Shown one piece after another: positions 1 through 64,000 of a stretch of 64,000 bases of DNA. Position 1 is the first letter of the stretch. Each line of letters starts with the position of its first letter. Source of the DNA: Cohnella laeviribosi DSM 21336 (GTDB taxonomy: Bacteria > Bacillota > Bacilli > Paenibacillales > Paenibacillaceae); contig NZ_KB899812.1 of NCBI RefSeq assembly GCF_000378425.1, positions 1 through 64,000 of the forward strand, written 5' to 3'. Under the pieces are notes generated by a model, which was not told the DNA's origin, did no database searches, and worked only from the letters and a program-made list of their open reading frames with translations. The position numbers and the translations under genes are program-made.

Positions 1-268
1 CTCCCCAGATAAGAACGTCATCTGTCTGCCCGCGACCACCCAAGTCTACAGGACTAGCCCTTGGCGGCTTTGGATTTCGTTGTGTTTTGGCAACTCATCC
101 GACTAACCCTGCCTCCAATTGGGTTCGTGTACCTTGGCCCGTGCATTTGCCTCCGGCTTCCTTCAGATTCCGCCTCACGACGGACACCCTTGCCCTTGGC
201 TACGGTAGGCGCTCGCCAGCCCCCGCTCGGGACTTTCACCCTAAAGATGACGTCCATGCTGGGCGTAC
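1..268 (-). mobile_element. Group II intron, 5' portion (continues off left edge)
   Basis: On the minus strand, from about 268 down to 1, the sequence matches the 5' (domain I) part of bacterial group II introns as I remember them: it starts near TGTACGCCCAGCATGG, continues with AGGGTGAAAGTCCCGA and TAGCCAAGGGCAAGGGTGTC, and has a CCAAAACACAAC stretch near position 90. The 3' part and any reverse transcriptase gene would lie beyond position 1. It begins only a few bases after the lysC terminator hairpin. Insertion behind terminator hairpins is known for class C introns, so class C is plausible, but I did not fold it. The exact 5' splice position is uncertain by a few bases; GTACG differs from the usual GTGYG. 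Open frames inside it are not genes. Confidence 0.75.
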
Positions 269-312
269 AAACAAACCCGCCCCGGGAAATCCCATTTCCC
301 CGAAGGCGGGTT
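267..312 (-). terminator. Intrinsic terminator of lysC
   Basis: An inverted repeat pairs AACCCGCC-type arms (274-281 and 305-312), extended inward by a CGGGAAAT/ATTTCCCCG stem with one bulge. On the minus strand it is followed by TTTGTTTGT. It lies 18 bases after the lysC stop codon. The group II intron starts immediately behind it. Confidence 0.75.
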
Positions 313-329
313 ATGAACGGACGATTCGG

Positions 330-848
330 TTAGCGGCGTTCCTGCGGGCCGCCGACGAAGGCGGTTTCGGTCGTGTCCAGACCGTATGCGGTATGGAGCG
401 CGCGCACCACGTCGTTAAGCGCATCCGCGGCAATCACGCACGAGCATTTGATTTCCGACGTGCTTACCATCTTGATGCTGACGCCAAGGCCGGCGATGAC
501 CTCGAACATTTTGGCGGCTACGCCGGGGTTGGATACCATGCCTGCGCCCACGATGGACACTTTGACAAGCCCGTCCTCGTAAGCCGCTTCGCGGTAGGGC
601 ACCTTGCTGCGGACGTTCTCGATGACGGCCATTGCCCGCGCGCGGTCGGCGGTCGAAACCGAAAAGGCAAAGTCGGCCTTGCCGTCCTGCACGCCGCTTT
701 GAACAATGATGTCCACGTCGATGCCCTCGGACGCAAGCGCCCCGAATACGTTGGCCAGCACGCCGGGGACGTCTTCCACTCCCATAATGCTGACCCGCGT
801 AATGTTTTTGTCAAATGCGATGCCGCTCACGACGACTCCTTGCTCCAT
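330..848 (-). other. Internal translation start for aspartokinase beta subunit
   Basis: Inside lysC, in frame, AAGGAGG (857-863) stands 8 bases before ATG 848. This would make a 172-residue protein beginning MEQGVVVSGIAF that holds only the ACT regulatory domains. Bacillus subtilis aspartokinase II is known to make its beta subunit this way, from an internal start with a very similar MEQ...GIAF sequence. A ribosome binding site this good inside a coding region is unlikely by chance. Expression itself is inferred. Confidence 0.6.
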
Positions 849-1583
849 TGCCGCTTCCTCCTTCACCAACGTGCCTTCATTCTGCGTAAAGCTGGACCTG
901 ACGACCAGGTTCACCTTGTAGTGCTTCGCGTATTCCACGGCGCGGGGGTGAAGCACCGCAGCCCCCAGATGCGCCAATTCCAGCATCTCGTCGTACGAAA
1001 TCGCGTCGAGCTTACGGGCGCACTTGACGACGCGCGGATCGGTCGAGTATACGCCGTCCACGTCGGTATAAATTTCGCACACGTCCGCCTTCAATGCGGC
1101 CGCAAGCGCAACGGCGGTCGTATCGGACCCGCCGCGGCCAAGCGTCGTAATTTCCCCGTCCTCGGTCAAGCCCTGGAACCCGGCGACGATGGCGATTTCG
1201 CCTTGGTCCAGCGCTTCGTGAATACGGTCCGGCTTGATGTCCAGAATCCGGGCCTTGCCGTGGACGGCTTCCGTCACGAAGCCGGCTTGCCAGCCCGTAA
1301 AGGATTTGGCCGAATGTCCGAGTTTATGAATAGCCATCGCCAGCAGCGCAACGGAAATTTGCTCGCCGGTTGTCAGCAGCATATCCATCTCGCGCGCGGG
1401 AGGCGAATCGTTCAATTCCTTCGATTTGTCAATCAAATCGTCCGTCGTGTCCCCCATGGCGGAAACGACGGCGACAACGCGATGGCCCTGCAGCTTTTTG
1501 TCCACGATCCGCTGCGCCACGCGCTGCATTCTCTCCGTCGTTCCGACGGAGCTGCCGCCGAATTTCATTACGATTAACGACAA
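330..1583 (-). CDS. lysC: Aspartate kinase (LysC-type, alpha subunit)
   Basis: Phosphorylates L-aspartate to beta-aspartyl phosphate, the first step to diaminopimelate, lysine, threonine and methionine. The 417-residue product has the N-terminal amino-acid-kinase domain (LIVMKFGGSSVG start, then TTLGRGGSD) and a C-terminal pair of ACT domains (from about residue 260, with GVEDVPGVLANVFG). The start is placed at TTG 1583 because GGAGG lies at 1588-1592 and the family begins almost directly with this motif; the spacing of 4 bases is short. An ATG at 1568 is too far from the GGAGG. The promoter lies only about 40 bases upstream, which leaves no room for a lysine riboswitch. A second start inside the gene probably makes a beta subunit. 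A terminator and a group II intron follow. Confidence 0.95.
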   Translation of the reverse strand: MSLIVMKFGGSSVGTTERMQRVAQRIVDKKLQGHRVVAVVSAMGDTTDDLIDKSKELNDSPPAREMDMLLTTGEQISVALLAMAIHKLGHSAKSFTGWQAGFVTEAVHGKARILDIKPDRIHEALDQGEIAIVAGFQGLTEDGEITTLGRGGSDTTAVALAAALKADVCEIYTDVDGVYSTDPRVVKCARKLDAISYDEMLELAHLGAAVLHPRAVEYAKHYKVNLVVRSSFTQNEGTLVKEEAAMEQGVVVSGIAFDKNITRVSIMGVEDVPGVLANVFGALASEGIDVDIIVQSGVQDGKADFAFSVSTADRARAMAVIENVRSKVPYREAAYEDGLVKVSIVGAGMVSNPGVAAKMFEVIAGLGVSIKMVSTSEIKCSCVIAADALNDVVRALHTAYGLDTTETAFVGGPQERR

Positions 1584-1628
1584 CGCGCCTCCACTCCTCA
1601 CCAAATCATCAGTTGCATACAGCATTAT

Positions 1629-1657
1629 ATTATAGCATAAGATCAAATGCCCATAAA
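1629..1657 (-). promoter_or_regulatory. lysC promoter, sigma-A with extended -10
   Basis: On the minus strand TTTATG (1652-1657), a 17-base spacer and TATAAT (1629-1634), preceded by TG one base upstream (TGCTATAAT, an extended -10). It lies between the efp terminator and the lysC start, so lysC has its own promoter. Confidence 0.7.
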
Positions 1658-1703
1658 TGAAAACATCCTTGCTCCGCCGCACCGTGTGCAAAGGAGCAAG
1701 GAT
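1655..1703 (-). terminator. Intrinsic terminator of the aroQ-pepQ-efp unit
   Basis: A perfect 11-base-pair stem (1665-1675 with 1693-1703, ATCCTTGCTCC) is followed on the minus strand by GTTTTCATTT. It lies 15 bases after the efp stop and separates efp from lysC. Confidence 0.85.
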
Positions 1704-1717
1704 GAAATCCGGGAATG

Positions 1718-2275
1718 TTACGCCCGGGAGATGTATTTGCCTTCGCGGGTATCGATCAGCAGCACATCGCCTTCGTTGATGAAGAGAGGCACCTGAACGT
1801 TCAGCCCGGTTTCGAGCTTGGCGTTCTTCGTCGCGCCGGTAGCGGTGTTGCCTTTGATGCCGGGTTCGGTTTCGACAACCTTAAGCTCCACGCTGTTCGG
1901 CAGCGTAATGCCGATCATTTCGCCTTGGTAGCTGGCGATATTGACGGTCATGTTCTCCTTCAGGAAATTGAGCTCCCATTCCAGCTGCTTCTTGTCGAGG
2001 GTGAATTGGTCGAACGTTTCGTTGTCCATGAACGTATATTCGCTGCCCGAGTTGTACAGGTATTGGACGGCGCGGTTTTCGACATGCGCGCGGGCGACGG
2101 TTTCGCCTGCGCGGAACGTTTTTTCAATGATGTTGCCGTTGCGCAGATTTTTGAGTTTGGAGCGGACAAAAGCCGCGCCTTTGCCAGGCTTGACGTGCTG
2201 GAAGTCGAGAACGGTGCACAGCTCGCCATCCACTTCGATCGTCAGGCCGGTTTTGAAATCGTTAACCGAAATCAC
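1718..2275 (-). CDS. efp: Translation elongation factor P
   Basis: Binds the ribosome between P and E sites and rescues ribosomes stalled on polyproline. At 185 residues it has the usual length and three-barrel layout: [10 protein letters not shown] start, the N-terminal KOW-like domain with the modification loop [10 protein letters not shown], and a C-terminal OB region ending in [10 protein letters not shown]. The tip lysine is K32, the residue that carries 5-aminopentanol in B. subtilis EF-P. The start is GTG 2275, with GGAGG at 2287-2291 (11 bases, rather long). It is the last gene of a minus-strand unit with aroQ and the Xaa-Pro peptidase, as in Bacillus, but lysC follows rather than accB. 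Confidence 0.97.
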
Positions 2276-2309
2276 TGTAAAAATTCCCTCCTGTGGAAAC
2301 GTAGTCCCC

Positions 2310-3383
2310 TTAGTCCAGAACGATAAGTTCCTTCGGGGAATGAGTAAGTATTTTAATCCCGGCGTCGGTCAACACGATATCGTCTTCGATTCGCACGCCC
2401 CCGAAGCCCGGCAAATAAATGCCGGGTTCGACGGTAACGACCATACCAGGGGTTAAAACCGTATCGTCCGTCCGGGACAGGCGCGGAGCCTCATGGATCT
2501 CCATGCCGAGCCCGTGGCCCGTTCCGTGGCCGAAATGATCACCATAACCATACCGCGTGATGATATCTCTCGTCAAGGCGTCCCCTTCCTTTCCGGTCAG
2601 GCCCGGACGGAGATGCTCAAGCGCGTAAAGCTGGGCTTCGAGCACGATGTCGTAAATTTCCTTGTGCTTGGGGGAAGGACGTCCAACCACAACGGTGCGC
2701 GTAATGTCGGAGCAGTACCCTTTGTAGTAAGCCCCGAAATCCAAGGTGACGAATTCGCCGCTGCCGATTTTGCGCTCGCCGGCCACTCCGTGCGGCAAAG
2801 CCGAGCGTTCTCCGGAAGCGACAATCGTATCGAAAGATGAGGAGGTCGCTCCCTCTTTGCGCATAAAATATTCGAGCTCCAGCGCGATGGACGCCTCCGT
2901 CACGCCCGGCTTGATAAACGGCAGAATGTGCGCGAACGCCCGGTCGGCAAGGTCGGCCGCCTCCTGCATGACGGCGATCTCCTGCTCGTCCTTGACGATC
3001 CGAAGCCGCTCCACGATCGCGCCGGCCGCGACCAATTCGACGGGCCGCAGCTTTTCTTTCATCGCCTCATATGCCGCAAAGGTGACATCCCGGTCTTCAA
3101 ACAGCAGCCTGGATACGCCCCATTGGCGAAGCAGTTCCGCAACCGACTCGTTCACGTCCGGCCCGTGCTCCACGATCTCGAATCCGGCCGCCTGCTGTCC
3201 GGCTTGAATCCGGTAACGGAAATCGGTCAGCAGCACCGCCTTGTCTTCCGTAACGAGCACGGCGCCGGAAGTGCCCGTAAACCCGCTTAGATACCGGCGG
3301 TTTACGGCGTTCGTCACCAGCAGCGCCTGTTCGTTTCGCTCCTTGAGCAAGGAGCGAAGTTTGGCAACCCGCGAATTCGGCAT
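2310..3383 (-). CDS. M24 family Xaa-Pro peptidase (YqhT/PepQ-like)
   Basis: Cytosolic metallopeptidase expected to release N-terminal residues before proline. The 357-residue product starts [13 protein letters not shown] and has the creatinase N-terminal domain (to about residue 125) and the pita-bread catalytic domain. All five metal ligands can be read: two Asp in [17 protein letters not shown], His in GHGTGHGLG, Glu in TVEPGIY and Glu in RIEDDIV. The start is ATG 3383 behind AGGGGG; the longer frame upstream overlaps aroQ and is rejected. It sits 22 bases after aroQ and 34 before efp, in the yqhS-yqhT-efp order of B. subtilis. Whether it prefers dipeptides or longer peptides cannot be read. 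Confidence 0.92.
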
Positions 3384-3405
3384 TCCAATTCCCCCTGTCA
3401 TCCGT

Positions 3406-3849
3406 TTAATGGGCGATCCCCAAATGCCGGCAGAGCGCGAGCAGTCCGAGCTCGTAGCCGTATGCCCCGAATCCGGCAATCTGCCCGATCGCCACCGGGG
3501 CCGTCACCGACACGTGCCGGAACGCTTCCCGCTTATGAATGTTCGACAAATGCACCTCCACAACCGGGAGACCGACCGCGGCCAATCCGTCTCGCAGCGC
3601 GTAGCTCGTATGCGTTAGAGCGCCCGGATTGATCAGGATGCCGTCGTGCTTGCCGTAAGCGGCATGGATTTCATCCAACAGCGCGCCCTCGTGGTTCGAT
3701 TGGAAAAATTGCAGATGGACGCCAAGCCGCCCGGCCAGCGAACGAAGCGACGCTTCGATCTCCTGAAGCGTTTCCGAACCGTATACGCCGGGCTCGCGAA
3801 TTCCGAGCATGTTGAGATTGGGGCCGTTCAAAACCAAAATGCTGGGCAT
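3406..3849 (-). CDS. aroQ: 3-dehydroquinate dehydratase, type II
   Basis: Converts 3-dehydroquinate to 3-dehydroshikimate in the shikimate pathway. At 147 residues it is the normal size for this dodecameric family. Visible motifs: [10 protein letters not shown], the catalytic tyrosine Y23 in the flexible lid (REPGVYG), [26 protein letters not shown], and [12 protein letters not shown] with the catalytic histidine. It heads the aroQ-peptidase-efp unit; yqhR lies upstream on the same strand. Confidence 0.96.
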
Positions 3850-3961
3850 ATCCGTTCTCCTCCGACTCCTAAAAACTCCGGTCGGCCGATCAATCCCGGT
3901 CGGCGCCGGCCCAAATTCACTCGCTTATTTTACCATAAGCGGAGGAGAAACGGCCAGCCGT

Positions 3962-4546
3962 TTATGAAACGGCCGGCTTGGCGCCGGAACCGTTTTGTCC
4001 GGAACGGTCCGGCTCCCGGGCATAATCGTCGTGGTATTCGAACGCAATGCTGTAGCCGATGAACAGCCCCCACATCACATAGAGGCAAAGCTCGGTAATC
4101 AGGCTTTTCCAGCCGATGGACCACGCCGGTAGAACCGCTCCGCTCGGCGGGCCGACGACCAAAAAAATCAGGGCCCACCATGCCGCCCCGAAAAACAGGC
4201 CCGGCAACGGTCCCTTCAGCTTGCCCAGAAGCGCCCAGTAGACGAAACCTGCCGCAACCGACATCAAAATGAACAGCAGCAGACCGATAAAATGCCAGAA
4301 CCCGCTGCCCAGTTCGGCCCTGCGAATCCAAGGATCGGCCAGAAACGCCTGCGGCACGTCGGTGAACTTGAGCCCGACCGCAAACCAGCGGACAAGCCCC
4401 CAGATGATGCCGGCGAAAAGTCCGATCCAGAGCGAATAAGCCGCCGGATGCATCGAGCGGTACGGCTGAGCGGATTGGCCTTCCGCCTGCCGGTCCGGAT
4501 TGCCGTTTCCGTTGCGCTTTTGCGCCTGTTGCGAATCGTTGGCCAT
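3962..4546 (-). CDS. YqhR-like integral membrane protein
   Basis: A 194-residue membrane protein of unknown function. After a polar, Gln/Asn-rich N-terminus (about 30 residues) there are four hydrophobic segments (AYSLWIGLFAGIIWGLVRW, GLLLFILMSVAAGFVYWALL, LFFGAAWWALIFLVV, and LYVMWGLFIGYSIAF). The start is ATG 4546 with AGGAGG 8 bases upstream. It lies back to back with yqhQ and upstream of aroQ, the place of yqhR in B. subtilis; the assignment depends on this synteny as much as on sequence. Confidence 0.8.
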   Translation of the reverse strand: MANDSQQAQKRNGNGNPDRQAEGQSAQPYRSMHPAAYSLWIGLFAGIIWGLVRWFAVGLKFTDVPQAFLADPWIRRAELGSGFWHFIGLLLFILMSVAAGFVYWALLGKLKGPLPGLFFGAAWWALIFLVVGPPSGAVLPAWSIGWKSLITELCLYVMWGLFIGYSIAFEYHDDYAREPDRSGQNGSGAKPAVS

Positions 4547-4634
4547 TTTTCTTGCCTCCTGAACGTTTTCCCATAGTATGGTCACGGGAAGGGCATTGTA
4601 ACCGGCGCGACGGCGGCATACGTTGCCTGTGGCA

Positions 4635-4663
4635 TTGATGCGGGTTATCCTGTAAAATAAAAT
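4635..4663 (+). promoter_or_regulatory. Candidate sigma-A promoter of yqhQ
   Basis: TTGATG (4635-4640), a 17-base spacer and TAAAAT (4658-4663), about 45 bases before the yqhQ start. Four of six and five of six consensus bases match. Confidence 0.5.
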
Positions 4664-4707
4664 AGCGGTTATTTGTACTTATCGATCATTCAAAGAAGGT
4701 GAATGGC

Positions 4708-5646
4708 TTGGCAAAGCAGCCCTTTACGGCATACGGGGGACAGGCTGTTATCGAAGGCGTCATGTTTGCAGGCAGAAACGTGAACGTAACGGCCGTCCGG
4801 CGCAAAAATCAGGAAATCGCTTTTTACGAAGTACCGAGAGGATCTACGCCGAATATCGTAAAGTGGCTCAAAAAAATTCCGTTTGTCCGCGGGGTTGTCG
4901 GCCTTATCGAATCCGCCGCCAAAGGCTCCCAGCATTTGAACTTTTCCGCCGAGGCTTATGCGGAAGACGAAGCGTCGCCCGAGGAAGCCGCCAAGGGAAA
5001 GGAAAAATGGAGCCTTTCGATGATTTTGGGCGTCGCCGTCGTCGGCGTGCTTTCGTTTGTCTTCGGCAAGCTTATTTTCACCTCGGTGCCGGCGTTTCTG
5101 GAAAGCCTGCTGTTCGAATGGGCTTTCGACAATAAGGTGCTGCACAACCTTCTCGAGGGCGTCATCAAGATCGCGCTTCTGCTCTTTTATTTGTGGATGA
5201 TCGCCAAGACGCCGCTCATCAAGCGCCTGTTCCAATATCACGGCGCCGAGCACAAGGTGATCAGCGCCTATGAAGCCGGACTCGAGCTGACCATAGAAAA
5301 CGTGCAAAAACAAAGCCGTCTCCATTACCGGTGCGGCAGCAGCTTTATTATTTTTACCGTCATCGTCGGCGTCGTCATTTATTCCTTCCCGATTTTCAAT
5401 TGGGATACGATCTGGGAACGCATCTGGATCCGCATCGTCCTGCTTCCGGTCGTGCTCGGCGTTTCTTACGAGGTGCTGAAAGTGACCAACGCGCTGCGGA
5501 ACGTGCCGGTTCTGCGTTACCTCGGCTACCCCGGCCTGTGGCTTCAACTGCTCACGACCAAAGAGCCGACCGACGATCAGGTCGCGGTTTCCATCGCTTC
5601 TTTCAACCGTATGAGAGAGTTGGAACGCCAATATAATCCTGTATAA
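4708..5646 (+). CDS. yqhQ: YqhQ-like membrane protein (DUF1385)
   Basis: A 312-residue membrane protein of the DUF1385 family, function unknown. It opens with the family signature YGGQAVIEGVMF and contains FQYHGAEHKVISAYE and YRCGSSFIIF, both typical of the family. Hydrophobic segments lie around residues 105-130, 155-180, 215-235 and 255-275. The start is put at TTG 4708, which has AAGAAGGTG 6 bases upstream; the GTG at 4699 is part of that ribosome binding site. Divergent from yqhR. Confidence 0.9.
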   Translation: MAKQPFTAYGGQAVIEGVMFAGRNVNVTAVRRKNQEIAFYEVPRGSTPNIVKWLKKIPFVRGVVGLIESAAKGSQHLNFSAEAYAEDEASPEEAAKGKEKWSLSMILGVAVVGVLSFVFGKLIFTSVPAFLESLLFEWAFDNKVLHNLLEGVIKIALLLFYLWMIAKTPLIKRLFQYHGAEHKVISAYEAGLELTIENVQKQSRLHYRCGSSFIIFTVIVGVVIYSFPIFNWDTIWERIWIRIVLLPVVLGVSYEVLKVTNALRNVPVLRYLGYPGLWLQLLTTKEPTDDQVAVSIASFNRMRELERQYNPV

Positions 5647-5710
5647 AAGGTGCGCGCATGCACGGTGCGGCGACACCCGGCCAAGATACCAAAATACGAG
5701 GAGTGATCGC

Positions 5711-6037
5711 ATGCGCAGACTTTACCGTCCATGGCATTACCTGATTCTGGTCCTGCTTGTCATCGGGCTTATGGATTCCATCTTGAACGGAATCAGCACC
5801 GGCAGGCTGCTCATTCCGCTCGTTCTGGTCGCCGTCGTGTTTCTGCTCTACAAGTTCCCGCCGAATCGCTGGAGATCCAAATCTTCCGAAGCGGCGCGCT
5901 TCCGTGAAGCCGCTATCAAAAGCCAGCGGCGCCATCCGCCCCGCCAGACGGGCAAGTCCAAGCGCAAGTCGTTTCCGTTCAAGGTCATCGAAGGCAGCAA
6001 AAACCGCGATGACGAACCGAGACCTCCTTATCACTGA
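5711..6037 (+). CDS. Small membrane protein, unknown function
   Basis: A 108-residue protein with two hydrophobic segments (about residues 9-24 and 30-47: YLILVLLVIGLMDSIL and RLLIPLVLVAVVFLLY) followed by a strongly basic cytoplasmic tail rich in Arg/Lys/Ser. ATG 5711 has GAGGAG 7-8 bases upstream. It follows yqhQ by 64 bases on the same strand and ends at a strong terminator, so it may be cotranscribed. I do not recognise the family. Confidence 0.75.
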   Translation: MRRLYRPWHYLILVLLVIGLMDSILNGISTGRLLIPLVLVAVVFLLYKFPPNRWRSKSSEAARFREAAIKSQRRHPPRQTGKSKRKSFPFKVIEGSKNRDDEPRPPYH

Positions 6038-6040
6038 AAC

Positions 6041-6085
6041 AGACGAAAGCCCCGGCTTCACTGAGCTGAGCCGGGGCTTTCGTCT
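6041..6085. terminator. Bidirectional intrinsic terminator
   Basis: A perfect 17-base-pair inverted repeat (6041-6057 with 6069-6085, AGACGAAAGCCCCGGCT) with an 11-base loop between two convergent genes. The A/T-containing outer parts of the stem can serve transcripts from either side. Confidence 0.8.
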
Positions 6086-6087
6086 GC

Positions 6088-7077
6088 TTAATTATTGCCC
6101 GAGAAGTTCACCTGCGGTCCGTTCGGCTTGCGGTTCACCGTGCCGGTCTTATGGTCCCAGTGCCTGAAGAACTGCTGTCCCGCCGTCAGTCCGGACAAAT
6201 AGAGCTTTTCGCTGTCTTCGGCCGAAAGGTGGAAATCGGTCGTTCTTACGCCCATCGCCGGAATCTTGATCGTCCTTATCCGGTTGTGCTTTTCGATATA
6301 GCGCTCGTCATGCGCGCCCAGCATCGTTTCGAACATGGCTTGAAGCATCGAGAGGGGGCCTCCGATCTTTCTCGGCCTGGCTTCGGTCCGCCCGACAAGT
6401 TGAAAGCCGATGACCGGCACGCTGGACGTCCCTTCCGGCTCCCGGTCAAACAGCCACAGGGGAAAATTGCTGAGCAGCCCGCCGTCGACGACGTAAACGT
6501 TGCGGACAAACACCCGTCTTTTTTTGCGCTTGCCGCCGGATGCGTCGGACAGACGCTGCGGAATCGCAACCGGATCGAAAAAAAAGGGGATGCTCGTGCT
6601 CATGCGAACCGCGCGGGCCACCCCGAAACGGTCGGGGGCGATTCCGTAGGAGGCAATATCGTCAGGCAGCACCATCAGTTTGCCGTTCGTAATATCGGAA
6701 GCGATAATTCTGAGCTTGCCTTTCTCCAGATCGCCGAACGTCGCGACGCCCTTCAACCGGAGCAGGCGGTCGATCCATTCTTCCAGCGCGTCCCCCGAAT
6801 ACAGCCCTTTCTTGAGCATCAGACGCGCCGCCGGACCGAACGGCTTCAGGTTGAAAATCGGCGACCGCTTCATAAAGGAGGAAAACGGTGCCGATTCGAT
6901 CAGCAGCTTGATCTCCGGCGCCGTATATCCGGTAGCCAACAGCGAAGCGATAATGCTGCCCGAGGATGTTCCCGCGACATGGTGAAAGCGGATGCCGTTC
7001 AGTTCCGCCGCACGCACGGCTCCCACGAGCGAGATCCCTTTCACGCCTCCCCCTTCGAAAACGCCGTTGACCTTCAT
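6088..7077 (-). CDS. Patatin-like phospholipase
   Basis: Predicted cytosolic serine hydrolase acting on lipids, 329 residues. The three patatin signatures are present: oxyanion loop GVFEGGGVKG near the N-terminus, nucleophile elbow GTSSGS (GxSxG) at about residue 38, and the catalytic-dyad Asp in VDGGLLSNFP at about residue 190. The start is ATG 7077 behind a GGGGGG run at 7 bases; it places GVFEGGGVKG at residues 4-13 as usual. The longer frame upstream has no matching family sequence. Convergent with the gene before it. Substrate unknown. Confidence 0.9.
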   Translation of the reverse strand: MKVNGVFEGGGVKGISLVGAVRAAELNGIRFHHVAGTSSGSIIASLLATGYTAPEIKLLIESAPFSSFMKRSPIFNLKPFGPAARLMLKKGLYSGDALEEWIDRLLRLKGVATFGDLEKGKLRIIASDITNGKLMVLPDDIASYGIAPDRFGVARAVRMSTSIPFFFDPVAIPQRLSDASGGKRKKRRVFVRNVYVVDGGLLSNFPLWLFDREPEGTSSVPVIGFQLVGRTEARPRKIGGPLSMLQAMFETMLGAHDERYIEKHNRIRTIKIPAMGVRTTDFHLSAEDSEKLYLSGLTAGQQFFRHWDHKTGTVNRKPNGPQVNFSGNN

Positions 7078-7238
7078 CCGTTTCCCCCCATCGCATGCTT
7101 TCGATGAACAGCTTATGCGGGGATGGGCGCAAAAGAACTGCCCGTTTTCTGCGGTCGCGGCGTTTTGCGTCAAAAGGAGGCCGACCGCCGGGCAATCGCG
7201 GCGCAAAGCAAAAGCGCGCCAATATGGCGCGCTTTTGC

Positions 7239-7661
7239 CTACTCGTTATCCAGTTCCTCGCGAATGCGCCTTAATTCGGCAATGCGCATTTCGTCACGGC
7301 GAAAATATTCGACCAGCGTCTCTATGCAAGTAATCGAATCCCAGCTTAAATGGTGTTCGATCCCTTCGACATCCCGGTAAATATTCTCCTCCTGCACTCC
7401 GATCGTCTGTAGGAACGACTCCAGAAGATGATGGCGATCTACCAGCCGCTTGCCTATCTTTTTGCCCTTGCTCGTCAGGACGAGGCCGCGATACTTTTCG
7501 TAAATCAGGTAGTTGTCCTTGTCCAGCTTCTGGATCATCTTCGTCACCGATGAAGGATGCACGTCCAATCCTTCGGCAATGTCCGAAACCCGCGCGTATC
7601 CTTTCTCGTCGATCAACCGGTAGATGCGCTCCAGATAATCCTCCATGCTTGGGGTCGGCAC
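7239..7661 (-). CDS. mntR: Manganese transport regulator MntR
   Basis: DtxR-family repressor that binds Mn(II) and shuts off manganese uptake genes. The 140-residue protein has the winged helix ([20 protein letters not shown]) and the C-terminal dimer domain. The metal ligands of B. subtilis MntR are all in place at identical positions: D8, E11, H77, E99, E102, H103. D8 is the residue that gives Mn selectivity. GTG 7661 is the start, with AAAGGGG about 9 bases upstream. No manganese transporter lies beside it; divergent from splB. Confidence 0.96.
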
Positions 7662-7814
7662 CGCGTTATCCCCTTTCCCGACGTTTTGCTCTTAAGTATC
7701 ATACAACGGAGCGGGGGCCAGGGGCAAGCTTTAACGGAAAGAATACCGCATGCGGCGTATCGAAGTCCGCCGGCCGATGCACACTTTGAATACGCAGACA
7801 GGAGGCGATCGTTC

Positions 7815-8885
7815 ATGGACACGGACATCAAGGCTTCTTCCCCCCGAGCCGTTCGGGAAACAGCGCTTTTCGTGCCGGAGCTTGTCTATTTCGAGCCTGC
7901 GGCGCTCGATTATCCGAAAGGACTGCGGATTCTGAACTGGGTTCGGGAGCGGGGCCTGCCGTACCGGATGACCTCCTCCCACAATCGGATCACCGGCCTG
8001 CCCGGCGAAACGGAGCTGGAGCAGTACAAAATCGCAAAGCGCACGCTTGTCGTCGGCGTAAGAAAAACGCTGAAATTCGATACGTCCAAGCCATCGGCGG
8101 AATACGCGCTCCCGCTGTCCACCGGCTGCATGGGCCACTGCCATTATTGTTACCTGCAAACGACGCTGGGCGCCAAGCCCTATGTCCGGGTATACGTCAA
8201 CATCGAGGAGATTTTGGAGGCGGCCCGGCGTTATATCGAAGAACGCAAACCCGACATCACGCGGTTTGAAGCGGCTTGCACATCCGATCCGGTCGGTCTG
8301 GAGCACCTGACCGGATCGCTGGGCGACGCCATCGCCTTTATGGCGGACCAGCCGCTTGGCCGGTTGCGCTTCGTCACCAAGTACCATCACGTAGATCCGC
8401 TGCTCGGCCTCAGGCACAACGGGCACACGCGAATCCGCTTCAGCGTCAATGCGGAATATGTCATCCGGCATTTCGAACCGGCGACCTCCCGGTTCGAGGA
8501 GCGGATCAAGGCCGCCGGCCGCATCGCCCGTGCCGGTTATCCGCTCGGGTTCATCATCGCCCCGATTATTTGGCATGACGGCTGGCAGCAAGGCTATGCG
8601 GAGCTGCTGGAACGGCTCGCGGCCGAGCTTCCGCCCGAGGCGGAAGAGCATCTGACATTCGAACTCATTCAGCACCGTTTTACCAAAACGGCCAAAGCCA
8701 CGATCGAGAAACGGTATCCGAAGACGAAGCTGGAAATGGACGAAGCGGTCCGGAAAAAGAAATGGGGCCGTTGGGGGCAGCACAAATATGTGTATCCCGA
8801 CGAAAAGGCGGAAGCGCTGCGCGAATTCATCACCGAGCGGATCTTCGCCGCGTTTCCGTCAGCCAGGATCGAATATTTTACGTAA
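7815..8885 (+). CDS. splB: Spore photoproduct lyase
   Basis: Radical-SAM enzyme that reverses the 5-thyminyl-5,6-dihydrothymine photoproduct of UV-irradiated spores during germination. In the 356-residue protein the [4Fe-4S] cysteines are C105, C109 and C112 (CMGHCHYC), and the family's catalytic cysteine is C155 (AACTSDP), 43 residues on, as in SplB. ATG 7815 has AGGAGG 8 bases upstream. The gene is alone; the splA partner of Bacillus is not seen. Expression is expected in the forespore (sigma-G), but I could not identify the promoter with confidence. Confidence 0.95.
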   Translation: MDTDIKASSPRAVRETALFVPELVYFEPAALDYPKGLRILNWVRERGLPYRMTSSHNRITGLPGETELEQYKIAKRTLVVGVRKTLKFDTSKPSAEYALPLSTGCMGHCHYCYLQTTLGAKPYVRVYVNIEEILEAARRYIEERKPDITRFEAACTSDPVGLEHLTGSLGDAIAFMADQPLGRLRFVTKYHHVDPLLGLRHNGHTRIRFSVNAEYVIRHFEPATSRFEERIKAAGRIARAGYPLGFIIAPIIWHDGWQQGYAELLERLAAELPPEAEEHLTFELIQHRFTKTAKATIEKRYPKTKLEMDEAVRKKKWGRWGQHKYVYPDEKAEALREFITERIFAAFPSARIEYFT

Positions 8886-8890
8886 CGCGA

Positions 8891-9601
8891 TCAAAACTTC
8901 AGCCATTCCGGCGTAATGCTGTTCAGCCAGATCGTAATATACGTCATCCGGTCGGTAAAGAGCAGCACGCCCATCACGATCATCAGCGCGCCGCCGATTT
9001 TCATCAGCCGTGCGGAATAGCGCAAAATCCACTTGGTCGAACCGATGAAAAAGGCCAGCACAAAAAACGGCACCCCGAAGCCGAGCGAGTAGGCCGCCGT
9101 CATCTGCAGCCACGTTCCCGGCTGGCTGCCGGCCAGAAGCAAAATCGACGACAGGATCGGACCGACGCATGGCGACCATCCGGCCGAAAAGCCGATGCCG
9201 AAAATAAACGAGCCCACATAACCCGCCGGCCGCCAGCTTACATCCAGCTTCCGTTCCTTGAGCAGCAGCTGCGGCTGAAAAATGCCCATCAGGAACAAAC
9301 CCATCAGAATGATCAGGATGGCGGAAATTTGCCGGATCAGATCCTGATATTCGCGAAAGGCGGCGGCAAACGCATTGGCCGTATAGCTTAACGTGAAGAA
9401 AACGAGCGAGAAGCCCAGAATAAAAAAGAACGTATGCGCCATCGTTTTCATCCGGACTTCCCGGCTCGAGTCCGTTTTCAACTGCGTCACGGAAATGCCG
9501 GTAATGTACGACAGGTACGAAGGATAGAGCGGCAGACAGCACGGAGATATAAACGAAGCGAGTCCCCCCATGAACGCAATCCCGATATTCAGTTCATTCA
9601 A
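8891..9601 (-). CDS. ccdA: Cytochrome c biogenesis protein CcdA
   Basis: Membrane thiol-disulfide carrier that passes electrons from cytoplasmic thioredoxin to extracytoplasmic partners (cytochrome c maturation, spore cortex functions). The 236-residue protein has six hydrophobic segments and the two redox cysteine sites (FISPCCLPLYPSYLSYITG near the N-terminus and GWSPCVGPIL in the middle). The start is TTG 9601 with AAAGGAG 8-10 bases upstream. It lies 30 bases after znuB on the same strand, so it may be the last gene of the metG-znu unit. Convergent with splB. Confidence 0.93.
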   Translation of the reverse strand: MNELNIGIAFMGGLASFISPCCLPLYPSYLSYITGISVTQLKTDSSREVRMKTMAHTFFFILGFSLVFFTLSYTANAFAAAFREYQDLIRQISAILIILMGLFLMGIFQPQLLLKERKLDVSWRPAGYVGSFIFGIGFSAGWSPCVGPILSSILLLAGSQPGTWLQMTAAYSLGFGVPFFVLAFFIGSTKWILRYSARLMKIGGALMIVMGVLLFTDRMTYITIWLNSITPEWLKF

Positions 9602-9631
9602 GCCGATCTCTCCTTTCCCCTGGGGCTTGCG

Positions 9632-10432
9632 CTACACCCTGATTTTACGCGCGGCCAGCGACAGGAGCAGCGCCGCGATCATCACAAGCACGATGGTCCC
9701 GCCGGGCGCCTGGCTCCATATTCCCGCGATCCACAAACCGGCGATGACGGAAACCTCCCCGACGATGACAACGAGCGCAATCGCTTGGCGGAAGCTCTTG
9801 GCCAAAGCCAGGCTGCAGGCGGCCGGAATCGTCAGCAAGGCCGAAACGAGCAGCGCCCCGACGATCTTGATGGAGACGCTGATGACAAGAGCGGCAAGGA
9901 CGCTGATCAGAACGTTGAAATAGCGAACGGGAAGCCCGCTGACCGCAGCCGCTTCTTCCTCGAAAGTCAGCAGGAACAGTTCCTTCTTGAGCAGCAGGGC
10001 CGCGGCCAGAACAACCGCCGTCACGGCGGCGATGACGATGAGATCGGTTCCGTCGAGCGTATAGATGCTCCCGAACAGGTACGAGCTGACGTTCATGTTG
10101 TAGCCTCTGCCGACGGTGAACAGAATCGAGGCGAGCGCGATGCCCCCCGACATGATGATGGCGATGGACAGCTCCGCGAACGTCCGGTAGGTCCTGCGTA
10201 GCGCTTCGATCGCAAACGAGGCGGCAATTGCGAACGCAAGCCCGACCGCGACCGGATAGACGTTGATGAGAAAGCCGAGCGCCACCCCGGCAATGCTGAC
10301 GTGCGAGAGCGTATCCCCGATCATCGCCAGCCTTCTTAATACGAGAAACAACCCCATAAGCGGGGCCGTCACCGCGATGAGCGCGCCGCCGATCAGCGCG
10401 CGCTGGAAAAATTCCGCCGTCAAAAGTTCCAA
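9632..10432 (-). CDS. znuB: Zinc-type metal ABC transporter permease
   Basis: Membrane subunit of a TroABC/ZnuABC-class importer, 266 residues, with eight or nine hydrophobic segments and the ABC-3 family pattern APLMGLFLVLRRLAMIGDTLSHVSIAGVALG at the N-terminus. The start is TTG 10432 with GGAAGG 10 bases upstream; the ATG at 10439 is in another frame. It follows the ATPase gene by 3 bases. Zinc rather than manganese is suggested only by the His-rich binding protein of the same cluster. Confidence 0.9.
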   Translation of the reverse strand: MELLTAEFFQRALIGGALIAVTAPLMGLFLVLRRLAMIGDTLSHVSIAGVALGFLINVYPVAVGLAFAIAASFAIEALRRTYRTFAELSIAIIMSGGIALASILFTVGRGYNMNVSSYLFGSIYTLDGTDLIVIAAVTAVVLAAALLLKKELFLLTFEEEAAAVSGLPVRYFNVLISVLAALVISVSIKIVGALLVSALLTIPAACSLALAKSFRQAIALVVIVGEVSVIAGLWIAGIWSQAPGGTIVLVMIAALLLSLAARKIRV

Positions 10433-10435
10433 GCC

Positions 10436-11206
10436 TCATGTACCTTCCTTCCGCAAGGTGTGCAGCAGATCCGTCTCCACGCAGTCCTCGAGATCGTGCG
10501 AATGCCGGACGTAAAAGGACAGCTTCCCGGAAACTTGCTTCGGCTCCTGTCCCAAATACGAACGGACCATCTCCATATCGTGGGATACCATCAGAAACGT
10601 CATGTTATGGCGTTGGTGCATGTGCCGGAGCAAATGAAAAAAGTTTTGCTGGGTCTCGGCGTCGATGCCCACCATCGGTTCGTCCAGGATCAGCAGCTTC
10701 GGATTGTTGATGAGCGCCCGCGCCAGAAAGACGCGCTGCTGCTGTCCCCCCGACAGAGCGCCGATGCGCTTGTCCGCCAGCTCGCCGATGTGCAGCGTGT
10801 CCATGGCGTCCTCGGCCCGCAGCGCGTCCGCCTTGGACAGGCGCTTCAGCAGCTTGCCCCGGCCGTACAGCCCGGACAGCACCACCTCCCGCACCGTCGC
10901 GGGAAACAGCGGGTTGAATTGTTTGCGCTGCGGCACATAGCCGATCAGATGCCAATCCTTGAACGACTTGGCGGGCGTTCCGAACAGGCGGATTTGGCCG
11001 CGGTCGGGCTTCAGCAGGCCGACGATCATTCGCAGCAGCGTCGTCTTGCCCGCGCCGTTCGCCCCGATCAGGCCGACAAAATCGCGTTCGCGCGCCGTAA
11101 AGGAGAGATTCTCGATCACCTGCTGCGATCCGAACGCGTACGAAACCTGTTCGAGCGCCACGATCTCCCGGTGGCAGGAATCCGCCCGGGCCGGTATGCC
11201 GGACAT
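10436..11206 (-). CDS. znuC: Zinc-type metal ABC transporter ATPase
   Basis: ATP-binding subunit, 256 residues. Walker A GANGAGKTT, Q-loop around VPQRKQFNPLFP, signature LSGGQQQR, Walker B LLILDEPMVG and the H-loop in MVSHDMEM are all readable in order. It lies 12 bases after znuA and 3 before znuB, so the three genes are one unit. Confidence 0.93.
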   Translation of the reverse strand: MSGIPARADSCHREIVALEQVSYAFGSQQVIENLSFTARERDFVGLIGANGAGKTTLLRMIVGLLKPDRGQIRLFGTPAKSFKDWHLIGYVPQRKQFNPLFPATVREVVLSGLYGRGKLLKRLSKADALRAEDAMDTLHIGELADKRIGALSGGQQQRVFLARALINNPKLLILDEPMVGIDAETQQNFFHLLRHMHQRHNMTFLMVSHDMEMVRSYLGQEPKQVSGKLSFYVRHSHDLEDCVETDLLHTLRKEGT

Positions 11207-11218
11207 AAGAACCCCCTC

Positions 11219-12157
11219 CTATTGCAGTGCCTTCCGCAAATTTTGCAAATTGCGTTCCATCAGCGACAAATAATCTTCGCCGGCCTTCTCCTGCTCGGGA
11301 GTCAAGCCCTCAAGCGGATTGAGCACCATCGTTTCGGCCCCGGTTTCCTTGGCAAGCGTCTCCGCGAGCCGGTCGCTCACCAGCTCCTCAAAGAAGATGA
11401 CCTTGACATCATGCTCTTTGACGAATTTGGAAATGTCGAGCAGGTCCTGCGCGCTCGGCTCGGCTTCCGGGGACAGGCCCATAATGGCAATCTGATTCAA
11501 ACGATAATCGCGGGCCAGGTAGCCGAACGCCTCATGCGATACGACGATATCCCGTTTGGTCAAATTCGCCAGCCCCGTTTCGTACTTCCGGTCCAGCTCT
11601 TCCAGCCTGTCCGCCAGGGAAGCGTAATGCTCGTCATAGGCCGCCCGGTTCGCCGGATCGGCCTCGACAAACGCCGCATGAATATTGCGCGCCATCACGA
11701 TCGCGGACTTCGGACTTACCCATGTATGGGGATCGACGTCCAAACCGTCGTGGGCGTGGCCGTGATCGCCGCCGCCATGGTCGTCCGAGTGCCCTGCAAT
11801 CAGCTCGATGCCCTTGCTGGCTTCCACCGTCTTCAGCGTTTTTCCGGAGCCCGCGCCTTTGAGAAAATCGTCCGCCCAGCCTTCCAATCCGGCGCCGTTA
11901 TAGAGAAACAACTGCGCCTTCGAAGCGGTGACCAGGTCTTTGCTTTTCGGCGTCCATTCGTGCGGCTCCACCCCCGCGGGGATCAGATTTACGACGTGGG
12001 CCTTTGTGCCGCCGATTTCCTTGGCCAAATAATAAAGAGGGTAAAACGTCGTCACGACGTTCAATTTGCCCTCCGCCAGCGATTGCTTGCCGCTGCCGCA
12101 GCCGGCCAAGGCAAGCGCCAGAGCCGTCAGCAGCAGCGGGTATATCCGTTTTCTCAT
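11219..12157 (-). CDS. znuA: Zinc-type metal-binding lipoprotein
   Basis: Cluster A-I solute-binding lipoprotein of the ABC importer, 312 residues. The signal peptide ends in the lipobox LAGC (about residue 20). Candidate metal ligands are the His in GVEPHEW, a His in VDPHTW, a His in VSHEAFG and an acidic residue near FFEELVSDRLA. A His/Asp-rich loop (HSDDHGGGDHGHAHDG) before the second ligand is typical of zinc rather than manganese binders. The start is ATG 12157 (GGAGAAG about 10 bases upstream). It follows metG by 47 bases on the same strand with no terminator visible between them. Confidence 0.92.
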   Translation of the reverse strand: MRKRIYPLLLTALALALAGCGSGKQSLAEGKLNVVTTFYPLYYLAKEIGGTKAHVVNLIPAGVEPHEWTPKSKDLVTASKAQLFLYNGAGLEGWADDFLKGAGSGKTLKTVEASKGIELIAGHSDDHGGGDHGHAHDGLDVDPHTWVSPKSAIVMARNIHAAFVEADPANRAAYDEHYASLADRLEELDRKYETGLANLTKRDIVVSHEAFGYLARDYRLNQIAIMGLSPEAEPSAQDLLDISKFVKEHDVKVIFFEELVSDRLAETLAKETGAETMVLNPLEGLTPEQEKAGEDYLSLMERNLQNLRKALQ

Positions 12158-12204
12158 GCCCGAACTTCTCCAGTCTGTCGATTCTTGTTCCGTCAAGGCG
12201 TCCG

Positions 12205-14250
<2,046 letters not shown>

Positions 14251-14306
14251 TCAGCTCCTTTAACGGTTTTGTCCATACGGGCGTTCCGCCCTTTTCCCCA
14301 AAACGC

Positions 14307-14596
14307 AAAAAACCCCCGTCCTCATGGGACGGGAGCAGGCGCTCACGTGGTACCACCCAATTTCCCCCGGAATCCAACGCATCCAGGGCTCATTCCTGCC
14401 GAACGGCCGGCAATCCGATAACGCCGGAATGCGTCGCTCCCTTGCAACGGGCGGCTTGCTCCCGCTGCTCGAAAGCGATTCCTCCAGGACCATCTTCCGA
14501 AGGCGGCGCGCACCGGTTTCCAGCTCCCCCGGCTCTCTGTGGCAGCCCGCTTTTTCGTACTTATCCCTTCGACGGAAATATGCAATATTTGCTGTT
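14307..14596 (-). promoter_or_regulatory. T-box riboswitch (methionine) of metG
   Basis: The minus-strand leader between the promoter and metG contains the conserved T-box sequence TGGGTGGTACCACG (14346-14359), a stem I region with CAGAGAGCCGGGG (about 14530-14542), and a terminator CCCGTCC/GGACGGG (14315-14321 with 14327-14333) followed by six Ts (14307-14312). An ATG in GGAAGATGGTCC (about 14488-14499) is the likely specifier for tRNA-Met. The T-box bulge UGGU would pair with the ACCA end. Uncharged tRNA-Met should favour the antiterminator and switch metG on. Confidence 0.93.
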
Positions 14597-14602
14597 GGCC
14601 TC

Positions 14603-14632
14603 AATATACCGGACCGGGCGGTTGAATGTCAA
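14603..14632 (-). promoter_or_regulatory. metG promoter, sigma-A
   Basis: TTGACA (14627-14632), an 18-base spacer and TATATT (14603-14608) on the minus strand, directly before the T-box leader. The -35 is a perfect match. Confidence 0.85.
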
Positions 14633-14671
14633 GCCGCGTGCCGGACAGGGCGCACGAATGCAGGAGACGCT

Positions 14672-14929
14672 CTATCGCAAGGGCGTGCGGGCTTTCTTCT
14701 TCGCCGGGCACTTCTTGGGAGGAACGGGATCGATGCCGCCCGGATGAAAGGGATGGCATTTGCATATCCGCCTGACGGCCAGCCACGTCCCTTTGACGGC
14801 CCCGTGCGTTTCCAGCGCTTCGAGCGCATAGGCGGAGCAGGTCGGATAAAACCGGCAGGTGGGCGGTTTCAGCGGCGAAATGAATTTGCGGTAAAACACG
14901 ATCGGAGCCTGCATAGCCCGGCGTATCAT
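14672..14929 (-). CDS. yidD: Membrane protein insertion efficiency factor YidD
   Basis: Small membrane-associated protein thought to help YidC insert membrane proteins. The 85-residue product carries the family core [28 protein letters not shown]-like sequence, with its conserved cysteines, and the downstream [24 protein letters not shown]-like segment. Start at ATG 14929 (GAGAGG about 10 bases upstream); ATG 14914 is an alternative. It stands alone, upstream of the metG promoter on the same strand. Confidence 0.94.
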
Positions 14930-15100
14930 TCGATCCCGACCTCTCTTGTCCGTAAATGAATTCCCGTCTGCTCTTATCTTGAAGGATTCGCATGCGCAAA
15001 GTCAATCCGCTCCGTTCGGCAGGAAAAAGAGGTATAAGCCCGGACGAATTGACAAACACTCCCGTACGTAACGGACAGTCTGACAAGGGAGTGATGAAAC

Positions 15101-15967
15101 ATGCCCAGACAGCACCGTAAACGGACCAAGCTCGCCCACGTCCTCAAGTTCGTCTTTTTGACGGCGGGAGCCGCCGCGATGGGCGTCGCGCTCGAATTGT
15201 TTCTGGTCCCGAATCAGATGATCGACGGCGGCATCACCGGCATTTCCATCATCCTTGCCAAGCTTACGGGACTGCCGCTCGGCATCTTCCTGTTTTTCAT
15301 CAACCTGCCGTTTCTGCTGCTCGGCTTCAAGCAGATCGGCCGGACCTTCGCCTTTTCGACCTTGTACGGAATCGCCGTTCTGTCCGTCACGACTTCGCTG
15401 CTGCACCCGGTCCCCGCCTTCACCAGCGAGAAGCTGCTCGCCCTCTCCTTCGGCGGCGTTCTGCTCGGAGCGGGCGTCGGCCTCGTCCTGCGCTTCGGCG
15501 GCTCGCTCGACGGCACGGAAATCGTCGCGATTATCGTCTCGAAAAAAAGACGCCTGTCCGTCGGCCAAATCATCATGTTCATCAACCTGTTTATTTTCTT
15601 GGCGGCGGGATTCGTCTTCGGCTGGGATTCCGCCATGTATTCCGTGTTTACCTATTATCTGGCCACCAAAGTGATGGACATCGTGATCGAAGGGTTGAAC
15701 GAATCCAAATCCGTCACCATTTTGTCGAGCGAGCACGAGGACATTTCCGACGCGATCAACGAACGGCTGGGCCGCGGAACGACGCTGATTTACGCCAAAG
15801 GCGGATACTCGAAAGAAGACACCTTGATGGTGTTCTGCGTCGTTACCCGTCTTGAGCTTGCCAAGCTGCGTTCGATCGTCCAGGAAATCGATCCCGGAGC
15901 GTTCATCGCCATCGAGCCGGTTTACGAGGTGCTGGGCGGCAACTTTCAAAAGAAAAGCATTCATTGA
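15101..15967 (+). CDS. YitT family membrane protein (DUF2179)
   Basis: A 288-residue integral membrane protein. Five hydrophobic segments make up the YitT domain (residues about 10-200; PNQMIDGGITGISIILA is a family signature), followed by a soluble C-terminal DUF2179 domain (about 205-285, with GRGTTLIYAKGGYSKEDT). ATG 15101 has AAGGGAG about 9 bases upstream. The family is widespread in Firmicutes, several members per genome, with no proven transport substrate. Ends at a clear terminator. Confidence 0.9.
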   Translation: MPRQHRKRTKLAHVLKFVFLTAGAAAMGVALELFLVPNQMIDGGITGISIILAKLTGLPLGIFLFFINLPFLLLGFKQIGRTFAFSTLYGIAVLSVTTSLLHPVPAFTSEKLLALSFGGVLLGAGVGLVLRFGGSLDGTEIVAIIVSKKRRLSVGQIIMFINLFIFLAAGFVFGWDSAMYSVFTYYLATKVMDIVIEGLNESKSVTILSSEHEDISDAINERLGRGTTLIYAKGGYSKEDTLMVFCVVTRLELAKLRSIVQEIDPGAFIAIEPVYEVLGGNFQKKSIH

Positions 15968-15991
15968 CCCGAACCCGGCTCCAAACGGCAA

Positions 15992-16027
15992 GGAACCTGC
16001 CCGGTCGATCCGGGCAGGTTCCCCTTT
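15992..16027 (+). terminator. Intrinsic terminator of the yitT-family gene
   Basis: A perfect 13-base-pair stem (15992-16004 with 16010-16022, GGAACCTGCCCGG) with loop TCGAT, followed by CCTTT. It lies between convergent genes. Confidence 0.8.
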
Positions 16028-16034
16028 CTGGCTA

Positions 16035-17969
16035 TTATTCCATCGGGATAAAGAGCAAATTCATCGGCAAATAGGAACCGAGAGCGGTTATGAACGAGAT
16101 TTCGACGATTTCGTCATACGGTCCCGTCCGGTACAGGACGGCCACTTCGTTCGGATTTTTCAGCATGCTGTTGTTGGCTACGATGACGTCGGTGCCGTTG
16201 ATCTGGAAGGCGCCCGAATATTCGCCGCCGCGCCCGTTGGCCAAGATCAGCGTATTGGCCTTCACCTTGACGACCGTGTGGTACACGACCCCGTAGTTGC
16301 CCCAGTTGTTTTCATAAACGCCGTTCAGCATGTCGCGTCCGTCGAGCGACGGATCGTGGTTGTTGTCGCCAAACAGAATGCGCTGCGGCTCGGTTCCGAG
16401 CACCGTCGAGATTTGGAAATCGCGGTCGGCCCCCTGGAACGTGCCGCGGATATGCTTGGCGTCGCGCGTGATGATGCCGAGCGTCGGGAGCGCCTCCAGC
16501 GGATTGCGGTCCTGCTTGACGGCGAACAGCGTGAATTTGACCGTGGACGAGGCGCTCAGATCGGCGTAAGCCGAATAGGTCTGACCGGGCTTGAGCGGCA
16601 TGCTGCCGAGCTCGGCCAGCACCAGCTTCGTCTCGCCGGGAGCGAGCGTCAGCGAAGAAGATTCGCCGAGCTTCGCGGAATCCAGATACCGGATGGCCGC
16701 CTGCTTGCCCGTCCAGGAACCGTAAACGTCCGGTCCCGCTTTGCCGAACGCTCCGGTATTGACCGTTACGGGATAGTCGTTTTCGTTGGTCGCGGCCAAA
16801 TAGATGCTAAGCCGGTCCGGGCTTTTGTTCATATGGTAGAGGAACAGGCGGAAATCGCCGTTCATTTCGTCGCGGTACAAAATCCCTTCCCGGGTCAGCT
16901 CTTCCGGGCTGTTGGAGGCGATCAGCGAGCGGTCGGATACCGTGAACGTGTACGGCACCGTCGCCATTTTCAGCACGCTCGAACCGTCGATCGAATACTT
17001 GTCGCCCAGCGGCGTAAACCGCTGGTTGAATTGCTCCTCGGTATACATCACTTCGTCGGTAACGGTAATCGTCTTGACGTCCTGGGAGGTCAGCCCGTGC
17101 TGGTCCGTCACCCAGAGGGAGATCGTCTTTTCTCCCGGCGTGAAAAAGGCCGGCTTGTTGTTGTCCCAGACGGTTTCCGTAATCGCGTTCTCGTCGTCCG
17201 AGGACAGATCGATATATTTGATCGGCTCGCCGATTTTGTAAACCTGCTTATCCGTCTGGAAGGACGCGATCGGCGGCTGGTTCTCCGGACGGACGGTAAT
17301 GGTGACCGAATACGGTGCGCTCCAATTGCCTTCGGCGTCCCGGACGGATCGGGTGATCGTGTAGACCCCCGGCTCCGTAAAGATCGTTTGGTTGCCTTCC
17401 CAATACTCTTCGACGATGTTTTGGGGATTGGCCGACTCGCTGATGTAGGTCACCGTCGTTTGATTGGCGTAAATGACATCGGGGGTTACCCGGAAGTTGG
17501 CCGTCGGCGCCGTGCTCCAGGACAGCGTAATCTGGCCTTTGGCCGCCGTCAGCGTCGAGCCGGTGGCGTTCGCCCACGCCCGAACGGGAATCATCGTCGA
17601 GCCGTTGCTCACATACGGCTTGCCGGCGGCGCTTTTGGACTCTCCGTTCATTTTGTACACGGTCGAACCCGCCTTGAAGCGGATTTCGGTATTCCCCAGC
17701 TTGGCAACCGATTCCTTCGCCGCCGCGTCGTAGCTGACCTTGTAGCCGTAACGCGCCGCCAACGCGCTGAAGGCCGCATACGTCACGCCCGCCTTGATCA
17801 CCGTGGGCTGCGCGGCCGTATATGTAACTCCGTTATAGGATATGTTCGCTTTGCCCGTATAAAGAATGAGCGTATTGCCTCCGGCCTGTGGGCCCTCCGC
17901 TCCGGCAATTGATATGGAAGCCAGGAATAAGGACAAGGACATGAGCAAAACAAGCCATTTTTTCTTCAT
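16035..17969 (-). CDS. Secreted protein with copper-amine-oxidase-like N-terminal and PKD domains
   Basis: A 644-residue exported protein. A signal peptide (MKKKWLVLLMSLSLFL, cleavage near GAEG at about residue 24) is followed by a stalk domain of the copper amine oxidase N-terminal type (about 30-155: NGVTYTAAQPTVIKAGVTYA, GSTMIPVRAWANAT), then two PKD/Ig-like repeats (about 160-235 and 240-320; GVYTITRSVRDAEGNW and EKTISLWVTDQHGL), and about 320 residues that I do not recognise, with no enzyme motif. No cell-wall anchor motif is seen. The start is ATG 17969 with AAAGGAG 12 bases upstream. The 280 bases upstream contain a hairpin (GCCGGAA/TTCCGGC, around 18190-18210) and no gene that I can support. 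A spore or envelope structural role is only a guess. Confidence 0.8.
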   Translation of the reverse strand: MKKKWLVLLMSLSLFLASISIAGAEGPQAGGNTLILYTGKANISYNGVTYTAAQPTVIKAGVTYAAFSALAARYGYKVSYDAAAKESVAKLGNTEIRFKAGSTVYKMNGESKSAAGKPYVSNGSTMIPVRAWANATGSTLTAAKGQITLSWSTAPTANFRVTPDVIYANQTTVTYISESANPQNIVEEYWEGNQTIFTEPGVYTITRSVRDAEGNWSAPYSVTITVRPENQPPIASFQTDKQVYKIGEPIKYIDLSSDDENAITETVWDNNKPAFFTPGEKTISLWVTDQHGLTSQDVKTITVTDEVMYTEEQFNQRFTPLGDKYSIDGSSVLKMATVPYTFTVSDRSLIASNSPEELTREGILYRDEMNGDFRLFLYHMNKSPDRLSIYLAATNENDYPVTVNTGAFGKAGPDVYGSWTGKQAAIRYLDSAKLGESSSLTLAPGETKLVLAELGSMPLKPGQTYSAYADLSASSTVKFTLFAVKQDRNPLEALPTLGIITRDAKHIRGTFQGADRDFQISTVLGTEPQRILFGDNNHDPSLDGRDMLNGVYENNWGNYGVVYHTVVKVKANTLILANGRGGEYSGAFQINGTDVIVANNSMLKNPNEVAVLYRTGPYDEIVEISFITALGSYLPMNLLFIPME

Positions 17970-18253
17970 ATTCCGCAAAATCTCCTTTTGTTCGATTCGA
18001 TAAAGTAGGACGAAAGGTGCAGCGACGAAATGCGCGATTGCTGGCAACTGATCATGTAGACGAGCGAATCGGCCAAAAGTTGCGCTTTTGACGGAATAAA
18101 GGTTTCGGACCCCCGAAGATGCAGATCGCGCCATGGCTTGGGGAGACCGTCCGAAGCGGCTTTTTTGCCCATGCCAAAGAAGCCTTCCGGCCGTAAGCCG
18201 GAAAGCTCCGGAAGGTTCCCTGCTTGCCGCGCGCCGATAACGGGAAGCCGAAG

Positions 18254-18454
18254 CTACGAGAACCAGCGCTCCACCACGAACACCATGACGGCAAAGGCCA
18301 GAACGGACCCCAACAGGTACAGGCCGCCCTGCCGTTTGCGCTGCTGAAACAACCTCAGGATTCCGAGACTGAGCAGGGAACCGATCAGCAAAATAAACAA
18401 AACCCCCGTGATGAACAATCCGCTCGATACGTAGGATACGTCCGTAACGCCCAC
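18254..18454 (-). CDS. Small two-helix membrane protein
   Basis: A 66-residue protein with two hydrophobic segments (about 10-30, SGLFITGVLFILLIGSLLSL; and 45-62, GLYLLGSVLAFAVMVFVV) separated by a basic RLFQQRKRQ turn. GTG 18454 has GGGAGG 9 bases upstream, a strong site that supports translation. It lies between the PKD protein and the Hsp20-like gene, all on the minus strand. Family not recognised. Confidence 0.75.
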   Translation of the reverse strand: MGVTDVSYVSSGLFITGVLFILLIGSLLSLGILRLFQQRKRQGGLYLLGSVLAFAVMVFVVERWFS

Positions 18455-18534
18455 TTGAGCTATCCTCCCTTGTACGACGATCGCCGCCCGCGCCGGTTGC
18501 GGAAATCAAGCGACATTAACCTGATTATAACGGT

Positions 18535-19008
18535 TCATTCGCGGAGGAACAATTCCACTTCGTCGCGCTGCGCAGGACGCCTGCGGAAACGGACGAGCAT
18601 GCGCTCCCCTTTCAGCTCCGCCTTCCCCGACCGCGGCAGGACGAGAACCGGCAGCTTGACCGTCTGGCTGCGGTCGTTCGGCAGCCCGGTCAGTTTGATC
18701 CGGTCCGGCGTGGCGAACACCCGCAGCTCCTTGATCGGCACGCCGGGAGGCAGCCACAACGATACGTTCACATATTTGTCGCTTTTGGAGATGTCGATGC
18801 GCAGCGGCTTGTGGCTTGCGGTTTCTGCGCTCGGCTGCTTCGCGTCCGGCTTCACGCTGTTCATTAACTTTTGGATAAAATCGTTCAGCCACGTGTCGTT
18901 CTTCGCCTTGTCCCATTGTTCGACCAGCTCCCACGGCAGTTCTTTGCCCAGCCATTTTTTGATTTCTTTGAAATCCGGAAGCGGACCGCTGTCAAAAAAC
19001 GAACTCAT
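18535..19008 (-). CDS. Hsp20/alpha-crystallin-like protein
   Basis: A 157-residue protein. The C-terminal half (about 70-157) reads like a divergent alpha-crystallin/CS-type beta sandwich: alternating strands RIDISKSDKYVNVSLWLPPGV, then KELRVFATPDRIKLTGL. The N-terminal half is polar and Trp/Lys-rich (FKEIKKWLGKELPWELVEQW). It starts at ATG 19008 with GAGGAC upstream. It is divergent from the gerP cluster, so a spore-coat association is possible, but no function is proven. The Hsp20 assignment is by pattern only. Confidence 0.65.
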   Translation of the reverse strand: MSSFFDSGPLPDFKEIKKWLGKELPWELVEQWDKAKNDTWLNDFIQKLMNSVKPDAKQPSAETASHKPLRIDISKSDKYVNVSLWLPPGVPIKELRVFATPDRIKLTGLPNDRSQTVKLPVLVLPRSGKAELKGERMLVRFRRRPAQRDEVELFLRE

Positions 19009-19088
19009 GATTTGTCCTCCCCAAAACAGAGCTTCTAGTCAGCATATGCCGTTCCCGTTTTGCTTGTTCCTTCGCGCCGGCGGGATGA

Positions 19089-19115
19089 ACCTCTGGGCTA
19101 TCGCCTTCATACAAT
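19089..19115 (+). promoter_or_regulatory. Possible sigma-K promoter of the gerP cluster
   Basis: AC (19089-19090), 17 bases, CATACAAT (19108-19115). This resembles the sigma-K pattern AC-N16/17-CATANNNTA and lies about 35 bases before the first gerP gene. gerP of Bacillus is transcribed by sigma-K in the mother cell. The match is short. Confidence 0.35.
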
Positions 19116-19149
19116 GGAGCAGGATGCCTGCGAAGGAGTCGTTGCGCCA

Positions 19150-19386
19150 ATGCCGTCCATCGTCGGAGCTGTCAAAATATTGAGCGTCGGCTCGGGAGCG
19201 ATCGTACAGTTCGGGGACACGTTGCAAAACAACCCGAGGAGCACTTCCAAAACGTACGCTGGCGCCGGATCGTTCGTAACCGGCGATTTGTCCCGGACGA
19301 ACAACGCCGTCAGCGCCACCAACACGAATGACCCGGATGTCAAAGATTCTTCCAATAGCACAGTCGGAAACAGTGGTGTCGTATGA
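19150..19386 (+). CDS. gerPA: Spore germination protein GerPA/GerPF family
   Basis: A 78-residue spore-coat protein; GerP proteins help nutrients reach germinant receptors. It has the family pattern MPSIVGAVKILSVGSGAIVQFGDT followed by SKTYAGAGSF and TNTNDPDV. GerPA and GerPF are close relatives and the choice of A is from its first position. ATG 19150 has GAAGGAG 11 bases upstream. Its stop overlaps the start of the next gene (ATGA). Confidence 0.88.
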   Translation: MPSIVGAVKILSVGSGAIVQFGDTLQNNPRSTSKTYAGAGSFVTGDLSRTNNAVSATNTNDPDVKDSSNSTVGNSGVV

Positions 19387-19601
19387 TCCAGTGGAATATT
19401 CACCAGCAAATCACCATTCAGCAGCTCCGCGTAGACGCCGTGACGAACTCGTCCGTTCTCCAAATCGGCAGCGCGGGAAGCATCCAATCGCTTTCCCAGC
19501 TCTACAACACCGGAGGGTTTGCCGGGCCTGCGCCCCCCTTGACCGAAGCGGCCGGGGAAATGCCGGAGGTTACGTTCGTTCCGCTGCCCAATCCGACCTA
19601 G
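19383..19601 (+). CDS. gerPB: Spore germination protein GerPB
   Basis: A 72-residue coat protein with the GerPB pattern: QQITIQQLRVDAVTNSSVLQ, IGSAGSI, and LYNTGGFAGPAPPL. It starts inside the stop codon of the previous gene, so translation is coupled. The Pro-rich C-terminus is usual for the family. Confidence 0.88.
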   Translation: MIQWNIHQQITIQQLRVDAVTNSSVLQIGSAGSIQSLSQLYNTGGFAGPAPPLTEAAGEMPEVTFVPLPNPT

Positions 19602-19664
19602 GCCGCCGGTCCGCGCGCTGCAAGCCGTAAACGCTAGACAGAAAGGGCAAAGGAGAGTATCTGC

Positions 19665-20303
19665 ATGACGAACTTCTGGTACGGTCCCTCCCCCGCCCAA
19701 TGGCAGGCGTGCCTGCAGCATATCCGAAGCCTGGAGCAGCAATTGGAGCGGCTTCGCCAGCAGCTGGATTCGCTGCACGGCGAAATCGACGAATTGAAAA
19801 AGCGGACGCCGATTCACGTGGAATATCATTTCGATCAGCTTAAAGTGTCCCGGCTCGAAGGCACCCTGAATATCGGCCTCAGCCCCCAGGGCATGCAGCC
19901 CCCCGAATCGTTCGAGGTTCCCGCCCCGGGCATGTGGAAGGCGGGGGACGGCGGCCAACAGGACGATGACGCCGATCGGGTTCGGGCCCTGCAGCGGGAA
20001 GCCGCAGCCTTTATGGAGAACGAAGCGCCGGCCCTGCTCGTCCGGATGACGGAGGCAAGCGGAACGCCGCTCGACGAAGCGCATCGAAACCTGATCCTGA
20101 AGGATATCAAGTCCCAATTAAACGCAAGGGTGCACTATTACGCGAAGACCGTTTCCTATCCCGCGGACGGCGCCGAAGAGGAACGGCAGATATGGGGGAA
20201 TACGGTAATGGAAAAAACGAAACGCGACGTCGAAAAGGCGATCGCCGCGTATTTGAACGGATTGAAGAAAACGCCCGAAACCAAGGAGGGAGACCGGACA
20301 TGA
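19665..20303 (+). CDS. gerPC: Spore germination protein GerPC
   Basis: A 212-residue protein with a coiled-coil N-terminal half (RSLEQQLERLRQQLDSLHGEIDEL, about 22-48), followed by PIHVEYHFDQLKVSRLEGTLNIGLSP, the characteristic GerPC segment. The C-terminal part is polar with a helical pattern. ATG 19665 has AAAGGAG about 10 bases upstream. Overlaps the next start by 4 bases. Confidence 0.88.
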   Translation: MTNFWYGPSPAQWQACLQHIRSLEQQLERLRQQLDSLHGEIDELKKRTPIHVEYHFDQLKVSRLEGTLNIGLSPQGMQPPESFEVPAPGMWKAGDGGQQDDDADRVRALQREAAAFMENEAPALLVRMTEASGTPLDEAHRNLILKDIKSQLNARVHYYAKTVSYPADGAEEERQIWGNTVMEKTKRDVEKAIAAYLNGLKKTPETKEGDRT

Positions 20304-20506
20304 CGCCGGCGGTGGAATTGAACGTCCGCAACGGGCCGGTCGAGATAGGCTCGATCCGGGTCATCGGCATCACCAGCTCGTCCTCGCTGCTGCTTGGGGA
20401 TACCGAATCGCTGACGTTGTACTCCTACTTCGACACGCCTCCCGAATCCGTCGTTTTCGGTCCCCTCGTCCCGCTGCCCTTGCTTCCGGAAGAGGAAAGC
20501 GAATGA
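20300..20506 (+). CDS. gerPD: Spore germination protein GerPD
   Basis: A 68-residue protein of the gerP set (ELNVRNGPVEIGSIRVIGITSSSSLLLGD). It begins in the stop codon of gerPC (ACATGA) and ends in the start of gerPE, so both junctions are coupled. Confidence 0.85.
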   Translation: MTPAVELNVRNGPVEIGSIRVIGITSSSSLLLGDTESLTLYSYFDTPPESVVFGPLVPLPLLPEEESE

Positions 20507-20916
20507 TCGAATGCCGCAAGACCGTGGCCGGGACAGCGTTCATCAATACGGTTTCGCATTCGGGCATCGTGCAGTTCGGAGACACGAAGGACGTCTCGTC
20601 CCAGGTGAACCGCGTCATCGCCGTGCAGCGGGCCGTTCCGGTTTTCAAAGGCGACGAAACGAGATTCGCCGCGTATGCCCTCTTCTATAAGCCGCTGCTT
20701 AGGCCGGTCGGGAAGCCGTCCGCTTCCCTCTCCTCGTCTTCGGACGACGGCACGATCCGCATCGGCGACGTGCGGGTCATCGGCGTTACCGCTTCCTCGA
20801 TCCTGCGGTTCGGCTGCGGAGGTCCTCATACCGCAGAAGCGAGAATCCTCCACATCCGGCATTTCAACAACCGGATTCCGTTAACCGAAGCATCCGGCGA
20901 CCGGGACATCCGCTGA
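20503..20916 (+). CDS. gerPE: Spore germination protein GerPE
   Basis: A 137-residue protein with two related halves, each with an IxIGDxxxIGVTASSILRFG-like core (GTAFINTVSHSGIVQFGDT near the N-terminus, GTIRIGDVRVIGVTASSIL in the second half). It starts 4 bases inside gerPD and ends the cluster. No separate gerPF follows, unlike Bacillus. Confidence 0.85.
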   Translation: MIECRKTVAGTAFINTVSHSGIVQFGDTKDVSSQVNRVIAVQRAVPVFKGDETRFAAYALFYKPLLRPVGKPSASLSSSSDDGTIRIGDVRVIGVTASSILRFGCGGPHTAEARILHIRHFNNRIPLTEASGDRDIR

Positions 20917-21031
20917 TTTTCGGGCTTATGTCCGTGAGACCGGTGCAAACGCACAGGATACTGGTTACCTGCCGCATATCCTGTCATTGTGATTCGCCAT
21001 CACACATCAAATGATGCGGGAGGTTATCGTG

Positions 21032-21163
21032 ATGAGTTATCCGGTTGCAGGCGTAGGTTACGGTGGTCACTGTGGTCACGGTTACGGCGGTTTCGGATCG
21101 GCTGCGTTCGTTCTCGTCCTCTTCATATTGCTGGTCATCATCCTTCGCGCAGTTTGGATCTAA
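21032..21163 (+). CDS. YjcZ-like sporulation peptide
   Basis: A 43-residue peptide too short for usual gene callers: a Gly/Tyr/His-rich N-terminus (GYGGHCGHGYGGFG) followed by a single hydrophobic helix (FVLVLFILLVIILRAVWI). This is the layout of the YjcZ family, often several copies in spore formers. ATG 21032 has GGGAGG 8 bases upstream and a terminator follows. Between gerPE and this gene lies an inverted repeat (20953-20960 with 20977-20984). Confidence 0.85.
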   Translation: MSYPVAGVGYGGHCGHGYGGFGSAAFVLVLFILLVIILRAVWI

Positions 21164-21198
21164 GGAAGCGATTTTCTTTTCTTTTCAGCACCGAAAGA

Positions 21199-21240
21199 AG
21201 CCTTGCCGGGCAACTCCGGCAAGGCTGGTTTTGCTTTTTT
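21199..21240 (+). terminator. Intrinsic terminator of the yjcZ-like gene
   Basis: An 11-base-pair stem (21199-21209 with 21216-21226, AGCCTTGCCGG) followed by GGTTTTGCTTTTTT. Confidence 0.9.
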
Positions 21241-22897
21241 ACCCCATCCCGGAAGGACTCGGCGTGATATGGCACAGCTTGAGCGACAGCTGCAATTGCA
21301 GCCGGTCCTCGGGGTCGTCCAGGGAAATGCCCAGGATGTTCTGGATTTTCTCCAGCCGGTAGACGACGGTGTTGTAGTGCGCGTACAGCTTTTCCGAGGT
21401 CAGCTTGATGTTGCCGTTGCAGCGGAAGAACATCTCGAGCGTCTCCACCAGCCTGCCTCCGCCGCGCTTGTCGGCTTGCTGGAGCGGAACCGAGAAGCGT
21501 TGGAGAAACTGGTCTCTTTCCTCGCCCGAGGGAATCAGGTAAAGCAAAGAATAGACGCCCAGCCTGTCGTACGTCACGATCTCCCCGTCCAGCCCGCATG
21601 CTTCCGCCGCTTGCCGGGCCCGCCGCGCCTGCGACAGGCTGGAAGGCAGCAGCTCCGGCCGCTCCGCCGGGCGCCCCGCGAACAGGCGCAAGCCTTCGTC
21701 CTGAAGCAGCGGCCGCAATTCGTCCAGCAGCCGATGAAGCGCTCCCGGCTCCGGTACCGGGACGACCAGCACCAGGTCGCCGCCGATCGGCGCCGACAGA
21801 ACGGCATCCGCCGTCTGCAGGCGTTCGGACCTGATGATGCGCGCCATCTCCCGCAGCTTATCCGGAGCCGGCTCCCGTTCGCTTAAGCCGGCCACAACGG
21901 CGCAAAGCGGCGTCTGCTCGGGCAGCGCGCAGCCGCAAACCTCGGCCCGAAGTTTCCAGTCGTGATCGGAAAAGAGCTTGCCGGACAACCAGTCCTGCAA
22001 AAACTGATCGACGTATTTCCCTTCAACCGCGCGGACCGCTTCGATATTCGCCAGCTCGAGCCCCGCAAGCTGCGCGAGGCGGTCGACGGTGAGCGCGTCG
22101 AGCGGCGAGATGTCGCGGCTGCGTTCGAGCAGCACGAGGCATGCCGGTTTGGTCCCGCGGGCCGGAAGCGGGCTCGCGTAAACCCGGCAGGCGCTTTGCA
22201 GCAGCGTGATCCCTCCGCCCGCCGCCTTGCCGGGCTGGCATCTGGCGAGCATCTGCACCATCGGCCAAGACTCGATCGAATCGGCGCTCCGCAGGCTTTC
22301 GGACAGCAGCGGCTTATCCTGCTCCCTTACGATCGCCACGGGATTGCCGAGCATCCGCTCCATCGCGTCCAAAAAAGCGAAAAGCCCGCTGCCGTCCAGC
22401 AGCAATCGCGTCATCGCCTGCATGCGGCCGTGCAGTTCGTTCAGCTGCACCGATTCCCGGGCCAGCAGCCGCTCCATCACCGAGCGGATCATGTCGGAGA
22501 AAGACAGATCCGGGGGCAGCTCGAACAGCGGGAATCCGTGTTTTTCCGCCTCCTCGGCCGCCTCTTTCGGCATCTCCTCCGCCGCCCGATCCTTCCTGAC
22601 GCCAATCCCGGAAGCCCCTTTCGCCGCCAGTTCGGTTATCAGCAGCCTGAACCGTTCCGGATGCTCGCGCAGCGTCCGGCCGGCCGCAAGAAGAAATTCG
22701 CCCGCACGGACCCGCGAGGAGACATCCGCCGTCGCCATCACGCTGATCCGGGTAACCGCGGCATGCAACCCCTTCTCTCCCGCCGCCAATCGCGCCTGCT
22801 CAAGCTGCGGCAATTTCAATAGCTCCCTAACGGTAAACGACGCATCATCCGGCCTGCCGCCGGGAGACGGTCCCTTGCGAGATATAGCGGCCATCAT
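21239..22897 (-). CDS. PucR family transcriptional regulator
   Basis: A 552-residue regulator. The N-terminal PucR ligand domain (about 20-145: FTVRELLKLPQLEQARLAAG, MATADVSSRVRAGEFLL) is followed by a GGDEF-like/CdaR middle part and a C-terminal PucR helix-turn-helix (about 480-545: FFRCNGNIKLTSEKLYAHYNTVVYRLEKIQ, LQLQLSLKL). Start at ATG 22897 or the next codon; AGGAGG lies 4 or 7 bases upstream. Such proteins control purine or amino-acid catabolism in relatives, but no catabolic operon lies beside it, so the target is unknown. Confidence 0.88.
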   Translation of the reverse strand: MMAAISRKGPSPGGRPDDASFTVRELLKLPQLEQARLAAGEKGLHAAVTRISVMATADVSSRVRAGEFLLAAGRTLREHPERFRLLITELAAKGASGIGVRKDRAAEEMPKEAAEEAEKHGFPLFELPPDLSFSDMIRSVMERLLARESVQLNELHGRMQAMTRLLLDGSGLFAFLDAMERMLGNPVAIVREQDKPLLSESLRSADSIESWPMVQMLARCQPGKAAGGGITLLQSACRVYASPLPARGTKPACLVLLERSRDISPLDALTVDRLAQLAGLELANIEAVRAVEGKYVDQFLQDWLSGKLFSDHDWKLRAEVCGCALPEQTPLCAVVAGLSEREPAPDKLREMARIIRSERLQTADAVLSAPIGGDLVLVVPVPEPGALHRLLDELRPLLQDEGLRLFAGRPAERPELLPSSLSQARRARQAAEACGLDGEIVTYDRLGVYSLLYLIPSGEERDQFLQRFSVPLQQADKRGGGRLVETLEMFFRCNGNIKLTSEKLYAHYNTVVYRLEKIQNILGISLDDPEDRLQLQLSLKLCHITPSPSGMG

Positions 22898-23109
22898 GGT
22901 CCCTCCTGTGTGCAACGAGTTGAAACGAAAGAAGCCGTCGCACGTGCTCCCCATCGCATCGGGTGTTCATGTTACTAATAATAACATATTTTAGGACAAA
23001 AAATTTCATTTTACGTTCCAAGCGTGATATTTTATAACATATTAGCAGGCATATGGGCAAGCCGCTGGAAAATCATGCTGTCTTGCCATGCCTCTCTGCC
23101 GGATCGCAC

Positions 23110-23144
23110 AAAAAAATCCCGGCCATCGCCAGGGATGACCGGGA
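23110..23144 (-). terminator. Intrinsic terminator of the zinc-ribbon gene
   Basis: An 11-base-pair stem with one G-U pair (23117-23127 with 23134-23144) followed on the minus strand by seven Ts (23110-23116). Lies 19 bases after the stop codon. Confidence 0.85.
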
Positions 23145-23163
23145 AAACGCAATCGCGGCATAT

Positions 23164-23742
23164 TCAGTTCGGGAATTGGACGGGATGGCCGCAGCCGGGG
23201 CAGAACCGGGCGTCCGCAAGCAGATCGGCGCCGCAATTGCCGCAACGCGGCAGTACCTGCGGCTCGGCGGCTTCCGCATGCCCGGCCGGCGATTCCGCGG
23301 CCTGCTCCTCTTCGGGCAGCTCCGCAGCCTGCGCCCGCTCGGGGACCGTCTCCACCACCTCGACGGCCGCATGAACCGGCTCTTCGAACTTGCGCCCGCA
23401 ATTCGGACAAAAACGCGTGTCGAACGGAACCTTGGTCCCGCAGACGCATTCCTTCTCGTTGCGCAGTTCGCGAATCCGATCCTCCATCCCGGCGATTTCC
23501 TTGCGCAGGCCGACGATCGTTTCGCAGATCGGGATGATCGTCTGCTCCGCCTTGGACAAATCCTTCTCCAGATAAGCGTCGAACACGGCCTCGCCAATGG
23601 CCGCAAGCTTCTTTTCGATCTCTTTCTTCCTCGCGGATATTTGCGCGTTCAGCCGGGTGATTTCGACCGTTTGCTGCGCTTTCTCAGTCGCCGTCGAAAC
23701 GCCTTTGCTGACGGTTTCGGTAATTTTTTTCAAAAAACTCAT
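23164..23742 (-). CDS. Coiled-coil protein with two zinc ribbons
   Basis: A 192-residue protein. A helical N-terminal half (about 1-90; ITRLNAQISARKKEIEKKLAAIGEAVFDAY) is followed by two four-cysteine zinc ribbons, one around residues 98-116 (CVCGTKVPFD...CPNCG) and one at the C-terminus (CGNCGADLLADARFCPGCG), linked by an Ala/Glu-rich region. ATG 23742 is preceded by GGAGGCGGTCACG. The family occurs in many Firmicutes; function unknown. Confidence 0.85.
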   Translation of the reverse strand: MSFLKKITETVSKGVSTATEKAQQTVEITRLNAQISARKKEIEKKLAAIGEAVFDAYLEKDLSKAEQTIIPICETIVGLRKEIAGMEDRIRELRNEKECVCGTKVPFDTRFCPNCGRKFEEPVHAAVEVVETVPERAQAAELPEEEQAAESPAGHAEAAEPQVLPRCGNCGADLLADARFCPGCGHPVQFPN

Positions 23743-23791
23743 CGTGACCGCCTCCCAGTACTTCTTATTATCTCATACGAATGCCGCCCCG

Positions 23792-24661
23792 TCATCGTCC
23801 CGCAAGTCGCGTTTTCGCTTGCTCCTGCCGTCTGAATTCGGTGGGCGTAACCCCGAACATCCGCTTGAACGACTTGGAAAAATAGAGCGAATCGGCATAG
23901 CCCACAGCGGCAGCCACTTCTTCCACCGTGAGCGGCTCGGCTAGAAGCGCCCGCGACCGCTCCAGCCGCAGCTTCTGCAAATACCGGACCGGCGGCATCC
24001 CGAACTGCTGTCGGAACAGCTTCGACAAATGCGTGCGGTGATACCCCAGTTCCTGCGCCATCCGTTCGATCGTGATCGGCGACGCCAATTGCGCCTGCAG
24101 CCAGCGCGCCGCCCGTTCGGCTTCCCGCGCCTTATGTCCCGACTTGCCGCCGCTGCCTGCGCCTTCGGCCGGCGAGCCGTTCGCCTCGATCCAGGAGGCG
24201 AAAGCAAGCCTAAGCCATCCCTCCGCCTCCATGTCGGCTGCGGCTCCGCCCCGCCGGAACGCCTGCTCCGCGCAGGCCAGCGGCTTAAGCGGCGCTTCGC
24301 TCTCCTGGCGGATGACCGGCCGCTCCGGCGTCACGCCGGCCCGGCGCACCCATCCGTCCGCGGCGGGCCCGCGAAACGCGATCCAGCGGTATTTCCACGG
24401 ATCGTCGGCATCCGACCGGTAGGAATGGAGGATGCCCGGCAGAATGAAGAAGCTGTCGCCGGGCTTTAGCTCGTATTCGGTATCGCGGCAGCGGAAGTAG
24501 CCGGTCCCTTCTTCGACGACATGCACCAGCACGTAATCCAGCACCTGCGGTCCGACGCGGTGGTCCGGCTTCGTCTGCGAAACGCCGGAAAACAGCACCG
24601 TGATTTCCCCGTTCTCGCCGGAGTGCGGATTCACCGATATTTGCTCCGTAAACGGCTTCAC
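23792..24661 (-). CDS. AraC family transcriptional regulator
   Basis: A 289-residue regulator with an N-terminal cupin sugar-sensing domain (DYVLVHVVEEGTGYFRCRDTEYELKPGDSFFILPG) and a C-terminal pair of AraC helix-turn-helices (MAQELGYHRTHLSKLFRQQFG, then VAAAVGYADSLYFSKSFKRMFG). A perfect GGAGGTGA (24669-24676) stands 7 bases before GTG 24661, so I take that start rather than the longer ATG frames. Divergent from the GH4 glycosidase gene, which is its likely target. Confidence 0.9.
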   Translation of the reverse strand: MKPFTEQISVNPHSGENGEITVLFSGVSQTKPDHRVGPQVLDYVLVHVVEEGTGYFRCRDTEYELKPGDSFFILPGILHSYRSDADDPWKYRWIAFRGPAADGWVRRAGVTPERPVIRQESEAPLKPLACAEQAFRRGGAAADMEAEGWLRLAFASWIEANGSPAEGAGSGGKSGHKAREAERAARWLQAQLASPITIERMAQELGYHRTHLSKLFRQQFGMPPVRYLQKLRLERSRALLAEPLTVEEVAAAVGYADSLYFSKSFKRMFGVTPTEFRRQEQAKTRLAGR

Positions 24662-24799
24662 AGGCAGGTCACCTCCGAGCATCCGACTACAAAATTCCAT
24701 ATTAAGCTTGCTTCCATCCATATTCCGAAGCATGCCCGCTCCACTATTCTAGAACGCAGAAGGCCTTCGAACAAGATAGATCACGAAAGGATGTCGGTC

Positions 24800-26098
24800 A
24801 TGTCGAAAATTACGTTTCTGGGTGCGGGAAGCACCGTCTTCGCCAAAAATGTGCTGGGGGACTGCATGCTGACCCCGGCGCTTCAAGGATTCGAACTCGC
24901 CCTGTTCGATATCGACGCCGAGCGGCTCGCCGATTCCGCCAACATGCTGAACAACCTCAAGGCCTCGACCGGAAGCACCTGCACCGTCAAAGCCTACGCC
25001 GACCGGAGAGAGGCTTTGCGCGGCGCAAAATACGTCGTCAACGCCATTCAGGTCGGCGGATACGACCCATGCACGATCACCGACTTCGAAATTCCGAAAA
25101 AATACGGCCTGCGCCAGACGATCGCCGATACCGTCGGCATCGGCGGCATCTTCCGCAACCTGCGCACGATTCCGGTCATGCTGGACTTTGCCCGCGACAT
25201 TCAGGACGTCTGCCCGGACGCCTGGTTCTTTAACTATACCAACCCGATGGCGGTGCTCACGAACGCGATGAACACGCTAGGCGGCGTCCGCACGGTCGGT
25301 CTGTGCCACAGCGTGCAGGTATGCGTTCCCCACCTGTTCGAAAGCCTCGGCATGGACCCGACGGGCGTTCAGGCGAAAATCGCCGGCATCAACCACATGG
25401 CCTGGCTGCTCGAAGTGAGCAAGGACGGCGTCGACCTGTATCCCGAAATCAAGCGCAGAGCGGCCGAGAAGCAGAAAGAAAAGCACCACGATATGGTCCG
25501 CTTCGAGCTGATGCTGCGTTTCGGCTACTACGTCACCGAGTCGTCCGAGCATAACGCCGAATATCATCCGTACTTTATCAAGCGCAGCTACCCGGAGCTG
25601 ATCGAGCGCTTCAACATTCCGCTTGACGAGTATCCGCGGCGCTGCGTCGACCAGATCGCCCGGTGGAAGGAGATGCGGGAATCGCTTGTGAACAACCGCA
25701 ACCTGACGCACGAGCGCTCGCATGAATACGCTTCCTATATTTTCGAAGCGATGGAAACGAACGTTCCGTTCAAAATCGGCGGCAACGTGATGAACACGGG
25801 GCTCATTCCGAATCTGCCGAAGGAGGCCTGCGTCGAAGTGCCGTGCCTGGTCGATGCCAGCGGCGTGACCCCGACGTACGTCGGCGATCTGCCGCCGCAG
25901 TGCGCCGCGCTTAACCGCACCAACATCAACACGCAGCTGCTCACGCTGGAGGCGGCCCGAACCGGCAAGAAGGAGCATATTTACCACGCGGCCATGCTGG
26001 ACCCGCATACTTCCGCCGAACTGTCCATCGACGACATCGTGGCGCTTTGCGACGATCTGATCGAAGCGCACGGCGACTGGCTTCCGGCTTTTCGTTAA
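24800..26098 (+). CDS. melA: GH4 family alpha-galactosidase/alpha-glucosidase
   Basis: NAD- and Mn-dependent glycosidase of family GH4; hydrolysis proceeds through oxidation at C3 of the sugar. The 432-residue protein has the Rossmann motif FLGAGSTVFAKN, the metal ligands C169 (GLCHS) and H199 (GINHMAW), and the usual length of the MelA group. The second ATG (24800) is chosen because AAAGGATG lies 8 bases upstream. MelA-type alpha-galactosidase is the best fit to the sequence, but GH4 specificity is hard to read. The divergent AraC gene probably controls it. No transporter is adjacent. Confidence 0.88.
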   Translation: MSKITFLGAGSTVFAKNVLGDCMLTPALQGFELALFDIDAERLADSANMLNNLKASTGSTCTVKAYADRREALRGAKYVVNAIQVGGYDPCTITDFEIPKKYGLRQTIADTVGIGGIFRNLRTIPVMLDFARDIQDVCPDAWFFNYTNPMAVLTNAMNTLGGVRTVGLCHSVQVCVPHLFESLGMDPTGVQAKIAGINHMAWLLEVSKDGVDLYPEIKRRAAEKQKEKHHDMVRFELMLRFGYYVTESSEHNAEYHPYFIKRSYPELIERFNIPLDEYPRRCVDQIARWKEMRESLVNNRNLTHERSHEYASYIFEAMETNVPFKIGGNVMNTGLIPNLPKEACVEVPCLVDASGVTPTYVGDLPPQCAALNRTNINTQLLTLEAARTGKKEHIYHAAMLDPHTSAELSIDDIVALCDDLIEAHGDWLPAFR

Positions 26099-26146
26099 AG
26101 CTTGAACGCCCGCGGCCGTTCCGTAAGCGAGCCGGCGATAAACGAA

Positions 26147-26195
26147 AACCTCCCGGATTTCCGCTTGATCGGCGGAGATCGGGAGGTTCTTTCGT
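26147..26195 (+). terminator. Intrinsic terminator after the GH4 gene
   Basis: Arms AACCTCCCG (26147-26155) and CGGGAGGTT (26180-26188) with an inner TCCGC/GGCGGA helix, followed by CTTTCGTTT. The minus strand has GTTTTCG on the other side, so it may also serve the convergent gene. Confidence 0.75.
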
Positions 26196-26228
26196 TTGTT
26201 CCTTGTCCGTAGCCGGCCCCGCTGCGGG

Positions 26229-26981
26229 TCAGGTTCCGGCGCTTCGTTCCCCGTCCGGTTCCGGGCGTTTTCGCGTATGCAGCGTGATCGATCCGAGGCT
26301 GTAAAGCGACAAATACACGATCAGGATCAGAAGCCCGAACAGAAGCGTAAAAATCGCGCCGCGATGGTCCAGACCGCCCAGAATGCCGTTAATCAGCCGA
26401 AACGGGCTGAACAGCACGTCCCAACTGTTGAGCCGGACGACGCGGCCCAAATAGACGCCGAAACCGGCCAAAAACGAGGTGCAGCCGACAAAAGCCCATC
26501 CCGCGACGGGACCGCCGTAGTGGCGGACAAGCATATGGAAGTGGCGCATGGACACATAACCGAGCAGAAGCCCGCACCAGGAGAAAATAAAAAACACGAC
26601 CAGGTCGTACCAGACGATCAGCGATTCGTCGATTCGATGCCAGTTGTAAGACGGGTCGGCAATCAGATGAATGAAATCGGTCGTCAAATAAGGCGCGTTC
26701 GGGTAAAACAGCAGCCACGCGAAGACCAGGATCAAAAAGCCGAGCCCCGGCTTCGGGCTTCTTCGGCTGCGCTCCAGTCCGACCGCCGTCATCGAGACGA
26801 ACAGGGGAATCCACGCCAAAAACAGATTCCAGAGCAAAAAGGCGTATTTGACGAATTCCACCTGATAGGCGCGAACCGTCAACAGCAGCACGCACAGCAG
26901 CGACGCGCCGCCCAGAATGGAAACGGCGGGCCCGCCCAGCGATCCCGCAATCGATGACGTTCTCATCCGGCTCACCGGCAT
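26229..26981 (-). CDS. DUF1361 family membrane protein
   Basis: A 250-residue membrane protein with about seven hydrophobic segments and the DUF1361 pattern FLAWIPLFVS, FYPNAPYLTTDFIHL, DLVVFFIFSWCGLLLGY and FGVYLGRVVRLNSWDVL. Start at ATG 26981 is uncertain: GGGGAGG lies only 3 bases upstream, and GTG 26975 would be better placed. Function unknown. Convergent with the GH4 gene. Confidence 0.85.
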   Translation of the reverse strand: MPVSRMRTSSIAGSLGGPAVSILGGASLLCVLLLTVRAYQVEFVKYAFLLWNLFLAWIPLFVSMTAVGLERSRRSPKPGLGFLILVFAWLLFYPNAPYLTTDFIHLIADPSYNWHRIDESLIVWYDLVVFFIFSWCGLLLGYVSMRHFHMLVRHYGGPVAGWAFVGCTSFLAGFGVYLGRVVRLNSWDVLFSPFRLINGILGGLDHRGAIFTLLFGLLILIVYLSLYSLGSITLHTRKRPEPDGERSAGT

Positions 26982-27217
26982 GCACCTCCCCTTTCCGCAT
27001 GATCCCTATCTTAACATACCGCTTTTCTCCGGAAAAAGTTGCGGCAACCCTTCTTCGATACGAATTGACCGGAAAAACGAAGTTTCCAGTGAAATTTGAC
27101 TCTCGTTATGCCTTTGGATATCGCCGTCCGCCGATGCGCGGGCGTTGTGCTAGAATGTGAGCGTATACCGCTTATCGTCCTCTTGCGGACGGATGCCATG
27201 AGGAGAGTGCCATTCAT

Positions 27218-28144
27218 ATGTTTAAATTGTCCGTTTTTACGGTTGCCACCCCCGACTTGGAACCGGCGGAGCTGTGCGCCGCAGCGCGGGACGCCGGAAT
27301 CCAGGGAGTTGAATGGAGATGCAAGGAAACGCCGGCCGAACTCCTGAGCGAACCGCCTTCGTTCTGGGGAAACAACCGCTGCACGATCGCGCCCGGCGCG
27401 TCGGACCGGGAAGCCGCGCTCATCCGCGATACCGCGGCATCTCACGGCCTTCAGAACATCGCCCTCGTTCCGTATTTGGCCTGCGGCGACATCGAAGGCA
27501 CGGAAGCGCGGTTTCGCCTCGCCTCCTCGCTGGGAGCGACCATGGTGCGAATCGGAGTGCCCGGCTATCGCGCCGATTCCCGCTACAGCGAGCTGCTGGA
27601 ATCGGCCTACGCCTACATGGACCAGGTGGACGAACTGGCCCGCGACTACGGCATCAAGGCGCTCGTCGAGACGCATCACGAAACCATCGCGGCCAGCGCT
27701 TCCGCCGCTTGGCGCCTCGTGTCCCGCTATTCGCCCGACCGGTTCGGCGTGCTGTACGATCCGGGCAATATGATTCACGAGGGAATGGAGCAATGGCGGC
27801 TCGGCATGGAAGTGCTGGGGCCGTATCTGGCTCACGTCCACGTCAAGAACGCGGCATGGTATCCGGTAGTTGACTTGGCCGACGGTCAGCCCCATCCCAA
27901 TGCGGCGACCGCCTCCGGCGCAGGCGGCCCGGAACCCGATCCGCTGACGCCGGTGAACTGGAAATGCGTCTGGCGCCCGATCGCAAGCGGAACCGTCCCG
28001 TGGAAACGCGTGCTCGCCGCCTTGAAGTCGGTCGGCTACAACGGCTGGCTGGGCGTGGAGGACTTCAGTCTTGCCTACGGCTCCCAAGAAATGCTGGCGA
28101 ACTTCGTCCGGCAAATCCGGGCCTGGGAGGAAGAGCTCGAATGA
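27218..28144 (+). CDS. Sugar phosphate isomerase/epimerase-like TIM barrel protein
   Basis: A 308-residue protein of the AP-endonuclease-2-like/xylose-isomerase-like barrel family. Likely metal ligands: Glu in GIKALVETHHET, Asp in GVLYDPGNM, His in AHVHVKNAAW, and Glu near the end (LGVEDFSL). ATG 27218 follows GAGGAG by about 13 bases. Its stop overlaps the start of a Gfo/Idh oxidoreductase gene, so the two work together. Pairs of this kind act on inositols and keto-sugars, and in levoglucosan breakdown; the substrate here is unknown. Confidence 0.88.
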   Translation: MFKLSVFTVATPDLEPAELCAAARDAGIQGVEWRCKETPAELLSEPPSFWGNNRCTIAPGASDREAALIRDTAASHGLQNIALVPYLACGDIEGTEARFRLASSLGATMVRIGVPGYRADSRYSELLESAYAYMDQVDELARDYGIKALVETHHETIAASASAAWRLVSRYSPDRFGVLYDPGNMIHEGMEQWRLGMEVLGPYLAHVHVKNAAWYPVVDLADGQPHPNAATASGAGGPEPDPLTPVNWKCVWRPIASGTVPWKRVLAALKSVGYNGWLGVEDFSLAYGSQEMLANFVRQIRAWEEELE

Positions 28145-29271
28145 GCCGGCGGCTTCGCTTCGGCGTTATCGGCATCGGCAAAATGGGCGGCGAGCATGCG
28201 CTTAATTTGCTTCAGGGAGCCGTACAAGATGCGACGCTCGCCGCCGTTTGCGACGTGACCGGACGCCGGGAGGCCTGGGCGAAGGAATTTCTGCCCGGGA
28301 TTCCGGTATTCCGAACCGTCCCCGAACTGCTCGATTCCGGTCTCGTAGACGCCGTCCTGACGGCGACTCCGCACTACCAGCACCCTGACGATGCCGAGGC
28401 CGCCCTGAAGCGCGGCCTGCACGTGCTGATCGAGAAGCCCGCCGGCGTATCGGTTCGCCGCGTGCGGCGATTAAACGAGACCGCCCGCGCCAGCGGAAAC
28501 GTGTTCGGCATTATGTACAATCAGCGGATGAATCCGCTGTACCGGAAAATGCGCGATCTTGTCGTTTCGAGAGAATTGGGGGCCATCCGCCGCACCAACT
28601 GGATCGTCACCGACTGGTACCGTTCGCAGGCGTATTACGACACCGGCTCCTGGCGCGCAACCTGGGCGGGCGAAGGCGGCGGCGTGCTCATCAACCAATG
28701 TCCGCACCAGCTCGATCTGTGGCAATGGACGACCGGCATGATGCCCGTCCGCGTGCGGGCTTTCTGCCATTTCGGCAAGTACCGGAACATCGAGGTCGAA
28801 GACGAGGTTACCGCCTATGCCGAATACGCGAACGGCGCGACCGGCGTGTTCGTCACCACAACCGGAGAAGCGCCGGGAACGAACCGGTATGAAATCGTCG
28901 GCGACCGCGGCAAGCTCGTGGCGGAGAACGGCCGTTTGACTTTTTGGCGGCTGCGGGAGCCGGAGCCCGCGTTCAATGCCCGCAACAAGGAACCGTTTGC
29001 AAGTCCGGAGTGCTGGGAAATCCGTTTTCCCGACCTCGGACCGAGTCCCGAGCATGTCGGCATCCTGCAGAATTTCACCGATGCCGTCCTGCATGGCCGC
29101 GAGCTGATCGCGCCGGGAGAAGAAGGCATTCTGGGCCTGTCGTTGTCCAACGCGATGCACCTGTCCGGCTGGACGGACGACTGGGCGGAACTGCCGCTGG
29201 ACGAAGACCTATTCGAAGCGGAGCTGGCCAAGCGAATCGCTTCGTCCGCGTTCAAAAGCGGACGCGGCTAA
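28141..29271 (+). CDS. Gfo/Idh/MocA family oxidoreductase
   Basis: A 376-residue NAD(P)-dependent sugar dehydrogenase/reductase. Rossmann motif GVIGIGKMGGEHA at the N-terminus, the family EKP motif (LIEKPAGVS, Lys about residue 100), and GGGVLINQCPHQLDLWQW containing the conserved Asp/His. ATG 28141 overlaps the stop of the barrel protein gene (ATGA). Substrate unknown; either oxidation at C3 of a pyranoside or the reverse reduction is possible. Confidence 0.9.
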   Translation: MSRRLRFGVIGIGKMGGEHALNLLQGAVQDATLAAVCDVTGRREAWAKEFLPGIPVFRTVPELLDSGLVDAVLTATPHYQHPDDAEAALKRGLHVLIEKPAGVSVRRVRRLNETARASGNVFGIMYNQRMNPLYRKMRDLVVSRELGAIRRTNWIVTDWYRSQAYYDTGSWRATWAGEGGGVLINQCPHQLDLWQWTTGMMPVRVRAFCHFGKYRNIEVEDEVTAYAEYANGATGVFVTTTGEAPGTNRYEIVGDRGKLVAENGRLTFWRLREPEPAFNARNKEPFASPECWEIRFPDLGPSPEHVGILQNFTDAVLHGRELIAPGEEGILGLSLSNAMHLSGWTDDWAELPLDEDLFEAELAKRIASSAFKSGRG

Positions 29272-29419
29272 ACAGGCAGACGCCTGTCCTCCGGGGCTTT
29301 GCGCCGGGCCTTCCCGTGTGCGCCCCTGCCGTTTCTTGCGGCCGAAACCGCCGCTTCCTCGCGGCCGTCTCGGCCGCGGTGCCCGCTCCCGCTCGGGAAG
29401 CGGCCCCGTTGGAGCAAAC

Positions 29420-29593
29420 TCAGTCCGGGCGGTCCCGGTTTTTTTGAATATAAATGTCCAGCGCCGTGATGCCGCGGTGCGCAAGCTTGATCAATAAAAC
29501 AATGCAATAAATGCCGACTCCAATCAGGACCAGATAAATCAGCAGGAAAAAGAACGAAAACGGCCAGAAGAAAACGCCTCCTTGTTCACCCAT
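29420..29593 (-). CDS. Small membrane protein, 57 residues
   Basis: A short gene on the minus strand, missed by usual length cut-offs: MGEQGGVFFW, then a long hydrophobic helix (about 10-36, PFSFFFLLIYLVLIGVGIYC...), then an amphipathic basic tail ending in QKNRDRPD. ATG 29593 has AAAGGATG about 10 bases upstream. It is convergent with the Gfo/Idh gene. Codon use looks normal for the region. Function unknown. Confidence 0.65.
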   Translation of the reverse strand: MGEQGGVFFWPFSFFFLLIYLVLIGVGIYCIVLLIKLAHRGITALDIYIQKNRDRPD

Positions 29594-29761
29594 GTCAGCT
29601 CATCCTTTCAACCGGGGATCGGCCGCAAAGCCCGAAGCGCTCCGGCGTGTTTTTTCAAACGATCCCTGCTATGCTATTTTTTCAAGAAAAAAGCGATTAT
29701 GCCCGCCACGATGCCTACCGAGATAAAACCGTGATGCCGCTTTCGATGGCAGCCGCTCGGC

Positions 29762-30118
29762 TTACGGGTTAAAGTCCCGAACCGTCTGAACGCATTTCCC
29801 GATCACCTGCTCGTCGCTGAGCGCCATCATCTCATCGCGCGGAATCGTGAATTCCTTGATCAGTTTTTCGGTATCGTTTTGGCCGATCAGCACTTTGGCG
29901 AGCTTCATGATCCATTTCCGTTTGGCATAGATGCGCAAAATCAGCATCCTCTGCTTTCCGTCCCATATGACGCGAACGAGATGCCCGGGCGCCTCGAATA
30001 CGGCATAACGGGTGTCGAACAATTGCGGCTGATGGTGCTGTTTCGTCTTTTGAAATCCTTGCGGCGCAAGAGAGGTATCGATCTCCTTCAAAATTTGCTC
30101 GAATAGCTGCTCCGTCAT
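29762..30118 (-). CDS. Hypothetical protein, 118 residues
   Basis: A soluble protein of mixed alpha/beta pattern (LVRVIWDGKQRMLILRIYAKRKWIMKLAKVLIG) with no motif I recognise. ATG 30118 has AGAGGTG 10 bases upstream, which supports it as a real gene. It stands alone on the minus strand between a small membrane protein and gene remnants. Confidence 0.65.
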   Translation of the reverse strand: MTEQLFEQILKEIDTSLAPQGFQKTKQHHQPQLFDTRYAVFEAPGHLVRVIWDGKQRMLILRIYAKRKWIMKLAKVLIGQNDTEKLIKEFTIPRDEMMALSDEQVIGKCVQTVRDFNP

Positions 30119-30212
30119 GACTGCTTTTCACCTCTGTCGATTCCGTATGCATTTTTAGCTAGACTAACCTTTTCGGATTCCCGCTGTCTTTTCGCTGGCC
30201 GATCCTCTCCTC

Positions 30213-30377
30213 TTATACGTAATAGCAGTTCTTTCCGGCGCTGATTGAAAACCTGTATTGGTCTTCCTTTTCCAAATCTAGTCCGAATATGGAGAAGCCC
30301 TTCGTCTGATGATCCCAGTCCAACCCCTTGCCCGGCAGAGGATCGTAGGGGAGGAACAATGGAATGTTAAACGGATT
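30213..30377 (-). pseudogene. C-terminal remnant of an unidentified gene
   Basis: An open minus-strand frame of 54 codons with no start, entered directly after a stop. It reads like a real protein tail: NPFNIPLFLPYDPLPGKG, LDWDHQTKGFSIFGLD, ISAGKNCYYV, then TAA. It is in a different frame from the acetyltransferase fragment just upstream. I do not know the parent family. Confidence 0.4.
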
Positions 30378-30380
30378 TCA

Positions 30381-30505
30381 CACAGTTCATCGGGACGGAA
30401 GGGATACCCCCCGCGCGGATACATAAAATAGGCTTCCTCCCGGTTTTGCGGAAAGGTTGCGATCCATTGAAAATCTTCCCGCACCGCATCCCTGAACTGA
30501 AACAT
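30381..30505 (-). pseudogene. N-terminal remnant of a GNAT acetyltransferase
   Basis: From ATG 30505, about 41 codons read FQFRDAVREDFQWIATFPQN and REEAYFMYPRGGYPFRPDEL, the usual beginning of RimJ/RimL-like GNAT acetyltransferases (xxWPxxxEExxxMFPxxxYP). Past about 30381 the frame no longer resembles the family and stops at 30278, far short of the usual 150-180 residues; the acetyl-CoA motif is absent. A truncated gene joined to another remnant. Confidence 0.5.
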
Positions 30506-30602
30506 CCTGTCACCACATTCGGAAAAAATATATTCCATAATTATACAATTATACATTCGATTTTCAAGGAACGAAAGACGCATTGTGAAGTATCCGGCCG
30601 GC

Positions 30603-31529
30603 CTAATCGGATTTCGGTTTTTGAGCGTGCGTTTCGATGGAAATTTCCTCGGGCAATCGCTTGGACATGCCGGGCACTTCCCGCGGTTTGTATTCGATCA
30701 TGTCGGATGAGGAAATCGTGACAAATATCCGGCCTCCCCCCGCAAAGGTGCGGATCAAGACCGGCTGATTGTACTGGTTTTGAAAAACAAAGTCCGGTCC
30801 GCCCCAGCTTACCGTAGCATCCCGTCCGGGCGGCACATAGGGGACGTGCCGGCTGTGGGAGTAGCGCTTCACGATTTTCAGCCCTGCCCGGTCGATGGCG
30901 TTGAACAAGGTTGAAGACACTTGGCAAATTCCGCCTCCGACCCCTTCGGACAGTTCTCCCCTGACGATGACCGGCGCCGGCAAATACCCTTTTTTCAGGG
31001 TACGCATGCCTACCGTTTGATTAAACGAAAACGTCTCGCCCGGGAAAATAACGGTATTGTTGATGGCCTTGGCGGCCAGGGCGATATTGTGGGAACGGTT
31101 TTTGTTGCCGGCATTGAAATACGTGACGTAATGGCCGATCGGTTTGTCCCGGAGAGGGGCCAGCAGCTCGCTGTCGATTCTCGGGTAGATCGCCTTGCGC
31201 GGAACCTCGATCGCGGAAGGGCCGCTGCCGAAAAAGTACGCGTAAAATTCCTCTGTAAATCGACTTCGGTCCAGCTTGTAGCCGATCCGTTCCGGCACGA
31301 TTTCCCCGCGATTGCCGATAACGGCATTTTGGGGCGGCTGATCAATTTGCCGCTCCAGACGGTCGAGCAGCTTCTCGAATTTGTCCATGTCAATTAGCGG
31401 CAAAGCGGGCACCTGAAAGTCGGCGCGGTTTACGCTTTCCACCACTTGTTCCTTATGCTTGATTGACAAACTGTCGGGAGCATCCGTTCGAAGCAGCATC
31501 AGCGCCGCAGCCATCGCCATCCAGTTCAA
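30603..31529 (-). CDS. VanW family protein
   Basis: A 308-residue protein with an N-terminal hydrophobic segment (signal or anchor, WMAMAAALMLL), a middle domain of the YoaR/PG_binding_4 kind, and the VanW domain (about 145-270: YFNAGNKNRSHNIALAAKAIN, PGETFSFNQTVGMRT, EGVGGGICQVSSTLFNA, YSHSRHVPYVPPGRDATV). Exported and probably linked to cell-wall metabolism; biochemical role unproven. The start is put at TTG 31529 with GAAAGGTG 9 bases upstream; the GTG at 31541 is part of that site. Confidence 0.88.
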   Translation of the reverse strand: MNWMAMAAALMLLRTDAPDSLSIKHKEQVVESVNRADFQVPALPLIDMDKFEKLLDRLERQIDQPPQNAVIGNRGEIVPERIGYKLDRSRFTEEFYAYFFGSGPSAIEVPRKAIYPRIDSELLAPLRDKPIGHYVTYFNAGNKNRSHNIALAAKAINNTVIFPGETFSFNQTVGMRTLKKGYLPAPVIVRGELSEGVGGGICQVSSTLFNAIDRAGLKIVKRYSHSRHVPYVPPGRDATVSWGGPDFVFQNQYNQPVLIRTFAGGGRIFVTISSSDMIEYKPREVPGMSKRLPEEISIETHAQKPKSD

Positions 31530-31718
31530 TGTTGAGTGCACCTTTCATTAGAAAATCACATCGATACGTTTTCCCAAATGTATCCGAATTATGAACAGCT
31601 CTGGATTATAAAGCGCACCCGCCCATCTTCCTATTGCGAATTTAAACTAGCTGCTTTATCGTTAGAGGCATCCTAGGCGCTGTCCGTTGGTAAATCAAAC
31701 CCATGGAGGGATTCCGGC

Positions 31719-32708
31719 ATGCAAACCTTTCGAGCGCTTGTCGTCAATCGGGAAAAGGATAAGGTGGCCGCAAACATTCGCGAAATGACATTCGAAGAAT
31801 TGCCGGAAGGCGAGGTGACGATCCGTGTAGCCTACTCTTGCGTGAATTACAAGGACGGACTGGCGGCGATTCCCGAAGGGCGGGTCGTGAAGACCTATCC
31901 CATCGTGCCGGGGATCGACCTGGCGGGAACGGTGGTCGCGTCGCGGGATCCGCGCTTTAAGGAAGGAGACGAGGTTCTTGCGACCGGCTATGAGCTCGGC
32001 GTTTCGCGCCACGGAGGATTCAGCCAATACGCGCGCGTTCCGGCCGACTGGGTCGTTCCGGTTCCCGAAGGTCTCACTTTAAAGGAAGCAATGGCTTACG
32101 GAACAGCGGGATTTACGGCAGCTCTGTCGATTCACCGATTGGAGGCCCACGGAGTCACGCCCGAGAAGGGCCCCGTCCTGGTGACAGGCGCAACGGGCGG
32201 AGTCGGAAGCTTAGCCGTCGCCATGCTCGCCAAAATCGGGTACGAGGTAACGGCAAGTACGGGCAAAGATTCGGAACATGCGTATTTGCAAAAGCTTGGA
32301 GCCGCAAACATCGTGAGCCGCTCGTCCCTATCGCCGGAGAAGATTCGTCCGTTGGACCGGCAGCTTTGGGCCGGGGCGATCGACCCGGTGGGAGGCAAAT
32401 CGCTCGCCTATATTTTAAGCACAACGAAATACGGAGGTTCCGTCGCCGTCAGCGGATTGGCGGGCGGGGCCGAATTGCCGACGACCGTGCATCCGTTCAT
32501 CCTGCGGGGCGTCAATCTGCTCGGGATCGATTCGGTGTACTGCCCGATGGATTTGCGCGTTCGGCTGTGGCAGCGAATGGCAAGCGATTGGAAACCGGAT
32601 GGGCTGCTGGACGAAGTCATCAGCGAAGTCGGCCTGGACGAATTGCCGGGCGTTCTGACGAGCGTTTTGGAAGGCCGGCACCGCGGCCGAACCATCGTCC
32701 GTTTATAA
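31719..32708 (+). CDS. YhdH/AcuI family NADPH-dependent quinone/acryloyl-CoA reductase
   Basis: A 329-residue zinc-free MDR reductase. Family motifs: YSCVNYKDGLAAI, VPGIDLAGTV, the NADPH fold VLVTGATGGVGSLAVAMLAKIGY, and GVNLLGIDSVYCP. ATG 31719 has GGAGGG about 9 bases upstream. AcuI relatives reduce acryloyl-CoA to propionyl-CoA; YhdH relatives are called quinone oxidoreductases. The neighbours do not decide between them. It stands alone. Confidence 0.9.
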   Translation: MQTFRALVVNREKDKVAANIREMTFEELPEGEVTIRVAYSCVNYKDGLAAIPEGRVVKTYPIVPGIDLAGTVVASRDPRFKEGDEVLATGYELGVSRHGGFSQYARVPADWVVPVPEGLTLKEAMAYGTAGFTAALSIHRLEAHGVTPEKGPVLVTGATGGVGSLAVAMLAKIGYEVTASTGKDSEHAYLQKLGAANIVSRSSLSPEKIRPLDRQLWAGAIDPVGGKSLAYILSTTKYGGSVAVSGLAGGAELPTTVHPFILRGVNLLGIDSVYCPMDLRVRLWQRMASDWKPDGLLDEVISEVGLDELPGVLTSVLEGRHRGRTIVRL

Positions 32709-32743
32709 TCCGCCCCTCTGCCGCCAATCCGTTAAACCAACCT

Positions 32744-32993
32744 AGATATAGCAGTAACTCATGCCCCGCTTCGGGCGGCCGTTTGAGAAGACGGCCATTC
32801 CAATTGCTATAAAAGCAACTGCTCTCGCAAATCAACGGGAAATGTGCCATACAATTGCTGTTTGCGCAACTACAGCTCATTTTCGGGTGGCCGTTCGAGC
32901 GGACGGGCCTTCCAATTGCTATAAAAGCAACTGCTCTCGCGAAAAGCAGAAAAAGAGCCTTGCAATTGCTTTTTGCGCAACTTTTTTCGCGGC
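32744..32993. repeat. Tandem repeat block, about 112-base unit, with CAATTGC hairpins
   Basis: Two copies of an approximately 112-base unit, plus part of a third at the left end. A 31-base stretch (32798-32828 and 32910-32940, TTCCAATTGCTATAAAAGCA and on) is identical in both. CAATTGC occurs four times (32801, 32852, 32913, 32963), each followed about 7 bases later by GCAACT, giving small TTGC/GCAA hairpins. GGCCGTTYGAG marks unit borders (near 32777, 32890). Apparent Cys-rich reading frames across it are by-products of the repeat. It looks like an intergenic dispersed repeat family; I cannot test copy number. Confidence 0.75.
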
Positions 32994-33284
32994 TCCGTGA
33001 AACGAATCCGGCGCGCCAAAGCGCAACAGTCAAATCCGGCATGCAAGCGAAACCGAACAAAACGGCTCGGGAGCGGAGCGAAAGAGGCCGTACCGGGACG
33101 GAAAGATAAAGGATGCGCAAATACGAACCTGAAGGGACGGGATACCGGGAAAAAGGCCGATGCGACACATGATGCGGGAGCGTTAAGGTCGGCGTCCCGG
33201 ACGAAGGAACGGAGGCTGAAGTGTTCAAGCGGTCAAGGGGCTAAAGAGGTCCGGACGCGATCCGGCGATTATGATCCACTAGAC
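32994..33284. other. Gene-free stretch
   Basis: No gene can be supported here. The stretch 33215-33290 has tRNA-like words (TTCAAGCGGTCAAGGGGC, a CCGGA/TCCGG hairpin) but no cloverleaf on either strand. Base use looks shifted to purine-rich in 33040-33200. Confidence 0.4.
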
Positions 33285-33340
33285 CAAAAAACGAACCCCC
33301 AAATCCCGCTTTGCGGCGGGTTTGGAGGTTCGGTTGTTCT
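33285..33340. terminator. Terminator between convergent genes
   Basis: A long imperfect stem (33292-33309 with 33315-33332; CGAACC, CCAAA and CCCGC parts pair) with A-rich sequence on the left (33285-33290) and TTGTTCTTCT on the right. It would serve the minus-strand isomerase unit ending at 33393 and possibly the plus-strand reductase. Confidence 0.65.
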
Positions 33341-33392
33341 TCTATTGGGACTGGCTTCCGGGTGTTCCCCTTATGGCCGGCCCTGATGAGCA

Positions 33393-34244
33393 TTATTCTT
33401 TTTTCCAGTCCAGCTCGGCCAGCTTGGATGTCAAGAAGGCGATGTTCTCCTTCGCGTACCAGTCCGGATCGGCCTGGCGCGTGTGGAAGCCGATTTCCGC
33501 GGTCAGGTAGCCTTGGTAGCCGACGTCCTTCAAGGCGCGGAGCACGCCGTCGAAGTCGCAGCGGCCGTGTCCCGGCGGAAGCCGGTCGTTGTCGGAGAGA
33601 TGAATGTGATAGAGCTTATCGGCCATGCGGTACACGTAATCGCTTGCCACTTCGTTGCGGTACAAGGCGTGGAACGTGTCGAACATGACTTTTACGTTGT
33701 CCTGGCCGGACTCCTCGCTAAGCAGAAGCGCGTCGTCCGCGGATTCGACCAGGTTGCTGTCCGTAGGCGTCGGCTCGACGACCAGGGTAATGCCTAATTC
33801 TTTGGCGTAAGCGGCGACTTGCACGAGCGCATCCAGACTGTAGTTCCAAGCCTCCTTCTTCGAGAGGCCGAACACCGTCCAGCCGGCCAGGTAAATAACC
33901 GTCGGGCACTCCCATTCATGGGCAAGGCGGAGCACTTCCTTGTAATGATTGATCGTGTACGCCCTCTCCTCGGCGATCGGCGAGCTCGGATTGTGGCCGG
34001 GGCCGCCCCCCGGAGCCGGGAGCATGGACGAAACGCGAAGGTTCTCCTTCTTGAGCAGCTTCAAAATCTCTTTGCGCCGCTGCGGGGATACGTGGTCCGG
34101 CCATGCGTGCGGGCTCGCGCAGCCGATTTCGATACCGTCATACCCGAACGATGCCAGCCGGTGGATCACTTCTTCCAACGGATACGAAGGCACCCATACC
34201 GGAAAGCTGCTGTACACCCATGTGTTAAACGAAATTCCTTTCAC
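33393..34244 (-). CDS. Sugar phosphate isomerase/epimerase family TIM barrel protein
   Basis: A 283-residue metal-dependent barrel enzyme. Readable ligands: Glu in LVVEPTPTDSN, Asp in KVMFDTFHA, His in LYHIHLSDND, and Glu in LTAEIGFH, the pattern of ketose 3-epimerases and relatives. GTG 34244 is chosen (GAGAGG 11 bases upstream; family starts near KGISFNTWVY). It is the last gene of the minus-strand sugar unit with the zinc dehydrogenase and the ribose-type importer. It could be an epimerase or one of the barrel lyases/hydratases of 3-keto-sugar pathways. Confidence 0.85.
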   Translation of the reverse strand: MKGISFNTWVYSSFPVWVPSYPLEEVIHRLASFGYDGIEIGCASPHAWPDHVSPQRRKEILKLLKKENLRVSSMLPAPGGGPGHNPSSPIAEERAYTINHYKEVLRLAHEWECPTVIYLAGWTVFGLSKKEAWNYSLDALVQVAAYAKELGITLVVEPTPTDSNLVESADDALLLSEESGQDNVKVMFDTFHALYRNEVASDYVYRMADKLYHIHLSDNDRLPPGHGRCDFDGVLRALKDVGYQGYLTAEIGFHTRQADPDWYAKENIAFLTSKLAELDWKKE

Positions 34245-34299
34245 CTTGAACACATCCTCTCTTTGTGATCCGTTCATTGCCCGCTTGCCGGACGACCGG

Positions 34300-35334
34300 T
34301 CAGTCCCACACGAAGACGGCTTTCTCCGTCAGCCTCTCATCGAACATCCGGAACGCGGTCGCCGCCTCTTCCAGCCGAAACGTATGCGACACGAGCTTCT
34401 CGACCGGAAGTTTTCTTTCGATAATAAAGCGGGCGATTTCGTCGTACTCGAAAATCGGAAAATACCACGAGCCCATGACCGTGATTTGCTTGCGGATCAG
34501 CTGGTTGCTTGGATTGATCGTCAATTCCCGGCCTTCGCCGATAAAGGCAGCGCGGCCGTGAGGGCGAAGGCTGTTCAGCGCCGTATTCTGCGCATGCGGG
34601 CTGCCGGAGCAATCGATCGCCGCATCGGCGCCGCGGCCGCCCGTAATCTCCATAATGCGTTCCAGCACGTTTTCTTTGCCGTTAATGACGTAATCCGCGC
34701 CCAGCTCTTTGGCGACTTCAAGGCGCTCATCCAGCATATCGACCGCAATGACCGTTGCGCCCAAGCCTTTGGCGACCATGACGCCCGCTCCGCCCATCGG
34801 TCCCATTCCGAAAATCACGAGCGTGTCCCTGCCGCTGATGTTCAATCGCTTCTGGGCATGGTACAACGTGCCGACCGCATCCGTGGAAACCGCCGCGACA
34901 AGAAAGCTCATCTCATCCGGAATCCGCATGCAGTTCTCTTCCGGAACGACGAGGTAATCCGCATCGCCGCCGTGGATATCGAATCCGACGCATTTCCACT
35001 CCTTGCAGAACATTCTGTACCCGCTCTTGCAATGCGAGCACTCGCCGCAGCCGACCGCCAGGTAGACGGCAACGCGGTCGCCGGGCTTAAAGCGCGTTAC
35101 CCCTTCTCCCACTTGCGCAACTTCGCCGGCCGGCTCGTGGCCGGGATAAATGCTGCCCGACTTCGCCGCATCGCCGCCTACAACCGGATTGCCGTAATAC
35201 AGGCTCATGTCGCTGCGGCAGATGGCCGATGCTTTCATTTTGATCAGCACTTCGCCGCTGCCCGGAACCGGGACCGGCACCTCCCGAATCTCTACCCGTT
35301 TGTCGCCTGGAAAAACGACCGCTTTCATCGTCAT
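34300..35334 (-). CDS. Zinc-dependent alcohol/polyol dehydrogenase (MDR)
   Basis: A 344-residue NAD(P)-dependent dehydrogenase. Catalytic zinc site: Cys in SAICRSDMS and GHE in IYPGHEPAGEV; structural zinc site CGECSHCKSGYRMFC; Rossmann motif VIFGMGPMGGAGVMVA. ATG 35334 has GGAGGGG about 8 bases upstream. It lies 55 bases before the barrel enzyme and just after a decayed oxidoreductase gene. Related to threonine and sorbitol dehydrogenases; substrate probably a sugar or polyol intermediate of this cluster. Confidence 0.9.
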   Translation of the reverse strand: MTMKAVVFPGDKRVEIREVPVPVPGSGEVLIKMKASAICRSDMSLYYGNPVVGGDAAKSGSIYPGHEPAGEVAQVGEGVTRFKPGDRVAVYLAVGCGECSHCKSGYRMFCKEWKCVGFDIHGGDADYLVVPEENCMRIPDEMSFLVAAVSTDAVGTLYHAQKRLNISGRDTLVIFGMGPMGGAGVMVAKGLGATVIAVDMLDERLEVAKELGADYVINGKENVLERIMEITGGRGADAAIDCSGSPHAQNTALNSLRPHGRAAFIGEGRELTINPSNQLIRKQITVMGSWYFPIFEYDEIARFIIERKLPVEKLVSHTFRLEEAATAFRMFDERLTEKAVFVWD

Positions 35335-35349
35335 TGCTGTTCCCCTCCG

Positions 35350-35453
35350 TTAGGCTTGAACTTTCACCCATCGTTCTTCTTTGTGGCTTTGCAAATGGCT
35401 TCCATGATGTACATGGATCGATGCCCGTCTTCAAAGGCGGCAAAATCCGCTTG
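35350..35453 (-). pseudogene. C-terminal remnant of a Gfo/Idh/MocA oxidoreductase
   Basis: Directly behind the rbsC stop codon, in frame with it, the minus strand reads ADFAAFEDGHRSMYIMEAIC, the usual C-terminal helix of Gfo/Idh dehydrogenases. One frameshift in AAAGCCACAAAGAAG leads to EERWVKVQA and a TAA at 35350-35352, again a typical ending. The other 300 or more codons are missing. The intact relative at 44235-45419 ends similarly (DGYRIHVICDAI, GQWVKT). So a dehydrogenase gene was lost from this operon. Confidence 0.65.
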
Positions 35454-36437
35454 TCACTTTTTGATCGCCTTCTTGCCGAACATGACCGCCAGAATAATGA
35501 TCAGGCCTTTGATCATCATTTGCTGGCTGACGTCCAGCCCCATAATGATCAATCCGTTGTTGATCGTGCCGATCATCAGCGCGCCGACGACGGTGCCGAT
35601 AATCGTGCCCACTCCGCCGAACAAGCTGGTGCCGCCGAGAATGACGGCCGCGATGACGGACAATTCGTCCCCTTCGCCGAAAGAGAAGCGCCCCGCATTC
35701 ATGCGCCCTGCATAGAGAAGCCCGGACAGTCCCGCCATCAAGCCGGTGCCCAGAAAGACAAGTAGCTTGATGCGCGCGGTATTGACGCCGGAGAACTTCG
35801 CGGCGTTCTCGTTGCCGCCGGTCGCAAGCGTCTGCCGGCCGAACGAAGTTTTGCGCAGCAGTACATGCGCGATCACGGTGAATACGAGAACCCACAGCAG
35901 CAGAACCGGAATCGGGCCGATATCGCCGGCGCCGAAGATGAAATTAAAGCGGTCGTTGATGATCGGAACCGGCGCCGTATCGGTGATCCACATGGCCATC
36001 CCTTTGACGGCTCCCATCGAACCGAGCGTCACGAGGAAGGACGGAATGGCCGCCTTCGTTACAAGCAGGCCGTTGATGAGGCCGATCGCAAGACCCGTAC
36101 CTACGCCGGCGGCAAGCCCGCCGAGAATTCCGAATCCGGATTGAAGGGCAAGCGCGCCCGTCAGCGAGGATAATGCCGCGATGGAGCCTACCGACAGATC
36201 GATTTCGCCTGTGCTGATGACAAACGTCATGGCCAGACCCATCAAGGAGATGGTGGCGGTCTGCCGCACGATGTTGAGCAGGTTGCCCGTCGTCAGGAAG
36301 CCTTCGTCATACAAGGCAATCGAGAAATAGATGAGCACGCCGACAAACGCCAAATAGACGATATAGTCCCGCCATTGAAAGCTTTTTATGGAATGGAGCA
36401 GGGACGGACCGGTCACCCTAATATCCCTGGATTGCAT
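35454..36437 (-). CDS. Ribose-type sugar ABC transporter permease
   Basis: Membrane subunit of a CUT2 importer, 327 residues, with eight or more hydrophobic segments and the BPD_transp_2 pattern GLAMTFVISTGEIDLSVGSIAALSS, GLINGLLVTKAAIPSFLVTLG, and VIAAVILGGTSLFGGVGTIIGT. ATG 36437 has GGAGG 9-11 bases upstream and overlaps the end of the ATPase gene by 20 bases. Ribose/RbsC is the family; the substrate is unlikely to be ribose given the neighbours. Confidence 0.92.
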   Translation of the reverse strand: MQSRDIRVTGPSLLHSIKSFQWRDYIVYLAFVGVLIYFSIALYDEGFLTTGNLLNIVRQTATISLMGLAMTFVISTGEIDLSVGSIAALSSLTGALALQSGFGILGGLAAGVGTGLAIGLINGLLVTKAAIPSFLVTLGSMGAVKGMAMWITDTAPVPIINDRFNFIFGAGDIGPIPVLLLWVLVFTVIAHVLLRKTSFGRQTLATGGNENAAKFSGVNTARIKLLVFLGTGLMAGLSGLLYAGRMNAGRFSFGEGDELSVIAAVILGGTSLFGGVGTIIGTVVGALMIGTINNGLIIMGLDVSQQMMIKGLIIILAVMFGKKAIKK

Positions 36438-37923
36438 ATTGCAGTTCCTCCTCTGATTGAATCTCCTTGCGCTTGATCTCCCGTTTGATTCTACCTTCGT
36501 GCATGATCAGCAGGCGGTCGCTGAGGGCAAGAAGCTCCGGAAGCTCCGAAGAAACCACGAGTATGGCTTTGCCGCTTGCCGCCAGTTCGCGGACGATGTC
36601 GATAATTTCGGTTTTGGCGCCGATGTCCACGCCGATCGTCGGTTCGTCCAACAAGAGAACGTCCGGGTCGTTCGCGAGCCATTTGGCCAGCACGATCTTC
36701 TGCTGATTGCCGCCGGACAGCAGCCCGCTTTGCTTGGCAATGCTCTCCGTCTTGATGTTCAACCGTTCGACGAGACGCTTGCTGATTTCGGTCGCTTTCT
36801 TGTTGTCGAGCAGCATCCCTTTCTTCAGCTTGGAGAGAATCGGGAGAATGATATTGTCTTTGACGCTGTGCTGCAACACGAGCCCCTGAAGCCTCCGGTC
36901 TTCCGGGATCAAGGCAATGCCCGCGTCGATCGCATGCCGTGCGCTGCGGATATTCCGCTTCTTCCCGTTCACATAGATCTCGCCGCTGTCCATCGGATCG
37001 ATGCCGAAGATGGTCCTAAGCAGCTCCGTCCGTCCGCTGCCCATAAGGCCGGCAATACCGACGATTTCGCCAGGCTGGATTTTCAGGCTGACATCGTCCA
37101 CCTTCGTTCCCGCTTTGACGTTCCGAATCTCGAACGCAGGCGGCACATCCGTCGGAACATCGCGTTCGACCCATTCGAACAGCTTGTCGAATTCCGCCCC
37201 GACAATATGCTGAATGACCGTATCGAGCGTCGTTTCCTTAATGACCTCGGTCGTAATTTTGCGGCCGTCCCGCAAAATCGTGATCCGGTCGCAGATTCGG
37301 AAAATTTCATCCATCCGGTGGGAAATATAGATGATCGCATAGCCTTTTTCCTTCAACTGGTTGATAAACGAAAACAGCACTTCCGTTTCCCGTTTGGTCA
37401 GCGAAGAGGTCGGCTCGTCCATGATGAGAACCTTCGCTTCCTGCGACAAGGCCTTTGCGATTTCGGTCATTTGCCAATACCCGACCCCGAGATCCTGCAC
37501 AATATCGGACGGTTTGATGTCAACCCCCAATTCTTTGAGCAGCTTTTCGGTTTTGCGCGCGTTCTCCTTGTCGTCGAGCAGCCCCAACGGGGTTTTGGAT
37601 TCGCGGGTCAGATAGATGTTCTGGGCGACGGTCAGCGTGGGAATCAGGCTGAATTCCTGAAAAATCATCGATATTTTGTTGGCCTTCGCATCCTCGTAGC
37701 TCTTGATGCTGACCGGCTTGCCTTCGATCAGAATCTCGCCTTTGTCGGCCGTGTAGACGCCGGTGAGGATTTTCATGAGCGTCGATTTGCCGGCCCCGTT
37801 CCCGCCCATCAGCGCGTGAACCTCGCCTTTATTCACCGAGAAGTTGACATCATGAAGAACCTTCACGCCGTTAAACGATTTGGAGATGTTCCTCATTTCG
37901 AGGATCGGTCGATCCACTTGCAC
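36418..37923 (-). CDS. Ribose-type sugar ABC transporter ATPase (two domains)
   Basis: A 501-residue CUT2 ATPase with two nucleotide-binding domains. N-terminal domain: Walker A GGNGAGKST, signature LGVGYWQM, Walker B VLIMDEPTSSL. C-terminal domain: degenerate Walker A GLMGSGRTE, signature LSGGNQQK, Walker B VLLLDEPTIGVD. Length and the degenerate second A-site are usual for RbsA/MglA. Lies between the binding-protein gene (53 bases) and the permease (overlap). Confidence 0.94.
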   Translation of the reverse strand: MQVDRPILEMRNISKSFNGVKVLHDVNFSVNKGEVHALMGGNGAGKSTLMKILTGVYTADKGEILIEGKPVSIKSYEDAKANKISMIFQEFSLIPTLTVAQNIYLTRESKTPLGLLDDKENARKTEKLLKELGVDIKPSDIVQDLGVGYWQMTEIAKALSQEAKVLIMDEPTSSLTKRETEVLFSFINQLKEKGYAIIYISHRMDEIFRICDRITILRDGRKITTEVIKETTLDTVIQHIVGAEFDKLFEWVERDVPTDVPPAFEIRNVKAGTKVDDVSLKIQPGEIVGIAGLMGSGRTELLRTIFGIDPMDSGEIYVNGKKRNIRSARHAIDAGIALIPEDRRLQGLVLQHSVKDNIILPILSKLKKGMLLDNKKATEISKRLVERLNIKTESIAKQSGLLSGGNQQKIVLAKWLANDPDVLLLDEPTIGVDIGAKTEIIDIVRELAASGKAILVVSSELPELLALSDRLLIMHEGRIKREIKRKEIQSEEELQYAIQGY

Positions 37924-37976
37924 TCACCTTCTTTGGAAGAAGGCTGCCGGACGGCAGCCTCCGTAAGTTGGGAACC

Positions 37977-39140
37977 TTATTTCTTCAACGCGTCCTGCAC
38001 GCTCTTCGGCGCGTCGACGCCGTAGATCAGCTTCCAGCTTTCGAGGACGTTTTCTTTCGTCACTTTGATGGCCGGCGAAGCGACATAGGCCGGCGCTTCC
38101 TTGCCCAGAAGCGCATATCCCGCGAGAATCGCTTGCGCGACGCCCTGGTCGTACGGAAGCTGCGCGCCGAGACCGCGAACGATGCCGTCGGAAGCGATGG
38201 ACAGCGCGACGTTCGTGCCGAGGTCGACGGTGGTGACGATCAGATCGTTGCGTCCTGCCGTCCGCGCGGCCGACATGACGCCTTCGGCCGGCACGTCCCA
38301 CGGAGCGAAGATGCCGTCGATATCCGGGTGTCTCGTCAGCATGGCGGATGCGACTTCCTCGCCTTTGTTCGGGTCGGTGATGCCGCCTTTGGCCACGATT
38401 TGGATGCCGGGATACTTTTCCTTGATCCGGGCTTCGAACGCGTCGGAGCGGTTCTTCGTGACGAAAAAGTTGACGTCGTGGTACACGATGCCGACTTTGC
38501 CCTTGCCGCCGAGCTTCTCCGCCATAATATCCGCGGCTACCGCGCCGTTGCCGTAGTTGTCTCCGGATACGATGCTGATGTAGTCCTTGCCGGGAACGAG
38601 CCCTTCCGCCGCGCCGTCCATGAACACCAGCTTCACGCCTTGGTTGACGGCTTTCTTGTACGCGCCTGCCGTCGATACGGCATCGACCGGAACGGAGATC
38701 ATGATATCCGGTTTTTTCGCCAGAACGGTCTCGATGTCGCTGACCTGCTTCTCGGCCTTGAACTGGGCGTCCGTGACGGCAACGACTTTGATGCCCATCT
38801 TCGCAAACGTATTTTTCATCGCGTTGACGGCGGCCGTCATGTAATCGGTACCAGAGTAGTGCATGACGATGGCGGCCGTATATTTGCCGTCCCGGATTTT
38901 TTGCAGTTCTTCTTCCGTCAGCTTCAGGCTTTTGGCCGAGACCGCCTTTTCGCCGTTCGGCCCGATATCCTGAACCGGCAGGTCGGGGATGTTCGGATTG
39001 ATCGTCAGCGGCCCGGATGCCGTGTACCCTTCGTGCTCTTGCGGCGCTTGCGCGTTTTCCTTTTCGGCGTTTCCGCAGCCTGCGATCGTCATCCCGCATA
39101 CGAGCAGCAAAGCAAGCCATGATGTCCATTTTTTCTTCAT
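37977..39140 (-). CDS. Ribose-type sugar-binding lipoprotein (copy 1)
   Basis: A 387-residue periplasmic-binding-protein type 1 lipoprotein. Lipobox IAGC at about residue 21; then a linker and the binding fold (KYTAAIVMHYSGTDYM, MISVPVDAVSTAGAYKKAVNQGVKLVFMD, PWDVPAEGVMSAARTAG). ATG 39140 has GAGGGG 9 bases upstream. It begins a unit with the ATPase and permease; a terminator separates it from the two-component genes. Closely related to the copy at 45434-46630: same DIETxLAKKPDI and PVDAVSTAG words. Confidence 0.92.
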   Translation of the reverse strand: MKKKWTSWLALLLVCGMTIAGCGNAEKENAQAPQEHEGYTASGPLTINPNIPDLPVQDIGPNGEKAVSAKSLKLTEEELQKIRDGKYTAAIVMHYSGTDYMTAAVNAMKNTFAKMGIKVVAVTDAQFKAEKQVSDIETVLAKKPDIMISVPVDAVSTAGAYKKAVNQGVKLVFMDGAAEGLVPGKDYISIVSGDNYGNGAVAADIMAEKLGGKGKVGIVYHDVNFFVTKNRSDAFEARIKEKYPGIQIVAKGGITDPNKGEEVASAMLTRHPDIDGIFAPWDVPAEGVMSAARTAGRNDLIVTTVDLGTNVALSIASDGIVRGLGAQLPYDQGVAQAILAGYALLGKEAPAYVASPAIKVTKENVLESWKLIYGVDAPKSVQDALKK

Positions 39141-39288
39141 ATTCGGGAACCCCTCACTCTTTTTGTTTGTCGATTCAATCGTCCGTTTGGCAAAACGTTC
39201 GATTACCCACAGTATAGGGCGGACGGGGTGAACCCCATAGACGACGAATTTAACGTGCAGGGGGGAAGTTTTTAGCGAACGGAACGAT

Positions 39289-39320
39289 AAAAAAAAGACC
39301 GCGCGATGTTCGATCGCGCA
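39289..39320 (-). terminator. Intrinsic terminator after the orphan binding protein
   Basis: A GCGCGAT/ATCGCGC stem (39301-39307 with 39313-39319), followed on the minus strand by GTC and eight Ts (39289-39296). It ends the regulator plus binding-protein unit. Confidence 0.88.
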
Positions 39321-39355
39321 GCCTTCTTCGGCCGGACGGCTCATTCGTCCGAGGA

Positions 39356-40774
39356 TCAATAGCCGTTTTCCCGCATCGAGATTTTAACCTTTTCGGCAGC
39401 GTCATGCAGCGCGGCTTCGGCCGGCTTCTTCCCGGTCAAATACTGCTGCACCGCCGTTTGGACCGCCTCCGACACCTGGTCGTAATTTTTGATTCTCGGC
39501 CTTCCCACTCCCACGTTCAAGGACCGGCCAAGCACATCGTAATACTCCCGGAGCGATTCGTCCGGCAGCGCCCTTGCCGCCGCATAAGCCGATTTTCGGG
39601 TCACGTGCTGCCGGAACCGCAAATAGTCCCGCTGCACCTCGGCGCTGGTCAAATAGCCGGCCAAGGCGAAAGCCTCCGCTTTATGCTCGGAATACTTGTT
39701 GACGGCCAGCCCCCACGACCCGAAATGCGGTCCGCGCACGAGCGTATCGCCGCGCTTGACGCCGGGGAACATGAAATAGCCGACTTGGCCGCCGACGTTC
39801 GGCTGGAGCTTCATATCGTGGTAATTCATCCCCATGACGGCTTTCCCGTAACCGAACGCAATCTCGACCTCGTCCCACGAATAGGAAAGAACGTCGGGCG
39901 GGGTCACCTTCTCCGTCAGAATCCATTTTCCGTAGGTCTTAAGCGCCTTCACTCCGGCATCGGAATCAAAGACCGGCTGAAGCTTCTCGTCGAACAGCTC
40001 GCCTCCGAAATCGCTCAGGAACGATTTGTAGTCGACAAAGTTGGCTTCGTGCTTGCCGGCCATCAAGGTGGTGCCGTAAAGATCGATCATGCCGTCCCGA
40101 TCCGTATCGCGGGTAAAAAATTTGGCAATGTCCAAATATTCATCCAGCGTATTCGGGATGTCGAGTTCGCGGTGAAATCGTTGCCGGAATGCGGCCCGGT
40201 TGGCTTCGTTCCGAAACAGGTCTTTCCGATAGCTGACCGTAAGCACGTTCGATTGAATCGGCAGGCTCCAGACGTCGAAGCCGGCCGCCGTAATGCGGTC
40301 CAAATCGATCGTATCCATGGCGACCGGCGCCCTTTGCGGCTTGTCCTTGTCAAAAACCGACGTATCCAGGAACAGCTTCGCAATGAAATCGTCGATGTCG
40401 CCGGCCGAAGCCGAGTTCCGGATATAAGGCGTCAGCGGCTCCAGGTGCCGGATGATTTTGGGGATCCACGGCGTGTCGACGGCGATCAGATCGTATTCGC
40501 CGCTCATGCGGGACAGCTCGGAAAACACTTTTTCCTGCAGACTGTTGTAAGGAAACGTACTGACCTCCACGTGGACGCCCGTCTTCCGCCGGTAATTCTC
40601 GGCCGCATGAACGACGGCTTCGGAGCCCGCTTCCACCGTGGCGTAAAGCACCTTTAACGTCGGGGGCGAAACCGGAGCCGCACCGGAGTCTTCCGGCCGC
40701 ACCCCCAGGCATCCGGCACAACCGATCAGCAGCAAGAAGACAAGCAATGCCGTGGCAAGCCTTCGCTTTTTCAT
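39356..40774 (-). CDS. Orphan MalE-type extracellular solute-binding lipoprotein
   Basis: A 472-residue family 1 solute-binding lipoprotein: signal peptide with lipobox (LLIGCAGC), a fold with VHVEVSTFPYNSLQEKVFSEL and DLIAVDTPWIPK, and DRDGMIDLYG. No CUT1 permease genes are near, and the adjacent importer is of the other (CUT2) class. It follows the response-regulator gene by 22 bases and starts at ATG 40774 with AAGGAG 7 bases upstream. A role in presenting ligand to the sensor kinase is a reasonable inference. Confidence 0.88.
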   Translation of the reverse strand: MKKRRLATALLVFLLLIGCAGCLGVRPEDSGAAPVSPPTLKVLYATVEAGSEAVVHAAENYRRKTGVHVEVSTFPYNSLQEKVFSELSRMSGEYDLIAVDTPWIPKIIRHLEPLTPYIRNSASAGDIDDFIAKLFLDTSVFDKDKPQRAPVAMDTIDLDRITAAGFDVWSLPIQSNVLTVSYRKDLFRNEANRAAFRQRFHRELDIPNTLDEYLDIAKFFTRDTDRDGMIDLYGTTLMAGKHEANFVDYKSFLSDFGGELFDEKLQPVFDSDAGVKALKTYGKWILTEKVTPPDVLSYSWDEVEIAFGYGKAVMGMNYHDMKLQPNVGGQVGYFMFPGVKRGDTLVRGPHFGSWGLAVNKYSEHKAEAFALAGYLTSAEVQRDYLRFRQHVTRKSAYAAARALPDESLREYYDVLGRSLNVGVGRPRIKNYDQVSEAVQTAVQQYLTGKKPAEAALHDAAEKVKISMRENGY

Positions 40775-40796
40775 GGTGCCGCTCCTTCTTCCTTTC

Positions 40797-42230
40797 TTAC
40801 TCTCCTTCGTCGGGCACGTTCAAAATGCCGTTCTTCTTCCGGAAATCGGAAGGCGAATAACCGAATTCCTTTTTGAACAAGCTTCTGAAGTACGCATAAT
40901 CGGCATACCCGACCTCTTCCGCGATTTCATTCACCTTTTTGTTCGTATGGAGCAACAGATGGCTTGCGTGCTGCATTCGTTTGCGCGTAAGATACCGAAC
41001 GAATGTAACGCCCATTTGCTGTTTGAACATGCGGCTTAGCGTGACGGGGTGAACGTTGACCGCTTCCGATACGGCCTCCAGGCTCAAATTCATGTCGGCC
41101 GAGTTTTCGATCAGATGCAGCGCCTGCTTGAACCAACTGCTCGTATCCAGCGTCTCGCGTCCCGTTTGCTCCAGATTTTTGAGCGCCTTGACGCCATTTA
41201 TGACCATATGGCGAATCCGCCGCTTTAAATCATTCCACGTCTGATGGTGCCCTATCCAATCATGCCAGTAATACAGCGTATCCTCGTCCACCAAAATGAT
41301 TTCGTTTTTGCCGAGTCCTTCGTCCAGCACGGCCATCAATTGGGCGACTTCCTTCCGGAGATCGTCGTAATTCAGCTTCGCCAGGCACTCGAACCAGGCA
41401 TCCAGGGATTTTTCCAGTTCCCCGATATCGCCCGTTCGCGCATAATGGATAATTTGCTGCCTGATCCTGGCGGCTTGTTTGACCCGTTCTTTTCGCTGCA
41501 GGCGATTGCCGCGGGCGTCCGGATCGGCCGTCTGAAAAAACCGGCTCTCCCGTTTCTTCCGAAGCTGCGACCTCAACACGTTCAGAAAGTCGTGCTTTTC
41601 CCGGAATCCGGTTTCCGGCTGCTCCGAATCCGCTCTCACGACGATCCCTTCGGTCTCGGCATCCACGGTCACCGTGAGCAGAATGTCTTGCGGAGCGGCT
41701 TCGCAGCGTTCCATGACCGATGCGCGGTCGCCGAATTCGATGCGCTTCCATTCGCGTTCGTCGAACCACAAACTGACGTTGAACGGATGAATCTGCTCCA
41801 GGCTGATATTCGGAATGGGCGTGATGTTGAGCAGTTGGCCAAGCTCCTTCATAAAAGTCTGCTTCAGCTTCTCCCGTATTTTGAGCACGATATCCATCAG
41901 TTCGCCGCGGTCCGCGGGCTTAAGCAGAAAGTCGGTCGCGCCGAGCGTGAGCGCTTTCCTCGCATATTCAAAATCATCGTACCCTGATATAATAACCACA
42001 TAAATAGAGGGGTACTTCTCATGTAAGTGCTGAAGGATCTGCAGACCGTCCAGTTCCGGCATCCGGATATCGAGAAACACCAGATCGGGCTGGATGAGTT
42101 CGATTCGCTGAAGGGCTTCATATCCAAACTCCGTATCAAACACTTGGTCATGGGGAAAAAGCGCCGTCAGCTTTTGGATAATACTGACCCGCACCTCCCT
42201 TTCATCGTCCACGACGCAGATCTTCATCAT
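40797..42230 (-). CDS. Response regulator, AraC-type output (YesN-like)
   Basis: A 477-residue regulator: receiver domain (1-120) with acidic pocket VVDDE, phospho-acceptor D54 (VFLDIRMP), and KP motif (FLLKPADRG); a middle region of about 250 residues; and a C-terminal AraC double helix-turn-helix (LEAVSEAVNVHPVTLSRMFKQQMG and IAEEVGYADYAYFRSLFKKEFG). Divergent from the sensor kinase gene. Probably controls the sugar importer units on both sides. Confidence 0.93.
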   Translation of the reverse strand: MMKICVVDDEREVRVSIIQKLTALFPHDQVFDTEFGYEALQRIELIQPDLVFLDIRMPELDGLQILQHLHEKYPSIYVVIISGYDDFEYARKALTLGATDFLLKPADRGELMDIVLKIREKLKQTFMKELGQLLNITPIPNISLEQIHPFNVSLWFDEREWKRIEFGDRASVMERCEAAPQDILLTVTVDAETEGIVVRADSEQPETGFREKHDFLNVLRSQLRKKRESRFFQTADPDARGNRLQRKERVKQAARIRQQIIHYARTGDIGELEKSLDAWFECLAKLNYDDLRKEVAQLMAVLDEGLGKNEIILVDEDTLYYWHDWIGHHQTWNDLKRRIRHMVINGVKALKNLEQTGRETLDTSSWFKQALHLIENSADMNLSLEAVSEAVNVHPVTLSRMFKQQMGVTFVRYLTRKRMQHASHLLLHTNKKVNEIAEEVGYADYAYFRSLFKKEFGYSPSDFRKKNGILNVPDEGE

Positions 42231-42303
42231 GCTCCAGCTCCTTCGCGCAGATCCTAAAACGAAGCCTCATCCGGAAAAAATGCAAACGAGGAGGAACTCC
42301 CGA

Positions 42304-44121
42304 TTGTCGCGCTTCCCATCTTTAAAGCGTATCTTACAACGCCGATCGCTCAAGTTCAAACTTTTCGTGCTGCTGATTCTGATTTCCATCATCCCGATTT
42401 CATTGGTCAGCTACAGCTCGGAGTACTTTATGTTTCGCTCCAGCACGGAATATTCCGCATCGATCTCGACGCAATATGTGGAATTCATCTCCAAGGAGCT
42501 GTCCGACTATTTGCAGAACTTGAACGAATCGTTCGACAGCGTCTTTATCAGCGCCGGCTTTCGCGATTTCCTGGATACCCGGCCCGATCAATTGTCCGAA
42601 CAAGCCGATGAAATGATCCGTTTCCGGCCGCTCGTCCGGAATTCGCTGCAGTTTCATCCCGAAGTGCTCGGCGTGCTGTATGTCGACCGCCTCGGGAAGG
42701 TGTATTTCGATTCGTACCAAAAGCAGCTCGATCCCGCCTATTCCTTCGAAACGGACAAGCTGTACCGGGACTTTTTTTCCGTCAACAAGCCGATGCTGAC
42801 CGCTCCGCATCCGCTGCCTTATATTTTGTACAACAATACGGACGTATTCTCTTATATCCGGCCGATTTTGAATACGGATACAGGGCGGACGGAAGCGTTA
42901 TTTATTATGGAAATCCATGAAGAAAAAATAAAGAGCATGCTCAGCAGCAACCCCAAGGACACGGCAGGCCAGGTCATCCTGTATCGCGAGCAAGACGGTA
43001 CGGCCGTTTCCGAAGCGCCCGTTCCTTCGGATTGGCTGCGCGATTTTCGGCAAGCCCGGCTGTCGACACCCGACGGGAGCAAGCAGCTCTTGTTCGCTTC
43101 GAACGGGAAAGAATATCAGGCGATCTATACGGAGCTTCCGGACAGCGATTGGAACATCGTATGGGCGGCTCCGCTCAGCAGCATCAACCAGGGGGTTCGG
43201 CAAACGTATCAGCTCACCCTGCTGATCGCGGCCATCAGCCTGGTCACCGCGTTGATCGTCGCCTTCCCCGTCATGAGCGGCATTCTTCGGCCGCTGTACC
43301 GGTTGAAGAAAGGCATGCAAAGCCTGGGGCGCGGCGTCTACGTTCCCGTACCGATGAAGCACAACCACGATGAAATCGGCTTCCTGATCCAAAGCTATAA
43401 CCAGACGCTCGACAAGCTTCAGTACATGGAACGGGAAGTGTACCAGGCCAATATGAGAGAGAAGGAACGCGAGCTGCTGCAGCTTCAGGCCCAGATCAAT
43501 CCGCACTTTCTGTTCAACACCCTGGAAACGATCGAGTCCTACGCGGTCCGGAACAACGGCGAAGCGGTCGGCGATATGGTGCAATCGGTTTCCCGCATGA
43601 TGAGGTACACCATTCGCAACGACGGCGGATGGGCGGCACTGAGGGAGGAGATCGCTTATATCCGCAATTTCCTGACGATTCATTACTATCGGAACGGAAA
43701 GGACGTTCACGCGCGGTTCGAGATCGCCCCCGAACTCCTCGACGTTCCGGTCGTCAAGCTCAGCATCCAGCCCTTTATCGAAAATGCGATCAAATACGGC
43801 TGGAGTCCGAATATGAGCACCGAGCAGTTTCAGCTCGTCGTCAGCGTCCAGGCCCAAGCGTCAACGCTCACCGTATCGATACGCGATACGGGAACCGGAA
43901 TATCCGCCGACGTGCTGGAGAAGCTTCGCCAGTTGATCGCCGCCAAAGGCGAGTCCAAGGACCCTTACTTCCGCAAGCATACCGGCATTCTCAACACCTA
44001 CCGCAGACTCATTCTGGTCTACGGCGATCGGCTCCGGTTCCATGTGGAGAGCTCGCCGGAGCGCGGCACGGTTTTTTCCTTCCAAATTCCCTGCCCCGCT
44101 CACAAACAAGAACCGGCGTAA
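42304..44121 (+). CDS. Sensor histidine kinase (YesM-like)
   Basis: A 605-residue membrane kinase. First transmembrane helix at about 17-37 (LFVLLILISIIPISLV), a large extracellular domain to about 300, second helix (LTLLIAAISLVTALIVAFPVM), HAMP, the phospho-acceptor His at about 401 (INPHFLFNTLE) and an ATPase domain with IQPFIENAIKYGW and DTGTGIS. The start is TTG 42304 with AGGAGG 9 bases upstream. It is read away from its regulator gene. Kinases of this group often sense carbohydrates, directly or through a binding protein. Confidence 0.93.
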   Translation: MSRFPSLKRILQRRSLKFKLFVLLILISIIPISLVSYSSEYFMFRSSTEYSASISTQYVEFISKELSDYLQNLNESFDSVFISAGFRDFLDTRPDQLSEQADEMIRFRPLVRNSLQFHPEVLGVLYVDRLGKVYFDSYQKQLDPAYSFETDKLYRDFFSVNKPMLTAPHPLPYILYNNTDVFSYIRPILNTDTGRTEALFIMEIHEEKIKSMLSSNPKDTAGQVILYREQDGTAVSEAPVPSDWLRDFRQARLSTPDGSKQLLFASNGKEYQAIYTELPDSDWNIVWAAPLSSINQGVRQTYQLTLLIAAISLVTALIVAFPVMSGILRPLYRLKKGMQSLGRGVYVPVPMKHNHDEIGFLIQSYNQTLDKLQYMEREVYQANMREKERELLQLQAQINPHFLFNTLETIESYAVRNNGEAVGDMVQSVSRMMRYTIRNDGGWAALREEIAYIRNFLTIHYYRNGKDVHARFEIAPELLDVPVVKLSIQPFIENAIKYGWSPNMSTEQFQLVVSVQAQASTLTVSIRDTGTGISADVLEKLRQLIAAKGESKDPYFRKHTGILNTYRRLILVYGDRLRFHVESSPERGTVFSFQIPCPAHKQEPA

Positions 44122-44234
44122 GCCGGAGACCGGCAAGACTTTCTGCCTGTCCGGCGCGCGAAGGACGGAAACAAGAGGTAACCGGCTGGCTACCTCTTGT
44201 TTTCGTATGGCTTTCCGAGCGCCGGTTAGGCGGA

Positions 44235-45419
44235 TCAGCGGGCTGCCGGCAGCTGCTCCACGGTTTTCACCCATTGGCCGCTGCTTGCCGATTCCAGGAT
44301 GGCGTCGCAAATGACATGAATCCGGTACCCGTCGTAGAAATTAGGCGAAACCTCCGTATCCTGGACGATGGCGGATATGAAATCGTGCGCTTCGATGATC
44401 TTCGTCTCGCCGTAACCGATGCCCAGAGCCGGAATCGGCCACAACGCCGCGCCGTTCGGATGGGCGGGACCGGTGTAGATTGTCCGGAATCCGCGCCTGT
44501 CGTCCGGATCGTCCGAGAAGCAGACCTGAAGCTCGTCGCGGCGTTCGTAATTAAAATACAGGGAGCCTTTGTCGCCGTGTATCTCGAAAGTCAGGAAGTT
44601 GTTGCGCCCCCATGCGTTGCGGGTCGCTTCCAGGCTGCCTACGGCTCCGTTCTCGAAGCGAAGCAGCGTGTTGATTTCGTCGTCCACGTCGACGGCCGCT
44701 TTCTTCACATCGCCGGAAGACTTCACGGTTCCGAGCTTGTCGACGGGACCGGACGAAACCGGACGTTCCGGAATCCATGTGTTGGCGATCCCCATGACTT
44801 CGGTAATTTCTCCGACCAGATAACGGGCCAGATCGATCACATGCGTGCCGATATCCCCAAGCGCGCCCGACCCGGCCACTTCCCTGCGGAAACGCCAGGA
44901 CAGCGGGGCATTCGGGTCCGCCGACCAATCCTGCAAATACGTGCCGCGAAAATTCAAAATACGGCCGATCGCGCCTTCTTCGATATATTTCTTCGCGAGC
45001 GAAACGGCCGGCGTTCGGCGGTAGTTGAACGCCACCATATGCTTCACGCCGGCTTCGCTTGCGGCATCCAGCATCCGCTTCGCTTCTTCCGTCGTCCGCG
45101 CAAGCGGCTTTTCGGAAATGATATGCTTGCCGGCTTTGGCCGCGGCGATGGCGATTTCGGCATGCGTATGGTTCGGCGTCACGATATCGACGATATCGAT
45201 GCTCGGGTCCTCAACCACCTTGCGCCAATCGGACGCCCACGATTCGAACCCGTACCTTGCCGCCGCTTCCCGGGCCAGCTCGTCGTTGATGTCGACGACG
45301 GTCTTGCGAAACGGAACGGCCGGAGCCGGCCAGAAAAACATCGGCATTCCCGCATAAGCCAGCGAATGGGCCTTTCCCATAAACCCTCCGCCGATCATTC
45401 CAACGTTTAATGTACGCAT
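44235..45419 (-). CDS. Gfo/Idh/MocA dehydrogenase, levoglucosan-dehydrogenase-like
   Basis: A 394-residue NAD(P)-dependent dehydrogenase: Rossmann motif GMIGGGFMGKAHS, catalytic EKP (ISEKPLART), and GSGALGDIGTHVIDLARYL with the conserved Asp/His. The words AHSLAYAGMPMFFWPAPA, NYRRTPAVSLAKKYIEEGAIG and FRGTYLQDWSADPNAPLSWRF match my memory of bacterial levoglucosan dehydrogenase (LgdA) closely; no alignment was run. ATG 45419 has AAAGGAG 8 bases upstream. It follows the second sugar-binding lipoprotein gene by 14 bases. Oxidation at C3 of an anhydrosugar or related pyranose is the likely reaction. Confidence 0.85.
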   Translation of the reverse strand: MRTLNVGMIGGGFMGKAHSLAYAGMPMFFWPAPAVPFRKTVVDINDELAREAAARYGFESWASDWRKVVEDPSIDIVDIVTPNHTHAEIAIAAAKAGKHIISEKPLARTTEEAKRMLDAASEAGVKHMVAFNYRRTPAVSLAKKYIEEGAIGRILNFRGTYLQDWSADPNAPLSWRFRREVAGSGALGDIGTHVIDLARYLVGEITEVMGIANTWIPERPVSSGPVDKLGTVKSSGDVKKAAVDVDDEINTLLRFENGAVGSLEATRNAWGRNNFLTFEIHGDKGSLYFNYERRDELQVCFSDDPDDRRGFRTIYTGPAHPNGAALWPIPALGIGYGETKIIEAHDFISAIVQDTEVSPNFYDGYRIHVICDAILESASSGQWVKTVEQLPAAR

Positions 45420-45433
45420 CGCATAATCTCCTT

Positions 45434-46630
45434 TCACTTCGCGGCATCCCGAAGCGGCGCCGGCGGCTCCGCATGGTAGACGGTCTCCCACGATTCCAAA
45501 ATATTGTCCCGGTTCACCTGAAGGGACGGAACGGCTGCATACGCCGGCGCTTCTTTGCCCAGCAGCGAATAGGCGGCCAGAATCGCTTCCGCAACGCCTT
45601 GATCGTAAGGCAGTTGGGCGCCGAGCCCTTTGATCATCCCGCCTTTGGCGATATCCAGCGCAACGTTCGTGCCCAAGTCGATCGTAGCGATCGCCAAATC
45701 CGTCCGTCCCGCGGATCGCGCGGCGGCAAGCGCCCCCTCCGCCGGCACATCCCATACGACGAACATCCCCTTCAGGTTCGGATGCTTCGTCAGCATGGCC
45801 GACGCCACCTTCTCGCCGTCATTCGGGCCGGTGATGCCCCCGCGGGCGATGATGTTGATGTTCGGATACTCGTCCCGGATCGTTTTTTCGAACGCTTCGG
45901 TTCTTTGCTTCGTGACGAAAAAGTCCGCATCATGGAAAATAACGCCGACCTCTCCTTCTTCGCCGATCGCTTTGGCTAAAATATGTGCGGCTTCAACCCC
46001 GTTGCCGTAGTTGTCGGCGGAGACGACGCTGACGTAATCCTTGCCTGCCGTAAGCCCGGCCGCCTTATTATCCATGAATACGATCTTCACGCCCTGAGAG
46101 GCGGCTTTCTTGAAGACGCCCGCCGTCGAAACCGCATCGACCGGGATGCTGACCAGAATGTCCGGTTTTTTGGCGAGGATCGTTTCGATATCGGATACTT
46201 GCTTTTCCGCTTTAAAGTTCGCATCGGTCGTGGCGACGATTTCGATGTTCATTTTGGCAAACGTATCCTTAAGCCCTTTCAATTGCGCCGCCGACCAGTC
46301 GTTGCCGGCGTAGTGCATGGAGATGGCCGCCTTGTAACGGCCGGCCTTAATCTTGGCAAGCTCCTCCTCCGTCAATTGCAGCGTTTTGGCGGAAACGGCG
46401 TTTTCGCCGTCCGGTCCTTTGCTTAAGATTTCTTTTTCCGGCAGGCTCTGATTAATCGTAATCGGGCCATCCGTTGCCCCGGAAGCGGTTGCCCCGCCGC
46501 TTGCCGCCGGGCCGTCCGGCGCGGACGGCGACTCATTGGCAGCGCTGCCCCCGTTACCCTTACCGCAAGCGGCCAGACTCAAGCTGAACACAAGCAATAA
46601 AACCGCCGCTGCGTATGAACGTTTTCTCAT
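45434..46630 (-). CDS. Ribose-type sugar-binding lipoprotein (copy 2)
   Basis: A 398-residue lipoprotein (lipobox LAAC at about residue 22, then a Ser/Gly/Ala-rich linker) of the same type as the copy at 37977-39140; they share DIETILAKKPDI, PVDAVSTAG, SADNYGNG/SGDNYGNG and LPYDQGVA. It has no ATPase or permease of its own, so it may use the importer 8 kb away. ATG 46630 has a GGGGG run about 9 bases upstream, a weak site. Upstream lies a probable CcpA site. Forms a unit with the dehydrogenase. Confidence 0.9.
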   Translation of the reverse strand: MRKRSYAAAVLLLVFSLSLAACGKGNGGSAANESPSAPDGPAASGGATASGATDGPITINQSLPEKEILSKGPDGENAVSAKTLQLTEEELAKIKAGRYKAAISMHYAGNDWSAAQLKGLKDTFAKMNIEIVATTDANFKAEKQVSDIETILAKKPDILVSIPVDAVSTAGVFKKAASQGVKIVFMDNKAAGLTAGKDYVSVVSADNYGNGVEAAHILAKAIGEEGEVGVIFHDADFFVTKQRTEAFEKTIRDEYPNINIIARGGITGPNDGEKVASAMLTKHPNLKGMFVVWDVPAEGALAAARSAGRTDLAIATIDLGTNVALDIAKGGMIKGLGAQLPYDQGVAEAILAAYSLLGKEAPAYAAVPSLQVNRDNILESWETVYHAEPPAPLRDAAK

Positions 46631-46758
46631 GGCTAAAGCCCCCATCCGCGTCTTGCGCGAAGTCAGATTGTCTCCGGTTCTTTTATTGAGCGGTTCTTGG
46701 TCGGGCGAGCGATCCTGAAGGGACACCACCTCCGTTCGAATGCCGGACACCCAAGGGT

Positions 46759-46781
46759 TGTAAGCGCCTTCAATAAGTATA
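46759..46781 (-). promoter_or_regulatory. Candidate cre (CcpA) site beside a -10 box
   Basis: TGTAAGCGCCTTCA (46759-46772) matches the catabolite-repression element TGWAANCGNTNWCA at 13 of 14 positions. On the minus strand a -10-like TATACT (46776-46781) lies 3 bases upstream; no good -35 is seen. It lies about 130 bases before the second binding-protein gene. The rest of 46631-46948 holds no gene that I can support. Confidence 0.55.
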
Positions 46782-46870
46782 GAAAAGTTTCAAGCGGAAA
46801 GCGGGGGAATAATTTAACTTGGCATGCGGAATTTTTTAGCCTCAAGTCCGAGCCTTCCGGTCTCCCAAAC

Positions 46871-46940
46871 AAAAAAAGGCCGCGGCACGGCTTCCGCCAA
46901 AGCGCGTCAAGCGGCTTTGAAAGAAGGATCGAACCGCGGC
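46871..46940 (-). terminator. Terminator of kimA
   Basis: GCCGCGG/CCGCGGC arms (46879-46885 with 46934-46940), with further pairing inside, followed on the minus strand by CC and seven Ts (46871-46877). Lies just after the kimA stop. Confidence 0.65.
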
Positions 46941-46948
46941 GTTGTTTT

Positions 46949-48775
46949 TTATTTCTTCAAATGATAAGGGACCGTTGTAACAATGACGTCTTTGCGGCGC
47001 AGCAAGCGGGCGCGGATGATGAAGCTCGTTTGGTTATGCAAAATGTTGTGCCAGCCTTTCTTGGGAATGAACTGCGGTATGATCACCGTAACCTGGTAGT
47101 TCGATTCCCTGGCTTTGCGCTCCACGGTATCGATAAACTTCATCAAAGGCTGGATAATGCTCCTGTAAGGAGAGTACAGCGTGACCAGCCTCACATCCGG
47201 CATCCACTCGCTCCATTTCTTTTCGAACTGGGCTTCGTCTTCTCTTTCGAAAGGAACGTAAACGGCGATGATCTGTTCGGGTGACAGCGATTGGGCGTAA
47301 CGGACGGAGTGCTCGACCACATGCGTGATTCCGGCTACGGGCAGAATGACGACATTCCCCTTGATCGGCATGGGCGGCTCGCACGTCGAAAGCCTGAGCT
47401 GCTCGCCTACGTCTTCGTAATGCTTTCGGATCCGATGGAAGACATATACGATAAGCGGCAGGAAGATCAAAACCGGCCACACCTGCGGGAATTTGGTCAA
47501 AAAGAACATCATGGTGACGGTAAAGCAAATAAGGGCTCCCGTCGTGTTGATGACCAGCTTCGAAATCCAGCCCTTCGGTTTTTCCCGGATCCATTTCATC
47601 ATCATGCCGGTTTGCGACAAGGTAAAGGGAATAAACACGCCCACGGCGTACAGCGGGATCAATTGTTCGGTTTGCCCTTCGAAAGCCACGATCAACAAAA
47701 TGGATAAAATGCCGAGCATGATGATCCCGTTGGAATAACCCAGCCTGTCTCCCCGGGCCGTGAACATTCGGGGAACGAACTTATCCTTGGCCAGGTTGAC
47801 CGCAAGCAGCGGAAACGCCGAGTATCCGGTGTTGGCCGCCAGAATCAGGATCAAGGCCGTCGTGCCCTGAATGAAGAAATACATGGCGTTCCGTCCGAAG
47901 GTCTGTTCGGCGATCTGGGAGACGACCGTGGCCTCCGCTTTGGGCGTAATCCCGTAATAATAGGCCAAATAGACGATTCCCGAAAACAGCAGCGCCAGCA
48001 AGACGCCCATCGCTATTAACGTTTTGGCCGCGTTGTTGGGCGCAGGGTCCTTGAAATTCGGAATGGCGTTCGAGATGGCTTCGACTCCCGTCAAAGCCGA
48101 GCTTCCCGAAGCGAAGGCTCTCAGGAGCAGAAACAGGCCGATGCCTTCAACCGGCGTGCCGATGGGCGCGTGCAAATCCGCCGGAACGCCGCCGCTCGCA
48201 ATGTCGTATAGGCCGGTTCCAATCAAAATGAACAATGCCAAAACAAATAAATAAACCGGGTAAGCCAAAATCGAAGCCGACTCCGTGACACCCCTTAAGT
48301 TCAGGAGAGTCAATAAAAGGACAAGTGCGACGGCGATGGGCACCGCATGCGCATGCAGGCTTGGGAAAGCGGACGTAATGGCGTCGGTGCCGGCCGACAC
48401 GCTGACGGCCACCGTCAAAATGTAATCCACCAGCAAGGAGCCCCCGGCCACCAGCCCGGGGTATCTCCCCAGATTCTGCTTGGATACCACATACGCGCCT
48501 CCGCCGTGCGGATAGGCAAAGATGATCTGCCGATACGATAAGATAAGGGCAATCAGCAAAACCAGCACACCGATTCCGATCGGGATCGAGTACCAGAAGG
48601 CCGCTGCGCCGACCGTGACCAGCACCCACAAAATCTGTTCCGGGCCGTAAGCGACGGAGGATAAGGCGTCCGAAGAAAGAATGGCGAGCGCCTTCGTCTT
48701 GTTGAGCTTCTGTTCCCCCAATTCCGTTGTTTTCAAAGGCCGCCCGATTAACATCCGCTTTAGATTCGTCAGCAT
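46949..48775 (-). CDS. kimA: KimA-type high-affinity potassium importer (APC superfamily)
   Basis: A 608-residue protein with 12 hydrophobic segments (about 25-470) and a C-terminal cytosolic domain of about 140 residues. Family words: KALAILSSDALSSVAYGPEQIL, YPHGGGAYVVSKQNLG, LLVDYILTVAVSVSAG, TGVEAISNAIP. KimA (YdaO) of B. subtilis is a proton-coupled potassium importer inhibited by c-di-AMP. The upstream c-di-AMP riboswitch strongly supports the identification. ATG 48775 is preceded by GGTGA. Confidence 0.93.
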   Translation of the reverse strand: MLTNLKRMLIGRPLKTTELGEQKLNKTKALAILSSDALSSVAYGPEQILWVLVTVGAAAFWYSIPIGIGVLVLLIALILSYRQIIFAYPHGGGAYVVSKQNLGRYPGLVAGGSLLVDYILTVAVSVSAGTDAITSAFPSLHAHAVPIAVALVLLLTLLNLRGVTESASILAYPVYLFVLALFILIGTGLYDIASGGVPADLHAPIGTPVEGIGLFLLLRAFASGSSALTGVEAISNAIPNFKDPAPNNAAKTLIAMGVLLALLFSGIVYLAYYYGITPKAEATVVSQIAEQTFGRNAMYFFIQGTTALILILAANTGYSAFPLLAVNLAKDKFVPRMFTARGDRLGYSNGIIMLGILSILLIVAFEGQTEQLIPLYAVGVFIPFTLSQTGMMMKWIREKPKGWISKLVINTTGALICFTVTMMFFLTKFPQVWPVLIFLPLIVYVFHRIRKHYEDVGEQLRLSTCEPPMPIKGNVVILPVAGITHVVEHSVRYAQSLSPEQIIAVYVPFEREDEAQFEKKWSEWMPDVRLVTLYSPYRSIIQPLMKFIDTVERKARESNYQVTVIIPQFIPKKGWHNILHNQTSFIIRARLLRRKDVIVTTVPYHLKK

Positions 48776-48861
48776 TCACGTCACCGCCAAGTAGTGAGAA
48801 ATGTTCAGGATGGAATAACCGTTGCTTGTACGGTTTCCAACTTTTTTGTTTTTTACGCCAC

Positions 48862-49072
48862 AAAAAAACGCAGAGGTATCCCCCTGCGGCCCCATGGAAC
48901 CGAAGTTGCTTCACCTCTCTAACGACGCTTACGAGGTTAGCTGACGGATTCGGGCGTTTAGAGTCGCCCTACTGCGACGTTCCCATCCAACGTCGCGGAT
49001 TCACCCCAGGCGGCAAAGCATATTCGCCGCGGTTGGTTCCCCCGTTTTCCTTCCGGAAATTCAGCGATCTTG
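48862..49072 (-). promoter_or_regulatory. c-di-AMP (ydaO/yuaA) riboswitch with terminator
   Basis: The minus-strand leader has the conserved pieces of the ydaO class in order: GATCGCTGAATTTCCGG, CGGGGGAACCAACC, CTGGGGTGAATCCGCG, AGTAGGGCGACT, CCCGAATCCGTCAGCTAACC and TCGTAAGCG. A terminator follows: CGCAGGGGGATACCTCTGCG (48869-48888) and seven Ts (48862-48868). High c-di-AMP should stop transcription into kimA. Confidence 0.95.
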
Positions 49073-49092
49073 GTTTATGACTCGACGGAATG

Positions 49093-49121
49093 ATCATATT
49101 CCTCCAATCGGTCTCTGTAAA
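49093..49121 (-). promoter_or_regulatory. kimA promoter, sigma-A
   Basis: TTTACA (49116-49121), a 17-base spacer and TATGAT (49093-49098) on the minus strand, about 20 bases before the riboswitch aptamer. Confidence 0.75.
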
Positions 49122-49219
49122 ACTTCAAATGAAACGAAAAAACGCCGAAAACGCTGCGTTTGTCCGATGAATGCGGATACAATCGTCAGGCTCGCGGGAA
49201 CAGCGTGAGGCATGCCTCT

Positions 49220-49370
49220 TTATAGCTCGATTGAACCTCGGATCCCGTCGAGCGCGCCGATGTCGGCATGACGCGGACAATATTTGCGGAGCTCCAAACG
49301 CTCCGGGTGCGTTTTCTTGTTAATAGTAATTTTTACGGTATGTAGTGAAACAGACTCCATCTCGTTCGTC
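49220..49370 (-). pseudogene. rpmG: Remnant of a ribosomal protein L33 gene
   Basis: On the minus strand NKKTHPERLELRKYCPR is read, a typical C-terminal core of L33. It is followed by HADIGALDGI instead of the normal HTLHRETK ending, and preceded in a shifted frame by GVCFTTYRKNYY, which resembles the LACTxxxxRNY start. So the gene has a frameshift and a replaced end. The surrounding open frame (to 49465) has no L33-like N-terminus. A functional L33 must be elsewhere. Confidence 0.5.
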
Positions 49371-49495
49371 AATCCGCGTACCCTGACGCGGCCTGCCGCT
49401 ACGAAGCGGACGGACTTACCGGGCGTCACCATCGGCAACGATTTGCGCGAGATGACGCCCGGCATCCAAAGGTCCGTATTCTTGACCGGCTTTCT

Positions 49496-52226
<2,731 letters not shown>

Positions 52227-52240
<14 letters not shown>

Positions 52241-52415
52241 CCGCACGTTCTCCTTTGGTTGGGCTGCAAAGTTTGCTCCCGCATTCTCCGTAAAACAGCT
52301 TGACTCCGCTTGTCGGCAGCGTGTCGATGATTTCCCCGCAGTGACGGCAGACAAGCGTGCCGAGATGCAGCGGCGCCCGCCCCGGTTCCTTCATCAAACG
52401 AATGTTTTGCTCCAT
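52227..52415 (-). CDS. SR1P-like GapA-binding peptide
   Basis: A 62-residue protein whose part from residue 18 (LGTLVCRHCGEIIDTL, VKLFYGECG) matches the pattern of SR1P, GTIVCQxC...KVTxLYGxC. In B. subtilis SR1P is encoded on the dual-function RNA SR1, binds glyceraldehyde-3-phosphate dehydrogenase GapA and promotes its interaction with RNase J1. Here it lies between gapB and ppdK, overlapping gapB by 22 and ppdK by 14 bases. ATG 52415 has GAGGGTGA 8 bases upstream. It has an extra N-terminal stretch of about 17 residues; ATG 52394 would shorten it. Function here is inferred. Confidence 0.75.
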
Positions 52416-53440
52416 GGTTCGTTCACCCTCATCTCGTTTTTTTTGGCGACATGAGCAACGAAATCAAGCACCCGGCAGGCGTACGCCCATTCGTTGTCAT
52501 ACCATGCCAGCACTTTCGTTTGCCGTCCCGACGCCATCAGCGAAAGCGCGTCGATGACCGCCGACTTGTCGTTGCCGATGTAGTCCGACGAAACAAGCGG
52601 CAGCTCGTTGTACTCGACGTAGGCTCCGAGCGTCCCCTGCGCCGCCGTCTTGAACGCTTCCCGCACTTCCTCTTTCGTGACCGGACGGCGAAGCTCGGCC
52701 GTCAAATCGACAAGCGAAACGTCCTGCGTCGGCACGCGCAGCGACAAGCCCCGAATGACGGGAGCAAGGTGCGGCAGCACCCCGGACAGCGCTTTGCCGA
52801 CTCCGGTCGAAGTCGGAACGATCGACTGCGTGCAGGCCCGCGCGCGCCGCAAATCCTTGTGCGGATTGTCGAGATGGTTTTGATCGTTCGTATAGGCGTG
52901 AACCGTTGTCATCCAGCCGGATTCGACGCCGAACGCGCGGTCGAGAATGTGCAGCACCGGCGCCAGGCAGTTCGTCGTGCACGACGCCGTGGACAGCAGC
53001 GCATGCTTGTCGGGATCGTAGCTCGCTTCGTTGACGCCCATCACCACCGTCAAATCCAAATCTTTGCCGGGCGCCGTCACAACGACGCGCTTTGCGCCCG
53101 CCGCCAGATGCTTGACCGCTCCCGCGCGGTCGTTGAACTTGCCGGTGGCGTCGATCGCGATGTCAATGCCGTACTTGTCCCACGGCAGCAACGCCGGATC
53201 GCGCTCCGAGACGAAAGCAACCGGCTGCCCGTTGATTACCAGCTTGTCCTTTTCGACCTGGATGTCGGCGTCCCATTTGCCGTGCACCGTATCGTATTTC
53301 AGCAAATGCGCCGCCGTCTCGATCGGGCTAGTCGAATTGATCGCCTTGACTTGCGCCCCCGGAATGCCGGCCGTAAACGCTTTTCTGATCAACAGCCGGC
53401 CGATTCTGCCCGTACCGCTGATCCCCACCTGCTGGTTCAT
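52394..53440 (-). CDS. gapB: Glyceraldehyde-3-phosphate dehydrogenase, GapB-like
   Basis: A 348-residue GAPDH: GISGTGRIGRLL Rossmann start, catalytic C154 in ASCTTNC, HAYTNDQNHLDNPHKDLRRARA, and WYDNEWAYACRV. After the second strand it has INSTS (N35-S36) where NAD-dependent glycolytic enzymes have an acidic residue (NDLTD), which suggests NADP use and the gluconeogenic direction, as for B. subtilis GapB (INASY). First gene of the overlapping gapB - SR1P-like - ppdK set; alr lies 44 bases upstream on the same strand. Confidence 0.93.
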   Translation of the reverse strand: MNQQVGISGTGRIGRLLIRKAFTAGIPGAQVKAINSTSPIETAAHLLKYDTVHGKWDADIQVEKDKLVINGQPVAFVSERDPALLPWDKYGIDIAIDATGKFNDRAGAVKHLAAGAKRVVVTAPGKDLDLTVVMGVNEASYDPDKHALLSTASCTTNCLAPVLHILDRAFGVESGWMTTVHAYTNDQNHLDNPHKDLRRARACTQSIVPTSTGVGKALSGVLPHLAPVIRGLSLRVPTQDVSLVDLTAELRRPVTKEEVREAFKTAAQGTLGAYVEYNELPLVSSDYIGNDKSAVIDALSLMASGRQTKVLAWYDNEWAYACRVLDFVAHVAKKNEMRVNEPWSKTFV

Positions 53441-53484
53441 GATGACCTCCTTGGTGCATAGTTCCGATCCGTAAGATGAGCCGA

Positions 53485-54657
53485 CTACGTCTTCGCGAGC
53501 ACATGGTTGACGGTCTCGACGACCGCCCGGTCCCGCAGGTAAACGCGGGGAACCCGCTTGCCAACCAAACAGACGATTTCATAGTTGATCGTATCCAAAA
53601 GGGATGCGATCTCTTCGACGGGCAAGCCGTCTTCTTCGTCGCGGCCGAACAGAAGCACCTCGTCCCCCGCCCGGACGCCGGGTATGGCGCTGACATCAAC
53701 CATCGTCTGGTCCATGCATACCCTTCCGACGATCGGCGCTTTGCGGCCGCGGATCATCATGCTGCCCCGGTTGGACAACCGGCGGGACAGCCCGTCGGCA
53801 TATCCGGCCGGAACGGTCGCGATCCAGCTCGGCCGTTCCGGCCGGTACGTGCAGCCGTAGCTGATGGGCTGCCCGGCGGGCACCTGCTTCAAAGCCGCGA
53901 TTCGGGTTTTCCACTTCATCGCCGGCCGCAGCTCGGGCACCCCCGGCATCGGGTCGGAAAAAGGCAACAGACCGTACAAGCTGATGCCCACCCGGACCAA
54001 ATCCAGATGCATGTCCGGAAAACGCAGGCTCGCCGCGCTGTTGCAGCAGTGCTTGAGCGGGACCCGGATGCCGTGGCGCTCCAGGCAATCGATATAGGCA
54101 AGGAACGTCTCGAATTGCCTACGGGTATACGTTTCATCCGGGCTGTCGGCGCTGGCGAAATGCGTAAAGACGCCCTCCAGCCTGACCCATGGCGAGCTTG
54201 CCGCTTTTCGCGCCAAGACCAGGGCCGTTTCCGGATCGGTCACGCCGATCCGCGACATCCCTGTATCCGTTTTCAAATGTACGTTGGCATACAGCCGATG
54301 GCGTGCCGCACAAGCGATCACAGCTTCCAGTTCCTTCTCGGTGAACACGGTCACGGCGATGCGGTGCTTTACCGCCGTTTCGGCGGATGCGGGGGGCGTG
54401 TATCCCAGCACGAGAATGGGGCACTCGATGCCTGCCGCCCGAAGCTGCAAGGCTTCGTCCAATAGGGCCACCCCAAGCCAATCCGCCCCGGCTTCCAGCG
54501 CCGCCTTGGCGACCTGGACGGCACCATGGCCGTAACCGTCCGCCTTGACTACCGCCATGAAGCGGCAGGAAGGCTTTAGTCCCGCCTTGATCGTCTTTAC
54601 GTTATGCGCGATGGCGTCGAGCGAAACTTCGGCCCAAGTCTCCCTATGACTGAACAC
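53485..54657 (-). CDS. alr: Alanine racemase
   Basis: PLP enzyme that interconverts L- and D-alanine for cell-wall synthesis (or D-alanine use). The 390-residue protein has the PLP lysine K38 (VVKADGYGHG), the barrel (HLKTDTGMSRIG, CCNSAASL, RVGISLYGLLP) and the catalytic-tyrosine region SYGCTYRPER, plus GRVCMDQTMVDVS. GTG 54657 is chosen: CGGAGG lies 11 bases upstream and the length fits. The long frame before it is GC-rich non-coding. It follows ald on the same strand, so alanine metabolism genes are grouped. Confidence 0.93.
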   Translation of the reverse strand: MFSHRETWAEVSLDAIAHNVKTIKAGLKPSCRFMAVVKADGYGHGAVQVAKAALEAGADWLGVALLDEALQLRAAGIECPILVLGYTPPASAETAVKHRIAVTVFTEKELEAVIACAARHRLYANVHLKTDTGMSRIGVTDPETALVLARKAASSPWVRLEGVFTHFASADSPDETYTRRQFETFLAYIDCLERHGIRVPLKHCCNSAASLRFPDMHLDLVRVGISLYGLLPFSDPMPGVPELRPAMKWKTRIAALKQVPAGQPISYGCTYRPERPSWIATVPAGYADGLSRRLSNRGSMMIRGRKAPIVGRVCMDQTMVDVSAIPGVRAGDEVLLFGRDEEDGLPVEEIASLLDTINYEIVCLVGKRVPRVYLRDRAVVETVNHVLAKT

Positions 54658-54771
54658 GATGTGAGCCGCCTCCGTTCTGGCCGCGCTGCTTTCCGCAGCG
54701 GCATGTTGCCCCCCCCCTCCGGGTAAAGCGGCCGCGCCGCCCTGACCGGAGCGAACCCGTTTTTCGCGGCA

Positions 54772-54817
54772 CCCATACGGAAGCCGGCAAGCAGGCATCT
54801 TGTCCATTCCGTATGGG
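54772..54817. repeat. Inverted repeat between ald and alr
   Basis: A perfect 11-base inverted repeat (CCCATACGGAA 54772-54782 with TTCCGTATGGG 54807-54817) with a 24-base centre. No T-run follows on either strand, so it is not an ordinary terminator; an operator or mRNA hairpin is possible. A run of nine Cs (54709-54718 region) lies nearby. Confidence 0.5.
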
Positions 54818-54846
54818 CAAGCCGAACCCAAGGGGGTTGGGAAGGA

Positions 54847-55980
54847 TTACAGGGCAAACGGAAGTTTTTCCAGCGCTTTTTCGACGGGGACGTATTCGTG
54901 GCCGAGGCTGTCGGCCACCGCCTTGTACGCAACGCTGCCCGCTGCGACATTGACCCCTTGAAGCAGCGCCTTGTTCTCCTGCACGGCGCGGATGACGCCT
55001 TTATTGGCGATTTGCAATGCGTACGGCAGCGTCACATTGGTCAGCGCGATGGTCGACGTTCTCGGAACCGCCCCCGGCATATTCGCGACCGCGTAGTGGA
55101 CGACGCCGTGCTTGACGAACGTCGGGTTGTCATGGGTCGTAATGCGGTCTACGGTTTCAATGATGCCGCCTTGGTCGATCGCCACATCCACGACCACCGA
55201 ACCCGGTTTCATGGAGCGGATCATGTTCTCCGTAACCAGCTTCGGCGCTTTCGCACCCGGAATGAGCACCGCTCCCACGACCAGATCGGATTCCGATACC
55301 GCTTCGGCAATATTGAACGGATTGGACATCATCGTTTGAATGTCGCCGCCGAAAATATCGTCCAACTGGCGCAGACGTTCCGGATTCAGGTCGATAATCG
55401 TCACCTGCGCGCCAAGCCCGACCGCGATTTTGGCCGCATTGGTGCCGACGATGCCTCCGCCGACGATGGTCACTTTCGCCCGCTTCACGCCGGGCACGCC
55501 TCCGAGCAAAACGCCTTTGCCGCCGTAAGGCTTTTCCAAAAACTGCGCTCCGATTTGCGGCGCCATCCGGCCGGCCACTTCGCTCATCGGCGTCAACAGC
55601 GGCAGCGTGCGGTTTACTTCCACCGTTTCATAGGCGATGGCGGTAACGCCTTTGTCCATCAGCGCCCGGGTCAATTCCGGCTCCGCCGCCAGATGCAGGT
55701 ACGTAAACAGGATCAATCCGTCGCGGAAATAGCCGTATTCGGACGCTAAAGGTTCTTTCACTTTCATAATCATATCGGCATTCGCCCAGACGTCGGCAGC
55801 CTTCTGGAGAATCGTCGCACCGGCTGCGGCGTAGTCCTCGTTCGTGAAACCGCTTCCCAATCCGGCGTCGCTTTCGACCATCACCTGATGTCCGGCTTTG
55901 ACGAAAGCGTCTACACCCGCCGGCGTGATGGCCACCCGGTTTTCATTGTTTTTGATTTCCTTGGGAATTCCGATTTTCAT
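54847..55980 (-). CDS. ald: Alanine dehydrogenase
   Basis: NAD-dependent oxidative deamination of L-alanine to pyruvate and ammonia. The 377-residue protein has the family start [20 protein letters not shown] with the catalytic Lys region, KVKEP, the Rossmann motif [21 protein letters not shown] and [11 protein letters not shown] 55980 has AAAGGGGAG 7 bases upstream. A regulator of the AdeR type lies upstream on the same strand and a cre-like site overlaps the promoter region. Confidence 0.96.
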
Positions 55981-56016
55981 GTCCAATCTCCCCTTTGTCT
56001 TGTGCGGTCTACCGCT

Positions 56017-56041
56017 AGTATAAGGGAGAAAGCGCTTTATT
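56017..56041 (-). promoter_or_regulatory. ald promoter region with cre-like site
   Basis: A -10 box TATACT (56017-56022) on the minus strand with no good -35, which suggests an activator. Just upstream is GAAAGCGCTTTA (56028-56039), the core of a catabolite-repression element with about 11 of 14 consensus positions. Confidence 0.4.
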
Positions 56042-56101
56042 TCGTTGTCGGGATTCCAGAAAAGTTGTCCGGGTCCTTGTGAAAATCAACAAAGCGTCCG
56101 G

Positions 56102-57337
56102 TTACTCCGTCATTTTTTCCGCTTTTAAATCCAGATAGAGCGTAACTTTCTGATCCATGTTGTTCAGGTCGATGCCCCCGATCTCGGCGATCCGCTTCAG
56201 ACGGTACGTAAGCGTATTAATGTGAATATGAAGCAAATCCGCCGTGACTTTGACATTGCTGTCGTGGCTTAAAAACAGCTCCAGCGTTTGCAGCAGGTCG
56301 CTGTTGTGTTCGCGATCGTATTTCCGCAATTTTTGCAGAGCGGGATTTTCGAACCGGTGCAGCTGCTTTTCCTGCAAAATGTGAGGGAGATAGCGGTAGT
56401 AGCCCAAATCGGGGTAAGCAGATGCCGAGCTCGTTTCCTCGGGGAACCGCCGCTTGATTTGCAGGAGCGTCAGAGCTTCCTGGTAGCTTCGCTCCACCAT
56501 CGCGTAGTCGCTGTAGATCATTCCGCTGCCGCTTTCAACGGGCGAAATTCCGAAACGCTGCTTCATTTGGCGGATCATCCGAAATAACGCTTCCTTCTGC
56601 TCCTCCTCATCGTCAACCGAGGGGGATGGCGCCGCCGCGAGCAGAACCAATTGCGCATCGGTCACCGCATGCAGGACGATCCGCACGAAAGGCGTTGTTT
56701 CCAGCGTATAGCGGATTTGCTGTTTAAGCTTTTCGGAAATGGCTTCTTCGAACTGGAGCACCGTCACGTGATACCGTTCCGGCAGCCGCACGTCAAGCTG
56801 CTTCGCCCGGTCCCGGACCCTTTCGTCCGGCTGCAGATGACCGGTCAGAAGCTGCCAGAAAAAATCATGATAACTTTTCTCTTCTTTGCGGGTCTTCATC
56901 TGAAGCTGGATCAACTGCGATCTGGCGGCATCCGCCGCTCGCTTGAGCTGATGCAATCCCTGATCGCCGAGAGGGCCGTTCACTTCCAGAAGCCATATAT
57001 AACCGAGAACATCCTGATTTCTGCGGATCGCGACGGCCACCCGGTCGCCCAGTCCGATTTCCTCCATCGCGGAAATCCGGATCGGAAGCTCGCTTTGCAG
57101 CAGACGCTTCATCACGCCGTCCCTCCACAGCGTGCTGATGACTTTTTCCGGCACCTTGCGTCCCATAATGGTCGAGATTCGGGCGGGGTCCGACATGTCT
57201 TCATGCGAACTGTACGCAAGCAGCCGGTGATTGGCGTCCTCGATCGTCACCGGGCAGCGAAGCGCGCCGTAGATGGCATCCGCCAGCGTATCCAGATTGT
57301 CGAAAGTTTGGTCAAACGGATTTGCGTTCTGATTCAT
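56102..57337 (-). CDS. adeR: PucR family regulator, AdeR-like
   Basis: A 411-residue regulator: an N-terminal sensing region (AIYGALRCPVTIEDANHRLLAYSS), a GGDEF-like middle, and a C-terminal PucR helix-turn-helix (LFLSHDSNVKVTADLLHIHINTLTYRLKRI). In B. subtilis AdeR of this family activates ald. Here it lies directly upstream of ald and divergent from an alanine-type permease gene, which supports the same role. ATG 57337 is the likely start (GGGGGG 7 bases upstream). Confidence 0.85.
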   Translation of the reverse strand: MNQNANPFDQTFDNLDTLADAIYGALRCPVTIEDANHRLLAYSSHEDMSDPARISTIMGRKVPEKVISTLWRDGVMKRLLQSELPIRISAMEEIGLGDRVAVAIRRNQDVLGYIWLLEVNGPLGDQGLHQLKRAADAARSQLIQLQMKTRKEEKSYHDFFWQLLTGHLQPDERVRDRAKQLDVRLPERYHVTVLQFEEAISEKLKQQIRYTLETTPFVRIVLHAVTDAQLVLLAAAPSPSVDDEEEQKEALFRMIRQMKQRFGISPVESGSGMIYSDYAMVERSYQEALTLLQIKRRFPEETSSASAYPDLGYYRYLPHILQEKQLHRFENPALQKLRKYDREHNSDLLQTLELFLSHDSNVKVTADLLHIHINTLTYRLKRIAEIGGIDLNNMDQKVTLYLDLKAEKMTE

Positions 57338-57578
57338 CCTCAGACCCCCCAAGCATCAATTTTTCCCAAAAGCGGGCGCAACGCCCGAGCGGCAGGGTAA
57401 CGTTTGTAGAATACCACAAAAACGGCAAGAAAATTTCTCACTATGAAACAAATCGGAACGGATCTTTTTGCAGTACGATAAGAGAGCCGAACGAAATGAA
57501 ATGCAACGTTTCCGTTTTTTTCGGCACGTTTCTCCCCGAATTGGCAGCGCTTTCAAAAATGATGAAAGGGGTTTCAAC

Positions 57579-58982
57579 ATGAGCAATCAGCAAAAAACAA
57601 CCGAGTTGAACCGGGGGCTTCAACAGCGGCACGTCAACCTGATGTCCTTAGGGGCGGCGATTGGGGTCGGATTGTTTCTCGGTTCCGCATCCGCCATCAA
57701 ATTGGCGGGACCGGCGATCTTGTTCTCCTATGCCATCGGCGGCATCGCCATCTTCTTTATCATGCGCGCGCTTGGGGAGATGGCGATTCAGAACCCGGTC
57801 GCAGGCTCCTTCAGCCGGTACGCCCGCAATTACATGGGACCCCTGTTCGGATACTTGACCGGCTGGAACTATTGGTTTTTGTGGGTCATCACCTGCATGG
57901 CGGAAATTACGGCCGTCAGCGTGTATATGGAATTCTGGTTCCCGGGCGTGCCGCGCTGGATCTGGGCGTTGGCCGCGCTGATCATCATGAGCGCCGTCAA
58001 CCTGATTGCCGTCAAAGCCTACGGCGAGCTGGAATTCTGGTTTGCGCTCATCAAAATCGTCGCCATCATCCTGATGATCGTGCTTGGAATCAGCATGATC
58101 GCATTCGGGCTCGGCAACGGCGGCACCCCTACGGGCATCAGCAACTTGTGGGAGCACGGCGGATTTTTGCCGAACGGTTGGAAGGGCGTTCTTCTATCCT
58201 TGCAGATGGTGATGTTCGCTTATCTGGGGATCGAAATGATCGGGGTGACCGCCGGCGAAGTGCAAAACCCCAAAAAGACGTTGTCCCGCGCCATCAACAG
58301 CGTTTTCTGGAGAATTCTCCTTTTCTACGTCGGCGCTCTGTTCGTCATCATGTCCATCTATCCTTGGAACGAAATCGGGCAGAAAGGCAGCCCGTTCGTT
58401 ATGACCTTCGATCAATTCGGCATTCCGTATGCGGCAGGCATCATCAACTTCGTCGTGCTGACGGCGGCATTGTCCTCCTGCAACAGCGGCATCTTCAGCA
58501 CCGGCCGCATGCTGTTCAACCTGGCCCAGCAAGGGGAAGCTTCTCCGAAATTCGGCAGGCTGAGCAAGAGCGGAGTGCCCGGCACGGCCATCATCGTCTC
58601 CGGTTTGGCGCTGCTGGTAGGCGTCGTGTTGAACTACCTGGTTCCGGAAAAAGTCTTTACCTGGGTGACCAGCATTGCCACGTTCGGCGCGGTATGGACG
58701 TGGGCGGTGATCCTGATTTCGCAGCTTCGGTTCCGCAAATCCTTGTCCGCTGAAGAACAGAACCAGCTCGTCTACAAAATGCCCTGGGCGCCTTACAGCT
58801 CTTATCTGGCATTGGCGTTCCTTGCCCTCGTCATCGTCCTGATGGCATTCTCGCCGGAAACCCGGATCGCCCTGGTGGTCGGCCCGGTCTGGTACGCCAT
58901 TCTGATCGGGGTATACTACAAAAAAGGATTGCACAAGAAAAATAAAACGGTTCTTCTGAACGAAGACCGAATGGCAGGCTGA
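57579..58982 (+). CDS. Amino acid permease, alanine type (AlaP/CycA-like)
   Basis: A 467-residue APC permease with 12 hydrophobic segments and the AAT family words GAAIGVGLFLGSASAIKLAGPAI, PVAGSFSRYARNYMGP, and FAYLGIEMIGVTAGEVQNPKKT. ATG 57579 has GAAAGGGG 7 bases upstream. By sequence type it could import D/L-alanine, D-serine or glycine; the divergent AdeR-like gene and ald favour alanine. A weak cre-like sequence (57542-57555) lies between promoter region and start. A strong terminator follows. Confidence 0.87.
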   Translation: MSNQQKTTELNRGLQQRHVNLMSLGAAIGVGLFLGSASAIKLAGPAILFSYAIGGIAIFFIMRALGEMAIQNPVAGSFSRYARNYMGPLFGYLTGWNYWFLWVITCMAEITAVSVYMEFWFPGVPRWIWALAALIIMSAVNLIAVKAYGELEFWFALIKIVAIILMIVLGISMIAFGLGNGGTPTGISNLWEHGGFLPNGWKGVLLSLQMVMFAYLGIEMIGVTAGEVQNPKKTLSRAINSVFWRILLFYVGALFVIMSIYPWNEIGQKGSPFVMTFDQFGIPYAAGIINFVVLTAALSSCNSGIFSTGRMLFNLAQQGEASPKFGRLSKSGVPGTAIIVSGLALLVGVVLNYLVPEKVFTWVTSIATFGAVWTWAVILISQLRFRKSLSAEEQNQLVYKMPWAPYSSYLALAFLALVIVLMAFSPETRIALVVGPVWYAILIGVYYKKGLHKKNKTVLLNEDRMAG

Positions 58983-59028
58983 CCGGCAGTCGGCGTCACC
59001 CGGTTTATGTAAGCCCTTACGTTGGAAC

Positions 59029-59067
59029 GCCCCCCGGAGGAAATCCCGGGGGGCAAGGTTATTTTTT
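59029..59067 (+). terminator. Intrinsic terminator of the permease gene
   Basis: A GCCCCCCGG/CCGGGGGGC stem (59029-59037 with 59046-59054), then AAGGTTA and six Ts (59062-59067). Its right side overlaps the end of cheA. Confidence 0.85.
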
Positions 59068-60858
59068 GGCCAGCTGCACCAGCTCGATCGGGTTCACGAT
59101 TAAGACCACCTGTCCGTCGCCCAGCAAGGTGGAGCCGGAAATGCCGGGTATGCCCGCCAGGTGCCCGTCCAACGTTTTCATGACGAATTCCTGTTCGTTT
59201 TTCAGCTTGTCCACGACAAGGCCGAATTTTTCCGGCCCATTGGAGACAATAACCGTATTCAACTCTTCATGGTCCGTCGTTCTTTCGCCGAGCAGAAACA
59301 GCTTGCTCAGCCATTCGATGCCGATGACATCCCCGCGGAGATGCGCGAAATACTTGCCGTTGAACGCATGGATCTCCTCGGGTTTGATTTTGACGGTCTC
59401 GGAAATGTAATCGATGGGAATGATGTACGTTTCGTTTAATACGCGGACCGGCAGTCCTCTGGATACCGCAAGCGTTAGCGGAAGCTGAATGACCATTTTC
59501 GTGCCCCTGTCCACTTCGCTGTCAATCCTGATGCTTCCGTTGATTTTCTCGATATTGCTCTTCACGATATCCATCCCGACCCCGCGGCCCGACACCTCGG
59601 TAATTTGGCCGGCGGTGCTGAACCCCGGCAGAAAGATCAGGTTGATTGCCTGGCTTTCCGTCATGTTTTCCGCGTCTTCTCTTGAAATCAAGCCTTTATC
59701 GACGGCTTTCTGCTTCAGAAGCCGGGCGTCCATTCCTTTTCCGTCGTCTTCAATCTCAATATAGGCATGTTTGTTTTTATGGTACGCCCTCAGGGTGATT
59801 TTCCCCGTTTCGCTTTTTCCCTTCCTTTTTCTTTCTTCCGGGGGCTCGATCCCATGATCGGCCGCATTTCGAATCAAATGGACGATCGGATCGCTGATCT
59901 GCTCGACGATCGTTTTGTCGATCTCCGTATGTTCGCCTTCCATGCGCAGTTCCATTTTCTTGCCGGTGCTTTGCGAAATATCGCGAACGATTCGGGGCAT
60001 TTTTTGAAATACCGTCTTGACCTCGATCATTCTCATGGACAGGATGGCATTCTGCAATTCATCCGATATCCGGTTGATGGAAGCGCCGACCCTTTTCACT
60101 TCCTTGGACATTTCCGGAAGGTCGTATTCGACGTTTAATTTGGCGGCGATGTGCATAAAGGCATTTTTCGCGATCAGCAATTCGGAGATCATATTCATCA
60201 TCTTGTCAAGCTTGTCCTGGCTGACCCGTATGCTCTGCATGCCTGGCGTCAACGCGGCTTTTTGCGGCGGCTCGGGACGAGGATGGAATCTCCCGGAATC
60301 GGGCGCCGAATCCATGCCGCCGGTTTCCAAAGCGGACTCCCCGGATAAGGCTCCCGTCGGCTCCCCGGACGCCGGTGATTCCACGGAAGGCGCTTCGCCG
60401 GCGGAACTTTCCCGCTGTTTTTGCTTGTTTAAGATCGCATTGGTTTTGCCGGCAATCTCATCCATGCTGCGTTCATCGTCAAATTCGACGACCAGTTCCG
60501 TTGCCGGATCGTGCTCTTCGACTTTCCGGGCCAGCCGGATCAGGGAATGGCTTAACAAATCGGCGCTGATCAGCAGATGATCGATAAGTTCGGCATCCGC
60601 CTCAACGTTCTTCTCCCGAACCGCAACCAACAGCGTCTCCATGTCGTGGCAGAGCCTGACGATAAAGTCCAACCCCATAAAGGAAGAACCCCTTTTGATC
60701 CCGTGCACCCTGTTGTATAGGTCATCCGCCAGTTCGGGATCGTCGGAAACCTCGAGCTTGAGGACCAGCTTCTCGAGATCTTCCCGGCTTGTCTTCCACT
60801 CGTCCAGAAGCGTCCTTAACAGGCCCGCATCCCCGGAATGAAAAGCATATCGCATCAT
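59059..60858 (-). CDS. cheA: Chemotaxis histidine kinase CheA lacking a P2 domain
   Basis: A 599-residue kinase. HPt (P1) domain with phospho-acceptor H52 (RVHGIKRGSSFMG), an unstructured Ser/Pro/Glu-rich linker (about 145-215), dimerisation P3 (SQDKLDKMMNMISELLIAKNAF), ATPase P4 (HLIRNAADHGIE, EDDGKGMD, SGRGVGMDIVKSNIE) and CheW-like P5 (about 460-599). No P2 response-regulator-binding domain can be read between P1 and P3. The start is ATG 60858 (GGGAGAG 5 bases upstream) or the next codon. Last gene of the chemosensory operon. The separate HPt-P2-STAS protein may supply the missing part. Confidence 0.92.
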   Translation of the reverse strand: MMRYAFHSGDAGLLRTLLDEWKTSREDLEKLVLKLEVSDDPELADDLYNRVHGIKRGSSFMGLDFIVRLCHDMETLLVAVREKNVEADAELIDHLLISADLLSHSLIRLARKVEEHDPATELVVEFDDERSMDEIAGKTNAILNKQKQRESSAGEAPSVESPASGEPTGALSGESALETGGMDSAPDSGRFHPRPEPPQKAALTPGMQSIRVSQDKLDKMMNMISELLIAKNAFMHIAAKLNVEYDLPEMSKEVKRVGASINRISDELQNAILSMRMIEVKTVFQKMPRIVRDISQSTGKKMELRMEGEHTEIDKTIVEQISDPIVHLIRNAADHGIEPPEERKRKGKSETGKITLRAYHKNKHAYIEIEDDGKGMDARLLKQKAVDKGLISREDAENMTESQAINLIFLPGFSTAGQITEVSGRGVGMDIVKSNIEKINGSIRIDSEVDRGTKMVIQLPLTLAVSRGLPVRVLNETYIIPIDYISETVKIKPEEIHAFNGKYFAHLRGDVIGIEWLSKLFLLGERTTDHEELNTVIVSNGPEKFGLVVDKLKNEQEFVMKTLDGHLAGIPGISGSTLLGDGQVVLIVNPIELVQLAKK

Positions 60859-60924
60859 ATGCACTCTCCCAACTGCACGCATCATCGATTCCATGACCCG
60901 ACGAGGGACGTTGCCCTTGTTCGG

Positions 60925-61755
60925 TCATCTCGGTTTTGAATAAACGATGCCGTCTCCGATCCTCTGCATGCGATAGGCCGAAGAGATCCTTCCGACAGAT
61001 TCGGAATGGCCCAAAAAGATGATGCCCCCAGGATTCAGGCTTTCGTAGAAATCGGCCAAAACCGCCTTTCTCGATTCGTCGTCAAAGTAGATCAGGCAGT
61101 TTCGGCAAAAGATAAAATCGCAGCCCGTAATATGGCCGACGGCATCCGAATCCATCAAATTGATTTTCCTGAATTGGACGAACTTCTTGACGTCGGGATT
61201 GACCCGATACGATCCATCCTGTTTCGTAAAATATTTTTTCAAATATTCGGGAGGCACATCCCGGACAGACCTGTGTTCATAAACGCCGATCCTTGCCGTA
61301 CGAAGCACGTCCGTATTGATATCCGAGGCAACGATTTGCAAATTCCAGGTTTCGGGTTCGTCCAGCATTTCCTGAAGGATGATGGATAAGGTGTACGGCT
61401 CCTCCCCCGTCGAACAGGCGGCGCTCCAGATCTTGAGGTTACGGTTGTTGCTCTTGTTCTTTTCCCTTACGACCATCGGGAGCACTTCTTCGGCGAAATT
61501 TCGAAGCTGCGGATAGTCCCGGAAAAAATACGTTTCATTGACCGTAAGCTCGTTGATCAGTCTGTCGAATTCGGCCGAATCCGTGGAGAACTTCAGCATG
61601 CGGTAGTAATCGTGAATGCTGTCCAACTGCAGCATTTCGGCCCGCTTTTCAAGCCGTTTCTGGACGTAATACTTTTTATTCCGCTCGTAGAAGATTCCCG
61701 TTTTTCTATAAACCAACTTTACGAATTTATCGAAAAGGTCGTCGGACAAAACCAT
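60925..61755 (-). CDS. cheR: Chemoreceptor methyltransferase CheR
   Basis: Transfers methyl groups from SAM to glutamates of chemoreceptors. The 276-residue protein has the N-terminal helical domain (YYVQKRLEKRAEML), the SAM-binding motif WSAACSTGEEPYTLSI, NETYFFRD, CDFIFCRNCLIYFD and GGIIFLGHSESV. ATG 61755 has GGAGAG 12 bases upstream and lies 4 bases after the CheY-like gene. cheA follows by 66 bases. Confidence 0.95.
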   Translation of the reverse strand: MVLSDDLFDKFVKLVYRKTGIFYERNKKYYVQKRLEKRAEMLQLDSIHDYYRMLKFSTDSAEFDRLINELTVNETYFFRDYPQLRNFAEEVLPMVVREKNKSNNRNLKIWSAACSTGEEPYTLSIILQEMLDEPETWNLQIVASDINTDVLRTARIGVYEHRSVRDVPPEYLKKYFTKQDGSYRVNPDVKKFVQFRKINLMDSDAVGHITGCDFIFCRNCLIYFDDESRKAVLADFYESLNPGGIIFLGHSESVGRISSAYRMQRIGDGIVYSKPR

Positions 61756-61759
61756 TTCA

Positions 61760-62188
61760 TCACCGATCTCTCCGGGAGGCTGCAATCGTCTCTCGAATCG
61801 CTTCCCGCCATCGTTCCAATTTTTTGACCGAATCATTCACGACTTCCAATACCTGCTCGTTGCTTTTGAACGGCTTGACGAGATAGCCGTTCGCGCCGAG
61901 CTCCAGGCAAGTCAAGATCCGGTCCAAGGTCGAATGTGCCGCCATCGCAATCACCTGCGTCAAAGGATCGTATTCCCTGATCCTCCTCAGAAATTCCATG
62001 CCGTCGATCTTTGGCATCGTCATATCCGCAAGCACGATGTGGTATTTCTTCTTTTGGAACATGTCCAGGGCATGAGCGGGATCCGCGCAGAGCTCGACCT
62101 GGCTGTATCCGGCCAAAACGAACGTTTCGTGGAGCCGTTCCGATATTGCCGTATCCTCATCCACAATCATGATGCTGTATCCGCTCAT
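61760..62188 (-). CDS. CheY-like single-domain response regulator
   Basis: A 142-residue receiver with no output domain: acidic pocket IMIVDED, phospho-acceptor D55 (VLADMTMPK), the Thr/Ser switch replaced by Ala-His-Ser (MAAHSTLD), and the KP motif (YLVKPFKSN). It has about 20 extra C-terminal helical residues. ATG 62188 has GGAGG 8 bases upstream. Lies between the HPt-P2-STAS and cheR genes, so it is the likely phosphate acceptor of this pathway. Confidence 0.92.
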   Translation of the reverse strand: MSGYSIMIVDEDTAISERLHETFVLAGYSQVELCADPAHALDMFQKKKYHIVLADMTMPKIDGMEFLRRIREYDPLTQVIAMAAHSTLDRILTCLELGANGYLVKPFKSNEQVLEVVNDSVKKLERWREAIRETIAASRRDR

Positions 62189-62202
62189 TTCCCAAGCCTC
62201 CA

Positions 62203-63630
62203 TTACGTTTCATCTGCCGCAAACGAAATACCGCCCCCCAGCGCCGCGTCCGTTTCCGTATCGAACAGCTCGAAAGGTTCGATCGCACGAATGGAATCGA
62301 ATATATTGACCAGCCTTTTCCGCAAGGAATGGCGAACAATAAGGCGCACCGCAATCCCCATGTCCCGAAGGCGCCTTTTCAGCCCGATCAGCCGGTTCAG
62401 TTCGGATTCATGAATCATCTCAAGCCGGCTGAAGTCCAATAACAAGCTGCGCGTGCCGGATTTGTCCATCCGTTCGACAAATCCTTCGAGACCCTCCATA
62501 AAGGAGGCATGTTTGGCTATGTAAATTTTGTAGAAGTATCTTCCTCTGGCATAACCGTATGCTTTCTCGAACAGCTCCACATATTTTTGGCGGAGGGTTT
62601 GGACAAGCTTGCCGTCTAAGCTCCTTTTCCCGCCCGCCGCATCCAGACACAGGCTATAAAACGATTCGATTTCCGGTTTCAGGTCATAACCCGTTGCATC
62701 GGGCGGGATGAGGCCGGCCGCTTCCAGATTTTTTCGATATTGCTCGCGGACGAGCTCGGCATATTCCTCCCGAGCGAGGTTGCCCGGATCCTGAAACAGA
62801 ACGGGACGCATTTGGGGGAACTCTTGAAAAAAAACGTCAAAAAACCGGCGGCTTTCCAGTCCGAACGAATCCGCCCGATTCAGCATCCGATGCTCGGTGA
62901 GGTCGGAGATGGCGATTTTCTCGACATAGGTCACATCGAAATAGGTGTATAATTCGGCTTCTTCCAAGTCCGACTCTATAATCATGAACAGAGACGAAAG
63001 GTTCGGGTCGGCCGAAGCTCCGTATAGATCCTCGTCGGATACATTGGTATAGACAAGCGAGCCGACATCCTTGACCTGGTTAAAAATCATGAAAAGGATA
63101 GGGGAAACCATCGGAATATCGTCGCTGAACGAAATGCAGACGCCGTAGCGATTGGCCCCCGCCCGCTCCGTTCCTTTTAATGAGCTGACCAACCGATCTT
63201 CCCGGGCCGGATTCGTTCCGCCGCTTCCCGTTTCCGGATTTGCGTTCAGGATTCGATCGATTTCCTCTTCCAGCAGACCGGCGGCATGAGCGAATTCGTC
63301 GCGGCTTTCGTGGCCGGTCGTGGTTTTTTTCGACTCGAGCAGTTGTTTGACATGGTCCAACCCGCTGAAACACAATTGCAGAATCTGGCCGTCCAGGCCG
63401 ATTCGGCCCTTTCGGACCATGTCCAGCATGTCCTCGATCTTGTGCGTCAGGCTGCCTATATCCTCGTATCCGATCATTTGCGATGAACCTTTGACGGAAT
63501 GAAAGATCCTGAACAACGCGTTCAAATCGTCGATCGAGTAGCCGGCTTCCAACCGGATCAGGCATTCTTCCGCTTGCTGAAGCCATTCTTCGGTTTCCTC
63601 AAGATAGGTCATATATAGCGAATCCATCAT
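62203..63630 (-). CDS. HPt-P2-STAS protein of the chemosensory cluster
   Basis: A 475-residue protein. Residues 1-125 are an HPt domain with H44 (FRIFHSVKGSSQMIGYEDI). Residues about 170-260 resemble the CheA P2 response-regulator-binding fold (YGVCISFSDDIPMVSPILFM, IFNQVKDVGSLVYT, IESDLEEAELYTYFDVTYV). About 110 residues of unknown helical sequence follow. The C-terminus (about 375-470) resembles a STAS/anti-anti-sigma fold (SGTRSLLLDFSRLEMIHESE, GLKRRLRDMGIAVRLI). There is no kinase domain. ATG 63630 has GAGGG 7 bases upstream. I know no characterised protein with this order of domains. Confidence 0.8.
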   Translation of the reverse strand: MMDSLYMTYLEETEEWLQQAEECLIRLEAGYSIDDLNALFRIFHSVKGSSQMIGYEDIGSLTHKIEDMLDMVRKGRIGLDGQILQLCFSGLDHVKQLLESKKTTTGHESRDEFAHAAGLLEEEIDRILNANPETGSGGTNPAREDRLVSSLKGTERAGANRYGVCISFSDDIPMVSPILFMIFNQVKDVGSLVYTNVSDEDLYGASADPNLSSLFMIIESDLEEAELYTYFDVTYVEKIAISDLTEHRMLNRADSFGLESRRFFDVFFQEFPQMRPVLFQDPGNLAREEYAELVREQYRKNLEAAGLIPPDATGYDLKPEIESFYSLCLDAAGGKRSLDGKLVQTLRQKYVELFEKAYGYARGRYFYKIYIAKHASFMEGLEGFVERMDKSGTRSLLLDFSRLEMIHESELNRLIGLKRRLRDMGIAVRLIVRHSLRKRLVNIFDSIRAIEPFELFDTETDAALGGGISFAADET

Positions 63631-63688
63631 GTTACCGCCCTCGCGAAGCCGCCAACGGCCATTTTGATGCATGCTCGCGCTGCAACCA

Positions 63689-64000
63689 TCAGCATAGATG
63701 AACAGCCTTAACAATTTCGTCGGCAATCCGGTAGGATGGAACGACGATTTCGGCTCCGCCTCTTTCGATTGCCGCCCTCGGCATCCCAAAGACGATCGCC
63801 GTGGATTCATCTTCCGCAATCGTGACGCCTCCGGCCGCTCGGATTTTCACCATGGCGTCGGCTCCGTCGTCGCCCATGCCGGTCATCAGGACGCCGACCA
63901 CTCTTTTGCCGCCGTATGCCCTGAGCACGGATTCCATGGTCACGTTCACGCTGGGCATGAATGGGGTCACGGGGCTGGCCGAAAGCCGAAGCATTCTGCC
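63689..64000 (-). CDS. cheB: Chemotaxis methylesterase CheB, C-terminal part (runs off right edge)
   Basis: The visible 103 codons are the C-terminal end of the CheB methylesterase domain: SASPVTPFMPSVNVTMESVLRA, the catalytic-Asp loop GVLMTGMGDDGADAM, AEDESTAIVFGMPRAAIERG and VVPSYRIADEIV. The receiver domain and the catalytic Ser and His lie beyond position 64000. First visible gene of the minus-strand chemosensory operon; 58 bases before the HPt-P2-STAS gene. Confidence 0.93.
   Translation of the reverse strand, partial: GRMLRLSASPVTPFMPSVNVTMESVLRAYGGKRVVGVLMTGMGDDGADAMVKIRAAGGVTIAEDESTAIVFGMPRAAIERGGAEIVVPSYRIADEIVKAVHLC

Follow-up and report, generated by a model that had tools for sequence, protein, structure and literature searches.

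The window, a 64,000-nucleotide stretch of Cohnella laeviribosi DNA, ends in a chemosensory gene cluster of non-standard type whose host is a soil bacterium. All genes and domains located here lie on the minus strand. The operon includes cheA (59059..60894), encoding a 611-aa protein with a P1/HPt domain (H64), a P2-less linker, and dimerisation, ATPase and CheW domains; cheR (60925..61836; up to 303 aa, Pfam CheR 2.8e-59), whose ORF as listed overlaps cheY and whose actual start is possibly more internal; and a gene for a cheY-like single-domain response regulator (61760..62203; 147 aa, phosphoacceptor D60, Pfam Response_reg 2e-27), the only CheY gene in the operon. Next to cheY is the gene for HPS, a 475-aa kinase-less protein with the architecture HPt-P2-X-STAS (62203..63630, ATG at 63630), and then the C-terminal part of cheB (63689..64000), which continues beyond the window edge. 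Beyond it the operon extends through the remainder of cheB as far as genes for triple-CheW and double-MCP proteins (L002, 4790-9394); its class, from Bacillota, is one that has proteins of both kinds. HPS lies three genes upstream of cheA, with cheY and cheR in between, and not four as the first-pass annotation had counted. Residue numbers depend on the start chosen: H64 of the 611-aa CheA ORF corresponds to H52 in that annotation and D60 of CheY to its D55, and H44 of HPS carries the same number in both.

A Pfam scan of HPS returns Hpt at residues 16-99 (4.4e-14) and P2 at residues 163-243 (3.7e-4), and finds neither a kinase core nor a STAS or CheW match. The HPt domain (63337..63591) carries H44 within FRIFHSVKGSS, an intact site at the histidine that had been named beforehand. 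The residues H48, K51, G52, H67 and E70, in E. coli-type numbering, are retained in 17 of 17 aligned HPS proteins. With this HPt and its place three genes from cheA, HPS is a separate HPt gene within the kinase's operon. The CheY-docking P2 domain (62905..63147) had been predicted at residues 170-260 and is found close by, although its 20.9 bits fall just under the Pfam cut-off of 23 for PF07194. P2 scores above the cut-off in all 13 other HPS proteins scanned, a count taken outside L133-L135 and a frame-broken L041 piece that itself gives no P2 match. The roughly 107 residues between P2 and STAS, termed X (62548..62868), match no family and show no homology to HPt, STAS or P2 profiles or to the corresponding stretch of g287; an insert occurs at this position in L133 and L134 as well, and for most of it homology is unsupported. 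A PDB sequence search with HPS matches over the HPt part only, and a plasmid search gives 38 matching records, none covering over 80% of HPS, the ten listed all matching within residues 2-242. An AlphaFold model of full HPS from a three-row alignment reached pLDDT 40 and was left out of the analysis.

The C-terminal STAS domain (62239..62547), a type of domain that also serves in stress-signalling switches, is supported by a weak profile score, an AlphaFold model and structure comparison. Searched against the last 232 residues of HPS, the STAS profile scores 12.9 bits (E 0.096); against the last 120 it reaches 14.9 bits (E 0.024), below the 22.6 cut-off, and spans profile positions 19-106 of 106. 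HPS ranks sixth of eight in a PF01740 scan of the whole genome, below five above-cut-off matches, and none of the 14 HPS proteins scanned exceeds the Pfam cut-off for PF01740 or PF13466 (four sub-threshold, ten with none listed). A single-sequence AlphaFold model of residues 362-464 has a pLDDT of 75. Its first Foldseek match is B. subtilis RsbS (E 0.012, probability 1.00); the second row is an unrelated amylosucrase at E 0.013, and no row reaches 0.001. The ten top-ranking VIA-align rows are all STAS, either as chains of their own or as parts of transporters (Z 8.1-9.1), and unrelated folds begin at Z 7.8 and run downward. A profile of the C-termini from the window, P. cisolokensis and family f56 matches nine STAS sequences at P 5e-6, against 0.049 for HPt and 0.74 for P2. 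The STAS-like C-terminus of the first-pass annotation thus stands as a predicted fold, clearer in structure than in sequence, and not as a Pfam match. Profile comparison of the L036-type C-terminus, from the largest subgroup, gives no signal against STAS (P 0.35), and pooling it with other HPS gives none against the window/f56 STAS (P 0.05). At the position of S58, the phosphorylatable Ser/Thr site of SpoIIAA, the window and P. cisolokensis have Ser (HESEL), and f56 has EPADL, EAADL or EGKDI.

The window CheA gives Pfam matches to Hpt (25-109, 1.3e-10), H-kinase_dim (220-287), HATPase_c (336-474) and CheW (480-607). No P2 matches at E up to 5 anywhere in the protein, including the linker where one might have been overlooked, which bears out the earlier domain reading of this kinase. 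The gap between Hpt and the dimerisation domain is 110 residues, its latter part largely low-complexity. A CheA lacking P2 is ordinary, since Berry et al. 2023 (PMC10542144) report P2 as missing from nearly 52% of CheAs. The N, G1 and G2 motifs of the ATPase domain are present in a motif check. The P1/HPt domain (60565..60822) reads HGIKRG where relatives have H-x-x-K-G; in the alignment H64, K, H and E are retained, so that this is not a kinase without its own HPt, and the Gly at His+4 is Arg. This replacement is common to the CheAs of the window and P. cisolokensis. The nearest CheA relative (L078/L112) shows 75% core identity, and its second HPt is missing or has lost the His. The window system looks intermediate, with H64 in CheA yet the nearby Gly replaced by Arg.

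We compared 37 triple-CheW loci, of which 8 fall outside the split and fused counts: L041, with HPt and kinase in two frames (same-genus L084 is one fused frame); L074-L077 and L092, where the stretch fetched holds no CheA; and L079 and L082, which are truncated where their contigs stop. G503 is counted once, its operon being spread over two contigs (L103, L037), and L098 is counted with its kinase in two frames. The remaining 29 loci comprise 12 split, 15 fused and 2 with both forms (the window and L073). All 15 fused CheAs have the HPt motif and histidine. The kinase HPt histidine is absent from 12 of the 17 loci with an unbroken HPS, and the five that keep it are the window and four f56 loci. 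The 12 kinases give no HPt match at 1e-3 in a pairwise profile search and have no HPt motif, a pattern that counts only together with the profile search because it also misses the window's own P1; they retain the majority of the nucleotide-binding motifs checked. A kinase often without a phosphotransfer arm of its own is a recurring design in these relatives. Direct His-to-His phosphotransfer is not usual chemistry, and among the 16 unbroken-HPS loci beside the window the kinase has an HPt in four (f56) and none to relay from in 12. The relay from kinase HPt to second HPt to CheY that had been proposed is therefore not the best reading.

Conservation across Paenibacillaceae, which had been named as a check, is poor. 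The C-terminal half of HPS was found in 1 of 294 other family genomes searched, frame-broken there, and was not found in 293 of 295 family genomes. In the 10 genomes of family f100, HPS matches stop by residue 244. HPS and CheA are both frame-broken in P. cisolokensis, which means that either this species can do without the system or its assembly contains errors. Between the window species and P. cisolokensis, HPS is under purifying selection, with dN/dS of 0.36 and 0.24 over two parts. HPS relatives are collinear in G692 and G693. An origin of HPS from a split or frame-shifted kinase gene, including a second CheA gene broken by sequencing error, was rejected: a STAS domain takes the place that the kinase should have, and two genomes of genus g287 have relatives collinear over HPt-P2 and STAS.

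In four of the nine f56 genomes searched (G615, G692, G693 and G694), the operon genes directly preceding HPS encode RsbR-, RsbS- and RsbT-like proteins as well as an ATPase protein and a HisKA kinase, and HPS and its CheY follow RsbR, RsbS and RsbT. The gene set of G615 was checked by Pfam, where the ATPase protein gives a weak SpoIIE match; this protein is short or frame-broken in G694. The CheAs of these four genomes have complete HPt sites alongside HPS, and the operons hold several response regulators. The same type of CheY adjoins HPS in the window and the four f56 genomes, and the window CheY is closest to these four f56 proteins (E 8e-34 to 1e-34). Searches with rsbR, rsbS and rsbT match nothing in the window operon, and at other HPS loci Rsb queries matched only at G660, past an opposite-strand ORF, and at L080, where the weak match (5e-7) is a 324-aa ATPase-type ORF more than 5 kb away. 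Elsewhere the window genome has one RsbT-like gene and two HisKA-RsbR fusions. By inspection and by length, none of its five above-cut-off STAS matches looks like an RsbS standing on its own, and therefore no direct partner for the HPS STAS was found. The four f56 operons give circumstantial support to a possible partner-switch contact of the STAS domain.

Parts of these arrangements are known from other systems. Some CheAs have Hpt as a separate gene of the operon, according to Berry et al. 2023 (PMC10542144). This bipartite CheA resembles the HPS loci in having the HPt gene in the kinase operon, next to an HPt-less kinase in 12 relatives; what differs in the window is that the separate HPt carries P2 and STAS and that the kinase retains its own HPt. 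In Cereibacter (Rhodobacter) sphaeroides, as described in PMC10542144 (see also PMC6829392), CheA functions are likewise divided over two same-operon proteins, CheA3 and CheA4, the HPt of one being phosphorylated by the other. CheA3 has a C-terminal CheW domain and kinase-domain remnants, whereas HPS has neither and ends in STAS, and CheA4 lacks P1, unlike the window CheA. The STAS-only protein CheS of Sinorhizobium meliloti, from a chemosensory gene cluster, is reported to work alongside CheA and CheY, to bind CheA and to influence the binding of CheY (PMC12654446). It is an alphaproteobacterial protein that consists of this one domain, whereas the HPS STAS is fused to HPt-P2, and the two are likened by description and not by sequence. 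The RsbR-RsbS-RsbT stressosome module shares the STAS fold and is itself present in the four f56 operons; it differs in being absent from the window operon, and among the HPS STAS domains Ser stands at the phosphorylation position in the window and P. cisolokensis but not in f56. We found no description of the STAS fusion or of RsbRST genes in such operons in the open-licence papers searched. In this chemosensory class the kinase and the phosphotransfer arm come apart, and since fused, both-present and split forms occur in one gene family, the evolution of a two-protein CheA is testable stepwise. With the STAS fusion, and with RsbRST genes in four operons, there is a concrete place to ask if signals pass between chemosensory arrays and stress switches.

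On balance we think it somewhat probable that HPS is the P1-P2 phosphotransfer arm of CheA on a separate protein, to which a STAS domain for docking has been joined. Control of CheA would come from a soluble MCP-like protein that has two signalling domains and is scaffolded by the triple-CheW protein, and the CheA ATPase domain would phosphorylate H44 of HPS in trans; CheA probably still phosphorylates H64 of its own P1. The P2 domain of HPS would bind the CheY of the adjacent gene and the phosphoryl group pass to D60. The most likely part for the STAS domain is in keeping that CheY, or HPS itself, within the signalling complex, as reported for CheS, and it might contact a stress partner-switch in addition. 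Judged by gene content, phosphorylation of HPS in trans by the kinase would fit all HPS loci, where a second relay HPt would not. HPS is not the sole possible donor in the window and the four f56 genomes, since their CheAs keep HPt sites, and there a second role of HPS beside CheA's own P1 is possible.

Such a second role might be a side branch or phosphate sink, with CheA P1 serving CheB and other regulators and HPS acting as a parallel donor or drain for one CheY. The retained P1 with H64 and the four f56 CheAs with intact HPts and several response regulators would suit this, whereas a single CheY is encoded in the window operon, and it cannot be the general role because at 12 HPS loci the kinase lacks the HPt histidine; we regard it as quite unlikely. 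That HPS is what remains of a second CheA in decay, functionless today, is very improbable: the broken copy in P. cisolokensis and the failure to find the C-terminal half in nearly all family genomes point that way, against the complete HPt site, the low dN/dS and the collinear relatives in G692 and G693.

The remaining alternatives link HPS to a stress switch. Its STAS domain may bind an RsbT-like kinase or join an RsbR/RsbS-type complex, such that array and partner-switch control each other. This is consistent with the Rsb genes directly before HPS in f56, with RsbS as first structural match, and with the RsbT-like gene and HisKA-RsbR fusions of the window genome. The absence of Rsb genes from the window operon, their scarcity at other HPS loci (G660 and, weakly, L080) and the replacement in f56 of the Ser that the window and P. 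cisolokensis align with the SpoIIAA site argue against it, and we consider it rather unlikely. A combined form, doubtful in our view, would make HPS a hinge whose HPt-P2 half sits in the cytoplasmic chemosensory array and whose STAS half docks in the same-operon RsbRST-type stress complex of the four genomes, receptor activity and stress switch setting each other; the window would then have the hinge with no switch genes in its operon.

The operon reaches into the window at its right edge, is encoded on the minus strand and reads, in order of transcription, the end of cheB, the gene for a 475-aa protein carrying HPt, P2 and STAS domains (HPS; 62203-63630), cheY (61760-62203), cheR and cheA. 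It begins beyond the window with the gene for a 646-aa MCP-like protein (7454-9394 of L002, the stretch continuing the operon past the window edge), followed by that for a 495-aa protein with three CheW domains (L002 5948-7435), used here as the marker of an operon class, and the remainder of cheB. The MCP-like protein has five MCP-signal stretches and, by eye, two receptor-tip motifs; no sensor domain appears among the Pfam matches of this protein and its relatives. The window covers the first 64 kb of its contig, which is 205,682 bases long, and the genome, with a completeness score of 99.99%, encodes two further CheAs elsewhere, whose open frames measure 713 and 680 aa. A tyrosine recombinase-like ORF, read by eye (L002 9960-10535), diverges from the first operon gene and may hint at horizontal acquisition. 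In the window's CheY the usual receiver Thr is Ala: its motif MAAHS corresponds to MTAHS in P. cisolokensis and to MTGYS in the f56 genome G615 (locus L073).

Pfam searches bear out the first-pass reading of a CheA without P2 and of a kinase-less HPt protein with a P2-like domain. Four core domains and no P2 match were found in the CheA. In HPS, the HPt domain scores above the cut-off, P2 falls slightly below it (20.9 bits against 23), no kinase core was found, and residues 4-248 align with a halobacterial CheA model.

The STAS-like C-terminus, also proposed in that annotation, is weak by sequence (14.9 bits over the last 120 residues, cut-off 22.6) and clearer in predicted structure and profile comparison. 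The structural evidence comes from residues 362-464, whose single-sequence model (pLDDT 75) has a beta-alpha-beta-alpha-beta-alpha order; the whole-protein model was too poor for use. The top Foldseek match was RsbS of B. subtilis (E 0.012, probability 1.00); no E-value reached down to 0.001, and unrelated enzymes such as amylosucrase (0.013) and O-GlcNAcase (0.016) came close behind with lower TM-scores. The top ten VIA-align rows are STAS chains or transporter STAS parts (Z 8.1 to 9.1 over 87-94 residues) and unrelated folds begin at Z 7.8; since the tool's own note states that unrelated structures can score Z near 8, weight falls on the comparison of profiles. A C-terminal profile built from the window, P. 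cisolokensis and f56 proteins matched nine STAS sequences with P 5e-6 over 54 columns, against P 0.049 for HPt and 0.74 for P2.

We used the triple-CheW protein as query against a sample of 398 genomes from the phylum and annotated all 37 resulting loci by pairwise profile search. Among the matches listed, these loci come from at least 36 genomes, counting that of the window; matches span at least 463 of the 495 residues in 34 genomes and are partial, in frames of about 500 aa, in G503 and G660. The common gene order is double-MCP, triple-CheW, CheB, often a HEAT-repeat protein, CheR, CheY and CheA, and an MCP-like gene with two receptor-tip motifs comes first in most operons. The HEAT-repeat protein (for example L038 13163-13798; Pfam HEAT_2, 1.1e-17) lies between CheB and CheR; none was seen in the window operon, and it measures about 650 aa in all four f56 operons.

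Twelve loci are split, with a separate HPt and P2 protein of 287-304 aa (387 aa, as the longest frame, in L080) and a kinase showing neither an HPt profile match nor an HPt motif. Fifteen carry a fused CheA, with the HPt motif in every case. HPS and an HPt-bearing CheA occur together in the window and L073, and in three f56 loci found later; eight of the 37 loci could not be assigned to a class. Degenerate kinase P1 domains have Asp (L039, L040) or Lys (L080) at the histidine position, L081 has a receiver domain in that place, and the other eight split kinases have only about 90-135 residues ahead of the core, outside the HPt alignment. The states cluster on an unrooted tree built from 28 kinase cores (4 changes overall, against a shuffled mean of 10.6), although long branches and several open forks mean that we make no claim on the number of splits.

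The arrangement is real and recurs as a kind, is rare in its own family, and is a new form of bipartite CheA whose chemistry and STAS partner are putative. The most economical account would be that the phosphotransfer arm of CheA became a separate protein: the CheA ATPase domain would phosphorylate the HPS histidine in trans, and P2 would recruit CheY. We favour this detached arm, by a little over an even chance. The full HPt site is present in 17 of 17 HPS proteins, and at the 17 loci with unbroken HPS the kinase lacks an HPt histidine in 12 and has one in five, the window among them. It is at these five that HPS could instead be a parallel second phosphodonor beside CheA P1, a side branch we consider improbable. 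Berry et al. (PMC10542144) describe a liberated Hpt as functional, and present the CheA4-CheA3 pair of C. sphaeroides as acting as one CheA. In the portions available of the open-licence literature, we found no description of RsbRST within a che operon, or of an HPt-P2-STAS protein (PMC10542144, PMC12654446, PMC7666581 and PMC7522486 included).

Two roles compete for the STAS domain: a CheS-like aid where CheA meets CheY, drawn from PMC12654446, and contact with a partner-switch module. The former is favoured because HPS mostly occurs without Rsb genes; the latter is favoured by the operons of family f56. Between CheB and HPS, L073 encodes RsbR-like (STAS 9.9e-14), RsbS-like (STAS 6.1e-11) and RsbT-like ATPase proteins, together with an RsbT-like ATPase-domain protein with a weak SpoIIE match (0.0013, below cut-off) and a HisKA kinase. 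With the L073 HPS as query, three more such operons were found, giving four of the nine f56 genomes searched, in two genera (G615 and G694; G692 and G693); the ATPase/SpoIIE-type protein of G694 is short or frame-broken. G660, with RsbRST-like genes 1.8 kb from HPS, is not counted because an opposite-strand ORF intervenes. The window operon has no Rsb genes. HPS of G692 (475 aa) and G693 (472 aa) match window HPS over 8-247 (7e-11, 5e-11) and 341-446 (2e-4, 3e-4; E-values in a five-sequence set), and these collinear stretches indicate a common HPt-P2-X-STAS plan, X being the stretch between P2 and STAS. HPS of G615 (376 aa) and G694 (383 aa) lack X and align by blastp in the HPt-P2 part, or part of HPt, only. 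The CheY adjoining HPS in all four matches window CheY at 8e-34 to 1e-34, the other regulators in those operons at 2e-13 or weaker. The HPS Ser that aligns with the phosphorylated residue of SpoIIAA is present in the window and P. cisolokensis and missing from the f56 proteins; this uneven conservation would speak for docking more than for a switch by phosphorylation. In the window's own genome, about 105 kb from the operon, an RsbT-like 131-aa gene adjoins a 524-aa HisKA-RsbR fusion (L136 2329-4228); no separate RsbS gene was recognised.

Conservation in Paenibacillaceae, a check proposed in the first-pass annotation, is poor: the C-terminal half of HPS was found in 2 of 295 family genomes, the window's own and P. 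cisolokensis, whose operon copy (L023 1-6053; 65% identity in the best segment) has frame-broken HPS and cheA. Across 37 genomes of the genus, nothing beyond residue 253 matched except in the window's own, and the other matches cover the HPt-P2 half, nearly all within CheA-length frames. Over unbroken stretches, dN/dS between window and P. cisolokensis is 0.36 and 0.24 for HPS, 0.30 for CheY, 0.24 for CheA P1 and 0.10 for CheR.

The closest kinase core to window CheA is that of L078 (75% identity, support 99), whose CheA, complete in L112, has two HPts, both with histidines. The second HPt has Arg for His in P. cisolokensis, by eye, and is absent from the window; Gly at first-HPt His+4 is Arg in these two and in no other His-bearing aligned sequence. 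Judged from these sequences, the window may be an intermediate, the Gly-to-Arg change and second-HPt loss being as expected of a system in which HPS was taking over phosphotransfer from CheA.

Two smaller observations concern related loci. In G687 (L125 1304-3366), a kinase ORF of 445 aa overlaps a 242-aa ORF that resembles HPt-P2 and has Arg in place of the histidine; this may be a CheA in two parts, or a frame-broken gene of an ordinary che cluster. ParA-like proteins position cytoplasmic arrays, and L078 has a ParA-like ATPase ORF, by eye, between CheY and triple-CheW (7948-8718).
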